From positions 39,119,469 through 39,183,468 of the forward strand of contig OZ020485.1 of assembly GCA_963971405.1 (NCBI GenBank): a DNA stretch of 64,000 nt, read 5' to 3'. Numbering within the stretch: the stretch's first letter is position 1; each line of letters opens with the position of its first letter. The stretch comes from Psococerastis gibbosa. Its lineage: Eukaryota; Arthropoda; Insecta; Psocodea; Psocidae. A model generated the notes under the pieces. The model ran no database searches, was not told where the DNA came from, and saw nothing but the letters and a program-made list of their open reading frames with translations. Both the position numbers and the translations under genes were made by a program. Below are positions 1 to 64,000 of this stretch, one piece after another.

Positions 1-667
1 AACAAAATAAAAACAAATATGATCTGATGAATAAAACCATAAATTAATACACAGGTGGTGGGTATGGTATTTAAAAAACACATTTTTATTCTTTTTGTCG
101 TTGTTAATTTAAAAAAGCAATCCTCTCTACCTGAAATTTGAATGTTTAGCTTTAGAAATTATATTTCATCCACGCAAAATGCAAAGAACAAAAAAGAGAA
201 GTGTCAAATTATGATTATACAATACATTTATAAACAGGGGTTTGAAGGTACCTTGCGGCGATACAGACTTTGATCTTGTGCCGCCTCTACACAATAACTC
301 AATTCTGTTTAATGAATAGCGTTCCCGCTCAAGAGCCCCCCTCCCCCACTCCATCTCATTTTATACTCATTTACATGTGCACATTCACATTTAACGTGTT
401 TATATTCATGTGTGGTAATTAAAATTTGTCCTTGCATCTTAAACTAATACTTTTACAACGAATTCAAGGCTTTTGGCAATTTTAATACCTTAGAAGTCCT
501 TGGGGAGGTACGTAGTTGTAATTTCATGCTTGAATTAAGTAAAATCACGTAGTGGAATGCTATCTTGAAGTCATTCGGGGGCACTATCATATAAGTCGGA
601 AACCGCAAGTGAAATTAGAAGGGAAAGTTATATTATACTGGCCTGTGTGATTTTTATTTCTAATTTT
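1..667. other. No gene recognised
   Basis: This is AT-rich sequence with no coding similarity or repeat family that could be recognised. A short open frame on the minus strand at 166-354 has no features of a real protein. Confidence 0.5.
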
Positions 668-898
668 GGACATGCATATGTAGTGAGTAGTGGTAAGGAG
701 TCTGACACTTTTTCCGGAAAGGTTGTTGGTTCGAGTCCCACACTAGCTACATTTTCTGGCCAATATTCCGAGGGCACGTAACAAGGCGATCCAGGTCCTT
801 CCTAATTGAGAGTAAGTTAGGGCTTTATAGCCCTAACTTCCCTTGGTTGGCTTAGTAATAGAGCAAACAGTCATTATTCATTTATTTATTTATTTAAC
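668..898 (+). mobile_element. SINE-B copy 1 (tRNA-derived)
   Basis: The head carries a tRNA-like A box (GAGTAGTGGTAAGG) and a B box (GGTTCGAGTCC). A conserved body runs through the segment ending GGCTTAGTAATAGA, followed by an ATTT-repeat tail. Six other copies are at 4232-4447 (-), 12173-12392 (+), 22953-23055 (-, partial), 41184-41384 (+), 42170-42372 (-) and 46956-47179 (-). The internal pol III boxes and simple tail mark it as a SINE moved by a partner LINE. This copy is diverged, with ATTCCGAGGGCACG where others have GCTTCGGAGGGCATG. Confidence 0.8.
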
Positions 899-986
899 CC
901 AGTTTTTCCACTTTTTCACAGCATAAAAAGGCAAGCAAAGTGTTAAAATTTTATTCTGAGGTTATGAAACGTACACACTTTCCTTA

Positions 987-1366
987 GGCGCCCATTCCAC
1001 CGACCGGCTAGGGCTATTTACAAAAACGGTGACGTGGTAGCAGACATTCAAGACTTGGGTGGCGTTTCCACCGACCTCGCATTGCAGAATGCAAATGACA
1101 TTGACGGAAATTAGAATTTTTCTTTTTATAGAAATCTATTAAAATGTTTGTACTTAACATATCCCATGACGCCATTTTTTAATTTTAGTTTGTTTGTGAT
1201 TTTACTGTATGATCATTGATCAATTTTAACTATGGCATAGAGGAAAATAAGCATTTCCGTCAATTCTGCAATGCGAGGTCGTTGGAAACCCCGCCTAAGT
1301 CTTGAATGTCTGCTACCACGTTACTGTTTTTGTAAATAGCCCTAGCCGGTCGGTGGAATGGGCGCC
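987..1366. mobile_element. PIF/Harbinger-like MITE, family D copy 1
   Basis: This 380-bp element has long terminal inverted repeats beginning GGCGCCCATTCCACCGACCG. The direct repeat TTA flanks it at 984-986 and 1367-1369. A second inverted pair inside (CGACCTCGCATTGCAGAATG and its complement) gives a nested hairpin. It has no open frame, so it is non-autonomous. A 3-bp TTA duplication fits the PIF/Harbinger superfamily by established knowledge; no transposase is present to confirm it. It is a close copy of 10820-11199. Confidence 0.85.
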
Positions 1367-1647
1367 TTATTATGAGAATTCACCATCCTACGTAATAATT
1401 ATTGTAAACCCAGTTGAAATGTCAAAGTAGAAATTGACTAAGTAAACAAAAATTCTTCTCTTTTTTTTAAATATAATTTAATCATTTTATAATTATAAAG
1501 GAAACTGAAAACATTTTAACACAGGTATTCAATATCTGCTATAAAATTGGTCATCTCAAGTAAATGGTAAATTTAAAAAAAAAAAAAAATCAAATGTAGC
1601 ATTTTAAACTTGGATAATGAATACCCCTATTGTACATGTGTACAGTC

Positions 1648-1812
1648 GACATCGATGACAAGGTGGTAGCGTGGTCTCTACACGCTATGCGATCGGAGAC
1701 TTGTCGTAACTCAACACGGGTACTAACCTTCAGAGGCGTCTGAGGAGGTAAATCTGAAACAAACATACATACATACATCTGTATGAGATTAACCTCTTTT
1801 TAATAAAATATA
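1648..1812 (+). mobile_element. SINE-A copy 1 (tRNA-derived)
   Basis: An A-box-like segment (GACAAGGTGGTAGCGTGG) is followed by GCGATCGGAGAC, a weak B-box match. The shared body contains GAGGCGTCTGAGGAGG and ends near GATTAACCTC. Other copies are at 19411-19600, 24303-24478, 29834-30009 (-), 39487-39682 and 58928-59045. Here the body is interrupted by a short CATA run near 1765. Confidence 0.7.
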
Positions 1813-2124
1813 TTTTAAAAAATCCCAAAGAAACAAAATACATCCCAATAGCATCCCTTTACGCTATCTTCCCATTGCAGTAGCGCAGTGCTATGAAAAC
1901 AACACAAGAAGCGGGAAGCCCCACAGTTCTGCACGTGGCTTCTTAGTCAGCAGCGAGAAATATCGAGCGAAGCAAGCCCCTCAATTCCAGAAATACAGCT
2001 CATATTTCACTGTTTTTTTAGTGATATTTAACACGGATTAAAGCGGGGTAATCGCCCTTACACGCATTCTCCCCTATATAATACTACCTAGTAAAAACGC
2101 GCCTGCAATATCGCTGTATCTTAT
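1813..2124. other. No gene recognised
   Basis: Unassigned sequence between SINE-A and the tandem array. It holds no convincing open frame. Confidence 0.5.
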
Positions 2125-3085
2125 GACAGCTCACTCGGCTGAAGAGGAAAAATTCAGAGTAATAACAAATGACTTCACAATAATTCCAACATTTGTTGAC
2201 GTTACAGTGACTGTGTCAGGGGGCAGGGGGAGTATATCAATTCTCTGAAATATTTTTGAGCAACGAAAATTCACAGTATCTTGTTATACGAGTAATGTCC
2301 TATTCTTACATTGTTTTACCCTTCTTACTTTTTAATTGAGGCTTGCAATTTTTTACTTTTTTCATTCCTTCATTAATCTTTTGGCAGCTCAACCGGTTGA
2401 AGAGAAGAAAATTCAAAGCAAAAACAAATGACTTCACGATAATTCCACCATTTGTTGACGTTACAGTGACTGTGTCAGGGGGCAGGGGGAGTATATCAAT
2501 TCTCTGAAATATTAGTATTTATTAATATTAATAAAGTTCACAGTATCTTGTTATACGAGTAATATCCTATTCTTACATTGTTTTACCCTTCTTACTTTTT
2601 AATTGAGGCTTGTAATTTTTTACTTTTTTCATTCCTTCATTTCTTCATCAATCTTATGGCAGCTCAACCGGTTGAAGAGAAGAAAATGCAGAGTAATTAC
2701 TAATAACTTCACAATAATTCCAACATTTGTTGACGTTACAGTGACTGTGTCAGGGGGCAGGGGGAGTATATCAATTCTCTGAAATATTAATATTTATTAA
2801 TATTAATAAAATTCACAGTATCTTGTTATACGAGTAATATCCTATTCTTACATTGTTTTACCCTTCTTACTTTTTCATTGAGGCTTGTAATTTTTTACTT
2901 TTTTCATTCCTTCATTTCTTCATCAATCTTATGGCAGCTCAACCGGTTGAAGAGAAGAAAATGCAGAGTAATAACTAATAACTTCACAATAATTCCAGCA
3001 TTTGTTGACGTTACAGTGACTGTGTCAGGGGGCAGGAGGAGTATATCAATTCTCGGAAAAACAAAAATTCACAGTATCTTGTTAT
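2125..3085. repeat. Tandem array, ~275-bp unit, four units
   Basis: Units start near 2125, 2384, 2659 and 2934 at GCAGCTCAACCGGTTGAAGA or a variant. The last full spacings are 275 bp and the first is 258 bp. Each unit holds a conserved GACGTTACAGTGACTGTGTC segment followed by a G-rich stretch, then AT-rich filler. Units 2 and 3 are nearly identical, unit 1 is diverged, and the last one decays near 3085. Short open frames in it are fragments of the repeat. It is a minisatellite or short satellite block. Confidence 0.9.
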
Positions 3086-3341
3086 ATAATCTTTTTTTTT
3101 AAATTGCTTAACCCTTTTCCATTTTAATCGAGGCTTTGAATTTTTACTTTCATTTCATAAACTAATGAAACCCTCAATTGTTAGGCCTGCCTCTCTATTG
3201 TATAGGTAGTTCAATATTATTATGAGTAATAAATATTGTATGTATATAGTAACTTCACAGCAATGTCACAGAGCTCGTATAGTCACTTACCTTACTTCAA
3301 AAAAATATTGATTACTATTCTTATTCATACTTATAAAATAT

Positions 3342-3344
<3 letters not shown>

Positions 3345-3384
<40 letters not shown>
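3345..3384 (-). repeat. Poly(A) tail (T40 on the plus strand)
   Basis: An unbroken run of about 40 T lies immediately 3' (in minus-strand sense) of the non-LTR retrotransposon tail. That position and orientation make it the retrotransposon's poly(A) tail, which implies a fairly young insertion. Confidence 0.8.
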
Positions 3385-3388
<4 letters not shown>

Positions 3389-4049
3389 ATAAATTGGGGT
3401 ACAGGTGTTACCTGTGTGCACTTAAGCCTATTGGCCTATTGTGCCCCCTACAACAAAGTATCTACATCACTTCTACATCACTTTCTCGAGGCCTATCTCC
3501 CTCACGAGAGCCAGAATCTTGAGGGGATTCAGAAGTGGTAGGTCTTTTACATGTAACTGCAAGCTTTCCGAGCATGCTGCTCTTCTTCGTGCGATTGCAT
3601 CGCATCGCATCGCAGGTCCTCCGCACCTTCATTGCAGAATCTGCAAGACTATAGTTGTCTCCCTAAGAGACTCCAGATATTTAACCCCAGGACCAAAGAC
3701 GCCAAGGCCTGTTCTTGGTTTGGTACTTCCTAGCCTAGAGCCGTATAGCAGTATACCACTTGATTGTGTGAGTATTGAGAATTCCTGCTGATTCGCAGCA
3801 TTCTTTCATTGTCCCTAATATAGTTTCGAATTCCCTCCTAAAACAGTATTTTGGATGGATTCTATCGCTTGGCATATCCAAGCAGTGGTCAGACGTAGTC
3901 AGAGAGGCTGAGTCTCTCTTAATTGCCCTTCCACTCCTAGTAATGCTATTTCTGCTGAAGTTTCCACTGCAACATAGAGGGGTGGGAAGTCCAGTACTAT
4001 CTCCATTGCTGCAGTGGGACAGGATTACATAGCCCCTGTAAAGCATCAT
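3385..4049 (-). pseudogene. 5'-truncated non-LTR retrotransposon (Jockey/R1-like) pol 3' end
   Basis: Reading the minus strand across several frames recovers the usual C-terminal part of a non-LTR pol protein. A stretch reading DFPPLYVAVETSAEIALL, at the start of an RNase H region, is followed by MPSDRIHPKYCFRREFE. Then comes a zinc-knuckle-like CNEGAEDL region near the end, and the final segment LNPLKILALVREIGLEKVM with its stop at 3473-3475. Frameshifts and stops separate these blocks, so it is dead. A short 3' UTR and the poly(A) run follow. It is truncated at its 5' end. Clade assignment is by motif style only. Confidence 0.8.
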
Positions 4050-4231
4050 GTTAGAGAATACGGGCTTCTGAATGTAGCCATAATTTGGATTATTCAGAGA
4101 AAAATTCTCATGTGGTTTGATTTTGCCATGTCCATGAAGCCATGACCAATGGTATGGTTACAGCAGGAAAAGACAGGCAGAAAAAAAAATAGGTTAAGGG
4201 GGGCTCTATGATGATGGGGGCTATAATATAC

Positions 4232-4447
4232 TAAATAAATAAATAAGGACTTTTTTTGTTCTATTACTAAGCCAACCTAGCGGAGTTAGGGCTATAAAGC
4301 CCTCTCTTACACTCAACGAAGAAAGCCCGGGACCGCCTGCTTTACATGCCCTCCGAAGCATGGCCAGGAAATGTAGGAAGTGCAGGACTCGAACCAACAA
4401 TCTTTCGGGTGAAAGTCAGAGTCCGTACCACTACTCTACATGTCCCG
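4232..4447 (-). mobile_element. SINE-B copy 2
   Basis: Full-length minus-strand copy with the AAATAAATAAATAAG tail at its low-coordinate end. The body and the B box (GGACTCGAACC on the plus strand) match the copies at 12173 and 42170. It ends at the CATGTCCCGACC head. Confidence 0.85.
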
Positions 4448-4505
4448 ACCTACTGTACAATGCCATGACTTTCATGTAAATCCTTTGCTTGTTTCCATTT
4501 TATTA

Positions 4506-4693
4506 GGGCGGATTTAGCAGAAAATTTAGGGGGGTCACAAGTTGTATGTATGTTTGTATGTTGAAACGTTGAATTTTATTTTAAAAAAATATTTATTTTT
4601 TATTATCTTATTTATTTACTCATTTAGGGGAGGCCACGACCCCTCTGACACCCCCCCCCCCCCCCCCCGCCGTGGATCCGCCATCGTCATTGG
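4506..4693. mobile_element. hAT-like MITE with poly(C) core
   Basis: The 8-bp direct repeat TTTTATTA lies on both sides, at 4498-4505 and 4694-4701. GGCGGATTTAGC at the left and GGATCCGCC at the right are imperfect inverted ends, the left one apparently missing some terminal bases. The interior holds a run of about 18 C. The AT-rich duplication could arise by chance, so this call is weaker than the other hAT-like ones. Confidence 0.5.
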
Positions 4694-4705
4694 TTTTATT
4701 AAACC

Positions 4706-4905
4706 AGTTAGAATAAATGACGAAGCAGTAGAATCTGGAATGATAGGCCGTGGTCTTTCTGAGAGCGTACTTCCAAACGTTTCCTCAACATCTGTGGTCA
4801 CAGTTGCTGCTGAGCCTCCGAGATCTAAGTCTACGCAATCCCACTGAAGATGTCGACCGCAGATGTCGACAAAACGTTTAGAAGTAGACTTTCAGAACGA
4901 CCACG
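4706..4905. repeat. Fold-back family G, decayed copy
   Basis: Two inverted arms (AAACGTTTCCTCAACATC on the left, complement of the right arm near 4850-4885) surround a short centre with GCTGAGCCTCCGAGAT. The same layout is clearer at 51220-51488 and 60414-60702. The right arm keeps the hammerhead-like order, but G12 of GAAA has become A. Confidence 0.65.
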
Positions 4906-5221
4906 GTGTATCCGTGCACCGTCAATGTGGTGTTGGGTGATTGGGTGTCGCAACTAGGTAATTGTCTGGCTTTATATTTAATGGTGAAGAATTTGTCTAA
5001 GCTCTTCAAGTTAATATGGGATTATTTTGAAGATGACTGCGAAATGCCGCCCTTGACTTATCAGTATGCTTTAACAGCTGGTTTCCCCTTTCAAATTGCT
5101 CGAAACATGCCATTTTGTAATTTTGATGGTGATCATTTGCAGGTATAATTCTTTCTCATTTGTTCCCTCCCTACACAAGAATGGTGAATTCAATTCCCCC
5201 AAAACACACACACACAGTTTA

Positions 5222-5572
5222 GCTTGTTTGTTTTCCAACGACTGTTTTCAGTATTTCTGCTTTAAGCAACCCTGTCAGCCTGGCGGGGGAGTGAGTGAGT
5301 GAGTTTCTTAACTTGAGGCAGACTTGAGGCTTAACTTGAGGGCAGACTCCTTTACCTCGGGGAGAAAGGGAGTTAACTGACAGTGTGGACCTCCTGATTA
5401 TAGTGGATTCCGAATCACTTGGGGAACATGGTAAAGTCACACGATTAAATCGGAGGTGACCTGGACTCGACACTCACGTAGACTGACTGGTATAGTCTCA
5501 ACGTATTATCATGTCCCACCATGTTCCCCTGCCAAAGCTGGGCACACTACCAAGTTAGCCGCGGTACCGACG
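5222..5572 (-). mobile_element. SINE-H copy 1
   Basis: One of eight copies of a ~360-bp family. In sense orientation the 3' end reads GCTGAAAGCAGGCGTTAG-like and is followed by an (AAC)n tail. The central block TGGTTCGGAATCCACTATAA is highly conserved, here with one change. The tail of this copy is eroded. The body gives an open minus-strand frame (SSPGHLRFNRVTLPCSPS) that recurs in other copies but has no recognised domain. Confidence 0.75.
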
Positions 5573-7257
5573 GTACTTCATAATTAGTTCACTTACTAAT
5601 TTTAACTACAGAAGGGGAACAATATCCATTGAGTCATTGTAAATGTTGCTGCATGTCTAAAGCTATAACATAAAGTAACTCAATACCTACTCGTATCTTT
5701 CTATGAGCAAATATTTGACCTGCGCTATCCGCAATGTATTTAATACCGCCTACATAAAGTAGGTACAACTTGTTACATAATTTATTAGAGTTTTTGTTTC
5801 AACACCGGCAGTTTTTGTATTACAATATAATCATGAGATGAACGGCGTTCCTTTTCTAATACCACATGACTGGGTCACATGCCAGTTCAACGTCTAGTTT
5901 TGAGAATAAAGGTTTGTCCAAAATAAAAGTACCCCCAAGTTTTTAAAGGATGAAACGAGGGTCCCGTCAGCTGGGAAGGAGGGAAAAGTTTGTTTTGCGG
6001 AAAAACTGGCCAGAATAACAGGCTTCCAGTCGCTTACTGCTTACATCCTCTCTCAACTTTGTGTTGTCAACCTTGGAAAACTCTGGTGGTAGAACGTTCA
6101 TTTTGAAGCCTTCTAGAAATTAAATTTTGGCTGCGCAAAAATACTCCTAAATTATAGTTTAAGCATAATGAATGCAGATTTTCCATTTTATTTTTGGATT
6201 CCATAGATTGAAAAAAAAAGATTCCAAAAAAATGTATGTAAAATGTATGTAACTAAACACACAAAATTTACTTCAGAGCTGTATAAAATTCGGGGATGCC
6301 TGATACGTGACTGTTATTATGAAATCCTTATAAACTCTATCCAGCGTAATTACATAAATTATCATTATAGTCAGAAATATTCTCATTATTTATTTAAAAC
6401 GTCATTTAATCCTTATTCTTATCCGTGATAGGCTAGAATGCTAGAGGAATGCTAATGGTTTGTAGTAACTATATCTCTGCAATTTAGCATTTTTACTGTA
6501 CGATAGGTGCTGTTGTCATATATATTTTAATTATATGCATTTCTCGGGCATCGTTTTACCGTTTTACTCATATTGGAAAGAAGTAGATCGTATGTTCGAG
6601 GGCCATCAGTCCTGTTTTTTCACGATTCCCTTTTTCGGATAAAATGTCCATTCTCTGAGGAGATTGCTTCTTTAACCAAAGCGAATTTAATGATCGTTTC
6701 ATACAGTATATAGACACCATATTACATAATATTATACCATAAACTACTTACACTGTACAAAAATAAATAAAAATTTCCAATAGAAACAGGCTATTTGAGA
6801 ATTACACGTAGTGAAATGACATTAGGATAATTTTTATTGTAGAAAAATTGAGGAGTGAACGGATTTGAATTCGCATTCCTGTCTTATGTCCTGCTACCGA
6901 GTTGTTCCCCGCAGAGATTACATTCAATGGACTACATACTTGAGTACCTAGTTAATTATGTATATGAATCGAAATAAAGAACTTTACTGAAGAAGAACTG
7001 AAAAGTATTTTGACTTGAGTAAAAACACTTCTAACTTAAAATTTCTAATGTAACTTTACAAGGTGATTACAATAATAATATGGTAATAAAATGGTTTTTA
7101 ATGAAAAAGACAGCAATTTTTGCACTGAATATGAGGTCAAAAGCCCCTCCCTTACAATCAACTGCTTAAAAGAGTAGTGAGGTAATAAACAACAATATTC
7201 TCATTCACACCTTATGCCAATCGAGGTTACTCACACATAAACAGCCATTTCAACTCA
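5573..7257. other. No gene recognised; one weak tRNA-like stretch
   Basis: Mostly AT-rich unique sequence. On the minus strand at about 6850-6920 there is a tRNA-like B box (ATTCAAATCC) preceded by CTCGGTAGCAGG, but no cloverleaf could be built. Confidence 0.4.
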
Positions 7258-7420
7258 TTCCCTCACTCAATCACAGCTCACACTCGCTCAATCACCGGCT
7301 CACACTAACATAATCACCCGCTCACACTCACGCAATCACCGGCTCAAACTCACTCAATCACCCGCTCACACTCACGCTATCACCGGCTCAAACTCACTCA
7401 ATCACCGCTCACACTCACAC
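7258..7420. repeat. Minisatellite, ~24-bp unit
   Basis: About seven imperfect units of CTCACACTCACTCAATCACC with CGG/CCG variants. Alternation of ACCGG and ACCCG suggests a higher-order dimer unit in the middle. Confidence 0.85.
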
Positions 7421-7502
7421 TTAGGGGCGTCACTTCACGATTATAATGCATATAATATATTTGGTCTAGGCTGCAGAAGTAAATGTTGAAATTTTGTTTC
7501 AG

Positions 7503-7599
7503 CAGGGAATACGGGGTGTTCCCCTTTGCTGCCGTGCACCCCCCTGGTCACAGTCTGCGGTGTCCTCAGCATTCTGTCTGCAGCAGCCAACAGGTACAG
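7503..7599 (+). other. Possible internal exon (speculative)
   Basis: A GC-rich block in AT-rich surroundings is preceded by a pyrimidine-rich TTTTGTTTCAG acceptor-like site. It is followed by two donor-like sites, CAG/GTACAG at 7593 and CAG/GTAACG at 7599. It is open in at least one frame. The frame reading LVTVCGVLSILSAAAN is hydrophobic and could be a membrane segment. No partner exon was identified and no protein family recognised, so this may be coincidence or part of an unrecognised repeat. Confidence 0.2.
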
Positions 7600-7870
7600 G
7601 TAACGGGACTTCAGCCTTGCCTACATGCCTGACCAAGTCAGCAGTACTTCGTAAAGAACCTCGATTATATTTTAATAGTATACATTAAAAATTCATTAAA
7701 ATTGGGTCTGTGAAAATGCCGGTACTTACTGTACCTCAGCATCAAAACTTAAGAGATCTACAAAAAATGTAATATGCAATAATAATTAATTTTTCACACA
7801 AATTCTGTTCAATGCATTGTTTTAACAATCTGACTTGACTAAAACATGACCGTTTGAACTTTTAATAGAC

Positions 7871-8110
7871 TACCGTAATGGTGGTGAATCACCTTGATAG
7901 TGAATCGGGTCAAAACTGCGGTGTGCGAGGGTACCACTCAACAACTAGGCCCTACAACAAACACTAAAACTAACTAAAAGTAATTTTGACTGAACCCCCC
8001 CCCTTCTCAGAATTCCTGGGTACGGCCTTGGAGCTTAGAACCATACAAATGCAAAATGTAAGTTTTGACCCAATTCACCACCACGACCCTATTTACCACC
8101 ATTCACGGTA
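7871..8110. mobile_element. Family E MITE copy 1 (TA-flanked)
   Basis: Inverted ends TACCGT(G)AATGGTGGTGAA and TTTACCACCATTCACGGTA bound 240 bp; a second inverted pair (TGGGTCAAAAC-type) lies just inside. The element starts with TA and ends with TA, as expected for a TA-target element such as Tc1/mariner. Inside, CCTGGGTACGGCCTTG matches the end of a hAT-like family, so a captured fragment or a nested remnant is present. A related copy is at 61558-61772. Confidence 0.65.
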
Positions 8111-8867
8111 TCTAGTAACTTAATAAGCTACTTGTTTAAGAAACTATCTGTAATACGTGCAGAATATAAAAATTAATACCATCCTTCGATTTCATGAATG
8201 TAATACATATTTTCAAAGATACTCTTTGCTTTTTAATGTTAAAATTTAATCGAGGTATTAAACACATTCCATTCAATTTATTTGATGTTCAGCGAACTCT
8301 AATATTTTGGCAACCGCCTACGAGGAAAAAGATTTTGCACATTATAGGCGTATTTCCAAAATCTTTTGGTTTTTATTGTAGTATGTTAAATTATCACAAC
8401 GATAAAATTTGTAAGTAGTCAAATTATTGTATAGTTTATTAGCTTATTTAAAATATCTACTTACCTATTTTACAACTCGTACAGTATTACATAAAAGTGT
8501 TTGGCGCTAGTGCGATAAAATTAAATTTTCAGTTGTGAAAAAATAGGCCAAGTATTTAGTATCGGTCGTTTTAGGGTCATTTTACAATTTTGTATAGCTA
8601 AATTAATTTTTTTTAATAATAAAATTGTGTCTGATCCATGCATACCTATTAATTTTTAAATCTATCTCATAAATGGAAACGTTTACCTTTTTTTTAATGT
8701 CAAAAGATTAGAGTTCGCGACAGAGTGTTGTGTAGATGCTGTTGTATTGCACAATATCAAAGTTCAATACTACAGTACAGTATTTCAAAAGTCAAAGAAA
8801 ACAGTGATGAACATTAGTATAAGTCGTTAAAAAACGTTGTGGTCAAAAAATTGATGCTGCTGAGCCG
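8111..8867. other. No gene recognised
   Basis: AT-rich. The plus-strand open frame at 8194-8418 (74 codons) has no recognisable motif and is judged a chance frame. Confidence 0.45.
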
Positions 8868-8870
8868 TTA

Positions 8871-9032
8871 GGTGCCCATTCCACATACGTACAACGTCAA
8901 CGAAAAATTGAAAAATGACGTCAAAATGACGTAAATTGACGTGGTAGCAGAATTTTTAGTATGTCTTTAATGTCTGCTAAAACGTCATTTTTCAATTTTT
9001 CGTTGACGTTGTACGTATATGGAATACCCCCC
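8871..9032. mobile_element. PIF/Harbinger-like MITE, family D copy (162 bp)
   Basis: TTA flanks both sides (8868-8870 and 9033-9035). The ends read GGTGCCCATTCCACATACGT and the near complement. The centre is the GACGTGGTAGCAGA ... TCTGCTAAAACGTC hairpin shared with 10239-10380 and 18195-18337. Short and close to a perfect palindrome. Confidence 0.85.
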
Positions 9033-9271
9033 TTATGGACAGAGACAGACTACGTTGAGTGTGACAGTGTTGAAATTGGCCTCTTTTCATGCTCATTCTT
9101 GTATGTAAGCAATGTATGTGCGAATCACCCATGTGGAAAATAACATATTATCTACCATTTAAAATGTTTCGAAGAGGAAATTCTCTACATATGACAATTG
9201 TTTTGAGCATAGGGTTAGGCATAATATTGGTGACGGTTCGTCTGGTGTAAAAACTTCCACAAACTTTCCTC

Positions 9272-9642
9272 CAGCGGGCCTATTATGGCGATTATTTTTA
9301 ATTTTAACATGGAATTAAAAATCGCTCCTTTATTTGCCAAGTGTTAGATAAGTTTTTGGAGAGCTTTCCAAAGTTTTTCCGGTGGTTTTAATCTATGTAT
9401 CTCCTACACTTCAGCCAAGAAATTTTCAATTTTTTTTTACAGGCTTGCAGATACGGCGATTGGACGTAAAAAAAGGGGGAAAAATTATATCTTTGATGTA
9501 ATAAAAACTACTGAATTTTTGCAAAATCAGGGAGCGAAATGTAAACAAGATAATTTTTTAATGAAAATAGCTATTCGAAATTGTTTTGTTTACATTTCTA
9601 ACCCCCAAGATAATACTAATCACCATAATAGGCCCACTGCTG
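9272..9642. mobile_element. Family F palindromic MITE, long internal form
   Basis: Starts CAGCGGGCCTATTATGG and ends with the near complement CCATAATAGGCCCACTGCTG. The internal part includes CAGGCTTGCAGATACGGCG, also found inverted inside 38797-39027. A GTAAACAAGATAATTTT block is shared with the short F copies at 28743 and 61289. No clear target duplication was found. Confidence 0.65.
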
Positions 9643-10235
9643 TCTAATGAACCACTTTCCTGTAGAATTACCTGCTGTGATTGGGGCTTAATTCCCAATT
9701 ATAGCGCCCGTGATTAGCTTCAGGTGAATCCACGCTCTGATTGTAGATTGGTTGGCTTGGGCAGTGCATTCTTTCCCGCCATATTTTTTTTTTAATTTAC
9801 TGCAATTTAATTGATAATATAAACCCAGATTATTTTCCAATGACAGCTATTAGTTTTAAACCTTTTTCACAAAAAAATTTAATTAAAAGATGCCATTTCT
9901 TCACTATTAACAATTTTTTTGTTCTGAGTTTATGTTAATTTAGTTATTCTATTAACATGAATTGGAGCTCGTCCTGTTTCATTATTATTCAAAAAATCAA
10001 CTGCTATTATGAACGAAATAAAATAGTGATACGATTTGCTGCTCTCCATATGTTAATCATGGGCGTTATTTTTCGGAATTGATCCCCAATCAGAGAAGGC
10101 ATCAGAAGAGAGCATTTGTGCACATTGTTTTTTTTTTTATAGAAAAGTTGTACATTAATGTGAGCTGCCTAGCCATGAACGCAATTAATAGATAACAACT
10201 CAATATTTCATTATTTGTTTTACTGATGCTAACTG
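9643..10235. other. No gene recognised
   Basis: AT-rich unique sequence without credible open frames. Confidence 0.45.
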
Positions 10236-10238
10236 TTA

Positions 10239-10380
10239 GGCACTTAATCCACCTATGTCAGTAGTCAATAGTAAATGTGGTATTGACGTGGTAGCGGACA
10301 TTTTTAGACTGTCTTTAATGTCTGCAAAAACGTCTATACCACATTTACTATTGACTATTGACATAGGTGGGATAAGCACC
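10239..10380. mobile_element. PIF/Harbinger-like MITE, family D copy (142 bp)
   Basis: TTA duplicated at 10236-10238 and 10381-10383. The arms read ATGTCAGTAGTCAATAGTAA and the near complement. The centre holds the family D TGTCTTTAATGTCTGC hairpin. Overlapping open frames on both strands here only reflect the palindrome. Confidence 0.85.
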
Positions 10381-10816
10381 TTATGGAAAGATGAATTAAG
10401 TTGGCTTCCAGAATTTATAAACCAGACTTTGGTATTATTTACGGAATTGTAGCCAATTTTCAGGAATGAGGTAATGCAGTAATACACGTACGAATTTTAA
10501 TCTAAGCTAATTTGTTTAAATCCAATCAAATACATTTGCCACTCCCCCACGCTCCGGCTTGAAAGGGGCACAGCTTTGTAATTTTTATGTTGTACCAATT
10601 TTTAAAAAATAAATACATGGATTTTTTATCTATCTACATTTTTAACCACTATAGCAGAAGAAAGTAATAATAATTTAACTGTACAAATAGCCAACTATCC
10701 AGTTTTGGTACTAAATCAAATTTCGCATTAAACATTGATCGAGAGCCATCAATGATATAATGTAAATTCGATTAATGTTCCTGTACACCGTGATTGTACG
10801 TGTATGTGCCCGTCGC
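10381..10816. other. No gene recognised
   Basis: AT-rich sequence between two family D elements. Nothing was recognised. Confidence 0.45.
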
Positions 10817-10819
10817 TTA

Positions 10820-11199
10820 GGCGCCCATTCCACCGACCGGCTAGGGCTATTTACAAAAACGGTGACGTGGTAGCAGACATTCAAGACTTAGGTGGCGATT
10901 CCACCGACCTCGCATTGCAGAATGCAAATGACATTGACGGAAATTAGAATTTTTCTTTTTATAGAAATCTATTAAAATGTTTGTACTTAGCATATCCCAT
11001 GACGCCATTTTTTAATTTTAGTTTGTTTGTGATTTTACTGTATGATCATTGATCAATTTTAACTATGACATGGAGGAAAATAAACATTTCCGTCAATTCT
11101 GCAATGCGAGGTCAGTGGAAACCCCGCCTAAGTCTTGAATGTCTGCTACCACGTTACTGTTTTTGTAAATAGCCCTAGCCGGTCGGTGGAATAGGCGCC
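10820..11199. mobile_element. PIF/Harbinger-like MITE, family D copy 2 (380 bp)
   Basis: Nearly identical in length and sequence to 987-1366, with the same nested inverted repeats. The left flank is TTA and the right flank TAA, so the duplication is imperfect. The high identity of the two copies points to recent movement or recent duplication. Confidence 0.85.
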
Positions 11200-11860
11200 T
11201 AACAGAGACCCCTACAGTTGCAGAAAGTGTTGGATTATTTTCAGTATATTCACGCCAACGTCATTATTTTTGAAGATGTACTGTACAAGCCTGAAAATTC
11301 TGGTTAGTTATGATGAAAATTTGGGTTCGTGCGTGTAATAGGGAATAGGGTGCACTGTGAAAAGGATGGAGTTTTTAATTTGTGTTTTCCTTAGCTTAAG
11401 ACTTGTCTGATCATTGATATTAAATGAAATAAGTATAACTCACAGTAATAGATCAATGATCATGTGATCGCGACCTAAATTGAATTTTATTCCAATTTGA
11501 ATGTACCTATAACTGGCATACAACATCATAAGCATATGCATTTATCATTCATATAAATTAATAAGTAACATTGATCATATTTTGTATTTTGTATAATAAT
11601 TCATCTTAACCTTATGCAATATTCCCTAGTTTCATTTTAAATTAAAGGTGCCGTCTTTAACAATATACATCAAGCGAAGTCCTATTCTAATATTATTTTA
11701 ACCACAGTTTCTACATACAGTTTACATATGTAGGTACTGTAGATGTTCACTTTGTTTATGTAGAATCTTTAACAAATGGGTTCTTTACAACTCAGCATGT
11801 AGTTCAATAAGTTTTTAACGCAATGAAACATTAATTTGTCGGGACATATAGATACACAAA
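11200..11860. other. No gene recognised
   Basis: AT-rich. ATCATTGATATT and GATCAATGATCATG near 11410 and 11452 form a weak inverted pair resembling the core of family D elements, perhaps an old remnant. Confidence 0.4.
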
Positions 11861-11863
11861 AAA

Positions 11864-12160
11864 CAAAACTTAGTGTTTTATAAAAACTTGTTAAAACTAG
11901 GTATAACCCAAATTAGTAAAACCCAAAATAATTGTTAAAAAATTAATTTTGTCTAAGGAACCCACTAGTGTTAGTATAAAACCCTGAGCGCTTTCGGCAA
12001 GAACTGCCATCTACAGAGGGAAACTCACTAGCACAGTTACACCTTATCTGCGATTTGAGACTTGCTCAAATCGAGGAGAAGATGCGTTAGTTTTTATAAA
12101 ACACTAAGTTTTTATTTTTTGTTTATTAAAATGAAATACCACGAAGTCACGAGTAATTTA
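11864..12160. mobile_element. Fold-back family K copy 1
   Basis: AAAACTTAGTGTTTTATAAA near 11865 is the inverted complement of a stretch at about 12090-12112, enclosing ~225 bp. The copy continues to CACGAAGTCACGAGTAAT near 12158. Related copies are at 51990-52165 (partial) and 63803-64000 (runs off the window). The interior carries the hammerhead-like motif at 11982-12020. Confidence 0.65.
11982..12020 (-). ncRNA. Hammerhead-like RNA motif in family K (candidate)
   Basis: On the minus strand: stem I CCCU, core CUGUAGA (one change from CUGANGA), an extra U, stem II GGC...GCC, then GAAA, a self-complementary AGCGCU, C at the cleavage position, and AGGG closing stem I. The order of parts matches a type I hammerhead ribozyme except for the inserted U and the changed core base. 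A stem III without a loop would need two molecules to pair, as is known for some Penelope-like and retrozyme hammerheads. Activity is unknown. Confidence 0.4.
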
Positions 12161-12172
12161 ATTTTTTTCTAG

Positions 12173-12392
12173 GACATGTAGAGTAGTGGTACGGACTCTG
12201 ACTTTCACCCGAAAGGTTGTTGGTTCGAGTCCCACACTTGCTACATTTTCTGGCCAATGCTTCGGAGGGCATGTAAAGGAGGCGGTCCCGGGCCTTTCTA
12301 GTTGAGTGTACGAGTCTACGAGAAGGCTTTATAGTCCCAACTCCACTAGGTTGGTTCAGTAATAGAACAAAAAAGTTCTTATTAATTTATAG
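12173..12392 (+). mobile_element. SINE-B copy 3
   Basis: Well-preserved copy. The head is GGACATGTAGAGTAGTGG, the B box GGTTCGAGTCC, and the body ends in an AT-rich tail. It lies immediately downstream of the family K copy. Confidence 0.85.
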
Positions 12393-13439
12393 TTATGGCA
12401 ATAAAAGAGGATCAGTATGCATCGGCCTCCAAATAGTAACTTACTGCAACATGTGCTGTACTAGGGTAAGAATCTGCAAATCACAGATTAAAGTCCATGA
12501 ATAATCTCTTGTCAGAAAAATTACAGACAACATATCTTTCCAATGGAGGGCAATGGGTCCCAACTCTCGTGAAAAGAGTTTTTTTACATTTTCACATTTT
12601 TATTGCGCAATCAAAATTTCAATCTGATTCTCACAAAGAATTTATAGCGTGCAATAAATTTTTTTATATCAAAAAAGGGGGGAAAGTAAAGGTCTTTGGG
12701 AATATGATATTTCAGTGAGCATTTTTATAATGGAGAAGTATTGTAAATACGATTGTATCTTATATAATGTTGTATTGTGTTATTTTCTATTGTGGTGATC
12801 CGTTATGTCTTCGATTGAGAACTTCCCATCCTTACGCTTCATTAGTTTTTAAATAAATCTAAAAGGTTTCAATTTGTTTGTATTCTTTTATACCATTTGA
12901 GCTGTCTAGATGGGGCTTTGTTCTTAGTATTACTATTGTGCGATGGAGAGTGAAAGTGGATGGCACGTTCACGATGAGTGCCATTTGATCTGGCCCCCCA
13001 GACTTAAGCATCTGGGGTGCACTGATGCTAGTGAAGGTTGGGCGCTAGTAGTCCAACTTGCTGCTATAGCGAGATTTGCAGAAGCAATAGATCTCAATTG
13101 CGGCTTGGGTCCCGACTCCAAGTTCATAGATACACACATACATACATAGTATTAGCAAGAGAAATACTTGGCCAACGAATGGCAATGGGCAGAATAAACA
13201 ATAATATTCCATGGAATGAAAAACTCTCCCAAACCTATTGCAATAATAATGCATAGCCCCACATTAGGTGGGCTACCGTGACAAGTTAAAATATAATACA
13301 GTAAATACCTTCCTAAAACCAAAGAAAGAATTATCGAGCCATATGTGTTCCTTTCTTTAATAGAAGAAGAAGTCTCCACAGTCTTGCATGGTAGTAGTAG
13401 TAGTAGTGTTCGTCGGTTAATAACGACTTAGGCCTCATA
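12393..13439. other. No gene recognised
   Basis: Contains several overlapping short frames on both strands (12943-13379) but no recognisable protein. A CATACATACATA run near 13136 and a preceding GGGTCCCGACTCC hint at another decayed tRNA-derived repeat, not demonstrated. Confidence 0.35.
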
Positions 13440-13690
13440 TTTGGGCCCATAGAGTGACCCCGACTTGACTCTCCTACGCCAGCCCATAGAACAGTAGACC
13501 TCCTGATTATAGTGCATTCCAAACCACTTGGGAAACACAGTGAAGTCACACGATTAGTTCGGAGGTGACCAGGACAAGTCCTACCATGTTTCCCCTCCGG
13601 CACTGTGCACACGACCAAGTTATCTGCAGCTTTGAACCTGCTCTGGTCCGCTGGATTCAACTTGGTATGGCGGCCAGTCTCTTGCATGGT
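13440..13690 (-). mobile_element. SINE-H partial copy
   Basis: The conserved block ACCTCCTGATTATAGTG to the GTGCACAC region is present at 13497-13687, but the AAC-tailed end is lost or diverged. The preceding segment with CTACGCCAGCCCATAG is not shared with other copies. Confidence 0.65.
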
Positions 13691-14149
13691 AAGTTTGGTT
13701 ATATTTAAATAAAAACCAGGAATAACCGGAGACCTTATTAAGAATTTAATTATCTGCAAAAAAAACGCATACAATTTTCCCATTTTCCAGTAGATTTAAC
13801 AATTTTGCGATCCTCAGACAAGTGATGACCAAGTCAAAGAAAAAAGGTACTATATTTAAAGCGAAGCCAAGGTAAGTTAGGGCGTGCGGTCTCTTCGTTT
13901 TTCGAATGGGTCTTATAAGGCTTTGAATTAGCAATTAATTATCAGAGCCTTGAAATGTGCTTCCTGTCTTGCCTTGACCTCCAAAATATGAATTGGGGGC
14001 AGGACGCATCACCTATAGCTGTCATCTCTGTAACCTGTTTCCAAATTTATTTGCTACCTAAAACTTACTGTGCTAATAAACAATTTCAGAATGTTTTATA
14101 ACTAAGCCGATTTAGTCACCAAACTTATGTATAATTTTAATAATTTCCT
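13691..14149. other. No gene recognised
   Basis: Unassigned sequence between SINE-H and repeat J. Confidence 0.4.
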
Positions 14150-14380
14150 GAAGGACTTTTTATGGGCCTAGGTCTACTTAGTGGTCCCTTGTCTAATTCC
14201 AACGACCCCATGGATTTCGGGCATTATTTTTATTGTTTCTGTATGCATTTTTGGCCATTGGCAAACTAGTATAATGCCCTCGATGTAAACCTACACCGAC
14301 TACAAGCGATAAAGGACCAGTTGAGACAAGCTTACCATTGACGCAATGACACAGGCGAAAGCATGACTTAACCAAGTACA
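14150..14380 (+). repeat. Repeat J copy 1
   Basis: Begins CCTGAAGGACTTTTTATGG, continues through CCAACGACCCCATGGATTTC and TTTGGCCATTGGCAAACTAG, and ends near CATGACTTAACCAAGTACA. Related copies are at 14545-14662, 39372-39850 (-), 46211-46880 and 59093-59345. No tRNA boxes are visible. In several copies the reverse strand has an open frame containing NGKLVS and SLPMAK. The element type is unknown. Confidence 0.7.
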
Positions 14381-14544
14381 CATACGAGTCTAATATGTAT
14401 CATTGCATTCACAACACTGGGCTGCTAATTTCCAATATTTGGTATTTAAATACTTTTTTTGCTATTGAATTTGTTTTTAATGGATTTATTGACACCGATT
14501 GCACCGCACCCCGTGCTAATGACTGTATGGATATACGAATATTA

Positions 14545-14662
14545 TTGGTATTGTTTCCGGATGAATTTAAGGCCATTGGCAAGCTGGTATACGTCCTCGA
14601 TGTCAACCTACACCAGCAACAAGCGACAATGGACAAGTTAAGACAAACTTACTATTGAATAA
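14545..14662 (+). repeat. Repeat J partial copy 2
   Basis: Shares GGCCATTGGCAAGCTGGTAT through CGACAATGGACAAG with the other J copies, while the part before 14545 is diverged. With copy 1 it forms a head-to-tail pair about 400 bp apart. Confidence 0.6.
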
Positions 14663-14807
14663 TAGGCTACTTGGCAATTTTTGAAAACATATTTTAATGC
14701 ATTAGTAGATTTATTTTGTACAGCTTTAGAAAAAATCTAAGAAAACGTTATTTAGCAAGGGAAATAATATTTTTCCTCATCAATTTAAGTTTAATGGTTA
14801 AAAAGGG

Positions 14808-14910
14808 AGTTACGTGACTCCTGAATGTGACGTCATTGTGAGGCCGGGGATTAGTCCCCAGTAGGGGAACTACTAGCAGTTCTATTTGTAGTGACGTCGA
14901 TGTGACGTCA
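14808..14910. promoter_or_regulatory. Cluster of CRE-type TGACGTCA sites
   Basis: Two 8-bp palindromes TGACGTCA (14828 and 14901) and one GTGACGTCG (14890) occur within about 75 bp, with TTACGTGACTCC just before them. These are known CREB/ATF-type binding sites. No promoter, gene start or conservation supports function. The segment could also be the arms of an unrecognised MITE, since many elements here carry GACGT in their ends. Confidence 0.25.
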
Positions 14911-15193
14911 TTTTCTTGGACTCCAATATTTACTGGCGTTCTGTTCTTGCAATCCTGAGTTGAAAACAACAACCAACCATATACCACCAACCAACATCAA
15001 GCATTTATAAATTTTTTAACATTCACAATTTTTCCATGCAAAAATACATTGTATTATTGTTAAACTATTCTTCTTATTCATCAAATTCCTCTTCTAGCTA
15101 AGATAGGCGACCATCACAGCAAATTTAGTCATGATTACTATACTAAGATATTGTAATGCACTGGATTTCCATTGCCTTCTGCATTCTTATGCC

Positions 15194-16256
15194 CAGAGGC
15201 GGACACAGCGACCGGCACTGGGGGCAATTGCCCCCCCCCCCTCCCTTTGGAAGGCAGTTATATTGTTTGCCTCTAAAATCCAAGTGTTAACTGCACTCAA
15301 AATGCGGAAAACCCCACTATTTTAGCCCTATTTTGTGAAAAATTCTCCCGGGGGGACCCCCTTGTGCACAATTTTATTAATTCCCTGTAAAATAGAAACC
15401 TTATTGCTCTGAAAATGAGTAAAACCCAAATATTTCAGACCTATTTTTCAAAACAAAATCTCTCAAGTGTTAATTGCACTCAAAATGCGTAAAACCCCAC
15501 TATTTTAGCCTTATTTTTTTTAAAAATTCTCCCGGGGGGACCCCCTTGTGCACAATTTTATTAATTCCCTGTAATATAGAAACCTTATTGCTCTGAAAAT
15601 GAGTAAAACCCAAATATTTCTGACCTATTTTTCAAAACAAAATCTCTCAAGTGTTAATTGCACTCAAAATGCGTAAAACCCCACTATTTTAGCCTTATTT
15701 TTTTAAAAATTCTCCCGGGGGGACCCCCTTGTGCACAATTTTATTAATTCCCTGTAATATAGAAACCTTATTGCTCTGAAAATGAGTAAAACCCAAATAT
15801 TTCAGACCTATTTTTCAAAACAAAAATCTCTCAAGTGTTAATTAACTGCACTCAAAATGCATAAACCCCCACTATTTTAGCCCTATTTTTTTAAAAATTC
15901 TCCCGGGGGCGACCCCCGGGTCCTCCTTGTGCACCATTTTATTAATTCCCTGTAATATACGAGTAGAAACCCTATTGCTCTGAAAATGAGTAAACCCCAA
16001 TATTTCAAGTTTTTTCTCCCGGGGGAGACCCCCGGGCCCCCCATGCCCATTCTCCGAACCCTCTGGCTCATGCGCAAAGGCCACTAAGGTCATTAATGTT
16101 AAAGCCGCTTACGTCCATGAGAATGGCTTTCCCCATTTTATACACTTTTATGAAAATGGGTGGAGTGGCACCAAATTATACACCGCCCCTTCGAAAACCT
16201 ATCGTTACGCTACTGACAAGTGCCTTCCCCTTTCATGAGGTCTGGGACCGCCTCTG
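15194..16256. mobile_element. hAT-like non-autonomous element (1,063 bp) carrying a tandem array
   Basis: The exact 8-bp direct repeat CTTATGCC sits at 15186-15193 and 16257-16264. The ends are CAGAGGCGG... and ...CCGCCTCTG. Both features are the hallmark of hAT superfamily insertion. There is no transposase frame. Most of the element is the ~184-bp tandem array. The right part (about 16075-16256) matches 21180-21400 closely, so the two elements are related. Removing the element restores a continuous GCATT-CTTATGCC-GTTGC sequence. Confidence 0.9.
15281..16045. repeat. Tandem repeat, ~184-bp unit, about four copies
   Basis: CAAGTGTTAAxTGCACTCAAA recurs at 15281, 15464, 15648 and 15832, giving spacings of 183, 184 and 184 bp. 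Each unit also contains TCCCGGGGGGACCCCC, a strong palindromic G/C block, and two AAAACCC-type segments. The array is wholly inside the hAT-like element, so it has been amplified within a mobile sequence. Confidence 0.9.
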
Positions 16257-16264
16257 CTTATGCC

Positions 16265-18191
16265 GTTGCTTCTTCATTGAGTTCCTCCACCTTCGGGGCC
16301 AGTTTCCTAACCCCAGGACAAATGAGTGCCCTGCACAGAAGAGACCGTGTTTTTCGCTTATACCCGCTCAAACTCGGTCCCCTATCAGTTCAGTCGCCAC
16401 TTCGCGCTTCCTTCTTTACCACGAGGATGCACAGATTGGGGATTTTCGCGTCTTCACCACTGAGACCATAAGCCATTAATCAGAAGCTCAGCTACTTTGA
16501 AGATCTATAAGCTATCTATAATCTATCTTATCTAGCATATTTTATTTTGTTACAACTATCAAGTAGCCTATTATAGCAGGCATAAGTATGACTGCCAAGT
16601 TCATGTCCGAGTCTTTTGGCTAGCTTTACCACGAAATACAAAATTTCAGCACGGCCGGAAAAGAACAAAATACATATGAGAGGTCAAATTGGTGGTGGTG
16701 GAGAGGCATCCCGTGTGACTTGGCCAAATTGAAATTGATGGACTGATTGAATTTGATTGAGAGAATGCTTTTGTAGCAAGTCAGACAATGCTTTTCCCAT
16801 TTTACGATTTCCCCCGAACCTCCAACACTTTCCCTTCGAGTGTGACATTGTATGTGCCGTCCACAGCAATTTGGTTTTCTGCATTTACTTTAGTCACTAA
16901 TTACACTCACAAGGGTGTTGCCTTTCCGTATACCAATGGCTTCATCACAGAGCATTTCAAGATTCATTTCAAGGTACTAGAACGGTTTGCGTGACTTTAG
17001 TAAAAATTGGAAGCAATCGTCACCGTCTTTGGAATTGTTGGCATAATGACGAATAATCAGAGTACCTAATTAATGTTTCACGGGTTATATTTTCTAACAT
17101 TTATTCGATCAAAGAAATATTTGGAATTCTTCTGTTGAAGTATGCGATTTCAATATTCAAGTATGTAATAGGCGGATTGAGTTCACATAATAGCAGAAAT
17201 TTTCTAATATTTTTTTAACAAAGCAGGCCTGTGTAGGTATTTGGGGTAAGTTAATTTATACAATTTGTGTTATGACATACAATATAAATAGAAGCTCTCT
17301 AATAGTGCGGACTATTTAGCAGTCTGATTTACAACTTACTATTATAACGCAATTTCATTCTATGTGCCTATTCTAATTTAAGTGCAAAAATGCAAATTTA
17401 TACAAAAGCTTGTATTTTTATGCATTTTTCGTGTCGTTTTAATGTCTCTGGGGCTGGGTTGTGAACCGAGGAATTAAATAATTTAGTAAAAAATGCCCAG
17501 ATTTTTTTTTTGCTTCGTTTTCAAAATATTTCAAAATCTCTGCCTGACCAGTTTTTCCCCAGTTAAACCAGATAAAGCTTATGTAAACGAGTTTAAATGA
17601 AAATATACTGCCAGTTTAGTGTAAGAAAGGGCCATTGGCCCTAACTACGCTGTTCAATAAAGACGATTTATTCTTCTTCTTATTATTATTATTATTTAGG
17701 TGCCTACCTGCGAACCTTTTAACGGCACAAAAGATCAGTTACACTTCACGCTATCACCATATAATATTTCCTGTATTTCATCATTACATGACAGTGCCAA
17801 AGAATTTCTGTTCAAAAAAGATGTCTCCATATCAAGCAGTATAGTATATTCAGCATACGGCATGAAATATTGAAGAATAACATCTTGAACTTTCAACAAT
17901 CATTTCGACTTCAGGACTTGAAAATTATATTTAGATCTCTCAAACATCTCTGCCGTATCTTCTAACTTTCTTATACACTTCAATTCACTTTCAAATCAGT
18001 TTGACTTGTTAGTAAAGTATTCCTTTCTTTAAAAATAAAAATAAAATGAGTACAATAGAGTGAATAGACCTATGCTGTGAAATATTGGTCTTAAGGTCGT
18101 AAGCGATTTGTTACTGTATTTTCTTCTGCTTACGATTTTCACAATACCGTCAACACCAGAGGATTGAAATGTCAACAGAAGTATTGCTTGC
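16265..18191. other. No gene recognised
   Basis: The first 215 bp are relatively GC-rich, with overlapping frames in two phases on the plus strand (to 16479), but no protein family was recognised. The rest is AT-rich. Confidence 0.4.
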
Positions 18192-18194
18192 TCA

Positions 18195-18337
18195 GGCGGG
18201 GATTCCACCAACGTCAATAGTGATAATTAATGTGACGTGGTTGACGTGGTAGCAGACATTTTTAGTATGTCTTTAATGTCTGCTACCACGTCAAAACTAC
18301 ATTTACTATCACTATTGACGTTAGTGGAATCCCCGAC
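18195..18337. mobile_element. PIF/Harbinger-like MITE, family D copy (143 bp)
   Basis: TCA is duplicated at 18192-18194 and 18338-18340. The arms read GGGGATTCCACCAACGTCAA and the near complement. The centre is TTGACGTGGTAGCAGACAT plus its complement. Its arms are like those of 44088-44565 while its core is like 8871-9032. Confidence 0.85.
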
Positions 18338-18340
18338 TCA

Positions 18341-18814
18341 GACTACTTGGTGGACAATTATTATTAACATTATCATGTGGCGTGAAACAAGGATGTTCTA
18401 TATAAACTGGATACGTAGCTTGGAACTATTACTATAAGCTAAATATACATGAGAATTTTTCTGATTCAGGATTCAGGCAGCCATTTGCATTGATACCTTT
18501 TTTGCATATTTTCTTAGCCTCTCCCTTTGTAGAACTCATTTTTTTTAAATATTTTTAACAATTTTAAATAATTTTCAAAATACAGTTTAAAAAATATAGC
18601 CTTTCCCGTTGTAGATTTCATTTCTAAAAATAATTTCTAAAGCTTTAAAAGATTGTAATTTTAAGCATGATTTACCAGTTTAATGATTAAAGTTATCATT
18701 TGATATCAAAAAAGCAAATTTAATCAAATTCATAAGTAATAATGAAGATAGTTTGAATTTTGGAAACAATTCAAATGGCTGGGGGAATCCTGTCGACTGT
18801 TGCAAGTCCATATT
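18341..18814. other. No gene recognised
   Basis: Very AT-rich. Nothing was recognised. Confidence 0.45.
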
Positions 18815-19045
18815 TTTATATGTCCATGGCGCGAGGACAATTCGAATTTCTCGACAACACTCCTCCAGTCATCTCAGTTTTGTATAGCCCCCCACAACTC
18901 CCAACTCGCGGAGGTCAGTTTTCAACTCAACCTTCCAGCTTTTTCAGCCAGTCTTCTTCCTGTCATGCTTGCTTTGTACATCATTTTCGGCATGCGGTCG
19001 TCTGACATTCTTACGACGTGTCCCAGCCATGTTATGCGATGAACT
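18815..19045 (-). pseudogene. RTE-like reverse transcriptase C-terminal fragment
   Basis: The minus strand reads HRITWLGHVVRMSDDRMPK, the typical post-RT segment of RTE-type elements. After one frameshift and stops it continues as DLRELGVVGGYTKLR and LEECCREIRIVLAPW. This matches the order of conserved blocks at the end of these proteins. The upstream RT core is not present. Truncated and frameshifted, hence dead. Confidence 0.75.
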
Positions 19046-19410
19046 TCGTAACAGTAGATTTGTATACCAACAAGCATAAACTTACACAAAATTGTGTAAA
19101 GCCCAATTTGCCTCGCTCCCCTCCATTCCCCACACCACTTTAAAGCCGTCAATTGGAAAATCATGGAGCTAATGTGAAAAGGAAATTCCTCAGGGAGATG
19201 AAAATTATTCAGGCATGACTGAAAAGTCAGCTATTGTACTGGGAAATCATGGGTGACAAAAGTCAACGTGTCACGGGTACGGCTGCGGTCCGCGCGTTCC
19301 CGCTTGTTAATGTTTACGTATCCAATGACAACGCCAGTCTAAATCTGTGATGTCGGCTATGGCAAATCAATTGTATTTTTAATCGACTCATTTTGCACAT
19401 GCCTAATATA

Positions 19411-19600
19411 GCGACGTCGGTGGCAAGGTGGTAGCGTGCTTCTACTTGTGCAAGTCTCTGCACACCTTGCGATCGGAGACGTGTCGTAACTCTGCACAAG
19501 TACCTATTAGGTTACTTAGTGAGGCGTTTGAAGAGGCTAATCGGATGCATTCATTTAATTGTTTGTACGCGATTAACCTTTTATAAATAAATAAAAATGA
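19411..19600 (+). mobile_element. SINE-A copy 2
   Basis: Best-preserved copy, running from GCGACGTCGGTGGCAAGG to CGCGATTAACCTTTTATAAA, with an AAATAAATAAAAA tail. The A box lies at GGCAAGGTGGTAGCG. Confidence 0.8.
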
Positions 19601-20334
19601 AGCTTATAGTTTTCAGATAAACGCACTCGAACATAAGAAGTCTGAACTTTTTTCGTTGATGTACTGCGAAGAAAGAATTCATGGATCAACTGAAGGGCAC
19701 AGGAGCTTGAACGTACCAATAACTGAAGAGGAAGGCGCAGGACCGAGAGAGCTGGAGAATGAAATGCAGTGAGTTGCTGCCAACCAATCGTAGAGATTGT
19801 GACCTCAGAATAAGACCGATTTTCATATGAATTTTATTCTCGGACTGATCACGCTACTGTTAGATAAACTCTAAAATAGATCAGCGTTTCAGGAATGCTA
19901 TGGTGCAGTTTTCACAATATCTTAAAAAAATTATAGTTAAATACCCTTTGGCTTCTATACGCTTCAATTTCAGCATATGATATGAGCTGGGTAATTGAAA
20001 TGACAGCACCAAAAAGTAATAATACCCTATAACATTATGTATGAAGTAGTGTTTTTCAAGTTGGAGGGACCAAATCTTAACAGCTCACTTCTTCGAAAAT
20101 TAACTAACAAATAGAAGCTGGCCGATTTTTTGGTGATCCACGTAAACTACGTTCCAAATCCTCATGAGCGATGGTGGGAACCGCCCTCACCAGAAATTCC
20201 AAGAGCTTGTGTCAAATTATTCAAAGAACGAAAAACAGTCTCTTGAGATGCCTGCAAGCTTATATATAAGTTGTAAGCAATTCACTGGTCTAATGATGCC
20301 AATCTCCTTTTCCATCATTCTCTTCTCCTTAGAA
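19601..20334. other. No gene recognised
   Basis: No recognisable coding or repeat content. Confidence 0.4.
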
Positions 20335-20775
20335 TATCGAATTGATTGGCTTGTCTGCAATCCGATACATAAGTTGTCAATAAACATTTTATATTTAATA
20401 TTGCCTTTGCAACGTTTTTATTCGCTGGCCACTGTGTTAAATGTATACCTATATAATTTGTCAGTAAACATTTTATATTTAATATTGCCCTTGCAACGTT
20501 TTTATTCACTGGCCGCCGTGTAAAATTTTCGCTTCAAATATCGATTGATTGGCTTGTCTGTAATCCGATACATAATTTGTCTCTAAACATTTTATATTTT
20601 ATTTTACCTTGCAACGTTTTTATTCGTTGGCCACCGTGTTGAATTTTCGCTTAGTATATCGATTGATTGGTTTGTCTGCAATCCGATACAGCTGTCAATA
20701 AATATTTTATATAATTATAATATTGCCTTTGCAACGTTTTTATTCACTGGCCACCGTGTTTAATTTTCGCTAAAA
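20335..20775. repeat. Tandem repeat, ~120-bp unit, four copies
   Basis: GCAACGTTTTTATTC recurs at 20409, 20493, 20611 and 20731. The full unit also has ATTGATTGGCTTGTCTGCAA, CGATACAT and TTATATTT. The first interval is 84 bp because that unit lacks the ATTGATTGG part. The open frame at 20164-20523 is carried by this repeat and is not a gene. Confidence 0.85.
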
Positions 20776-21061
20776 TACTTCGAAGAACGTAAAGTGACAC
20801 GTCCTGCGGGTTGTGGCGCGGTTATTGCCAGCCCATTATTCGGAAATTACGGCATGGATTAGAGGATGTACACGTTCAGCGTTCGGGTTTGCCGCTCCAG
20901 CGCTCCCTGTTCATTAGAGTGACATGCGGTCCCAGAACTGTTGTTACTACCCCCAGCCCACCTTTCTTCCCGAGTTCTCATACGCCTCTCTAATTATCTC
21001 ACGAGAGACTTTAACCAACACCGGAAACTGATGATTTCAGTTTCATAGCTGCTGCAATTAA
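20776..21061. other. Unassigned GC-richer sequence
   Basis: A 60-codon frame with no recognisable domain. It lies between a tandem repeat and a MITE. Confidence 0.35.
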
Positions 21062-21601
21062 GGCGGCTATTCCATCTGTCAATAATCCGTCATTTGTGCA
21101 TGAATAATAAGTCACTACCAGGCGCAAATCTACCGGGGGTTGCCCATAAGGTTCCTCAAAATGCGTAAAACACCACTATTTCAGTCATGGTTCATGCGCA
21201 GCAAAGGACACTAAGGTCATTAATTTAAAAGCTACATACGTCCATGAGAACGGCTTACCCCATTTTATACACTTTTATGAAAATGGTTGGAGGGGTGCCA
21301 AATTATACACCGCCCCCTTCGAAAACCTATCGTTACGCCACTGGCATGTGCCTCCCCCTTTTAAGAGGTCTCGGACCCCCTCTGATTATATTGGCAATTT
21401 TTTTGCATTTCATCTTTTTTATTAGTATTTAATCTTAGCCCCCTAATTGGCCTCATTCTAGATCCGCGCCTGGTCACTACCATATTATAACTTAATTTAT
21501 AATAGATAAGTTCAGTATCTACATAATAATCTCCTTAAAACAAACGTCTAATCAATTTTTGATGTTCAAATGACGGATTATTGCCAGATGGAATAGCCGC
21601 C
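21062..21601. mobile_element. Family D-like MITE (178 bp) split by a hAT-like element
   Basis: Ends GGCGGCTATTCCATCTGTCA and the near complement TGCCAGATGGAATAGCCGCC. The arms (AATAATCCGTCATTTG) match 60777-61164. The flanking bases are TAA and AAA, so the duplication is imperfect. The element is interrupted at 21119-21472. Confidence 0.75.
21119..21472. mobile_element. hAT-like MITE (354 bp) nested in a family D-like MITE
   Basis: The exact 8-bp duplication GTCACTAC lies at 21111-21118 and 21473-21480. The ends are CAGGCGCAAATCTA and the complement of CAGGCGCGGATCTA. The interior resembles the right part of 15194-16256 (TTTTATACACTTTTATGAAA). The nesting shows it arrived after its host. Confidence 0.9.
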
Positions 21602-22952
21602 AAAGCAATTTCTATGTTTTCGATATACACTCGCACTTGACGCGACACACTATTATTAAACCTCCATTCGGTATTCACATGTTTCGAACACATTTGCGTG
21701 ATTGGACGAATCAAATTACAATCAATAGTTGCTACTAAATAACCTGATTACTCTAGACCAGTGGGTCTACGATAACGTTTAGTATTAACTTATCCTTGGG
21801 GACTGGGGTTAAAAACGTAAACAAATACATTTTGAAAAACACTTTGGCCCTGATTGCGACTCGAATATTTATTCTATCCAATATTCATTCGATCGAAGAA
21901 ATGTTTGGAATGTTTATGTTGAAGTATATGAATTGAATCTGAATTTAGGCAGACTTCCCAATTTTTCTTACACCCATATTTATTGGATCCGAGTGTAAAA
22001 TAGGAGGGGATGGATATATTTTTATATCTGTGTAATAGAGACTGGATGACATGTCGGCCATCGATTTGTGCGAAGCAATTTTCCAGAAAAAAAAACAGAC
22101 TTAATTTTATTTCATTTTGACTGTGACGTAATAGCTGCACTTGATAAATTTTTGAATAATTCTCAGTGGCAACCCTTTAATAAGATATTTAAAAATAATA
22201 GCTTTTTAACACAGCAGATCGCCTACATGCTGTATAATACGGTATATATGCTTATGAAATATGTTATATTTTTATAAATTAGTTGTGAACTTATGGATAT
22301 TTTTATTAGAAATCATTGAAGTTTCAAATAAAATCCTTATTAAAATATTTACCAAAAAAATACATAATAACAGTTTCAAAGGGATATTACTAGAGAATTT
22401 GTCAAAGAAAGCCATTCCAAGCTTTTCTTTTGGGCCATTACTCAACTTTTCTGGATGAATAGAAAGTGACGCTGAGCTGCGATGTCTCAACAAGTAACAA
22501 GCCCAATATCTTTGTGTATTGTGCTCCAATGCCTATCAAAACGGCCTTTTCTTTTTGTGCCTGGAAATTTCATTATAAGAAAAGCACAGCATGAATTTTT
22601 CGTAACAATAATTACATCAGCTTTTTCTCTAGTCTCATTCTTCTTGAAATTTCCGACCTAAAGGTTTAGGAGCAATTTTCTTAAAAGCTGAGGCAGGATT
22701 TTACCGTAATTGATGATTTTTCATTCTGTAGTAAGAAAATGGTGTCAACCACTGTCACTTAACAACATTTCATTCTTTTCAATATTTTTCTTTGGTTAAC
22801 ACTTCTTAGTCTTTTTGGCATGCTCTTAAAGGTGTAGCATACATTTAAAGTAATTTGAACCTGAGTCAAGTTATTTATAAGATTCGATGCAGGAGGTTAC
22901 TTCCTACGTCTAACTTAAATGTTTAAACCTGTACTTAACTAAACTACAGTAC
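21602..22952. other. No gene recognised
   Basis: AT-rich. Several 60-90 codon frames occur, with no motifs and overlapping on both strands. Confidence 0.4.
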
Positions 22953-23055
22953 ATACCCTCCGAAGCATAGCCAGAAAATGTAGTGTGGGACTCGAACCAA
23001 CAACCTTTTGGGTGAAAGTTGGAGTCTGTACCACAACTCTACATGTCCTGACATG
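22953..23055 (-). mobile_element. SINE-B head fragment
   Basis: Only the tRNA-like head is present, with the B box as GGACTCGAACC and ending at CTACATGTCCTGACATG. The body and tail are missing. Confidence 0.75.
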
Positions 23056-23520
23056 TGCATACATACAGTATATACCGTATATCCAATGGATTTTTCTATT
23101 TTCTGTAACTTTCAATAATTTTCTTTCCAATTACAATAATCACCTAACTTAATTTAGAGATGGAACTTTTCTTCATTTTTCTTTACCCTTCAGTCTACGG
23201 TATATGACAATAATGAGGAAATATGACATCCTGGCGTTAACAAATGGGCAAGGAAAATGCAGAATGCAACTTGCAGCTTATCTGCGGACGCATTTGCGGA
23301 ATTAAAGTACATGGTGATGATATTATGCAACATAGCGTGTATTCCCACTGTTTGTACTTGAGCTGAATCAGCACGGAACCCTTGGAATGCCGAAAACTCT
23401 ATTTCATCGCCTAAGATGTAGCCGCTACCGGATGTTCATGAGGCGAATGAGGCAGCCCATTCAGGGTGTAAGCCCAACATTTTTTTTTATCATCGCAAAT
23501 TCACAGTAAAACTACTACGA
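23056..23520. other. No gene recognised
   Basis: Nothing recognised. Confidence 0.4.
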
Positions 23521-23521
23521 T

Positions 23522-23600
23522 CACGGCCCATCAGCCCGGATTCTACTGGTTCTTCATATGACTCTGAGCCGTCAAAGCCTTTGCAGTTACAAAACGACTA
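23522..23600 (+). repeat. Fold-back family G, end fragment
   Basis: CGGCCCATCAGCCCGGATTC, then TACTGGTTCTTCAT and CAAAGCCTTTGC, match the right end of 60414-60702. The arms with the hammerhead-like motif are absent. Confidence 0.65.
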
Positions 23601-23689
23601 CGCCAACTGCAGAGTCCAAGTTTTGAGTAAACAAATTATCAGCTTACTTTTACTGCTTTGAAGGAAATAATTTTTTTTTTTTACTTTAC

Positions 23690-23867
23690 TTTATTTTTTC
23701 CTCGCTTTTATCCCTAAGAAGGGTCAGCGATACGGCATGTTCTCTTCCACTCCTTGCGATTCTGTGCTTCGGCTGCACTTGCTCCTACAATCCTTAGGTC
23801 TTGGCGGACTTTTGCTTCTACTGTCAGCCTGGACCGTCCTCGTCTTCTTTTTCCCTCTGCTTCGATA
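23690..23867 (-). pseudogene. RTE-like retrotransposon 3' end fragment
   Basis: The minus strand reads EGKRRRGRSRLTVEAKVRQD then EWKRTCRIADPS and a stop at 23714-23716, open throughout. This is the usual end of the RTE post-RT domain (GRxxLT...ADP-stop) and parallels the end of 43013-43727. A short AAATAAAGTAAAGTA-type tail follows, as with the other two RTE-like tails. About 50 codons survive. Confidence 0.75.
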
Positions 23868-24302
23868 TGTTTTATCCGCCTTATAAACAAATTATAAAAA
23901 TTATCAGCCTAATCTCAAAATGTTTTGTTGATTTTATGAAGAAACAATTGAATTACCTTAATATTAAACTCAGTATAAATGGTAACAAATATGGTTGAAC
24001 GAGCTTAGTTAGCACGTTTTTATTGTAAGTCACAGAAAATAAAACCATTGTTTCCAAATGGAAACTTTCAAAATAAATAAGTAGTCTACATGGTTCGTTT
24101 TTCAAAATAAACTAAATGTCGGACTAGTCAGTGCAGCACCTACTAGCCTCAAATTTACCACTAATTATTCCTTGGTTATAATGAAAGTACTTGGGGGAAA
24201 AAACCTGCAGAGCATCTTGTTACATGCGGTAGATGTTTTTATATAATTGCACAATGCATTGTGACGCTTACATTTTAAATTTTACCAACTGTACCTAAAT
24301 TT
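23868..24302. other. No gene recognised
   Basis: AT-rich. Nothing recognised. Confidence 0.4.
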
Positions 24303-24478
24303 TAGCGACTTCGGTAGCAAGGTGATAACGTGCTTGTAATTCTGTGAGTCTTGCGATCAGAGACGAGTCGTAATTCGACACATGTATATTAGGTTACTTA
24401 GTGAGGCCATTGAAGAGGTTAATTGGATATATTTATTAAATTGTAGCGAATTACCTTTTTCAAAACAATGCGCACACA
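24303..24478 (+). mobile_element. SINE-A copy 3
   Basis: Diverged copy with AGCGACTTCGGTAGCAAGG, GCGATCAGAGACGAG and TTACTTAGTGAGGCC. It ends in a short run of A. Confidence 0.7.
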
Positions 24479-25328
24479 CTGACACATCAACTTGTTACTG
24501 AAATAGCTTATTACGGTACCTAAACAGTATTTACGTTGTGACCTAAACTGATGTGTACATGAGATAGCAAGGTAGAAAGATTTCCAGTTATGAGAGTGGT
24601 TTTTTGAACGATCCATTACAAAGAGCCTAATTCAAATTTTCTGGGTAAAATTTATTGCGACTTTCAGAAAACGGCAATCTACTATGATAATGGTTATGAC
24701 AGTCAGGCACAATTTACGAATGTTTAGCTTATCGGCAGCATTAAATACCTGGCAGTAAAGGAAGTCATTGCTTTCGCAAAAACCCGGAACCTGTCCCGGG
24801 GGAACCATTACGTCCCTGCAATGCAAATTTTCCGCATTTGTTTCCCTCCTTGCCTATTTCTTTCAGTTTATTTACCGCCTCTGAGAACGTGTTTTCCAGA
24901 CACACACACAACTTTATGTCATTCTCCATTTAAACTGCCTCACCATTTTCATAATCAATGGCAGCCGGAGCTTAAAAGTTTTCATCCTTAATAAATATAA
25001 ATAGGTATATTAGTCTACTGCTTTTACGAATATAAGCGTAAGTTTAGTTCAAAATAGTGTAACGAATGATCTTTTTCTATGACATCAAGAGCTCACTTAT
25101 CAATGCGCCACGAAGTGTTTTCTTCGTGATAATATACGTGTATTTGCGCGTAGGCTGCCCCCGCGCCTTGGGAAAGTACCTCTCGCGTTTAATTTAGGCA
25201 TATTAGTGGGTTTGGTCAATCACATCGCATCAATGAACAAGACCAAGAAGACAAGAGCAAGACCGAAGTAATCGTATTAAATATGGCCGGCGTCGGACAA
25301 GTAGTTTTTGTTGGTAAACAAATTTTCC
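24479..25328. other. No gene recognised
   Basis: Includes a modestly CpG-rich stretch near 25085-25310, but no open frame longer than about 12 codons from its ATGs. Confidence 0.35.
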
Positions 25329-25732
25329 GCAGCCGCCTGATCATAACGATTTTAACGATTTGGGATTATTATAACACTGGGGTTTATATAATACCGGGAT
25401 GTATTTTTTAATACCGCAGTAGCAAGGTAGCCTACGTCACGTGACGGTGTTAAAATATTCACGGGAAATTTAAATTAAAAAATTATTAGAATGCATGAGA
25501 ATGGTTTAATAGTTGAAGGAAATACTAATAAACGTTAAAATGAAGTACAGGTAGAATTTTGAAATATAATGAGAATTAATGCTTCTACATCTAAGGGAGA
25601 AAAAAATTAAGACTCACCAAAAATATTAATTTATCAATTTGAATTTCCCGCGCTATTTGTACTCATTTGTTTAAAACAATTGAATAAACCCCGGTATTAT
25701 AATAATGGAAAATCTCCATGATCGGGCTGCAG
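25329..25732. mobile_element. Family F-type MITE, long form
   Basis: Ends GCAGCCGCCTGATCAT and the near complement ATGATCGGGCTGC. The interior includes GTCACGTGACGGTGTTAAAA and TCTAAGGGAGAAAAA, both shared with 39864-40244. ACCGGGATG and CCCCGGTATTAT mark the inner inverted pair. Confidence 0.65.
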
Positions 25733-26988
25733 CTGAAGCAGAAGTGCACGCAGAATAATGAAATGCTGTAAAATACATTTTTAACACAAGCGAGAAAATG
25801 GGCCATAAGTTTCCTTGTGTCAAAGTGTCAAATACGAAAATTAATTCTGTTTAACACACATTTTTATCTCACCATGTGTGATAATTGCCCCCTCAAAATG
25901 TAAATGGGCTTACATTCATAATAATATCATTATGGACCTTTTATCTCCCGTTGAAAAATATACCTTCATGGCAATGCGGGTTAAAACATCTGTGAGCACA
26001 CCAAATGGCTAAATCTAGCAAGCTTATTTCGTTGTTTTAGTGTGAAATTTTGAAAAGTTTGAAATCTCGATGAATCACATTGGGATGTTGTAATTGACAA
26101 GGATCGTGGACCCAAATCCAGTTTCCCATTTGTTCGTATATCTTCCGGAAAATGTCACTATAAGTACTTATGTATGTGCTTCGAATTATATACGTATGCC
26201 ATAAACAGTATATAGGCTTACATGCTTCAAATTTTTTAGCTCTCTCTCTCTCTCGGGTCATATATATAATAATTATAGGGTATAAATATGTATAGGTGTA
26301 TTATTGTATGTATTACTTCATTAATTAATTTTGTCAACTTGAGTTGGTAGGTACCCCGCACACCATTAGGTTAAGGGGCCTACAAAATAATTTGTTATGC
26401 CAATCATTTTAGAAATACACAAATTGTTATTATTATATTATTATTAAATTTATATATTTTCGTTGAATCATACAGAACCTTTTGTAGCATGTATTGTATG
26501 ATTACAGCAACGTACAATGAACTCGATGTACTTTGAACACCATGCAACAAACAAAATATATAATACATTTCATAATTTTATGGTAACTATAATTACGTAT
26601 ATCGCGGGTTTGAGTCTCACCGGTCCATTTTTTATTTATTGTCTATTTGCGGATATAATGTCCTAATACGGTTGCTTTTTCAACCTAAGTCAATTTATAG
26701 TGTAACAAATACCATTGAATATATAATAATACTACAATATAATTATTTATGATATTGAATATATAACACTGGTTATATATTCAATGCATATACTAAGTAT
26801 ATATAAATGAAAATACCACTGTAGCTGGCGTCTAACACGGTTTAACCTCGATGCAATTAAACTGTCGGGCATGCTGGCAGTAAAGAGGGCAAGTTGTCGA
26901 ATCGGACACATGTTATATAGAAGAATGTCGGTGATAAGCTTCATAAAACGAACAATAACGTTTTAGGGTGTATATTAGAATCCACCCT
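25733..26988. other. No gene recognised; small hairpin at 26754-26785
   Basis: AT-rich. ATTGAATATATAACACTGGT folds back on the following bases as a small hairpin. A lone TATCGCGGGTTTGAGTCTC near 26600 looks like a tRNA B box, but no tRNA could be folded. Confidence 0.35.
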
Positions 26989-27003
26989 TAGCCCATTTAG
27001 CTA

Positions 27004-27367
27004 CTCTTCTCACTGGACATGGGCCTTTCCGTCGGCATTTGGCAAGAATGCTCACCATTGAGAACGTGAACTGCCGGTTTTGTGAACTAGGGGAGGAGAC
27101 TTCGGAACACATCCTGTGCGATTGCCCTTGCTTCTGGTGGGAAAGGCTAGAGACTTTCGGAAGTGCCTTCCTGAACGTCTCTCAGCTGATTGACGTGAAA
27201 CTTTTATTGATGTTAAAGTTTGTGAACAGAACTAAATTGCACGAACGCTTGGAGCGTAATGTGTAATTTATAGAATTTATAGTTTAAAAAAATATATAAT
27301 GTGTCAAGACTGCTCAACGGGTTTAAAAAACCTACGTCAGCATCAAATATTCAATAATAGAATAGAA
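27004..27367 (+). pseudogene. 5'-truncated non-LTR retrotransposon tail with 15-bp target duplication
   Basis: An open frame from about 27006 to 27266 reads LLTGHGPFRRHLARM, then CRFCELGEETSEHILCDCP. This is the C-x2-C...H-x4-C zinc-knuckle-like end typical after the RNase H domain of Jockey/R1-type pol proteins. The tail ends in AATAG repeats. TAGCCCATTTAGCTA occurs at both ends, 26989-27003 and 27368-27382, as the target-site duplication left by target-primed insertion. The reading frame is intact through this fragment, so the insertion is probably young. Confidence 0.85.
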
Positions 27368-27382
27368 TAGAATAGCCCATTT

Positions 27383-27845
27383 AGCTAAACATTCAACTGC
27401 TACAGAGGCCAAAAGGCTATCTAGTAGCATTGCGCTGAAATTATGGTATAAAGCACAAAATATTTTAAATCAATTTTTTTTCATTAAAAATTCCTATTAC
27501 ATTCTTCTCATCATTCGCCTCCAATTTAATTTAGCTAATTATTAATTTATTCCAATTCCGCGCACGGGCTGTGCGTTACAAACTAAGATTAAAACAACGA
27601 CTTTGCAAAGTTTTTGAGGGGAGCACGCTCGCATCTTAATTGAATTTGGAGACTGCTGGCGGAGTTTTAAGGTGACTGTGCTAACCAGATGAGTCCGAGG
27701 AGAATGCAAAAACAGCTTCACTTTCTCTTAGCTTCGAAATTCCATTTAGGCCATAGCAATTAAGCTTCATTTAATTAATTAATCAATAAAACATTCTACT
27801 ATTTTAGTAGCCAACTCATGTCAGGATTATCATATGTCGTTCAGT
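27383..27845. other. No gene recognised
   Basis: AT-rich. Nothing recognised. Confidence 0.4.
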
Positions 27846-27853
27846 ATACAAGT

Positions 27854-28097
27854 CAGTGCCGGGTTAACCCCTGTGGGGGCCGTGGGCGCAAGATATGTGG
27901 GGGCCGTGTATGCAAACTCTGTCTACCAGCATTGCAGCAAAAAAACGTTTCATTTCCCGCCAGTTTCAAAATTTTGTTTAAAAACTTTTATTTATTTATT
28001 TTTAAATCTCGTTTGTGGGTGCCGGAATTTTAGGTGTCTTTTTGGGGGGGGGCGTGAGCCTGTGCCCCATGTGCCTACATGAGTTAATCTGGCACTG
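27854..28097. mobile_element. hAT-like MITE (244 bp)
   Basis: Ends CAGTGCCGGGTTAA and TTAATCTGGCACTG. The flanks ATACAAGT (27846-27853) and ATAGAAGT (28098-28105) agree at seven of eight bases. The interior carries GTGGGGGCCGTG twice and a G-run. Short frames within are not genes. Confidence 0.8.
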
Positions 28098-28105
28098 ATA
28101 GAAGT

Positions 28106-28742
28106 AGTGAAACTGCCTTTGTAGTATATTAAACATTATTTGGCTTCGACCATCCTTCGACCTTCCAGACGACAATTCCTATAGTCCAATGCTATCGTAA
28201 ATCGGGTATTGAATATCCATAGCCGCACTGCGTGGTCCATCCAGAGCAGAAGTGCCAGAAGTTTGCTGGTATTCTTACTGGAAGCACTTATCCTCTGGGA
28301 TACCTCCTGGTAGAGTCTGGACTCCAATACGATTTCAGCATTATCAGTATATCAGTTGCGTGCCCGTAGAAATTCAGCGCGCACATGACCTGCATTTTTT
28401 TTTCTTGCAACCAAGAATGATTGTGCCTTATGAGAATCGTGGCAGCAGGTGAACTTTACTTTCCTCACAACTTCAATCGCCTAATGCAAAGGAAAATGAA
28501 TGGTCCTAGGCTCATAGCATTGAATATATTATATAAGTGTTATATGAGGAGCTTGCTTGCAAACGTGGCCAACTTCATTTTTTAATAAAATGTGGTTTCG
28601 ATCCAACGTTGCAGAAAATTTTAATGTCCACCTGCACGTTGTAAAATAAAGTGACAAAAGCAACCAGATTGCGCACAGAAGCGCTGAGAAGTCTAGGGTT
28701 AGTTATAAACTTAATGCAATTTTCAACTGAAAATCCGCTCTC
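28106..28742. other. No gene recognised
   Basis: A 63-codon minus-strand frame at 28136-28327 (SKNTSKLLALLLWMDHAV) was not recognised. It is open only briefly and has no splice context. Confidence 0.35.
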
Positions 28743-28917
28743 CAGCAGCCTGATCATGGAGATTATAATACCGGTATTTATTTAATCCCCTGGTATTAAA
28801 AATGTAAACAAGATAATTTTATAATGGAAAGTGCTATTCAAAATTTGCTTGTTCGCATTTTTAATACCAGGGGATTAAATAAATACCGGTATTATAATCA
28901 CCATGATCAGGCTGCTG
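28743..28917. mobile_element. Family F palindromic MITE, short form (175 bp)
   Basis: Nearly perfect inverted arms of about 65 bp, starting CAGCAGCCTGATCATGG and including TACCGGTATTTATTTAATCC, flank a loop of about 45 bp. The same arms are at 61289-61463. No target duplication could be recognised. Confidence 0.85.
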
Positions 28918-29624
28918 AAAAATTCTACAACGTGGAATTGGCCATTTGTGTAAATAGCCTCCTCATATATTCAATGCTCATAGTCATCTGACCTAGTGAC
29001 TTCGTTGACAGAATAGGCTATGCACAAACAGTAGGAACACCAATGTCCATTACAATAGGCGAAGCTACAGCAATTAATTAAAAATCTGACAATTTTCTAT
29101 GTCACGCTGTGTACATTGATTACGTCATTACGAGTTATTGAGAGCTAAAATTTCGCTTTAAATAGATACCATGAAAAAACAACAAAACCTAATAATACCC
29201 TATTACAATATATACATAAAATATTTAAATTTGTCTATATTTATTTGTACTTATAAAACAAATAGTTTCGAATGGGTTAGCCAGAAAAAAACACTTGTAC
29301 ACACACCCCATTGTATCAGTTACATATTCGTTAATATGTTCTTAAATAAAAACAGCGGAAGGATTATTAACTCTTAGCAACAGCCGGACGACACAAATAC
29401 GTATGAGAAAGACATGTGTGTGGAAATAAGGGACAAATGGTGGACACGAAACAGCACTTGTGGTTACACACACCCCGACAGCTCATAAAACAATGTCACC
29501 CCTCAAGTGCCCACCCACCCCTAATGCCTACTTTCACTCCTGAGCCCTCATCTTGACACCTGGTTTAACGTACCTTGCAGTAGGCTAATCTGTCGTTAAT
29601 ATCTAATAGCTATTACATTGACTT
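28918..29624. other. No gene recognised
   Basis: AT-rich. Nothing recognised. Confidence 0.4.
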
Positions 29625-29632
29625 GGTGGTAC

Positions 29633-29779
29633 CATAGACGGATACAAGGTAGCTGCCCCCCCCCCCAATTTAGTAAATCTATTGTAAGTTAATTTATTAC
29701 GCTCTTATTTAATATATACATATGTTTCTTCTATTTTTATTACCCCCCCCCCCCCCCAAATAGGCTGGATCCGTCCCTG
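29633..29779. mobile_element. hAT-like MITE with two poly(C) tracts (147 bp)
   Basis: Ends CATAGACGGATACA and TGGATCCGTCCCTG. The flanks GGTGGTAC (29625-29632) and GATGGTAC (29780-29787) agree at seven of eight bases. Two C-runs (about 13 and 15) sit just inside the ends. Confidence 0.75.
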
Positions 29780-29833
29780 GATGGTACTTTGACATGTTTA
29801 TAAAATAGGAATAACTTTTGCTGTTGTTTTGTA

Positions 29834-30009
29834 AAAAAGGTTAATCGCGTACAAACAATTTAATGAATGTATTCGATTAACTTCTTTAATCACCTCACCT
29901 ATCCCAACTGGTACTTGGGACGAGTAACGACACGTCTCCGATCACAAGGTGCGAGACTCGCACAAGTATACAAGCACGCTACTGCCTTGCCACCGAAGTG
30001 CCCGAGGCT
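29834..30009 (-). mobile_element. SINE-A copy 4, reverse orientation
   Basis: GGTTAATCGCGTACAAAC at the low end is the complement of the family's end. The tRNA-like head lies near 29980-30009. The next 100 bp (CCAGGCCACAACTTTTTGGA) resemble a stretch at 57066-57138, a further minor repeat. Confidence 0.75.
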
Positions 30010-30109
30010 TGAAGAAGCTGTGTCCCACGAAAATCTTCTCGAAGTAAGTGACAATCCAGGCCACAACTTTTTGGAGCAACGTTTCGTAGGCCCGAACAAG
30101 TTAAGTAAG

Positions 30110-31662
30110 TATATTAATCACGAAAAACATTCGGCACTAAACCATCGTCAGATTGAAAATACACAAAACGACTAAATAAAAACAGAAGAAAATAAGCTCA
30201 AACTAACAGGATTCAATGTTTCTCATTGCACAGGGTGGATGGCCTATCAAGCAGTCATGCATATATTGTATTGTATTGTCGTTGCATTGTAAATTGGTAT
30301 CAATGAAAATATTCTGTAATGTTTGGAGAAATACATTTTTACTTTACTTTACTGTATGTGCGGGAGTTAGGTCATGTAAACTACTATATCTTCTATTTTT
30401 TGTGTTTTTATAAATTGAATTGAATTGAACTATTACACTAACTTTATGTTGCATCTCAGGAGCAAGGTTTAAGTAGGTTAAATGGTCAAACTAAAATTCA
30501 AAGCTCGTCTGAAATCTGCCTGCTATTGACCGGAATTTCTGCAAAACATATCTCGCCCAGTCCCCTACATTGCATGTACCCTCGTAATTCAACCCCTGGA
30601 CCCTTTCTATATGACATTTCGCAATTGAACCTCTATTGGACTGCAACCCCATCCAAGTAGGTTGCCAAGACGTGGCTATGAATAAAACATATACAACGAG
30701 GAAACCAACGGACTTGGAGAATGTGCAAGTGCTGGTGTAAGCATGTGCATGCCATGCTTCCCTTCAAACCAATTTCCTTTTCGAATTTATTTCCAAGGCT
30801 TTCAAACATTCAGTACCTACAGAAAAAGTTGTGTGCTGAGGAAGAAAATTTCTTTTCCTATTGCTCCGTAGTTGTGATTACAGGGCTGCAGATTTCGTTA
30901 CCGATTGGATGATTTTTTTTTTCAAAAAGCCAGTCACATTTAAACGTACCCAAACTTGCTTTTATAAGCCACGAGCAATCCTTTGAATCAGTCTTCATTT
31001 CCTTAAATTCAGTGTTAAAATTCAGTGTAAAAATCCATTGTACTTTGTTAAATTCACTAAAGTTTTCCAACTCTGTGGCCTACTTATGTTTTAAGCAATC
31101 ACTAGGAAAAAATGAAGAATGCGGAATATAACAATGTTATAGTAGTACTGCTGTAAAAATTCCGTGCCATGGTACGTTTTTGCCTACAAATATGCCCTAC
31201 CAAATGATTTGTTTTTTTCTGTGATCATAAACTACGAAATTTTTATATAGTCATGGATAGAAGGATGTAGTGTCTTTAACCGGAAAAGAGGCACTGACAC
31301 TGACTCTATGACCCAGAAAGCGATATACAGAGAGTTTAGCTGAGATGATGATGGCCTCATGGTTGGCGACACATGACTTGCCATGAAAGGCAAAGATACA
31401 AAGACGCGATATCGACTTTCAGGTTCACCGCCTCCGCCGCTCAACCTTTTGATGCCTGTCTTCATTAAATCTAGTCAGCCTAAGAACACCCGGATCCAAT
31501 TAAAGTCACTTAGTTTCTTAATTAAATAGTCCCTTAAGTCTGTGTGATGTGTGATTCAGTTTTCTATATTTGTTATATGTGAGAGCATTGCAATAAGACA
31601 AGAAGACAAATTTCAAAATATCATGTAGAATGGTTACGTATTTTGGGCTACTTTATTTTATT
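30110..31662. other. No gene recognised
   Basis: AT-rich. GTATTGTATTG near 30264 and GAATTGAATTGAA near 30415 are short simple repeats of the kind seen at LINE tails. No coding similarity was found. Confidence 0.35.
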
Positions 31663-32180
31663 TCTCGTTCCACACGCGCAAAGATTTGAGAGTGGTCACA
31701 TGAAACATTTATAACAAAAGCCAGCTTTCCCAGGAATTTATTTTTCTCATCTGAAATGTTATTAGGTACCTAACTGAAATTGGATGATATAGAAAAAAAC
31801 TGGACTTGGCGGGATTCGAACCCATGATCTAGACTTAACTGGGGCGTGGTCTTAACCGCTGGATTACAAGCCCCAACAAGCTCAGTTTTCTCTGCAACCT
31901 CTACTTAAACACAATTATTGACAAGATTCGTATTGTTAGACAGGTTAGCACAGCTGCACAACTATCTAATCGAACAGGACTCTGCGAGCTTACTTTTTAG
32001 CACAAAGGCAATGCTTTAGGTAAGTACTTCAAAAAATCCTATAAAATATAGACAGATTTTATAAAATGGTACCTATTTTAGTAAATCAGTAGGAGAAATA
32101 GATAACTTTCAGAGAAAGCTATCATTTTTTAAGAATTTTTCATTTGACAATTTTCATATATTTGCGGCTGTGGAACGAGA
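31663..32180. mobile_element. TIR element with a nested SINE-C
   Basis: TCTCGTTCCACACGCGCAAA near the left end is matched by the near complement (TTTGCGGCTGTGGAACGAGA) at the right end. The interior is dominated by a SINE-C unit (31780-32045). No clear target duplication was found. Confidence 0.45.
31780..32045 (-). mobile_element. SINE-C (half unit) with tRNA-like head
   Basis: The tRNA-like part on the minus strand spans 31802-31873, 72 bases, with GGGCTTG at the 5' end and CAAGTCC at the 3' end. Downstream, GTTAGACAGGTTAGCACAGC and GAGCTTACTTTTTAGC match 56285-56810. Some stems carry mismatches, so it is a pseudo-tRNA. Confidence 0.65.
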
Positions 32181-32821
32181 CATTAATGAATTCCCTGTTT
32201 TACCAATTATTTTGAAATCTGTCCCTCATCTCAGGACCACGCAAATTTCAGAAATACAATAATAAATTATTTTTATTTTTAATTTGAGCCAATGAATCAG
32301 AACGTTATTGTGTAGGAGTATCTCATTGATTTCCTTGCCCAACATCGTTACAAAATGAAAACATTGGATTTGCTTCTTCAATACAAATAAAAAATATATA
32401 AAAAATTACTTATTTGAAACCCTTTTAAATTAGGTATACGAAAAAATAATATAATTGGCCCTTAAAATTTAAGTGACTGATTCCTAACAGATAAACAACC
32501 CGTAAGGGTTCTGCAACTCAGTGGGATGAGTATATAAATGCCCCATTAACATACTATAGATAAAATTTTGTATCACAAATGTATTGCATATTGTATGATT
32601 ATATGAATATTGATTGATTGATAATGATTCATTTAAGCTATACAGTGATGGGAATTTTTATTTTTAAAACTTTGTTGCTCCTGATGTCTGTAAGCTTAGT
32701 ACGGCCTCTCCATGTTGACCATATATACGATGTCTTATATATATAGGTATATTGGGTTTCACAATTCACATAGGGCTTCTTCAAAAAGAGAAACATTGAA
32801 AACGGAGACCTGCATCATTTT
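32181..32821. other. No gene recognised
   Basis: AT-rich. Nothing recognised. Confidence 0.4.
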
Positions 32822-33168
32822 TTGTTTGTTTTCAAACGCCTACTTTCAGCATTGCTGCTTTAAGCAACCCTGTCAGCCTTTCAGTCCGTTTCTTAACTTG
32901 AGGCGCCCTAAGGGGAAACCCCGGGGAGAAGGGATTTGACTGACAGGGTGGGCCTCCCGATTTTAATACATTCCGAACCACTTGGGAAACATAGTAGAGT
33001 CACAAGTTTAATTCGGAGGTGACCAGGACTCGACACGCACTCAGACTGACTACTGCTAGTCTTGGCACATTATCATGTCCTGCCAACGCAGTGCACACTA
33101 CTAAGTTTGCTGCAGTTTGGAACATACTCTGTTCTCGAGGATTCAACTGTGTATGGCCGTGTGGCAAT
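32822..33168 (-). mobile_element. SINE-H copy
   Basis: From TTGTTTTCAAACGCCTACTT to the CTGTTCTCGAGGATTCAAC region. The conserved GAACCACTTGGGAAACATAG core is present. Confidence 0.75.
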
Positions 33169-33203
33169 AGTGACCTGCAACATGGCATCAGACACCTTTA
33201 GAG

Positions 33204-33510
33204 CACTAGCGGATCCAGCTATGGGCTAATGGGGCTGAAAAAGCCCCCTCCCCTCTCTATACCTTCATAGAGATATCGAAGTAACGGCGGAGGAAATCTT
33301 AAACGAGTACGCAGTGAAGCATCCGCGCAGAATGCAACTGGCATTCGAATAGCATAACAGTTTATATTGTTCTCCATACAGTAGGTACAAGTAATTAAAG
33401 TGAGTTTACAATACTCATTCACTCCATCATAGACCTCCTGACTATAGGCTTTCCATCCACTAATTCAGCCCCCCCCCCCCAATAAAAATTTCAAGATCCC
33501 CTAGTTAGTG
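33204..33510. mobile_element. hAT-like MITE (307 bp)
   Basis: The exact 8-bp duplication CTTTAGAG lies at 33196-33203 and 33511-33518. The ends are CACTAGCGGATC and GATCCCCTAGTTAGTG, imperfect inverted repeats sharing CACTA and GATC. A run of about 12 C sits near the right end. Confidence 0.8.
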
Positions 33511-33518
33511 CTTTAGAG

Positions 33519-34511
33519 TAGCCTTATATTACATTCTTTGTGAGAGCTTATGAACGGTACTTTTAGCTTCTAGAATAATGCAATACAAGTATACTTGTAT
33601 TACTTTTACATTTTAGCGACTTTTAACGAATCGCGGTACTAGGAGAAATGTTCAAACCCGGTTTAAATAGTCCTTTCATTACTGTCGACCATTGCAATAA
33701 GTTACATGAAATGGATCCAGGCAGTCGAAATAAAATTAATCACAAAGGGCATTAGTGGGGTATTGAACAACTCAAAGAAGCAGCATACTCGGAAAATCGT
33801 CTCAGACTAAAGCTATTATTGTGATCCCTAATTTACCCCTTTATATTATAGGATATATCACGAAGAATAAAGTTGGCAGCTGTTAAGTAAATGAATTCAC
33901 GCTTCACTTCATTTGAATCAATGAACCGCGAATATTTATCAACATATCTAAACTTCCTCGCCTCCAGCTCAGCAGAACTGCTGAAATATTAAGGTCTAAA
34001 ATAATTTAATTCGTTTGGAACTTAAACCATTCGGTAAGAATGAATTCGAAATACGAATAACTGCAAGGCAGGTCACTGTTTCAACTTTAAACCTCTTTTC
34101 TAGCTCACAGAAGAAATAATTTCCAATTGTAACTTTTTAATAAGATGCCGATGCAGAAACAAAGGCTGGATTTTTTTTAAAGCACACACAGAAAGAGTTA
34201 GAAGACCTGTTGCGCAAGTTAAGTATGGGTGGGTGAATTGTCAAAGCATCCAGTCCTGGATGTTATTAGTAATTTGCATAGTAATTGAATGAGTTGGAAG
34301 TTGTGCCGGGCCCTTTATACTCTGCCTAATTTCAGAGTTAGTTATTGACTCCTGTCGGTGTTCCCCTTAAAATTTCCAACTGTACAGACATGCTGGCTAA
34401 AGTTCAAATATTGCTGAGTAGATACAACCTGCTGACCTTCTTACCTGTTTATTTTAAATTCCATGCCTTTTTCTTCTTCTTATTTTGGGATATTTCTGCA
34501 AATGCCCCATG
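33519..34511. other. No gene recognised
   Basis: AT-rich. Nothing recognised. Confidence 0.4.
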
Positions 34512-34610
34512 GCAGTGGTTGTCAACCTTTTTGCACAACGGAGCCATATTCTGAGTCCACAGCGACTAGTGAAGCTTGCGGAGCCAGATGTACAATAATA
34601 CAATAAAACA
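34512..34610. mobile_element. Possible hAT left end
   Basis: CAGTGGTTGTCAACCTTTTT is a well-known style of hAT terminus (CAGTGGTTCTCAACC). It is followed by GGAGCC...GGAGCCAG, but the matching right end and duplication were not found. Possibly a truncated element. Confidence 0.35.
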
Positions 34611-35290
34611 TCCATAGATAGGAGAAACGGGGGTAGGGAAAGTACGGTAACTTGATTTTTTATAGCTGTTTTTAATACTTAATACAGTTATATAGGTTTA
34701 TACAATCGTCTCCTTTGTAACTTTGTAATATTTTGAACACATTATAATGAGAGTTAACTTTGTAAAATATAACATAAAAACATATCGTCAAGACCGGTTT
34801 CGACAGATTGTCATTCTCAAGACAGTTAACTACAAAAATATGTGGATTAGATATGATGGAATACAACATTTGTTTTTTTCGTTTTGAGTTTCCATTTGAT
34901 GGATTAGATTTTGATTTTTTCTAGAATAGTTTCAATTTTAACTCTACCGTGGCTTCTGGTGGAGCCAGAACCACAGCTGCTCGGCGCCATATTTTGACAA
35001 TTTTGCCCTATGGTCTATTCACTATTGTCATAAATTTTGTGCTCCTTATTCTTCCTTTACTTCTTCTTCAAGACTCCTTTCCATTTTTTGAAGGGTTAAA
35101 ATAATTGCGGACATCACTCGACCCTTTTCAGGTTAAACTTTTCTTGGCTACGGTAGCTGAAATAAGTCCGATTTCGCTTCCCAGGGCTGAGCTGCAGGCT
35201 GGACAGGTGGCGGATAGCGAAAAGGTCACCCGGTATGAATTTACTAATTAAATTGAAGTAGGTTTTCAAAAATTGTCAAGTAGTCTATTG
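34611..35290. other. No gene recognised; decayed hammerhead-like segment near 34780-34830
   Basis: On the minus strand UUGAGAA, an extra U, a GAC...GUC stem, GAAA and the self-complementary ACCGGU follow one another. The core has two changes and stem I does not close, so this is only a distant relative of the motif at 51273-51317. Confidence 0.25.
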
Positions 35291-35298
35291 TTTGCGCG

Positions 35299-35469
35299 GA
35301 AAGCCGTGCCCAGGTTTTGATTTCGGGGGGGGGGTCCAAAAAAAGTTTTTACGTAATTTATTAATGAATTATTGGATAAATTCTTCAAACCATACAGGTT
35401 TACATACAAAAATTTATTTCGGAGGGGGGTCCGGACCCCATGGACCACCCCCCTGGGCACGGCCATGAA
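35299..35469. mobile_element. hAT-like MITE (171 bp)
   Basis: The exact 8-bp repeat TTTGCGCG lies at 35291-35298 and 35470-35477. GCCGTGCCCAGG near the left end pairs with CCTGGGCACGGCC near the right. The outermost two to four bases do not pair, so the ends may have decayed. G- and C-runs lie just inside. The family ends resemble 59590-59773. Confidence 0.75.
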
Positions 35470-35654
35470 TTTGCGCGTTCTGACAAGTTTTGAACACTAT
35501 CATACTGTAATTAAAGCTGTTAAGGTCAATGATCATAGCAACAGAGTAGACATTGTCAGACTACTCTATTAGCGTGCTGCAGCAAATTCAAAGTATCAAT
35601 AAGAAGCTCTGCGTTTCCACTAAATTGCAGTTGCATTGTATGTTCGAAATTCGG

Positions 35655-35790
35655 TCAAGAAAAATCAGAACTTGGCGGGATTGGAACCCTTAACCTACGC
35701 CTTACCGGAGCGTCGTGTTATCACTACACGGCAAGGCATAGATCGTGGGTTCGAACCCCGCCAAGTCCAGATATTTCTTTATTCACAAAT
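35655..35790. mobile_element. SINE-C fold-back remnant
   Basis: CTTGGCGGGATTGGAACCC on the left and GGGTTCGAACCCCGCCAAG on the right are inverted tRNA-like halves joined near 35720-35740. Neither strand gives a complete cloverleaf. It looks like an inverted dimer (see 56285-56810) that lost its middle. Confidence 0.6.
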
Positions 35791-36743
35791 TTTGGTTACA
35801 ACTTCAACCTAAGTCTAATTTAAAATGTATAATTGGCATTAGATGTTAGATCGTTATAATAAACATGAAATGATATGGTCATTGTGAAAAATAGAGCAAC
35901 CAACAATGCCAGCTTTTTTTAGAAAATATCAAGAGCGCGAAAAGGATGGGAACTTGGACACCATTAATCTTCATAAGCGCCGCCACTTTTGTACGACCTC
36001 CCATCAAATATAAAGGGCTGAAACTGAGTCCAAAAACTTAAGAGGACATAACTGCTTGCTGACAGGTCATGTGATAAGTAGGACGAGAATTCATTAATTT
36101 CGAATTCTGATGAAATTGCTCTTGCTATGTACGGCGTATAAGTAGTCTTAAACAAGGTGCCCCACATGTTAATTTAATTATCAGTATTTTAGTCTCATCA
36201 ACGAAATTAACATGGGAAATGAATAGCTTTTCGCTATATAAGCAATCTAAGGAGAAATCACAGTGCAGCAGGGAAAAGGAACTAAAATATTTATGAATTT
36301 GTTTTAAAATTCCGTAGGGTTGTTCAGTTCCCGGTAGCTGTGAATCAATCGTGCCTTGAGGAATGGTGGCCCGTCTCTGTGGGTAAAATATCACCGTCCT
36401 TAAACATGTGCCACATTCCTTCTCCTACAAGGAAATTTTGTTGGCAAATGTTTGTCACTTAAGCCTGCTTTTCCATTAGCTCGTCGAATTTTGTTATAAT
36501 GATCAAAAAAGGAACATTCATATCACACCAATTGCAGTATAAAAAACAAGAATAGTTATATTAATTGTTCTTCTTCTTCATCTTCTTTATGTTCCTTGTA
36601 AGTACCCTCTCCAGGGTGTCAACTCCGGGGTGACTCTCAATTCATACATAACACAATTGCTTTTTGCTCGGGCACGAGTTGAACTATGAAACTTATATAG
36701 CGCCAAGATTTCGAGCTTAAACATACTATGACATGAATAAGGG
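35791..36743. other. No gene recognised
   Basis: AT-rich. Nothing recognised. Confidence 0.4.
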
Positions 36744-36776
36744 GACCTCCTGATTATAGTGGATTCCGAACCACTT
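36744..36776 (-). repeat. SINE-H core fragment
   Basis: CCTGATTATAGTGGATTCCG and GAACCACTTG match the SINE-H core exactly, but the flanks do not. Confidence 0.55.
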
Positions 36777-36889
36777 GTAAGCTTTATTAATTAATTATTT
36801 AGAAAACTCTCAATCATAAGATGGCTGAAATTATAGACTCTAATGTAGTAACATACATAGAAAAAGAAATAATTTTAACTTAAGTTAGC

Positions 36890-37038
36890 AACCTAGAAGC
36901 GTCAATTAGTCAATTCAATATTGCAGTATTACATGGTATATAAAACTGGCATTAAACTAACTTAGATTGAAGGGGTAATCTCCTCCTTATAACAGAAATT
37001 AGAGGATTTAAAAAAACTGGACTTTGCGGGATTCGAAT
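36890..37038. mobile_element. SINE-C end fragment
   Basis: TTGCAGTATTACATGGTATA, GAAATTAGAGG and ACTGGACTTTGCGGGATTCG match the outer part of the family. The match stops abruptly within the B-box region, where an unrelated open frame begins. Confidence 0.55.
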
Positions 37039-37299
37039 ACACCTTCAAGAAAAGGGCACAGGCAAAATCAAATTTATACGACAGACTCATCAGAAAACAA
37101 TACGATACTGGAGTAGAGAGGCTGGTCTGCGCAGACCCCGGTGCTAGAATAGCCACGCCCAAAATGTTTGCCAAGTCGGAACTAACAATGTTGTTGGTTC
37201 CTGGATTTTTGGCCAACACTGTAGTACATACTATACAGTACATTGCTAAACCTAATAAACCTCTCGAAACCTATTTAAACCTCTCTAAACCTCGCTTCT
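37039..37299 (+). other. Unrecognised open reading frame
   Basis: Open for about 86 codons without an early ATG, containing LYDRLIRKQYDTGVERLVCA and DPGARIATPKMFAKSELTML, then a low-complexity end (KPNKP, LNLSKP). The first part has a coding-like mix of residues and could be an exon or a transposon protein fragment. No family was recognised. It abuts a broken SINE-C at 37038. Confidence 0.3.
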
Positions 37300-38796
37300 A
37301 ATGTACACCATAAAATTATATAGGTACAGTGTATAGAGTCATTGTACCACACCTTGTAGCCACTTATTGGGTTTCATGTCTCAGCCTTAGAGAAGTCTTA
37401 TATTGGCAGATTGTGAAGAAGGAAGTATACGAATGAAAGACGATGGGTCCTTTCAGACCTTTGAATCACTTCATTGCTCTGACAGAGTTTTCCAGTATTC
37501 CTTTCATAAATTTTTTCTTATCTTCATTACTGTGCTGTAATACGTGGAAATCTGCTTTAGCTGGATGTTTTGCAAGAGAATCATACTGATAGTGTAGAAA
37601 TAGCTATTAAATATGATTTAGTATGACGATGTTCACATATGATGACATAATATTACACGGAGAAAATAAAATCTATGTTCGACATGCCTTTGGTTGATCT
37701 CATCAATAAAGCGACACTGAGCTGCAGAGTCGCAGGAATGTGGAAAGGGTGTGGAGTAATTAAAGTGGAAAGAACATATTCCTTATAACAGAAATTACTG
37801 ATTTAAAATGACAATAAATGACATAAAGCAAAATTTCAAAGCAACAAAAAAATTCATTAAAAGGATTCCATCCATTGATTTTTTGAATGTGTCGACCCGC
37901 GTTTATTCCATTCAACCACGGAGCAATTTGGCAGACTGGCTACTAGTATTAACTCAGCTATTAGTTTTTAGAAATAAATATAAAGGTATTAAGCTTTCAG
38001 CAGTTTCGCATCTACACATTTCAGTTTCCATGAGGAGCATGTATGCAAAAGGCGGTTTGTCACTGTAAGTGCATGAGAGACAAAAAACCTTCTCAAATCT
38101 CAATGTTTCTACATTATGAGCTTTAATATTTTAATTAATATTCTTTGTGACTATACTCGTTTTGCACCAAACTAACATTTGTATTTTGTAGCAGGCAATG
38201 CGAAGAATTCCAGTGATACCACCGACTCAAAAATTATCTTTTTATGACAAATCGCCTTTGACGATGTTGGATACACAAAATGTGTATTTGTATCATTTAA
38301 TGATAACCTCTAAGTTAGTAGGCCTACCTACTTTTAATCCAAGAGACACCAGCATAGATTCAGTGAAATAGATTAATATTATTTGGATGAAATGGAATTG
38401 AGATAGCAATATTGTCTGGAGGGAAAAGAAGTAGTCATAAATATGTGAAAAACACAGAGGAAAGACTTTGAGATCAGCCCGGAAGGAAACAGCATTTTTT
38501 GGAGTTGGAGTATTTTAGACCGGTTGGTATCCCGGGCATGAACCCATTAACGCGGCTCTATTCATCTTTTGACGTGCGTTGATTCATTTTTGTTAAAAAG
38601 TCCCAGCTGCGTTTTGCTACCCCCCAATCTCTCCTTTTCACCCTTGATCATTTTTTTTTTTTTGAACGGTGCCGTAGGCTTCCATAGAAATCAAATAAAT
38701 GTTTGTTCATTAATTTTTTCTCTAAAAGGATTTTACGTACTTGATTAGGTACATAAGTATAAACAACGTATATCAGTGTTCTTAAATGTGGCTCAT
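37300..38796. other. No gene recognised
   Basis: An 86-codon plus-strand frame at 37808-38068 has no recognisable motif. The rest is AT-rich. Confidence 0.35.
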
Positions 38797-39027
38797 TGAT
38801 TTGCCAACTGTTTCAACTGCAAAAATCCAATTTTTTTATTGTAACATCAACAATTTTCAATTCCGCCCCCTTTTTACGTCCAATCGCCATATCTGCAAGC
38901 CTGTAAAAAAAGTTGAAAATTTTCTGTCTAAAGTGTACGAGATACTTAGGGTAAAACCACTGGAAAAAACTTTGGAACGCTCTTCTGCAAAGTTAACATT
39001 ATGCAGTTAGAACAGTTGGCAAATCAA
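38797..39027. mobile_element. TIR element sharing an internal block with 9272-9642
   Basis: TTGATTTGCCAACTGTT at the left (first bases 38797) pairs with AACAGTTGGCAAATCAA at the right. The interior ACGTCCAATCGCCATATCTG and AAGCCTGTAAAAAAA is the inverted counterpart of a block in the 9272-9642 element, although the termini are unrelated. Confidence 0.7.
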
Positions 39028-39371
39028 GGAACTATGTGTACTTACCTCTACCGTGGAGACAAATATGGTCGTCGTCAAAGTTATTAAATTTCAAAACAGG
39101 TAAATCCTGTGCAAATACTACTGTACGGGTTTTAGGTTGTTCGCTTATATTGTAATACATAAGCTGCTGGTGGTCGCACGTTGGGTTGATCTGCATTGCA
39201 TTATCGACCGTAGTACTAGCCTGAAAACTGAACCTGTAGTAATTTTCCTATAGTAGCTTTTCCTAGTGCAAGCCACCAACCTACCAGAAGTTATGGATTT
39301 AAAAATATATATTTCTATAGAATTCAAAAATTCTAATAATCTAATAATAAATTTAGAATTTTTGTACCTAC

Positions 39372-39850
39372 TGCAGGACTCGTATCTGTACTTGGTTAAG
39401 TCATGCTTTCACCTGTTTCAGTGCGTCAATGGTAAGCTTGTCTCAGCTTATCCATTTTCGCATTTGTAGCCAGTGTAGGTTGACATCAAGAACGATCGAC
39501 TTCGATGGCCAGGTGGTAACGTGCTTACACTTATGTGAGTCTTTACACGCCATGCGATCGGAGACGTGTCGTAGCTCAACACAGGTACTAACCTACAGAG
39601 GCGACTGAAGAGGTCAATCGGATACATTCATTAAATTGTTTGTATGCGATTAATCTTTTATAAAAAAAAACATAAAAAAAAAAAATACGTAGGCTATACC
39701 AGTTTGCCAATGGCCAAAAAATTCAAAACGGAAACAATACAAATAATGTCCGAAATCAATGGGGTCGTTGGCATTGGACAAGGGACCGATGGGCCATTTT
39801 AAGTAGGCCTGGGTCCATAAAAATTCATTAAGAAAAAACTGAACTGAATA
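39372..39850 (-). repeat. Repeat J copy, interrupted by SINE-A
   Basis: The right part of J lies at 39372-39480 (CTTGGTTAAGTCATGC to TGTAGGTTGACATC) and the left part at 39695-39850 (CCAGTTTGCCAATGGCC to CCTGGGTCCATAAAAA). A SINE-A with its A-rich tail lies between them. Confidence 0.8.
39487..39682 (+). mobile_element. SINE-A copy 5, inserted in repeat J
   Basis: Begins ATCGACTTCGATGGCCAGG. The A box is TGGCCAGGTGGTAACGTG and the body matches 19411-19600. The tail is an A-rich stretch of about 28 bases, consistent with retroposition. Its location splits a minus-strand J copy, so it arrived later than J. Confidence 0.8.
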
Positions 39851-39863
39851 GTACGCTACTGTA

Positions 39864-40244
39864 GCCCTATTATGGCGATTTGGGATTAACATAATACCGG
39901 GGTTTATGTTTTAATAACGCATTAATAAAAGGTGTCACGTGACGGTGTTAAAATATGCTCAGGAAATTCAAATGAATAAATTATTGGAATGCAAGAGAAT
40001 GGTTGCATTGTTTTGAAGGAAATACTAATTAACAATAAAATGTAGGCCTACTGGTAGAATTTGGAAATATAATAAGAATTTTAATTAGTGTGTCTACGTC
40101 TAAGGGAGAAAAAATATAAAACTCACCAAAAATATAGCCGAGGATTAATTTATCAATTTGAATTTCGCGCGCATTTTGCACTCATATCTTTAAAACAATC
40201 GAATAAGCCCCGGTATTATGTTATACCCAAATCGGCATAATAAT
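39864..40244. mobile_element. Family F-type MITE, long form
   Basis: Ends CCCTATTATGGCGATTTGGG and the near complement AATCGGCATAATAATG. The interior (GTCACGTGACGGTGTTAAAA, TCTAAGGGAGAAAAA, CCCCGGTATTATG) parallels 25329-25732. Confidence 0.65.
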
Positions 40245-40919
40245 GTTGAAATCCCAATCGAGTTAGAGTAATTGAATAATGCCATAATATAAATTTTCAT
40301 GATTTTCTAAGAGATTAATACGACTAATATTATTTTATCTGATTAATGAAAGTTGGTAAAACAAAGTACTTTGCGAAGTGTGTGCATTAAAGTATGACTG
40401 ACGGCCGGCACTCGGCCAGCTTCTTTCTTGCCTAGCCAACTTTCTCCAAATCCGCCAAAGTTGCCCACAATCCAATTTTCGGTTGGTATCCATACTGTTT
40501 GCTACATAAATCCAAACTAATCACATTACCCAACCCAAATAAGTCGAGAGAAACTTTCTGGGGGCAGGTTCTATTTTTATTCATTTTCCCACGTTTTCGG
40601 AAGCTCCCCCAATTCATCTGAATTTGATCGCAGAATCCTTTTCTTGTTGGCTATGGCAACATCTGCGGGTTTTTTTAAACCAAACATTTTCATCTCTGAT
40701 TTAATTTCAAGTTTTGTCAAAGTTCAAAAAGGTAATTTTCCATGAATTTTTTTTATTTAGAAAACGAGCAATTGAGAGTTCTTGATTTTTTACACGAAAT
40801 CGCAACGGTTTCCTTCAATTATTTTCATTAATTGGGGCAAATTCTATAATGCTCCGATAAAATTAACCATTATATAGGTCACCTGTGTTATAGGCTACTT
40901 CAGTCCTTTACTTTCCAAC
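40245..40919. other. No gene recognised
   Basis: AT-rich. Nothing recognised. Confidence 0.4.
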
Positions 40920-41140
40920 TGAAATTAGAGAACATAGAAAAACTGGACTTGGCGGGATTCGAACCCACGATCTATGGCAACCGGGACGTCGTCTTAAACG
41001 ATTTTTTTTATATCCTCTAATTTTGGTTACAACGAGGAGGTTACCTCTTCAACCAAAGTTAATTTAATATCAGTGCTATACATACCATATAATACTGCAA
41101 TATAATTACTACGGTAGTAGGATAGCTGAAAATTTTTGCA
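40920..41140. mobile_element. SINE-C remnant
   Basis: GAAATTAGAGAACATAGAAA and ACTGGACTTGGCGGGATTCG lead into a broken tRNA-like part (minus strand) that ends at 41004. ATATCCTCTAATTTTGGTTA follows as the inverted end, then GCTATACATACCATATAATA. Confidence 0.6.
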
Positions 41141-41183
41141 TTGAAGAATTTTCAATGTCAGCAACATCAGTTCTCTATTGTCC

Positions 41184-41384
41184 GGACCTGTTGAGTAGTG
41201 GTAAACACTCCGACTTTCTCCCGAAAGGTTGTTGGTTCGAGTCCCACACACAGCTACATTTTCTGGCCACGCTTCGGAGAGCATGTAAAGCAGGCGGTCC
41301 CGGGCCTTCCTAGTTGAGTGTTATAGCCCTAACTCCGCTAGGTTGGCTTAGTAATAGAACAAAAAGTCAATATTTATTTTATAA
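41184..41384 (+). mobile_element. SINE-B copy
   Basis: GGACCTGTTGAGTAGTGG head and GGTTCGAGTCC B box, ending in an AT-rich tail. About 20 bases shorter in the middle than the copy at 12173. Confidence 0.8.
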
Positions 41385-42169
41385 CTATACTTTCCAGAAT
41401 TTTTTTTATCACACTTCGAGGGTATGAGAAAACGAACTGTATCATAATTAGTGCAAATTTCGCTATAACTGGATTTTCGAAAAACACACAAGAGAAAATA
41501 CGGTACTGTATTTAATACAAAGCGAGCATTGCATTGAGGAAGTACCAAGCTAAGAATGGTGAAAACAATCCTTAAGCCGGTGCTGGGCCATTTCCGGGAG
41601 TCATTCTCTACATAATGAAACACTCGAGCGCAAATCATTTCTACGCGGAAAACACCAAATTTTCCTCCCTCGCAAATTTTCTTTTAGAGGGAATTTATGG
41701 GTGAGTTGCCGTTGAATTCAGTTTAATCTCTTAATAATGGATATTCCTGCCTCTAGGTCTTCAATTTTTACTTGACAGAATTTTCGTTCACTTATTAAAT
41801 ATCGAGACTAAAATAATCTGTCCTTGCTTGCTTTCAGCAGTTCCCATGCTATTGTATCAACATTGGGTTAGGTTCCTGTTTATCTTCTAAAATTATTGTT
41901 TAGGCTTACAGTTATGCAGGGTTAATATTTAAAATATCGCCACATAGTTAAATAACTTACAGTACGTTTGTACTATTAATACGAGGAAACAAGTTCATTT
42001 TTTTAAAAATAAATTATACAGATTTATAATGCTCGTAATTTTTAGGAAAATAGCTTAGGTATTTGGAAAAATAGGAATTATATAGGCTATAAGCCTATAA
42101 TGTATACATGTACTACGTACACTGCACTGTATGTGGTACTGTACCGCGAACAGTAATTTAATTGTAATA
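41385..42169. other. No gene recognised
   Basis: A 96-codon minus-strand frame (41348-41638) overlaps the SINE tail and has no recognised motif. Confidence 0.35.
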
Positions 42170-42372
42170 AAATAAAATAAATAAAATAAATAAGGACTTT
42201 TTGTTCTATTACTAAGCCAACCTAGCGGAGTTAGGGCTATAAAGCCCGGGACCGCCTGCTTTACATGCCCACCGAAGCATGGCCAGAAAATGTAGCAAGT
42301 GTAGGACTCGAACCAACAACCTTTCGGGTGAAAGTTGGAGTCCGTACCACCACTCTACATGTCCTGACATGT
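42170..42372 (-). mobile_element. SINE-B copy
   Basis: AAATAAAATAAATAAGG tail at the low end, body with CCAACCTAGCGGAGTTAGG, ending at CTACATGTCCTGACATG. It lacks the CTCTCTTACACTCAAC segment present in 4232-4447. Confidence 0.85.
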
Positions 42373-43012
42373 AATGCCATTTTACGTTAAGTGAATGCAG
42401 TAAGTAAAACAGTGCTGTATATATTATGGTTTTACTATACTGTATGCCATCTTCTTCTTTAAATGCTTCTCGCGCTAATCATGGCAATCGGAACCTTGGA
42501 GACTGCTGCTCTTGCCAAACCACTGTCTCAGGTTTTCCAACCAGGTTGTTCTTCTTTCTTCCCTTGGACTATAGCATACGGAAAGGAGTAGGTGATATTT
42601 TGGTCTCATGGCCCAAGTACAATACAATACAATATATATTTCCTTTAAATTATACAATACATGTAAAGTATAAGATAAAATCGTCAGAGTATCGTCAAAA
42701 TCAGGTAGTTCTGTCATTGTCATTGTGCTAGTGCCTCAGTGACAGTGTAGAAAGCTTTCCCTAATAGATGGCTTCTAAGCAATTTAGGGAAGTTAGAAGC
42801 ATTTCTCGCCGCTCTCAGTTCAATCGGGAGTTTTCTAAGGTAGGCGAAACCTTATAGTATAGGATCCAGTGGCTCACACATGGCTGTGCGTGGCGCTGGC
42901 CTAACAATGTCTCCCCGTTGTCTCGTGTTGTTGGTGTGAGTGTCCCCGTTTTGTTTAAATGGCCCCCACACCTCAGGCTTTACTTACTTTTTACTTTTTC
43001 CGCGCCATTTCC
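42373..43012. other. No gene recognised
   Basis: Contains a short (ACAAT)n run near 42620. The last bases before 43013 (TACTTTTTACTTTTT on the plus strand) are the tail of the RTE-like fragment. Confidence 0.4.
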
Positions 43013-43727
43013 TCATGGAGGGTCGGCGGCAGAGCTGCGGCGATTCCAGGCGTCCCCCCTTGTGAGCCCGGTTTCTTGCAGGTCGCTTACAATTTTCCTC
43101 TCCAGGGTGAGCTTTGGGCGCCCACGTGCTCGGCGTCCAGGTACCATCGCCTCTCCCACTCTTCGTATAAGCGCTGATGCCTCTCTTCTTTGCACTTGTC
43201 CCCACCAGCTGAGCCTCTTCCCTCTTAGTTTTTGGACCACGTCCGTTGTTCGCATTTCTTCCCGAATGTCCTCGTTTCTGCGCCTGTCATTTAATGTTAC
43301 GCCACATGCCCTCCGCAGCATCCTCATCTCCGCTACGTGGATCACTTGTTCTTCGCGTTTACGCACGGCCCAACACTCAGCGCCATATATCATACATGGC
43401 CTGACCACTTGTTTGTATATGCGACTTTTCAATTCCTTTGGCATCCTTCTGTCAGTCAGAACCGCGGACATCTCTCGAAACTTGGCCCACCCCGCAGCAG
43501 TACGCGCCTTCACATCGTCATCGCAGCCTCCGTTTTCGCCAATCGTGCTGCCTAGGTACTTAAATTTCCCTACTTTGTTTAGCTGATGGTTAGCAACGCT
43601 TATGCTACCGGGAGTCTGCTTAACGCACTCCATGTATTCTGTCTTGCCTCTGTTGACCTTTAGGCCTTCGTCCTCCAGCGTTTTCACCCATTTGGCTAGC
43701 TCAGCTTCAGCTTCCTGTCGGCTTTCT
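43013..43727 (-). pseudogene. RTE-like reverse transcriptase C-terminal part (~238 codons, open)
   Basis: Open minus-strand frame ending at a stop at 43013-43015. It reads LKVNRGKTEYMEC, FKYLGSTIGENGG, GWAKFREMSAVLTDRRMP, then ELKSRIYKQVVRPCMIYGAE, VAEMRMLRRACGVTLNDRR and GRRARGRPKLTLERK. These are the thumb and post-RT blocks of RTE-type non-LTR retrotransposons. The palm with the catalytic FADD motif and the endonuclease are missing, so it is 5'-truncated and inactive. The frame reaches upstream of the first ATG, to about 43727 (ESRQEAEAELAKWVK). The AAAAAGTAAAAAGTAAG-type tail follows. The intact frame suggests recent insertion. It is not a host gene. Confidence 0.85.
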
Positions 43728-44065
43728 GTACTTATTATTTATATATTTAAGATATGTAAGATGCAGCTAAATATGTACAGATTTGGGGCTGTCATGATTT
43801 TTAATGACTATGTTACTATCCGTTTCTTAACCGTCTGTAGCAACTAAGTTTCTTTATCCACTCGCCTCAGGACCTCAGCATTATGGACAACAATTGGGAC
43901 TACATAACATTTCATCATTCGTAATCTAAGGTACAACCGCAGATTCAAACCCCGAAGTACTTTCTGCATTTTGATGGAAAAAATTCGAGCTTGTTCACTG
44001 CGGCTGCCAATTTCTTGACTCACCTCCCACTCATTGTTTACAATGCACTCGAGGTCCCGGTAATG
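43728..44065. other. No gene recognised
   Basis: Nothing recognised. Confidence 0.4.
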
Positions 44066-44073
44066 TTTACAGG

Positions 44074-44906
44074 CAGAGGCGGCCTTAGGCGCTTATTCCA
44101 CCAACATCAATAGTGATAGTAAATGTAGTATTGGCGGAAATTTGAATTTTACTCTATGCCATAGTCAAAATTGATCAATGATCACAGAGTAAAATCACGC
44201 GTTGCAAACAATAACAAACTAAAAAGGCGGCATGGGATATGTTAAGTACAAACATTTTATATTTTACTGTTTATAAAACAATTTTCATCCATTAAACAGA
44301 TCGGTGAAGGTTGATCTTACTTCGGATCTCCTACTATTATTAGGTTTTATTAAAAATAATAAGTGTACGAAGAAAACAAATACAAACAAAATTTCAAAAA
44401 ACAAATGCAAACAAATTTCAAAAATTTGGTGCATACGTGTCATTAGAAGAAAAGTGATCAATAGTTGAAAAAACCAGTGGAATGGCGTGTATCAATGAAA
44501 AATTCAAATGAATTTCCGTCAATACTACATTTACTATCACTATTGACGTTCATGGAATAAGCGCCTTAGTAGGGTGTGCAAGCAGGTCAATTGCCCGAGG
44601 CCTAGCACTTGCAGTGGCCTCGCGCAACAAGCCCAAGCAAATTTTGAAAAAAATATAGATTTGTATAACTATATTTTTTTATTTAAAACTTTTGAAGCAT
44701 AGCAATTATTGTCTCTAAAAAACGTCAGACCATTAGCTTAGAGACTTAGGGCCTCCCAGAAAAACTGAATATACCAAGTTAATACTAAAAAAGGTACTAT
44801 TAGTGGATAAACTTACAAATAACTAAATCAAACAACCAGCTGACCTATTTTCGCATCACATGCTTTTCACGAAGGACAAAGGCTGCAATGGGTAAGGCCG
44901 CCACTG
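44074..44906. mobile_element. hAT-like element split by a family D MITE
   Basis: The exact 8-bp duplication TTTACAGG lies at 44066-44073 and 44907-44914. The ends are CAGAGGCGGCCTTA and TAAGGCCGCCACTG (13 of 14 bases paired). The host element is ~350 bp once the insert at 44088-44565 is removed. No transposase frame was found. Confidence 0.9.
44088..44565. mobile_element. PIF/Harbinger-like MITE, family D copy (478 bp), nested
   Basis: TTA is duplicated at 44085-44087 and 44566-44568. The ends are GGCGCTTATTCCACCAACAT and the near complement. The interior has TTTTACTCTATGCCATAGTC and ATTGATCAATGATCACAGAG, also seen in 48334-48761. It inserted into the left end of the surrounding hAT-like element. 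Confidence 0.9.
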
Positions 44907-44914
44907 TTTACAGG

Positions 44915-45656
44915 TACCTACTACACGCACATACCTACTGCAAACCTACAGCAGAACAATTTTTTATAAGAAACAAAATGAAGTCTGGAAAAATCCTGCA
45001 GTACCTACAGCGGGGAAACTATAAAATCGTTGGTAATAAAGGAAATTCTTGATGAACAACGCAACCATTTTACGAGGTCATCATCGTTTGTCGTTGGAAA
45101 CCAGCATCATCCTCCTACAATACAGCCGAGTACCTTCTTATCGTCCAAATCATTTCCATAAACTCAGCAGTAGAAGTTCTTTTGTCATAAATCCTTGCCT
45201 CGAGCACTTACTTTTATAACCCAAATAAAACCCGAGTGATGACAAACACTGTAAGTTTTTTTTTTTAAATCTCCAACACAACGGATGTCATATCCGCATT
45301 CAAGTTTTCAAGTTGGCCAGGAAACTTTAATGTGTAAAAAGAGCATAGACGTGCCAACTCTGCAGGGCTCCATCCTGTAGAATTAAGATTGAAATGGACT
45401 TCTCCAACAAAGAATATAAACTTTACTTGTCAGCACACCTCAATGTAGAAGTTTTCAGGAAATACTATAGAAGTTATAAATTTTTCTCGCACTCAATGAT
45501 ACAGCATGAAACCTTATTTTATTAATACTGATATTAAATGTTAATACAATTTTATTTTTCACATTATTATTGATTTTATATACATGGGTTGCTTATCACG
45601 TCTCAAGTTTACACTGAAATTTAACATTTCCGAGTAATGTATGCTACATAGGTACC
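44915..45656. other. No gene recognised
   Basis: AT-rich. Nothing recognised. Confidence 0.4.
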
Positions 45657-46020
45657 AATAAGGCCAACGGCCTTACCATGTTGAATCCACTAGAGCAGAG
45701 CATGTTTCAAACTACGGTAAACTTGGTACTGTGCACAGCGTTGGCAGGGGACTATGGTGGGAGATAGTAACGCACTGTGACTATACCAGTCGTCAGTCTG
45801 CGTGCGTGTCGAGTCCTGGTCACCTCCGATTTAATCGTGTGACTTTACCGTGTTCCCCAAGTGGTTCGGAATCCACTATAATCAGGATTTTCAGTCAACT
45901 CCCCTTTCCCCGAGGTGTACCTAAACTTAACAAACAGACTCACTTCGCCCGCCAGGCTGACAGGGTAGCTTAAAGCAGAAATGCTGAAAGCAGGCGTTAG
46001 AAACAACAACAACAACAACA
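45657..46020 (+). mobile_element. SINE-H copy, sense, with (AAC)n tail
   Basis: The only sense-strand copy, showing the 3' end: GCTGAAAGCAGGCGTTAGAA followed by AAC repeated eight times. The head has GGGAGATAGTAACGCACTG and GTGTCGAGTCCTGG, one base from a tRNA B box (GGTTCGAGTCC). A tRNA origin is therefore likely but not proven. Confidence 0.75.
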
Positions 46021-46073
46021 ACACATATGTACCAATATACGATATTGAATTGTATTTGCACGCTAGGGATCTA

Positions 46074-46880
<807 letters not shown>

Positions 46881-46955
46881 CGACACAAGTACAGTCAAAA
46901 TGGCAAAGGATCTAAATTTGGATTAAGTTTTCTCGCAATGCAGTGGATCATAAAG

Positions 46956-47179
46956 AAATAAATAAATAAATAAATAAGGACTTCTTATTGTTTCTATTAC
47001 TAAGCCCACCTAGCGGAGTTAAGGCTATAAAGCCCTCTCTTACACTCAACTAGGAAGGCCCGGGGCCGCCTGCTTTACATGCCCTCCGAAGCATGGCCAG
47101 AAAAAGTAGCCAGTGTGGGACTCGAACCAACAACCTTTCAGGTGAAAGTCAGAGTCCGTGCCACTACGCTACATGTCCA
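46956..47179 (-). mobile_element. SINE-B copy
   Basis: AAATAAATAAATAAATAAGG tail, body as in 4232-4447 with the CTCTCTTACACTCAACTAGG segment, ending at the CTACATGTCC head. Confidence 0.85.
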
Positions 47180-47259
47180 CGTAAAACAATATTCTATGGT
47201 CTATATTCTGTTACTGACTTATGTGCAATAGGAATGTAAAAACAAAATACATTCAATAC

Positions 47260-47418
47260 AGGTCCACTTTGGCGATTATTGTTAATCTTAACCTGGTATT
47301 AAAAATGTAAATGAGATAAATTTATTATGGAAAGTACGGAAAGTACTATTAAAAATTGGTTTGCTTACATTTTTAACCCAGGAATAAATTAATACTAAAC
47401 GGCATAATAGGCCCGCAT
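47260..47418. mobile_element. Family F MITE, short form, decayed
   Basis: GGTCCACTTTGGCGATTATT at the left and CGGCATAATAGGCCCGC at the right are diverged forms of the family ends (compare 9272-9642). CTGGTATTAAAAATGTAAAT is the shared inner arm. Confidence 0.6.
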
Positions 47419-48330
47419 ATCGAAATTTACAGTTACAGTAATAGAAAGCTGATGGCCACATAAACACATTGTAGTGCGTAAAATAAACTACAAAATAAAA
47501 TTATGATAGTAGTCACATGAACAGTATTATTACATACAGTAGACTGTTCATCTAGTCGTGGGCCTAATGCAAACATTTTATGCCTAAAGGTGACAAGTTG
47601 GAAGGAAGTAAAACATAAACCCATCTTATATCATCAATAAATTGATGAAACATAAACTTTGTTCTCAGAAAATGGTAGAATTGAAAACTTATTACTTCCA
47701 TGAAATATCAATAGTAGAAGGAATGATTCAATTTAAAAAACGCATATAAATTTGCGACATTTGTTACAGCGAATAACTCAATTTAACTCATTGATGGAAA
47801 CATGTCTTCTCATCATTAGCGCTATTGAATTCCTCAAGCTCCAAAGCTTCGATGAGAGCACAGAAGCGCAAGACACTATTCTTATAAAGAGCTAAGGGGG
47901 GGGGGGCATGACGACAAGAGCTGGCTGTGCCATTAGTTATGAACCCCAGTCTTTTATTTCGTAAGTTGTAATAAATTTTGACGTTGAAAAATGGGAGTTT
48001 CACCGTTTTAAAGAAATCTATCTGAATATAAAACTCAAGTTCTAAGAACAAAGGTTTCACTTTTAGGTTCCAAAATCTGAAGAAAATGCAAATCAGTTGC
48101 CATAAATTGCCTCGAATTTTTTCAAATATCTAGAAGGCGCATCTCTTTCTGTGTACATTCTTTCTTGGAAAAATAAAATCCCTTTGCTACGACTAGGTTT
48201 GCATAAAACAGTATAAGAAGTTGCATAATAAGGGGTTCCATTTTTTAAATAAGTTGTCATACAAAAGCTCCTGTATGTAGGACTACTTTTTATGGTATAT
48301 GTTACGTTACAGTGATATAAAGACAGTTGC
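47419..48330. other. No gene recognised
   Basis: AT-rich. A run of ten G near 47895. Nothing recognised. Confidence 0.4.
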
Positions 48331-48333
48331 TTA

Positions 48334-48761
48334 GGTGCCCATTCCACATACGTACAACGTCAATGAAAATTATGAAATTGAAGGGCATTTCAATTTTACT
48401 CTATGCCATTGTTAAAATTGATCAATGATCAATTGATAATAGAGTAAAGTCACAAACAATGAAAAAAACAATCTAAAATTAAAAAATGGCGTCATGTGAT
48501 ATGACAAGTACAACTATTTTAATTGATTTCTCTAAAAAGAAAGCATTTCTGTATAAAAATTATAATAAGGATTAAATAATAAGGCGACGAAGAAAACAAA
48601 CACAATTTCAAGAAACAAATTTCAAAAATTTGGCGCATACGCTTCAATTGAAAATTGTCAATTTTTGAAAAACATATGGAATGGACCCCATCAATGACAA
48701 ATTGAAATGTCCTTCAATTTCATAATTTTCATTGACGTTGTACGTATGTGGAATGGGCGCC
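48334..48761. mobile_element. PIF/Harbinger-like MITE, family D copy (428 bp)
   Basis: Left flank TTA at 48331-48333, right flank TAT, so the duplication is imperfect. The ends are GGTGCCCATTCCACATACGT and ACGTATGTGGAATGGGCGCC. The outer arms match 8871-9032 while the interior matches 44088-44565. Confidence 0.8.
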
Positions 48762-51219
48762 TATGGTATGATTAATATCAATCGCCATAGTAGACCCTCA
48801 GCATTGGAACACTTATAAAAATCGAATAAACTCGGTGATTTACTCATACAAGTTTTCGAAAAAAAAAATAAACAAAAAAAATCCAAAGGTCATTCTATCG
48901 TGGTCGGGTTTCTAGATTTTTGAAATAATATACTTTGTGAATTTTTTTTAAATGAGTCGTTACAAAAAAGCTCCTGTAGGGTTACTTACTACTTTGTATC
49001 GGGTATCTTACATTACAGTTCCTGCTGGCACAAAATAAAGTAGATGGAGTTCAAAATGTAGAGATACAGTAGGTATTAAGTCCAAAAAGGAATACCGTAC
49101 TAGGCATAATATTGAATTATATGTACCCTTTCCTCGCTTCCACTTTAGGGAGTACAATAAACTCTGTCATGACGGTCTGCAGACCACTTAGGCCGACAAT
49201 GTGTCAATTATGATCACTACATATTATTTAGCTTACAGTATGATTTTAATGTACGACAAAGTTAATGTGAAACTTGGGCATTCATGTTTTTCACAAGTTG
49301 TTGAATTCTCGACTTAATGTTCTTGTTAATAGCAACTCTTAAGTCACTGCAGGCATTCCTGCGGACCATTTGCCAGGGTCCCACCAGTGTGGAACCACTG
49401 TGTTAAACAAATTCACATTGTGACCATGATATTTAGCACATCATAACAAGACAAAGGGCTGATAGTTTTGAAACTAAAAGGGGATGAATATAAAAATGTG
49501 GCATTTCCCCAGGCAGATTGAAACCTCAAGAAAGAGAACACTTGAGCTCTTTGCTGAAGATATGGGGAAAATAAATATCATCTGATTTTTCAAACTACTG
49601 AAAAACGTATGTTTCTCATCAAACAATGCCATGAGATTCAAATAAAAATGACAGCCGAATGAAAAATAAAATTTCTTCGGAAGATGAAAAAGGTTAAATT
49701 TTTCCCCTCGTCATTTTCATGTGAGATTCCAATTTGTTTCCACACACAACTAGTTTCATATTTATCACACACACCTCTCTCTCTCTCTTATTTCGCAAAG
49801 GGTCAACCTCTCGATCCCCCCCCCCTCCCCATACCTTCTGCACCTACCCTGAATCCTTTTCTCTCTGAGAAATCCTATATACGTATTTTCTCACTACGTA
49901 TAGATATCTAATACCCACCCCGAAGCTATTCCTAAAATAAAATATGTGAACGAAATATATACCTGTCCTTTTCAAGCGCTTCCGGGGTAATATAAACTAC
50001 CCATTGCAACTTCCCTTATTTCAAAATTTACCTATTGAAGGCCTGAACTCTGGAGAATTTTGAAAGCGAATTGAGTACTGAGTAGTGAAACTGAAATTTG
50101 GATCTCCAGCTCTAAATGTCAGGTACATACTGTAGGTATTACTTTTTTATAATGCTGATATCCTATGGTACATTTATTTATCTATATCTATATACAGTAG
50201 CTAGGTATATAATTGACGCGTATTTCTTGTACTAGTTTGTTGTACCTACCATTTGTAAATGACTAAATGTTATTTTTTTCTTTCCTTAACACTGTGTTTA
50301 AAAGCAGTAGGTCTGCTCTTTCATACAAAAATTGACCTGATGTATTGTCATACAATATATATATTCCTCATGATCCAAACATTCCTAATGTTTCAAGTAT
50401 TCCAATCCTTCCAAACGTTGCAAGTATTCCAAATGTTCCAAACGTCCCATGCGTTCCATATATTATTTGGTCGCATTTGCAATAAGTTATTGCATTGTGT
50501 CAAAATGAAATGTTTCCGGGCCTTAAAAATGCAAGTTACTTTACACAACCAAAACGATTTGCAACCAAAATGCAACCTAATACTACATTGCAGCAATATC
50601 TCTATGGTTTACTGGTAACTTAAGAGATGTTATGTAATACTGTACTAGCACTAGTAGTATTATAGATTTTATTTCTTCATTCGCATTGTCCTTTATGCCA
50701 TGTTTCCTGTCAGGTAATGCGTAGATCTTTGAATAATTTGTCAAACATGACACCAAAATATTTGACGGTGTAATTTTAGGTAATTTTGAATTTTTTACGA
50801 TCTGCATATACAAATTGCTCGGGGAATAAGTTAGCAGTATAGTTGAAATTTATTCATAAACCTCTGTTGATGATCCATGTAGTATACGAGACGCAAATAA
50901 AAGTGCAAATAGTGTCAATATAAAATATTTTACGCCATCCACATAAAATGGCTTTGAAGACAGGTTCCCTAGGCTTTACTGTTGGAGGAGTAGGTACAGG
51001 AATTTAAAACCAGCATAATATACTCCTTAAAATCTAAATTATTTAATGTACGACTCAGTTTAACATATTTTTAGTTTTAGTATGTACTATACTTGAAGGT
51101 GCTATTCCTACGACGTAGTACAATACGGGTTATTTGTAAGAGTGGACCAAAAGGCCCAAAGTAAAGACAAGTTTCATCCATTATTTCTTCCTTTCTACAA
51201 TACAGAAACAAAAACTTAG
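48762..51219. other. No gene recognised
   Basis: AT-rich. GGTCCCACCAGTGTGGAACC followed by ACTG near 49378-49402 looks like a hAT right end, but the partner was not found. A short CT run occurs at 49772. A 119-codon frame at 50259-50618 is biased toward F, Q and M through a degenerate TTCCAA repeat at 50375-50460 and is not a gene. Confidence 0.35.
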
Positions 51220-51488
51220 TGATGAAGCAGTCAAAACCGGGATGATAGGCCGTGGTCATTCTGAAAGCGTACCTTCAAACGTTTCGTCAACGTCTGCGGT
51301 TGACATCATCAGTGAAACTGCGTAGACACGGTTGCTGCTGAGCCTCCGAGATACAATCTTAGAAGTCTACGCAGTTCCACTGAAAATGTCAACCGCAGAT
51401 GTTGCCGAAACGTTTGGAAGTACGCTTTCAGCGCCTATCAGCCCAGATTTCACTGTTTCCTCATTAAACTCCGGCCGTGAAAGCATAT
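51220..51488. repeat. Fold-back family G copy
   Basis: Inverted arms at about 51225-51330 and 51365-51470 surround GCTGCTGAGCCTCCGAGATA. Each arm contains AAACGTTT, CGTCAACxTCTGCGGTxGAC and CAGTxxxACTG segments. The left arm carries the best hammerhead-like motif (51273-51317, minus strand). Confidence 0.75.
51273..51317 (-). ncRNA. Hammerhead-like RNA motif in family G, best copy (candidate)
   Basis: On the minus strand: stem I UUUCA, core CUGAUGA exactly, an extra U, stem II GUCAAC / GUUGAC (six Watson-Crick pairs), GAAA, CGU (with the last A a self-complementary ACGU), U at the cleavage position, and UGAAG closing stem I. The single deviation from a type I hammerhead is the inserted U. 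Compared with 60573-60617, pair 3 of stem I changes from C-G to U-A, a compensatory change. Activity has not been shown. Confidence 0.45.
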
Positions 51489-51504
51489 TTTGTAGTTATA
51501 AAAA

Positions 51505-51850
51505 CTTAGCGTTTTGCAGCATTTCTGCTTTAAGCAACCCTGTCTGCCTGGCGGGGGGAGTGAGTCTGTTTGTTAACTTGAGGCACCCTAAGGGCAGACT
51601 CCTTCGCCTCAGGGAGAAGGGAAGTTGACTGACAGGGTGGACCTCCTGATTGTAGTGGATTCCGAACCACTTGGGGAACATGGTAAAGTCACACGATTAA
51701 ATCCGAGGTGACCAGGACTCAGCACGCACGTAGACTCACTGGTATAGTCTCAGTGCATTATCATGTCCTCCCATGTTCTCCTGCCAACGCTGTGCACACT
51801 ACCAAGTTTTGCGCAGTTTGAAACACGCTGTGCTCTCGTGGATTCAACTT
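51505..51850 (-). mobile_element. SINE-H copy
   Basis: GCATTTCTGCTTTAAGCAAC to TCGTGGATTCAACTTGG, full core. It lies directly after the family G copy. Confidence 0.8.
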
Positions 51851-51867
51851 GGCAAGTTGGAAACTTG

Positions 51868-51908
51868 TTAGTCTGATGATGGTGTAAAACCGAAACAGCT
51901 GTAACTGA
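51868..51908 (+). ncRNA. Hammerhead-like RNA motif, separate family (candidate)
   Basis: Stem I UUAGU, core CUGAUGA, extra U, stem II GGU-GUAAA-ACC, then GAAA, self-complementary ACAGCUGU (with the last A of GAAA), A at the cleavage position, and ACUGA closing stem I. Layout as at 51273-51317 although the surrounding sequence is unrelated. Stem II is short. Confidence 0.35.
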
Positions 51909-51989
51909 TTTTTAATTTTTTAACTTTTAACAATATACTGTATATGTTTATGCGGAAATTGTGCAAATTTGTTTGATTTTAATACTTTA

Positions 51990-52165
51990 CACATTATGTT
52001 TCGTTTCCACGAAGTCACGAGAGAAACCCTTTATTGGATTGGCAAGGCCGTTATTGTTATATAAATACTCGTTATATAGCAACTGTAATTATTAAAACCC
52101 AATTAATCTGTTAAAAAAATTAACTTTGTCTAAGAAACCCGCAAGTGTTAGTACACAGTGCAGTA
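51990..52165. mobile_element. Family K partial copy
   Basis: CCACGAAGTCACGAGAGAAA and AATTAACTTTGTCTAAGAAA match 11864-12160 and 63803-64000. The hammerhead-like part is missing. Confidence 0.5.
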
Positions 52166-53231
52166 ACTTATTTAGAGTTGGACACACAGCACAGTGATTA
52201 TTATGGACCTCAAACTTACAAAGCATTATTCAAGTGGTTCACTTCACTATTGGTTGATAGATTGATTTCTCAAGCACTGGAGTGTAAGGTAAGAGAAGCA
52301 GTCTGAAGCAGATTCAGATTTGCTCAGTTATAAGGAGATGAAACTTATTATCTACTTGACTGATCTTGGCATTAAGCGAGCATAATTATTACTATAATTT
52401 TGCCCCCCTTACCTCAAAGTTAACCCCTTTTCAGTGTACCTACATTAACATGTCTCTAATTACAGGCGTATTAAAATAAAAGTGTTGGTGTCGTCCACAC
52501 ATAGAGTGTCAATTAAAAAAAGTCGTGAACTTGACGAAACATGTACCTAATTAGAATTCACAATGTTAATGAAAAAAAATTATTTTAAACTATTCGTCAG
52601 ACCAACCTAACAAATAATAGGTTCTGTTATACACGACATAATATATGAAAAATAAAACTTGTACGGTATACGATTGGGTAGAAATATATTTTTGTAACCC
52701 GCTCTCTTACCTTCTTCTCAAACTTTTTCTCAAATTTTTTTATACTGTATGTACCCGTACATCCAGTATATCCATCAGAGGGTAAATCAATATCGTCAAG
52801 TACAGGTGTCTCACAATCGGGCTATAAATAACCAACTATTTTACCCATGTATTCTCAAAATTTTTCCCCAGAGGAACAATCTAGGAACCCCTCCCCCCGC
52901 GTCCCCACATTGTATATGTATGTCCAGCTCATTACTGCTTACATCTTAGCACGGAACTAAAAACGAAAAATCTCATAAAGTTATCTGTGAGAGGAGAATA
53001 GGCTATTATAGTTCAACCGCTTTAAATTGATGAGACTGTAGTTTTAGGTAAAACAATTTTTTTAAGCTGTATTTTCAAAATTTTCCCCGGGGCATCCCGG
53101 TTTGCACCCCCGGCAAGTAGAAATGCATCCGCCACCTCCGAAAGCAGTGAATTGCGGTATACAATGTATACTGTAGGTCTGTTGCAAAATAGTAGGTCTC
53201 ATTTGCCCGGGGCCCCAGTCCGTGGTATTAT
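52166..53231. other. No gene recognised
   Basis: AT-rich. Nothing recognised. Confidence 0.4.
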
Positions 53232-53590
53232 AGAACAATGTGTTGTTGTTTCTAACGCCTGCTTTCAGCATTTCTGCTTTAAGCAACCCTGTCAGCCTGG
53301 CGGGGGGAGTGAGTCTGTTTATTAACTTGAGGCACCCTAAGGGCAGACTCTTTCACCTCGGGGAAAGGGGAGTTGACTAACAGGGTGGACCTCCTGATTA
53401 TAGTGGATTCCGAACCACTTGGGGAACATGGTAAAGTCACACGATTAAATCGGAGGTGACCAGGACTCGACTTATACTGCCTGAGCGAGTTATCATGTCC
53501 CACCAGGTTCCCCTGCCAACGCTGTGCACACTACCAAGTTGCCGCAGTTTGAAACATGCTCTGCTCTAATGGAATCAACATGGTAAGGCC
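53232..53590 (-). mobile_element. SINE-H copy with GTT repeat end
   Basis: GTTGTTGTTTCTAACGCCTG marks the AAC-tail end in reverse. The copy is full length and well preserved. Confidence 0.85.
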
Positions 53591-53617
53591 GTTGGCAAAA
53601 GAACAATGTATTACCCG

Positions 53618-54069
53618 ACCAGTACAGTAATAAGTTATTCTTAAGCTGACCATTCACGAGGGCTCCAAACGGACTCGCGCCAAGCCAAATGGCGCGTCCT
53701 GTTCCATTTGGCGTTATCGCCATTTAGATGAGTCATCACGACTACGCTGAACCAGTCGCTCCAAATCTTTCAAATTGTACAGTGTGACCATGTGGAAGTG
53801 GTACTTTTACACTGTACAATTTGAAAGATTTGGAGCGACTGGTTCAGCGTAGTCGTGATGACCCCTGTAAATGGCGCTAACGCCAAATGGAACAGCACGC
53901 GCCATTTAGCTTGGCGCGAGTCCGTTTGGAGCCCTCATGAATGGCCAGCTTTAGGGTTAAAAATGTAAACGAAACAATTTTGAATAACACCTTCCATTAT
54001 AAAATTATCCTGTTCATATTTTTAATCCCAGGTTATTAAATATAATCGTCATGGTAGGCTCGCAGCAGG
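53618..54069. mobile_element. Family F remnant, split by a palindromic MITE
   Basis: GGGTTAAAAATGTAAACGAA and CATTATAAAATTATCCTGTT match the inner parts of 28743-28917 and 61289-61463. The right end GTAGGCTCGCAGCAG is a decayed family terminus. Confidence 0.45.
53644..53950. mobile_element. Near-perfect palindromic MITE (307 bp)
   Basis: Arms of about 140 bp (starting AGCTGACCATTCACGAGGGC) are almost exact inverted copies around a 25-bp loop. TTA is duplicated at 53641-53643 and 53951-53953. It contains CGCCATTT/AAATGGCG pairs and AATTGTACAGTGT. The 3-bp duplication suggests a PIF/Harbinger-like element, but its ends differ from family D. It interrupts a family F element. Confidence 0.85.
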
Positions 54070-54109
54070 ATAGAATGACATTTCGAACACATTATATTGC
54101 AGTAAAATA

Positions 54110-54310
54110 TGGAGTATGTATAACACTGACATTAAATGAACTTTTGGTTGAAGTTATAAACTAAATTAAAGGATATATAAAAAAACTGGGCTTGGCGGGG
54201 CTTGTGGTCGAGCGGTTAAGACGACGCCCCGGTTAGGCGTAGATCGTGGGTTCGAGTCCCTCCAAGCCCAGTTTTTATATGTCCTTTAATTTCGTTTATG
54301 ACATTTGGAA
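54110..54310. mobile_element. SINE-C unit with collapsed inverted ends
   Basis: AAATTAAAGGATATATAAAA at the left is the inverted complement of TTTATATGTCCTTTAATTT at the right. Between them is a complete tRNA-like unit on the plus strand. TTGCAGTAAAATATGGAGTA leads into it, as at 56540-56570. Confidence 0.7.
54198..54269 (+). tRNA. tRNA-like cloverleaf inside SINE-C (probably not a functional tRNA)
   Basis: 72 bases: acceptor GGGCTTG pairs fully with CAAGCCC, D arm GTC...GAC, anticodon stem ACGCC/GGCGT, T arm GTGGG-TTCGAGT-CCCTC with one mismatch. The seven-base anticodon loop is CCGGTTA, so position 33 is C instead of the near-universal U. It occurs as a repeat, so it is most likely a tRNA-derived SINE head. 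Confidence 0.45.
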
Positions 54311-54925
54311 CACTTATAAAAATCGAATAAACTCGTTTTTCCGCTTATGCAAGTTAGAATACAAAAACATATAGACAAAAAGAATTCCAAATGTCACTCT
54401 ATCGTGGTCGGGTTCCTAAATTGTTTTCATCATAATACTAATAATATATAATAAAATCAAGATCTTTGCGTCTTGAGATATTACCTCCTCCCGGACCTAG
54501 CATTAATCCAATATTCCAATCAATCGTGACATTAACGATTAATAACGTGTAACTAGTACGCTGTACGGTACAGAGGGCAACGGATTACATTAAGCCAATT
54601 GCAATTGGGGCGTCCTGTGAACCCAAACCTCGTACCAAATTAATGGCCGCCATCCAATCACACAGGCTTACTTGACTTAGCGCCTCACTCCGATTAATCT
54701 TAACTTTCCTCACTTGCTTTGACCTGCATCTTAATTGTCGTCCCACTCTCAAGACAAATGATGGTGACAGTCTCGTTTCCAAATTTAGAGAAGTTCGCTT
54801 GGAAATTTGTTGATTTATGATCAACTATATAGTCAGGCTTTCTGCTCATTTTCTCATTTTATTTGCAATGAATATTGTAGCCCACAGGCTTATCAAAAGT
54901 ATGAATTTCGAGAGTGTATGGGAGT
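54311..54925. other. No gene recognised
   Basis: Nothing recognised. Confidence 0.4.
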
Positions 54926-55125
54926 ATGGATCTCTCTCTCCCTTCCCCCTCGCCCTCTCCCCCTCTCACCTCCCCCACTCTCTCTCACTCTCCATCCCCC
55001 CTATCACTCTCACTCACTCTCCCTCCCCTCTCTCTCACTCTCTCTCACTCTCTCTCCCCCTCTCTCTCCCCCTCTCTCTCCCCCTCTTTCTCCCCCTCTC
55101 TCTTCCCCTCTCTCTCATATACACA
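54926..55125. repeat. CT-rich low-complexity tract
   Basis: About 195 bp almost wholly C and T on the plus strand, largely CTCTCTCC/CCCTCTCT. Three overlapping frames through it (S/L/P-rich) are not genes. A long polypurine-polypyrimidine tract of this kind can adopt triplex (H-DNA) form by established knowledge. Confidence 0.9.
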
Positions 55126-55416
55126 CACACTCGTCAGGATATTTCACGAGTATGCCTTTGGTTAATGCGTTAAAATTAGCGTAATTTCAATTGCACGTGG
55201 TATTAACTCGTATATTACGTATGCTGTGATAGATTTACCACTTGTACTTTATTTGTACTAATAATTTGGGAATAAATACTGTAATACTTTACCGAATAAT
55301 ATAAGAGATTTGTTAATATTAATAGGATTAACTGGAGTAAGACAGCACTTATTTTACTTCACCTTTGTAAGGGCCACGGACGGACCCTATCTTGCCTCAA
55401 ATTCCGCTGTGTTACT
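55126..55416. other. No gene recognised
   Basis: Nothing recognised. Confidence 0.4.
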
Positions 55417-55795
55417 TGTGTTGTTGTCGTTGTGTTGTTGTTTCCAACGTCTGCTTTCAGCATTTCTGCTTTTAAGCAACTCTGTTGGCCTGGCGAGGGG
55501 AGTCCGTTTTTAACTTAAGGGAGACTCTTTCACCTCGGGGGTAGGGGAGTTGACAGACAGGGTGGACCTCCTGATTATAGTGGATTCCGAATCACAGGGG
55601 GAACATGGTAGAGTCCCACAATTAAATCGGAAGTAACCAGGACTCGACACGCACGCAGACTGACTGGTATAGTCTCAGCACGTTATCATGTCCCACCATG
55701 TTCCCCTGCCAACGCTGTGCGCACTACCAAGTTTGCCGCAGTTTGAAGCATGCTCTGCTCTCATGGATTCAACATGGTAAGGCCGTTAACGCTAT
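55417..55795 (-). mobile_element. SINE-H copy with GTT repeat end
   Basis: GTTGTTGTCGTTGTGTTGTTG start and GGATTCAACATGGTAAGGCC end. The most complete minus-strand copy, with a few deletions near 55500. Confidence 0.8.
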
Positions 55796-56284
55796 GTTAC
55801 CTGTTACAAACTTACTGATGTGAAAAAACTAATTTTCTTCCATTCCTCTAGCGTTTAAACGGATTGAATAGATATTCAATATTCTGATTATAGGTACTTG
55901 ACAAATAGTATGCGTGGACTCCGCTTTTCTAGGCTCTGTGAACAGGGGGTGCAGGATGCATGATGATCACCAACCATTTGTACGATAAATCAAACGGTAA
56001 AGCGGTTTGTTTTTTAATTTTCAATAAATATCTCTTATTACCAGACATGATTAACTGCTTTCCTAATTATTTTAAATTAGGCATGAAATCAAACTTTGAT
56101 TTTTTTATTGGCGCCGTCCGATAATTAAACTTAATAGATGGAATTATAGTTGCCCCTAAGCAATTTTTAAACTTCTCTAACTCAATTACAAAAATGCGCA
56201 CACTAGTAAGATTTTTAAGCGCAATAATTAATCCCCGACGTAGACCAGCACTTATAATAAGTACACTCGTACATTATTTGGTAG
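55796..56284. other. No gene recognised
   Basis: AT-rich. Nothing recognised. Confidence 0.4.
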
Positions 56285-56326
56285 GTTGGTGAAGTTATAA
56301 ACGAAATTAAAGGATATATAAAAACT

Positions 56327-56398
56327 GGGCTTGGCAGGACTCGAACCCACGATCTACGCCTAACCGGGGCGTCGTCTTAACCACTCGACCACAAGCCC
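56327..56398 (-). tRNA. tRNA-like unit in left arm of SINE-C dimer
   Basis: 72 bases on the minus strand: GGGCTTG pairs with CAAGCCC, anticodon stem ACGCC/GGCGT, loop CCGGTTA. Position 33 is C. Probably a SINE head. Confidence 0.4.
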
Positions 56399-56697
56399 GC
56401 ACAAACACAGCTGATGTATATCCTCTACTTACATGCTCTTACTGACATGATTCGTAATGTTAGACAGGTTAGTACAGCGACACTACTGTCTAACCGAACA
56501 AGTCTGTGAGCTCACTTTTAACGCCATAAAGGCAATGATTTTTACACATTATATTGCAGTATTATATGGAGTATATCACAGATTCCCAGACTTGTTCGGT
56601 TAGATATTTGTGTAGCTGTACTAACCTGTCTAACATTACGAATCATGTCAATAAGAGCATATTATAAGTAGAGGATATACATCAGCTGTGCTTGTGC

Positions 56698-56769
56698 GGG
56701 CTTGTGGTCGAGCGGTTAAGACAACGCCCCGATTAGGCGTAGATCGTGGGTTCGAGTCCCGCCAAGCCC
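56698..56769 (+). tRNA. tRNA-like unit in right arm of SINE-C dimer
   Basis: 72 bases: acceptor GGGCTTG pairs with CAAGCCC, T arm GTGGG-TTCGAGT-CCCGC with one G-T pair, anticodon loop CCGATTA. Position 33 is C, so this is unlikely to be a normal decoding tRNA. Confidence 0.45.
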
Positions 56770-56810
56770 AGTTTTTATATTATATCCTTTAATTTCGTTT
56801 ATATTGCTGT

Positions 56811-57790
56811 GCTGACAATTGTCCTCATCGCTGAGCAACTGGGTCTAAAGGTAATACACGGGTGTACACTTGTCAACAATTGTGCGTCATTATTAGCCAA
56901 TCAGAGCGCTAGTTACATGTCTTTTAGACTACTGAAGTGATAAAAAAACTTGTAACGGTGACTTAGAGGGCAATTTAGAGGCAATTCCCAAAAGGGAAGA
57001 TTTAGAAGAAGAGAGGGAGATGAGAGCTGCATGACGCTATTAGGGTAAGTGCATATTTATAGTATTATGACAAGGCCATCCAGGCCGCAATTTTCTGGCG
57101 GAACGTGTCCTGATGGCCCGGACACGTAAACTAACTAACTATAGTATTATAATATATTGCATGATGATATTAATCCTAACTATAAGTTCATTATTTGATT
57201 CAGCCTCCCAGGTCAAATAGACCATAACAAAACATCAGAAAATAAGCCTACTCCCAAATACTTTATTGACGCCTGCTGCTGAACTGTTCCCCTTAAATCG
57301 CTGGGGAGCTCCCCACAAAAAAGGCTTACTTATTGCAAGCTAAGCCGTGGCAAACGTTTTTTTTTATATTTAGCATTGTATAGCTCCAAACAGGAAGACA
57401 AATGGAGCTAAATTTTTTTGTGTGCTGAGGTTGAGCGTACTTGGACGGGCCGCTGCTAATGAAAGGCGAAAGGGAAATTAATTGTGTTAGGTTTCCCTGG
57501 GATTTCTGACTCCCCGTTAGCTTGTTACCACACTGTCGTTTAGACGTTGCCCCCTTCTCACTTTTAAAATAAAATTTGCTTGAACATTCGTTGCCTGTGT
57601 AGAGGAAATTTCTTTATATTTTGCCCAAACAAATAGCAATTGATTATAGGGACAACAGTAGGTAGGAATGGGTTTAGGTGCCATTAGCTGACAAATTAAT
57701 TAACAATTCGCCGACTGTCAGCAGTGTCAGCTGTCTATTACAAATGAGATTTCGTAGAGACTGGATAGCTTCGACATGGTGATATCCAGT
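56811..57790. other. No gene recognised
   Basis: AT-rich. A minor repeat at 57066-57138 resembles 30047-30108. Nothing else recognised. Confidence 0.4.
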
Positions 57791-58145
57791 GCCGAAACAA
57801 GATATGAGCAAGACTGTGCGGTGCAGCCCCCCCCCCCCCCCCAGTGCCGGGCTTGGCCTTGTGGGGGGCTCTTTCTCAGGCAGAAAAGTCTTATACTCTT
57901 ATACTAATATTCCCCGATCATTTATAAAATAGAGACTCAGGATCAAGAATAGAAGAGAGTAAGGCGATTAATGCTTAATGCTACGCCGCGTTCCAATTTC
58001 CCGCCAAATATTTCGATTTAATTGCTTTAGTTTGTTGTTTTAGTTTTTATTTATTTATTGCGATTTTGTATTTTGCTGCTTTTTGTGGGGGCCCTGGGGT
58101 CATGCCCCACCTGGCCTCATAGCCAAACCCGGAAATTTCTTCCCC
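57791..58145. mobile_element. Possible hAT-like element(s), ends incomplete
   Basis: CAGTGCCGAAACAAG at 57791 and CAGTGCCGGGCTTGGCC at 57842 look like hAT ends, with a C-run between them. AGCCAAACCCGG near 58125 is the near complement of the second. No duplication could be found, so one element may be nested in another and decayed. Confidence 0.35.
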
Positions 58146-58927
58146 CCCCCCTCCAACCAAGTAGTGTAGGTCATACTCTAGCATTATGGACATATACGAG
58201 TCGTGTCAGTAGTTCTTCCGTTACACAGAGTTTTCCATTGTAGAGAGCTTTATTAGTTTAGCTGTCATTATAATATCAGATTTAAATAAATAAAATATTT
58301 AAATTATATACCTAGGTATGCACAAGACAAACGATCTTATTCCGCGAAAATGATTATTTATGAACTTATTTTTTTATGACAAACAAAAATTAATATTACT
58401 TTTTTAAGAAAAGGACAAAACTTATATCTTTCTTATGGGTAGATGCGCTCTCCTTTAACTGAGATATCAGACAATTGTGTAAAACGTATTCCCCGCGGAA
58501 GCAGAAACTCATAAAAGCTCTTATACTGCTGAAATTCCCCACAGGCTAGCAAACAAATTAAAAACGGGTCGTGAAGTAAAACCTCCTCGTAAATTCAAAT
58601 AAATATACTATAGAAGTAAGTATAGGCTCATATCTTAAAGAGTCGCCTTTTATGAAGCTGTTTCTTATGCAAATATGCTGACATACGAGTAAGCTATAAC
58701 CAGTTCCGATGCAGTAGGCTAATATTGTAGGTGTGTAACCTAAGATAGAATAGAAAATTGTAAATAATAAACGAAATACAATTTTGCCGGTAACGATCTT
58801 TATTCGTTTAATAATCCATCTAAAACTTTCAAAATTATACCAATTGGAAAGTCGTAGAACAAGATCAAAAATCTACTAGCATTCTTAGTATTTCCGGACT
58901 TATTTTGAATTGCTTAATGAAATTCAA
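58146..58927. other. No gene recognised
   Basis: AT-rich. Nothing recognised. Confidence 0.4.
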
Positions 58928-59045
58928 GGCGTCCGGTGGCGTTGGCAGCTTTTTGGTACTTGTGCGAGTCTCCACTCGTCATGCGATCGAGGGCGAAGCT
59001 GACGGGATTATTTGGAAACATTCGTTGAATTGTCAACGCAAAATG
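58928..59045 (+). mobile_element. SINE-A diverged copy
   Basis: GCGTCCGGTGGCGTTGGCAG and TCATGCGATCGAGGGCGAAG are weak matches to the family head. The tail part is GGAAACATTCGTTGAATTGT. It precedes a J copy on the same strand. Confidence 0.5.
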
Positions 59046-59092
59046 CATCAAGCAGTGTTGTAAAAATGTATCTTGTACATAATTTAGTTTTT

Positions 59093-59345
59093 TATTTTGA
59101 AGGACTTTTTATGGACCCAGGCCTACTTGTAGTGACTCATAGGTCCTATGTCCAATGCCAACGACCCCATGGATTTCGGACATTATTTGTATTGTTTTCG
59201 TATGAATTTTTGGCCATTGGCAAACTGGTTCTCGTTCCCGATGTCAGTCTACACCGGCTACAAGCGATAATGGAAAAGCTGAGACAAGCTTACCATTCTC
59301 GCAATGAAACAGGCGAAACCATGACTTAACCAAGTACAGATACGA
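59093..59345 (+). repeat. Repeat J copy, uninterrupted
   Basis: Best complete J copy, from GAAGGACTTTTTATGGACCC to CATGACTTAACCAAGTACAG. Used as reference for the interrupted copies. Confidence 0.75.
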
Positions 59346-59346
59346 G

Positions 59347-59885
59347 TCATCTTGTACTTAAAATAAGGTACTTTACTTTATCCAATGCCAGCATGGGGTT
59401 TCTGCCCTGGTAGTTGGAGAGAGCTGCGCAATCCTTTAGGTGTAGACCGTCTATTTTCCAAGAGTTGCAAAGGGGACAGGTGTCCGAGTCTAAAACCCCG
59501 ATCCGGTGAGGGTGCGCTTGTAGGTAGTCGTGCCGCGTAGAAAGTCGGAATTTTGCGACAGCATCAGCCCTCGGTAGTTCACAAGGTATCAAGGCCGTAG
59601 CCAGGTTTTTTTTTCGGGGGGGGGGGGGGGTTCTGAAATTTCATTGGATATTACATAATGATTTTTAATTTTCCACTCAAAATCCGATTCTATCTAGTAT
59701 CAAGCCATTTGATACCGGTGGTGGGGGGGGGGGGGGTTGAATCCCCGTGAACGCCTCCTTGGATGCGGCCTTGTCTGGTTTACAAGTGATTCCCACTGTT
59801 TCCCGCTGAAAGCATCTTCTATAGTTTTCCTAAGTTTCATTGTTGCGGTTGCTTTAGTGTTCGTGGCTGATGTCAGTGATACGTC
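59347..59885 (-). pseudogene. Non-LTR retrotransposon pol C-terminus, split by a MITE
   Basis: The minus strand reads TKATATMKLRKTIEDAFSGK and QWESLVNQ at 59775-59840. After the insertion it continues as ELPRADAVAKFRLSTRHDYL, RIGVLDSDTCPLC and DGLHLKDCAAL. This is the LPR...AVAxFRL...CPLC...H-x3-C end of non-LTR pol proteins. The frame is open on both sides. An AAAGTAAAGTA-type tail is at 59370-59390. Confidence 0.8.
59590..59773. mobile_element. hAT-like MITE (184 bp) inside the retrotransposon tail
   Basis: Ends CAAGGCCGTAGCCAGG and CCTTGGATGCGGCCTTG. Long G-runs (about 15 each) sit near 59616 and 59727. The flanking 8 bases do not match (CAAGGTAT and TCTGGTTT), so the duplication is lost. 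Position inside a continuous pol frame shows it is an insertion. Confidence 0.7.
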
Positions 59886-60399
59886 ATTATTGGGTTATCG
59901 GCATAAAATAAGGTAAAAAAATTGAAAGTATAGTACTCCTCCAGCTGAGCTTTAGACTACTCGTGCATACATATGCAGCTTACAAGTTCTAATAATATTA
60001 ATAAAATAATAATAATATAATTCTAATAATATACAAGCACAATATATACACACCCATCTAAAAAAAAAATCAGGATCTCTCATGATTATGAATAAAATAT
60101 TCTACGTTGCGCGTACGTATAAAATATGGGGGCTGCAATATTTTCTCTATGGGATATTCATCAAATTCGTATGGGGATCCAACACCTGTTGGGCTAGCAC
60201 ATCAGTTTCTCATTCAAATATAGGAAACACCCACGAAAACCTCTTTGATAAATTGCTGCGATACAGATATTTCTCATTTCTATAGATTTCCATTTGTATT
60301 ATTGTGCCAACTCGCAGTTGTGCGGCACTGTATAGATTCTTTCGATGATAGGCCTATATACGATAACCGTTCAAAAGTCCATATTGTATTATTGTTGAG
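59886..60399. other. No gene recognised
   Basis: AT-rich. A 67-codon frame has no motif. Confidence 0.4.
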
Positions 60400-60413
60400 T
60401 ATTGTAGGTTAAT

Positions 60414-60702
60414 GAAGAACCAGTAGAATCCGGGCTGATGGGCCGTGGTCAAAATGAAAGCGAACTCCCAAACGTTTCGTCAACATCTGCGGTCCACATC
60501 TTTAGTGGAACTGCGTAGAATTCTAAGATTGTATCTCGGAGGCTCAGCAGCGACTGTCCGACAGTCTGACAGTTCCACTGAAGATGTCGACGGCAGATGT
60601 TGACGAAACGTTTGGGAGTTCGCTTTCATTTCGACCACAGCCCATCAGCCCGGATTCTACTGGTTCTTCATTCGACTCCGGCCGTGAAAGCCTTTGCTGT
60701 TA
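60414..60702. mobile_element. Fold-back family G, best copy, with 14-bp target duplication
   Basis: TATTGTAGGTTAAT occurs at 60400-60413 and 60703-60716, so this is an insertion with a 14-bp target duplication, longer than typical DNA transposons make. Inverted arms at 60420-60525 and 60570-60665 surround TATCTCGGAGGCTCAGCAGC. The right end reads CGGCCGTGAAAGCCTTTGC. Both arms contain a hammerhead-like motif, facing outward. A 14-bp variable duplication fits a retro-type mechanism (LINE or Penelope-like) by established knowledge, but no protein is encoded. Confidence 0.75.
60573..60617 (+). ncRNA. Hammerhead-like RNA motif in family G (candidate)
   Basis: Stem I UUCCA, core CUGAAGA, extra U, stem II GUCGAC / GUUGAC (one G-U pair), GAAA, CGU, U at the cleavage site, and UGGGA closing stem I with one G-U pair. 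The opposite arm (60465-60509, minus) has the same order with CUAAAGA as its core, a change that would be expected to inactivate a hammerhead. Confidence 0.4.
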
Positions 60703-60776
60703 TATTGTAGGTTAATTTATTTTATAGTAATATTATATAATATATATTACCGTATAGTATTTACATTTAATGCACA

Positions 60777-61164
60777 GGTGGCTATTCCATCTGTCAATAA
60801 TCCGTCATTTGTGTATCAATAATTGATGAGATTTTTTTTTACTCTATATTTTAACTTCCTCGTGTTAAAATTGATCAATTATCATAGAGTAAAATCACTG
60901 GAGATGATGAATAATTTAAAATAATTTCTTGAGAACGAGTGAATTTATTTCAAAATTTAAATCATAAAATTTCTTGTAGATTATAAAATTGATTGAAAGA
61001 CTTACGAAATTGGGAAAAAATTAAAACAAAAATCGTCAATAATTGAAAACTTGAAAATAATTTGAAAAGTGGAATGTGGTATAAAAATAAATAATGCAAC
61101 ATGATGAATTTTTGTCAAAGACAAAACCAAAATTGAAGAAAAATTGACAGATGGAATAGCCGCC
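60777..61164. mobile_element. Family D-like MITE (388 bp)
   Basis: Ends GGTGGCTATTCCATCTGTCA and TGACAGATGGAATAGCCGCC. The inner CAATAATCCGTCATTTGTG is shared with 21062-21601. TTTTTACTCTATATTTTAAC and ATTGATCAATTATCATAGAG are shared with 44088-44565 and 48334-48761. The flanks ACA and ATA are not an exact duplication. Confidence 0.7.
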
Positions 61165-61288
61165 ATAGCATGACTTGTTGTTAAGGTAATCAAGACTGTA
61201 CTAATAGTGGGAAGAAGCAATGTAACATGACTTGGCCACTGGAATGGCTTTGACTCTTTAATGAAAAATATAACAACGGGAATGAGTC

Positions 61289-61463
61289 CAACAGCCTGAT
61301 CGAGGCGATTATAATACCGGGGTTAAATAAATACCCTAGGATTATAACTATAAACAAACAAATTTTGAATAGCACTATCCATTACAAAATTATCTTGTTT
61401 ACATTTTTACTACCAGGGGATTAAATAAATACCGGTATTATAATCGCCTCGATCAGGCTGCTG
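61289..61463. mobile_element. Family F palindromic MITE, short form (175 bp)
   Basis: Arms CAACAGCCTGATCGAGGCGA and TCGCCTCGATCAGGCTGCTG, with TACCAGGGGATTAAATAAAT inside. Same length as 28743-28917. No clear target duplication. Confidence 0.8.
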
Positions 61464-61557
61464 AAGGTGACATCTGTATAATTTACTTTAAAAGTTTCTA
61501 TTGTACATTTGAGATAAGGCCCAGAAAAACGGATATCTTGATATACACCACTGCCAA

Positions 61558-61772
61558 TACCGTGAATGGTTGTGAATTGGGTCAAAACAGTGGCGTGCGA
61601 GGGACCGAGGGTAGCACTCAACAACTAAAACTAACACAAAAACTAACTGAATGTAATTTCGACTGAACTCTCCCCCCCCCCCTCACTCAGAATTCCTGGG
61701 TACGGCCTTGACGCTTATAACCAAACCAATGCAAAATATAAGTTTTGACCCTATTCACCACTATTCACGGTA
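61558..61772. mobile_element. Family E MITE copy 2 (TA-flanked)
   Basis: TACCGTGAATGGTTGTGAAT at the left and ATTCACCACTATTCACGGTA at the right. CCTGGGTACGGCCTTG and a C-run are inside, as at 7871-8110. Confidence 0.7.
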
Positions 61773-62351
61773 TCAAGTACAAATTAATTAAACTTTCATA
61801 TTTTCCTATTTGCCTTTACCAACCAAATTTAGGGTTCCTTTTAAACTCTAACTACTTGTAGAATTTGAAATCAGCCAGATTTAAGTTACTGCAGGTAAAA
61901 GTCTGTTTAATTACTTCAGCATCCCTCTTTATTTTAGTATCTTAGAAAAACTTTCTATTAATTAGAAACTTCTGCGTTTTAGGCCCAGTCCCTCAACGCT
62001 TATAAATGTTTTTGTGAGGAATAGTGGAAACAAGCTAAATAATAAACACGGTGAAGAATTCTGAATTAATTTTGCAATAAGTCGGCACCCCCATATTCCA
62101 ATAGATAGCAATGCAGTGCACACCACACCAACCCCCATTCAAAACCACAGCATTGCAACACATAAACATACAACGCATAAGTCCCAAAGGACGTTGCGTT
62201 ATGATTAAAAATAAAAAATAAAAAAATAAAATAGCAATGCACCACCATTCCTCACGAAAACATTTCTAAGTGAGGTGGAACCGGGGCTTAGGTTTCGAAA
62301 ATTAGTGAATATAGTATATAGCGTTCGAGGAACACCGAGAGCCAAATTCAG
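61773..62351. other. No gene recognised
   Basis: Nothing recognised. Confidence 0.4.
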
Positions 62352-62376
62352 TCAAATCAAATCAAATCAAATATAT
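62352..62376. repeat. (TCAAA)n run
   Basis: About four TCAAA units followed by TATATATTTATTCC. The layout resembles the reverse of a LINE tail, but no coding similarity was found in the following 300 bp. Confidence 0.5.
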
Positions 62377-63802
62377 ATTTATTCCAATTTTTTCCAACAA
62401 GAGAAGTATACATAAAATGACAAAATTAATATTAACTTTAAATACGCTAAAATACTTAAGTTATATTACATTCAATACTTTACAAGGAATTATAACCAGC
62501 CCAACTGTGTTTCCACGTGCTAGGGCCGGTACAGCATTTCAGTTTAACTCCTATTTGTTACGACAGTGTGCAGGTAGCCTATGTGTTACGTATGTAAAAG
62601 TGTATATGCTAGAAAAGAGTTAATTGAAAAATAAGTTTTGTTCTTTAAGTTGAGTAAAAAAATGTTGATGAAAATATATTTTTATTGTTCTACATGGAAC
62701 ATGTCGAACACTCATGTCTTTAATGTCATAAATAAATGAATATAAATGAAAAATAAATAAATGAACAGCTATAATAACCACCGGCCATTTTCCCGACCAA
62801 CATCTGTATACATTTACTAATCCACTAATTCCAAAATGAATACAATTGAAAAAGTCGTAGAAGAAGATCAAAAATGTGATGCCATTCTTAGTGTTTCCGG
62901 ACTTATTTCGAATTGCTTACTTGCTCAGCCTGGCAAGACGCATCAAAGCAAGTGTCATAAGCTATAGCCTAGTTTTCCTACTAAAGAATAATAATGAACG
63001 TAGCCCTATTAGTGATCAAATTCGACATCTTGGTTTAAAAAGTAGTAAAATTTGACGGGCCAGTAAACATAAGTATGCTGCCTCTAAAATGAATATTTAC
63101 ATTTAGCATTTCTCTTTTCGTGTGTAGATCGCGAAGTATCACCAATTTCTCTCTGCGGCAGTGAAACAGAAAGCTTTCTGTACTGTACGAAACCTCAAAG
63201 GTTTAAAATATCCCAGAGTTTGTTACCCACAATCTGCTTGAGTTCTGCGGTAGGCTGTATACCTTCATAGAGTTTTATCATATTGAGAACTTCCCTTTTT
63301 ATAAGTTACTATCGTACAACATGTTGTCCCCGCGGTCTACGACTTTCATTTCAAATTTGCAACATAATATAAAGGCATTTTAAAGGGGGCGTCCTTTTGA
63401 CGTGGTAGGCTATATAGGGCTGAGCCCTGCAGCATATTATAATTATTTTAATTTAACTTTGAACGGAAATATAAATTTATTGTATTGTATATATACAGTG
63501 CATTCCTGTTTAATGCTGGAGAACTCAGGCCCTTTCCGCTGATCTTATCCAGCCACTAAGTATAGGGAGAGGTCGTCTCAAAAGCTAAAAAGCTTATAAT
63601 GAGAAAAGTTCCCTTTAAATATAGTGGATGGATAAGTTCCGATGGTCGGAAATGGCCTTAATAAATATTGTACACATGCATTTGGAATCTACAGTATGTG
63701 GATTTCGAGTTGGAGATTGGTGAGGAAGGTGATGTCATAAAGTGGGTAGGCAAAAAATGGAACCCAATGTTTCGGTCCGGATGCATATTAGACATAAATA
63801 AT
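62377..63802. other. No gene recognised
   Basis: AT-rich. Short frames only, none with motifs. Confidence 0.4.
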
Positions 63803-64000
63803 TAGATTACTCGTGACTTCGTGGTATTTCATTTTAATAAACAAAAAATAACAAAAACTTAGAGTTTTAGAAAAACTTGTTATAACAACCCGAATTAATA
63901 AGACCCAAATAATCGTTAAGAAATTAACTTTGTCTAAGAAACCCACTTGTGTTAGTATAAAACCCTGAGCGCTTTCGGCAAGAACTGACATCTACAGAGG
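63803..64000. mobile_element. Family K copy, cut by window end
   Basis: ATTACTCGTGACTTCGTGG, AAAACTTAGAGTTTTAGAAA and AACTTTGTCTAAGAAACCCA match 11864-12160. CCTGAGCGCTTTCGGCAAGA near 63964 shows the hammerhead-like segment begins here. Its stem II is weaker than at 11982 because GAC replaces GCC. The element continues beyond the window. Confidence 0.6.

Follow-up and report, generated by a model that had tools for sequence, protein, structure and literature searches.

The window, that is the whole 64,000-nucleotide stretch of Psococerastis gibbosa DNA analysed here, comes from a 409-Mb genome and holds four places at which the same parts follow one another 5′ to 3′: a stem I strand, the core CUGANGA (CUGUAGA at site 4), a single U, a stem II hairpin and GAA, and then a loop-less, self-complementary A...U stem III, a single H residue and the strand that closes stem I. 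In all four, the extra U lies between A9 and stem II (U10). The first-pass annotation had described this hammerhead-like order with its extra U, and direct reading reproduces it with exact coordinates; its CUGANGA-like core stands for sites 1 to 3, whereas site 4 has U for A at position 6.

Sites 1 and 2 belong to one family, A. Site 1 (51273..51317, minus strand) reads UUUCA-CUGAUGA-U-GUCAAC/GUUGAC-GAA-ACGU-U-UGAAG from 51317 to 51273, with stem I at 51317-51313/51277-51273, the core at 51312-51306, the extra U at 51305, stem II at 51304-51299/51291-51286, GAA at 51285-51283, the stem III palindrome ACGU at 51282-51279 and H17 at 51278; translation from its AUG (51306-51304, minus) gives MSTADVDETFEGTLSE followed by a stop. 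It lies in a head-to-head element (51210..51509) of inverted pLTR arms, bounded by a 10-bp duplication, AAAAACTTAG, at 51210 and 51500, and the hammerhead of the right arm (51380..51410, plus) has a core decayed to CTGAAAA (G8 to A). Site 2 (60573..60617, plus strand) reads UUCCA-CUGAAGA-U-GUCGAC/GUUGAC-GAA-ACGU-U-UGGGA, with the core at 60578-60584, the extra U at 60585, stem II at 60586-60591/60599-60604, ACGU at 60608-60611 and H17 at 60612, and the frame from its AUG (60584-60586, plus) stays open for 43 codons. The head-to-head element around it (60400..60716) has arms at 60411-60513 and 60570-60672, the right one longer by a tail, and a 14-bp duplication, TATTGTAGGTTAAT, at 60400 and 60703. 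A third, more decayed head-to-head copy of family A lies at 4716..4912.

Site 3 represents family B (51868..51908, plus strand) and reads UUAGU-CUGAUGA-U-GGU/ACC-GAA-ACAGCUGU-A-ACUGA, with the core at 51873-51879, the extra U at 51880, stem II at 51881-51883/51889-51891, the stem III palindrome ACAGCUGU at 51895-51902 and H17 at 51903; its AUG (51879-51881) is directly followed by GUG UAA. Site 4, a hammerhead-like fold of family C carrying A6 to U (11982..12020, minus strand), reads CCCU-CUGUAGA-U-GGCA/UGCC-GAA-AGCGCU-C-AGGG from 12020 to 11982, with the core at 12016-12010, the extra U at 12009, stem II at 12008-12005/11999-11996, stem III AGCGCU at 11992-11987 and H17 at 11986; a UAG precedes its AUG (12010-12008). 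A further copy of family C, truncated where the window stops (63887..64000, minus), likewise reads CTGTAGA.

Around these sites the window contains six long copies of a SINE-like repeat of about 345 nt (51514-51856, 53263-53587, 55455-55781, 45672-45989, 5245-5556 and 32844-33148), three tRNA genes (54198-54270 plus, 56326-56398 minus and 56698-56770 plus) inside homologous arms of about 116-128 nt in both orientations, tandem arrays at 2118-3059 and 15281-16007 with units of 275 bp and 184 bp, and a 241-aa RT-like ORF (43013-43738, minus), probably a retroelement fragment judging from an RVT_1 score of 16.4 bits, below the Pfam cut-off. One SINE-like copy (51514-51856) ends just before site 3. 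A SINE origin of site 3 was rejected, as the other copies of the repeat align at most to about 51856 and family B shares the head-to-head arrangement of A and C; we regard the adjacency as coincidental.

All three families recur across the genome. The 35-place pattern of family A has 1,990 exact matches (955 + 1,035), and those of families B and C have 313 and 2,114 matches within 3 mismatches, with 0 matches for each backward-pattern control; more stem II types are present among the 100 listed matches of the general pattern. Beyond the fold, 350-nt stretches from one copy of each family are not strongly similar to one another (lowest E between families 0.025), in line with the earlier statement that at least three families share no other sequence. 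Median pairwise divergence is 3.8% in family C versus 26.8% in family A (30 copies each, flanks included, those of C fetched with a stricter pattern). Families A and C both look recently active, because many RT stretches in both are 97-99% identical.

A strict descriptor (CUGANGA, an insert of 0-1 base, stem II of at least 3 pairs, GAA, a palindromic A...U stem III, H and stem I of at least 4 pairs) found sites 1, 2 and 3 in the window, each with one inserted base, and nothing in 200 dinucleotide shuffles; site 4 falls outside the descriptor because of A6U. A covariance-model check had been proposed with the first-pass annotation; the models of Rfam release 15, applied at gathering thresholds and at permissive ones reaching E 10, matched no hammerhead in the whole window or in 8 of the 97 fetched loci. 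The proposed search for compensatory changes, run in part, found them in both stems I and II and left the hammerhead reading unrefuted. The stem I strands of each of six compared copies pair with their own partners over 4-6 bases and, when swapped between families, over 0-1, and stem I of site 1 differs from other family A copies by a C-G to U-A double change. For stem II, 12 distinct hairpins of equal length, hand-picked from the matches listed, had 91.7% of cells paired versus 70.6% in shuffles, 11 cells changed on both sides versus 4.3, and a covariation of 0.519 versus 0.120 (0/500 in each case), and two of the five measures, double-change pairs (2 vs 1.8) and pair types (5 vs 4.4), did not exceed the shuffles (425 and 244 of 500).

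The palindromes of stem III vary between families, as ACGU, the eight-base form of site 3 and AGCGCU, and every one is self-complementary, as needed for dimers, in agreement with the earlier remark that a loop-less stem III suits dimeric action. In cofolding, the minimum free energy structure of two site 3 strands was a double hammerhead with an 8-bp stem III (-21.9 versus 2 x -7.0 kcal/mol); that of the other five cofolding inputs was a different fold containing no double hammerhead. The energy models pair U10 with G12 in some folds, to which we give no evidential weight.

The coding content of the copies points to Penelope-like elements (PLEs). The family A ORF carries a YVDD RT motif (RVT_1, E 1.4e-7, above the Pfam cut-off) and runs into the hammerhead, inside which its last codons, STEDVDRRC and a stop, fall, and the family C ORF matches both RVT_1 (2e-13) and GIY-YIG (1.3e-5) above the Pfam cut-offs. 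The two proteins are 31% identical over 345 aa, the GIY-YIG stretch included, and this alignment to family C is what the GIY-YIG assignment in family A rests on. PLEs, whose single ORF has a telomerase-like RT followed by a GIY-YIG endonuclease, share this arrangement of RT and GIY-YIG. Families A and C are accordingly classed, on the protein evidence, as Penelope-like retroelements, and family B, in whose copies read no ORF was seen, is placed among PLEs through its fold and head-to-head layout.

Direct and inverted pLTRs, an optional tail on one arm and short target duplications, which likewise characterize PLEs, are present in the dissected copies of A and C. Among 300 listed places of the three families, neighbouring motifs at most 3.5 kb apart are 39 times head-to-head, 3 times direct and never tail-to-tail (head-to-head and direct: A 13 and 1; C 16 and 2; B 10 and 0), at spacings of 33-2950 nt; the listed matches of the TTA form of family B include 2 tail-to-tail neighbours, 2.1 and 2.3 kb apart, and 6 head-to-head. 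Seven genome copies were picked as head-to-head pairs, and in each of them the two arms match at 98-100% identity over 307-1107 nt and differ in length. Both window copies and 5 of these 7 are bounded by direct duplications of 10-14 bp, the shared flanking words being just 6 and 8 bp in L094 and L096, and random stretches of the same size share a word of at least 10 in 41 of 2000 trials. The extra tail on one arm occurs in the 60400-60716 copy and in five dissected family C copies. Inverted pLTRs, a tail and duplications have been described for rotifer Penelope, for which self-priming is the preferred mechanism (PMC3846280). Another study shows a PLE enzyme that cuts and extends both DNA strands (PMC11167929), and such a process could let two reverse-transcribed arms meet at their 5′ ends.

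Among known systems, the sites resemble the minimal type I hammerheads of PLEs (Cervera and de la Pena 2014; Lunse et al. 2017), which, as described in PMC7761336 and PMC6155905, likewise lie in pLTRs, lack the helix III loop and loop-loop contacts, and cleave as dimers; family C differs from them by A6 to U. Of the two links suggested in the first-pass annotation, the one to Penelope-like elements holds at the protein level for A and C, and the one to retrozymes does not. Metazoan retrozymes, as PMC7229834 presents them, also place a type I hammerhead in animal genomes, but they are small tandem repeats yielding RNAs of about 170-400 nt and have no RT, whereas the elements here encode an RT-endonuclease (A and C) and are mostly head-to-head, and the retrozyme reading was therefore rejected. 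Elsewhere in the genome, five insert-less CTGACGAG...CGAAAC motifs lie at G000:C2:42581569-42582489, the last four 177-179 bp apart; the stem II there is unconvincing, and the layout resembles a retrozyme array.

Measured against the minimal type I hammerhead (CUGANGA...GAA, A15.1-U16.1, H17 and three stems), families A and B carry every part, with U10 in addition, and family C departs at A6. The extra U itself is common to all three families, and genome-wide counts confirm that it is shared as had been proposed. With the core pattern CTGANGA, insert, G, 8-24 bases and CGAAAC, each search having its own control, an extra T was found 6,684 times (control 33), an extra C 139 times (control 18), an extra A 129 times (control 55) and no insert 136 times (control 86); an extra G is listed with A and C as rare, and several of the insert-less matches among those listed resemble family A cores in which G replaces T. 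The extra-T counts are of copies and not of independent events, family A supplying many. De la Pena and Flores are said to have treated the extra nucleotide of the CChMVd hammerhead in a study of 2001. The insert in our families is likewise a single nucleotide between A9 and G10.1. An insert at this position is already known in hammerheads: according to PMC3705267, an additional A separates A9 from G10.1 in the CChMVd (+) hammerhead, and a U there raises trans-cleavage 3-4-fold, C and G being harmful. Both systems thus have the insert at the identical core position with U as a favourable letter, and they differ in that CChMVd is a plant viroid RNA with a natural extra A and no coding role, as viroids encode no protein. 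The first-pass annotation had suggested that the extra U could mark a variant or a degenerate form under some other constraint; that constraint is most likely a start codon.

A9-U10-G10.1 spells AUG, with A6 at the -3 position of the initiation context. One tandem copy of family C has its cores at C1:40671451 and 40674327 and its AUG at 40671457, and the match of a 180-aa query at 40672174 is in frame with this AUG (717 = 3x239) within an uninterrupted 923-aa frame. The length of 923 aa corresponds exactly to a frame that starts at the AUG and stops 99 nt short of the following core, the spacing also found in L091, and the frame starts no earlier than the hammerhead AUG because the preceding codon is a stop (TAG/UAG). 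Further open frames of 923 and 922 aa are found at C14:44448506 and C14:8187734, and in another family C locus, L065, the pLTR and tail stay open for the 65 codons that follow from the AUG, which happens in only 39 of 5000 shuffles. In family A, the cores of a tandem copy at C1:5716225 and 5718854 (minus) flank an uninterrupted 910-aa frame, in which the AUG lies, by arithmetic, 28 codons from the beginning and 882 from the stop. In 12 of 34 family A rows, which stand for 10 different places since two are counted twice, the AUG comes after exactly 28 open codons free of Met; a Met occurs upstream in 5 of the 34 rows. The hammerhead AUG is thus the first AUG of the long frames of both families, with frame starts placed by coordinate arithmetic.

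Several observations qualify the coding signal near the AUG. An opening over 39 codons in family A is frequent by chance (1502 of 5000 shuffles), its +1 frame is open longer than the AUG frame (median 53 vs 45 codons), and a later in-frame AUG is present in the family C frame, within the tail. Among variant alleles, synonymous changes are not in excess over the first 62 codons in family C (10/84; 24.6% expected), which gives no support for purifying selection there, and are slightly in excess over the N-terminal codons in family A (7/15). In three family A loci (L017, L023 and L093), the ORF of one unit overlaps that of the following unit, its stop codon starting 17 nt downstream of the A in the second AUG; termination-reinitiation could be possible with such an overlap.

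In family B, the stop-form hairpin with AUG GUG UAA, GGTGTAACACC, has 105 exact copies and the open TTA form, GGTGTTACACC, has 128, and no long ORF was found at the AUG of either form, a single open-form copy that was read stopping after 10 codons; among the fetched rows, picked by likeness to the stop form, 41 of 42 read MV and a stop. Each hairpin is the reverse complement of the other, and the two can occupy the two arms of one head-to-head pair (for example C2:18361315 minus and C2:18361472 plus). The hairpin may flip, and the AUG frame through it stays open only with the TTA form.

In family C, U stands at position 6 in all of the best 100 listed matches, and just 13 otherwise exact 30-mers have another letter there, G or C in the four listed with letters; A6U at site 4 is therefore the usual state of the family and not decay of a single copy. 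An A6C hammerhead is slow, at under 0.1 per min (PMC3088659), and A6U is therefore expected to impair cleavage. Family C with A6U nevertheless keeps copies with intact 922-923-aa frames and RT stretches 97-99% identical, so that either cleavage is dispensable for mobility or the CUGUAGA core still works. The first alternative is allowed by the in-vitro data of PMC11167929, in which the anole hammerhead showed no activity unless protein was present and was dispensable for insertion, catalytic mutants inserting normally.

Based on these findings, we propose as the probable explanation that PLE pLTRs carry, at these sites, hammerhead motifs of the minimal type I that lack a stem III loop and whose U10 is kept mainly as the U of the start codon of the RT-endonuclease ORF. 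Since no long ORF was found at the AUG of family B, a catalytic benefit of U10 may exist as well. A start at stem II has a precedent in the Anolis Poseidon PLE PAc, whose ORF likewise begins there according to PMC11167929, the only item among the listed titles and abstracts of open-licence papers that bears on a PLE hammerhead together with a start codon; compared with PAc as described there, the AUG can here be assigned to A9-U10-G10.1 in two families that have diverged, and it is linked to the extra U.

That the sites are chance resemblances in repeats has next to no likelihood: the core is short and the single copies in the window are decayed, but the shuffles yielded nothing, the genome counts of 1,990, 313 and 2,114 face controls of 0, and chance would require families whose stems do not covary, the opposite of what is seen. 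A high copy number is expected of any repeat, and it is the layout common to different families that counts. An explanation in which U10 is kept since it improves catalysis of a hammerhead devoid of loop-loop contacts, the AUG being incidental or secondary, is considered unlikely. It accords with the 3-4-fold faster trans-cleavage given by U, and the harm done by C and G, at the CChMVd insert position (PMC3705267), with the rarity of an extra A, C or G in this genome and with the retention of U10 in family B, where no long ORF was found. It does not account for two families, alike only in fold and distant protein, that both begin a long ORF at this AUG, and the retention of U10 in family C despite A6U makes rate optimisation unlikely there.

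A reading in which selection no longer maintains the fold for ribozyme activity, so that it persists through overlapping coding constraint and as a structure near the site of RT initiation, also seems rather doubtful. Such an overlap is seen in family A, where the C-terminus of one ORF lies over the N-terminus of the next and the same DNA reads STEDVDRRC and a stop in one frame and MSTADVDETFG in another; the U6 of the best 100 listed family C matches, found together with long frames and highly similar RT stretches, and the normal insertion of catalytic mutants in vitro (PMC11167929) point the same way. However, families with no other strong similarity share the core, stem I, stem II and a stem III palindrome, which coding alone does not predict.

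From the structure, element context and frame arithmetic observed here, we infer cleavage and a switch that might operate as follows. The RNA of a tandem element would be translated from the AUG inside the hammerhead, and the ribosome would unfold the fold. In a full-length RNA with two tandem hammerheads, the palindromic stem III strands could pair into a double hammerhead able to cleave, and pairing and cutting would take place when ribosomes are absent, perhaps with help from the element's protein (compare PMC11167929). As the predicted cut at H17 lies 22-26 nt downstream of the AUG, the cleaved RNA would have no start codon, and translation and cleavage would be alternative fates of one RNA. 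We offer tentatively, as a possibility, that the PLE ribozyme core holds its own start codon with A6 at -3, that the RNA is either translated or cut, which separates messenger from replication template, and that the A6 to U change of family C puts UAG before the AUG, with the cut lost or weakened and mobility kept.

In conclusion, a many-copy family with a fixed A6U and intact long ORFs offers a natural test of whether mobility requires cleavage at all, and, as the Rfam models missed all copies scanned in the window and 8 loci, annotation of PLE hammerheads may undercount them. PMC7761336 describes PLE hammerheads as having no known role. If the extra U is the U of the start codon, ribozyme and ORF would be locked together base for base, and that role would be the control of translation versus cleavage.
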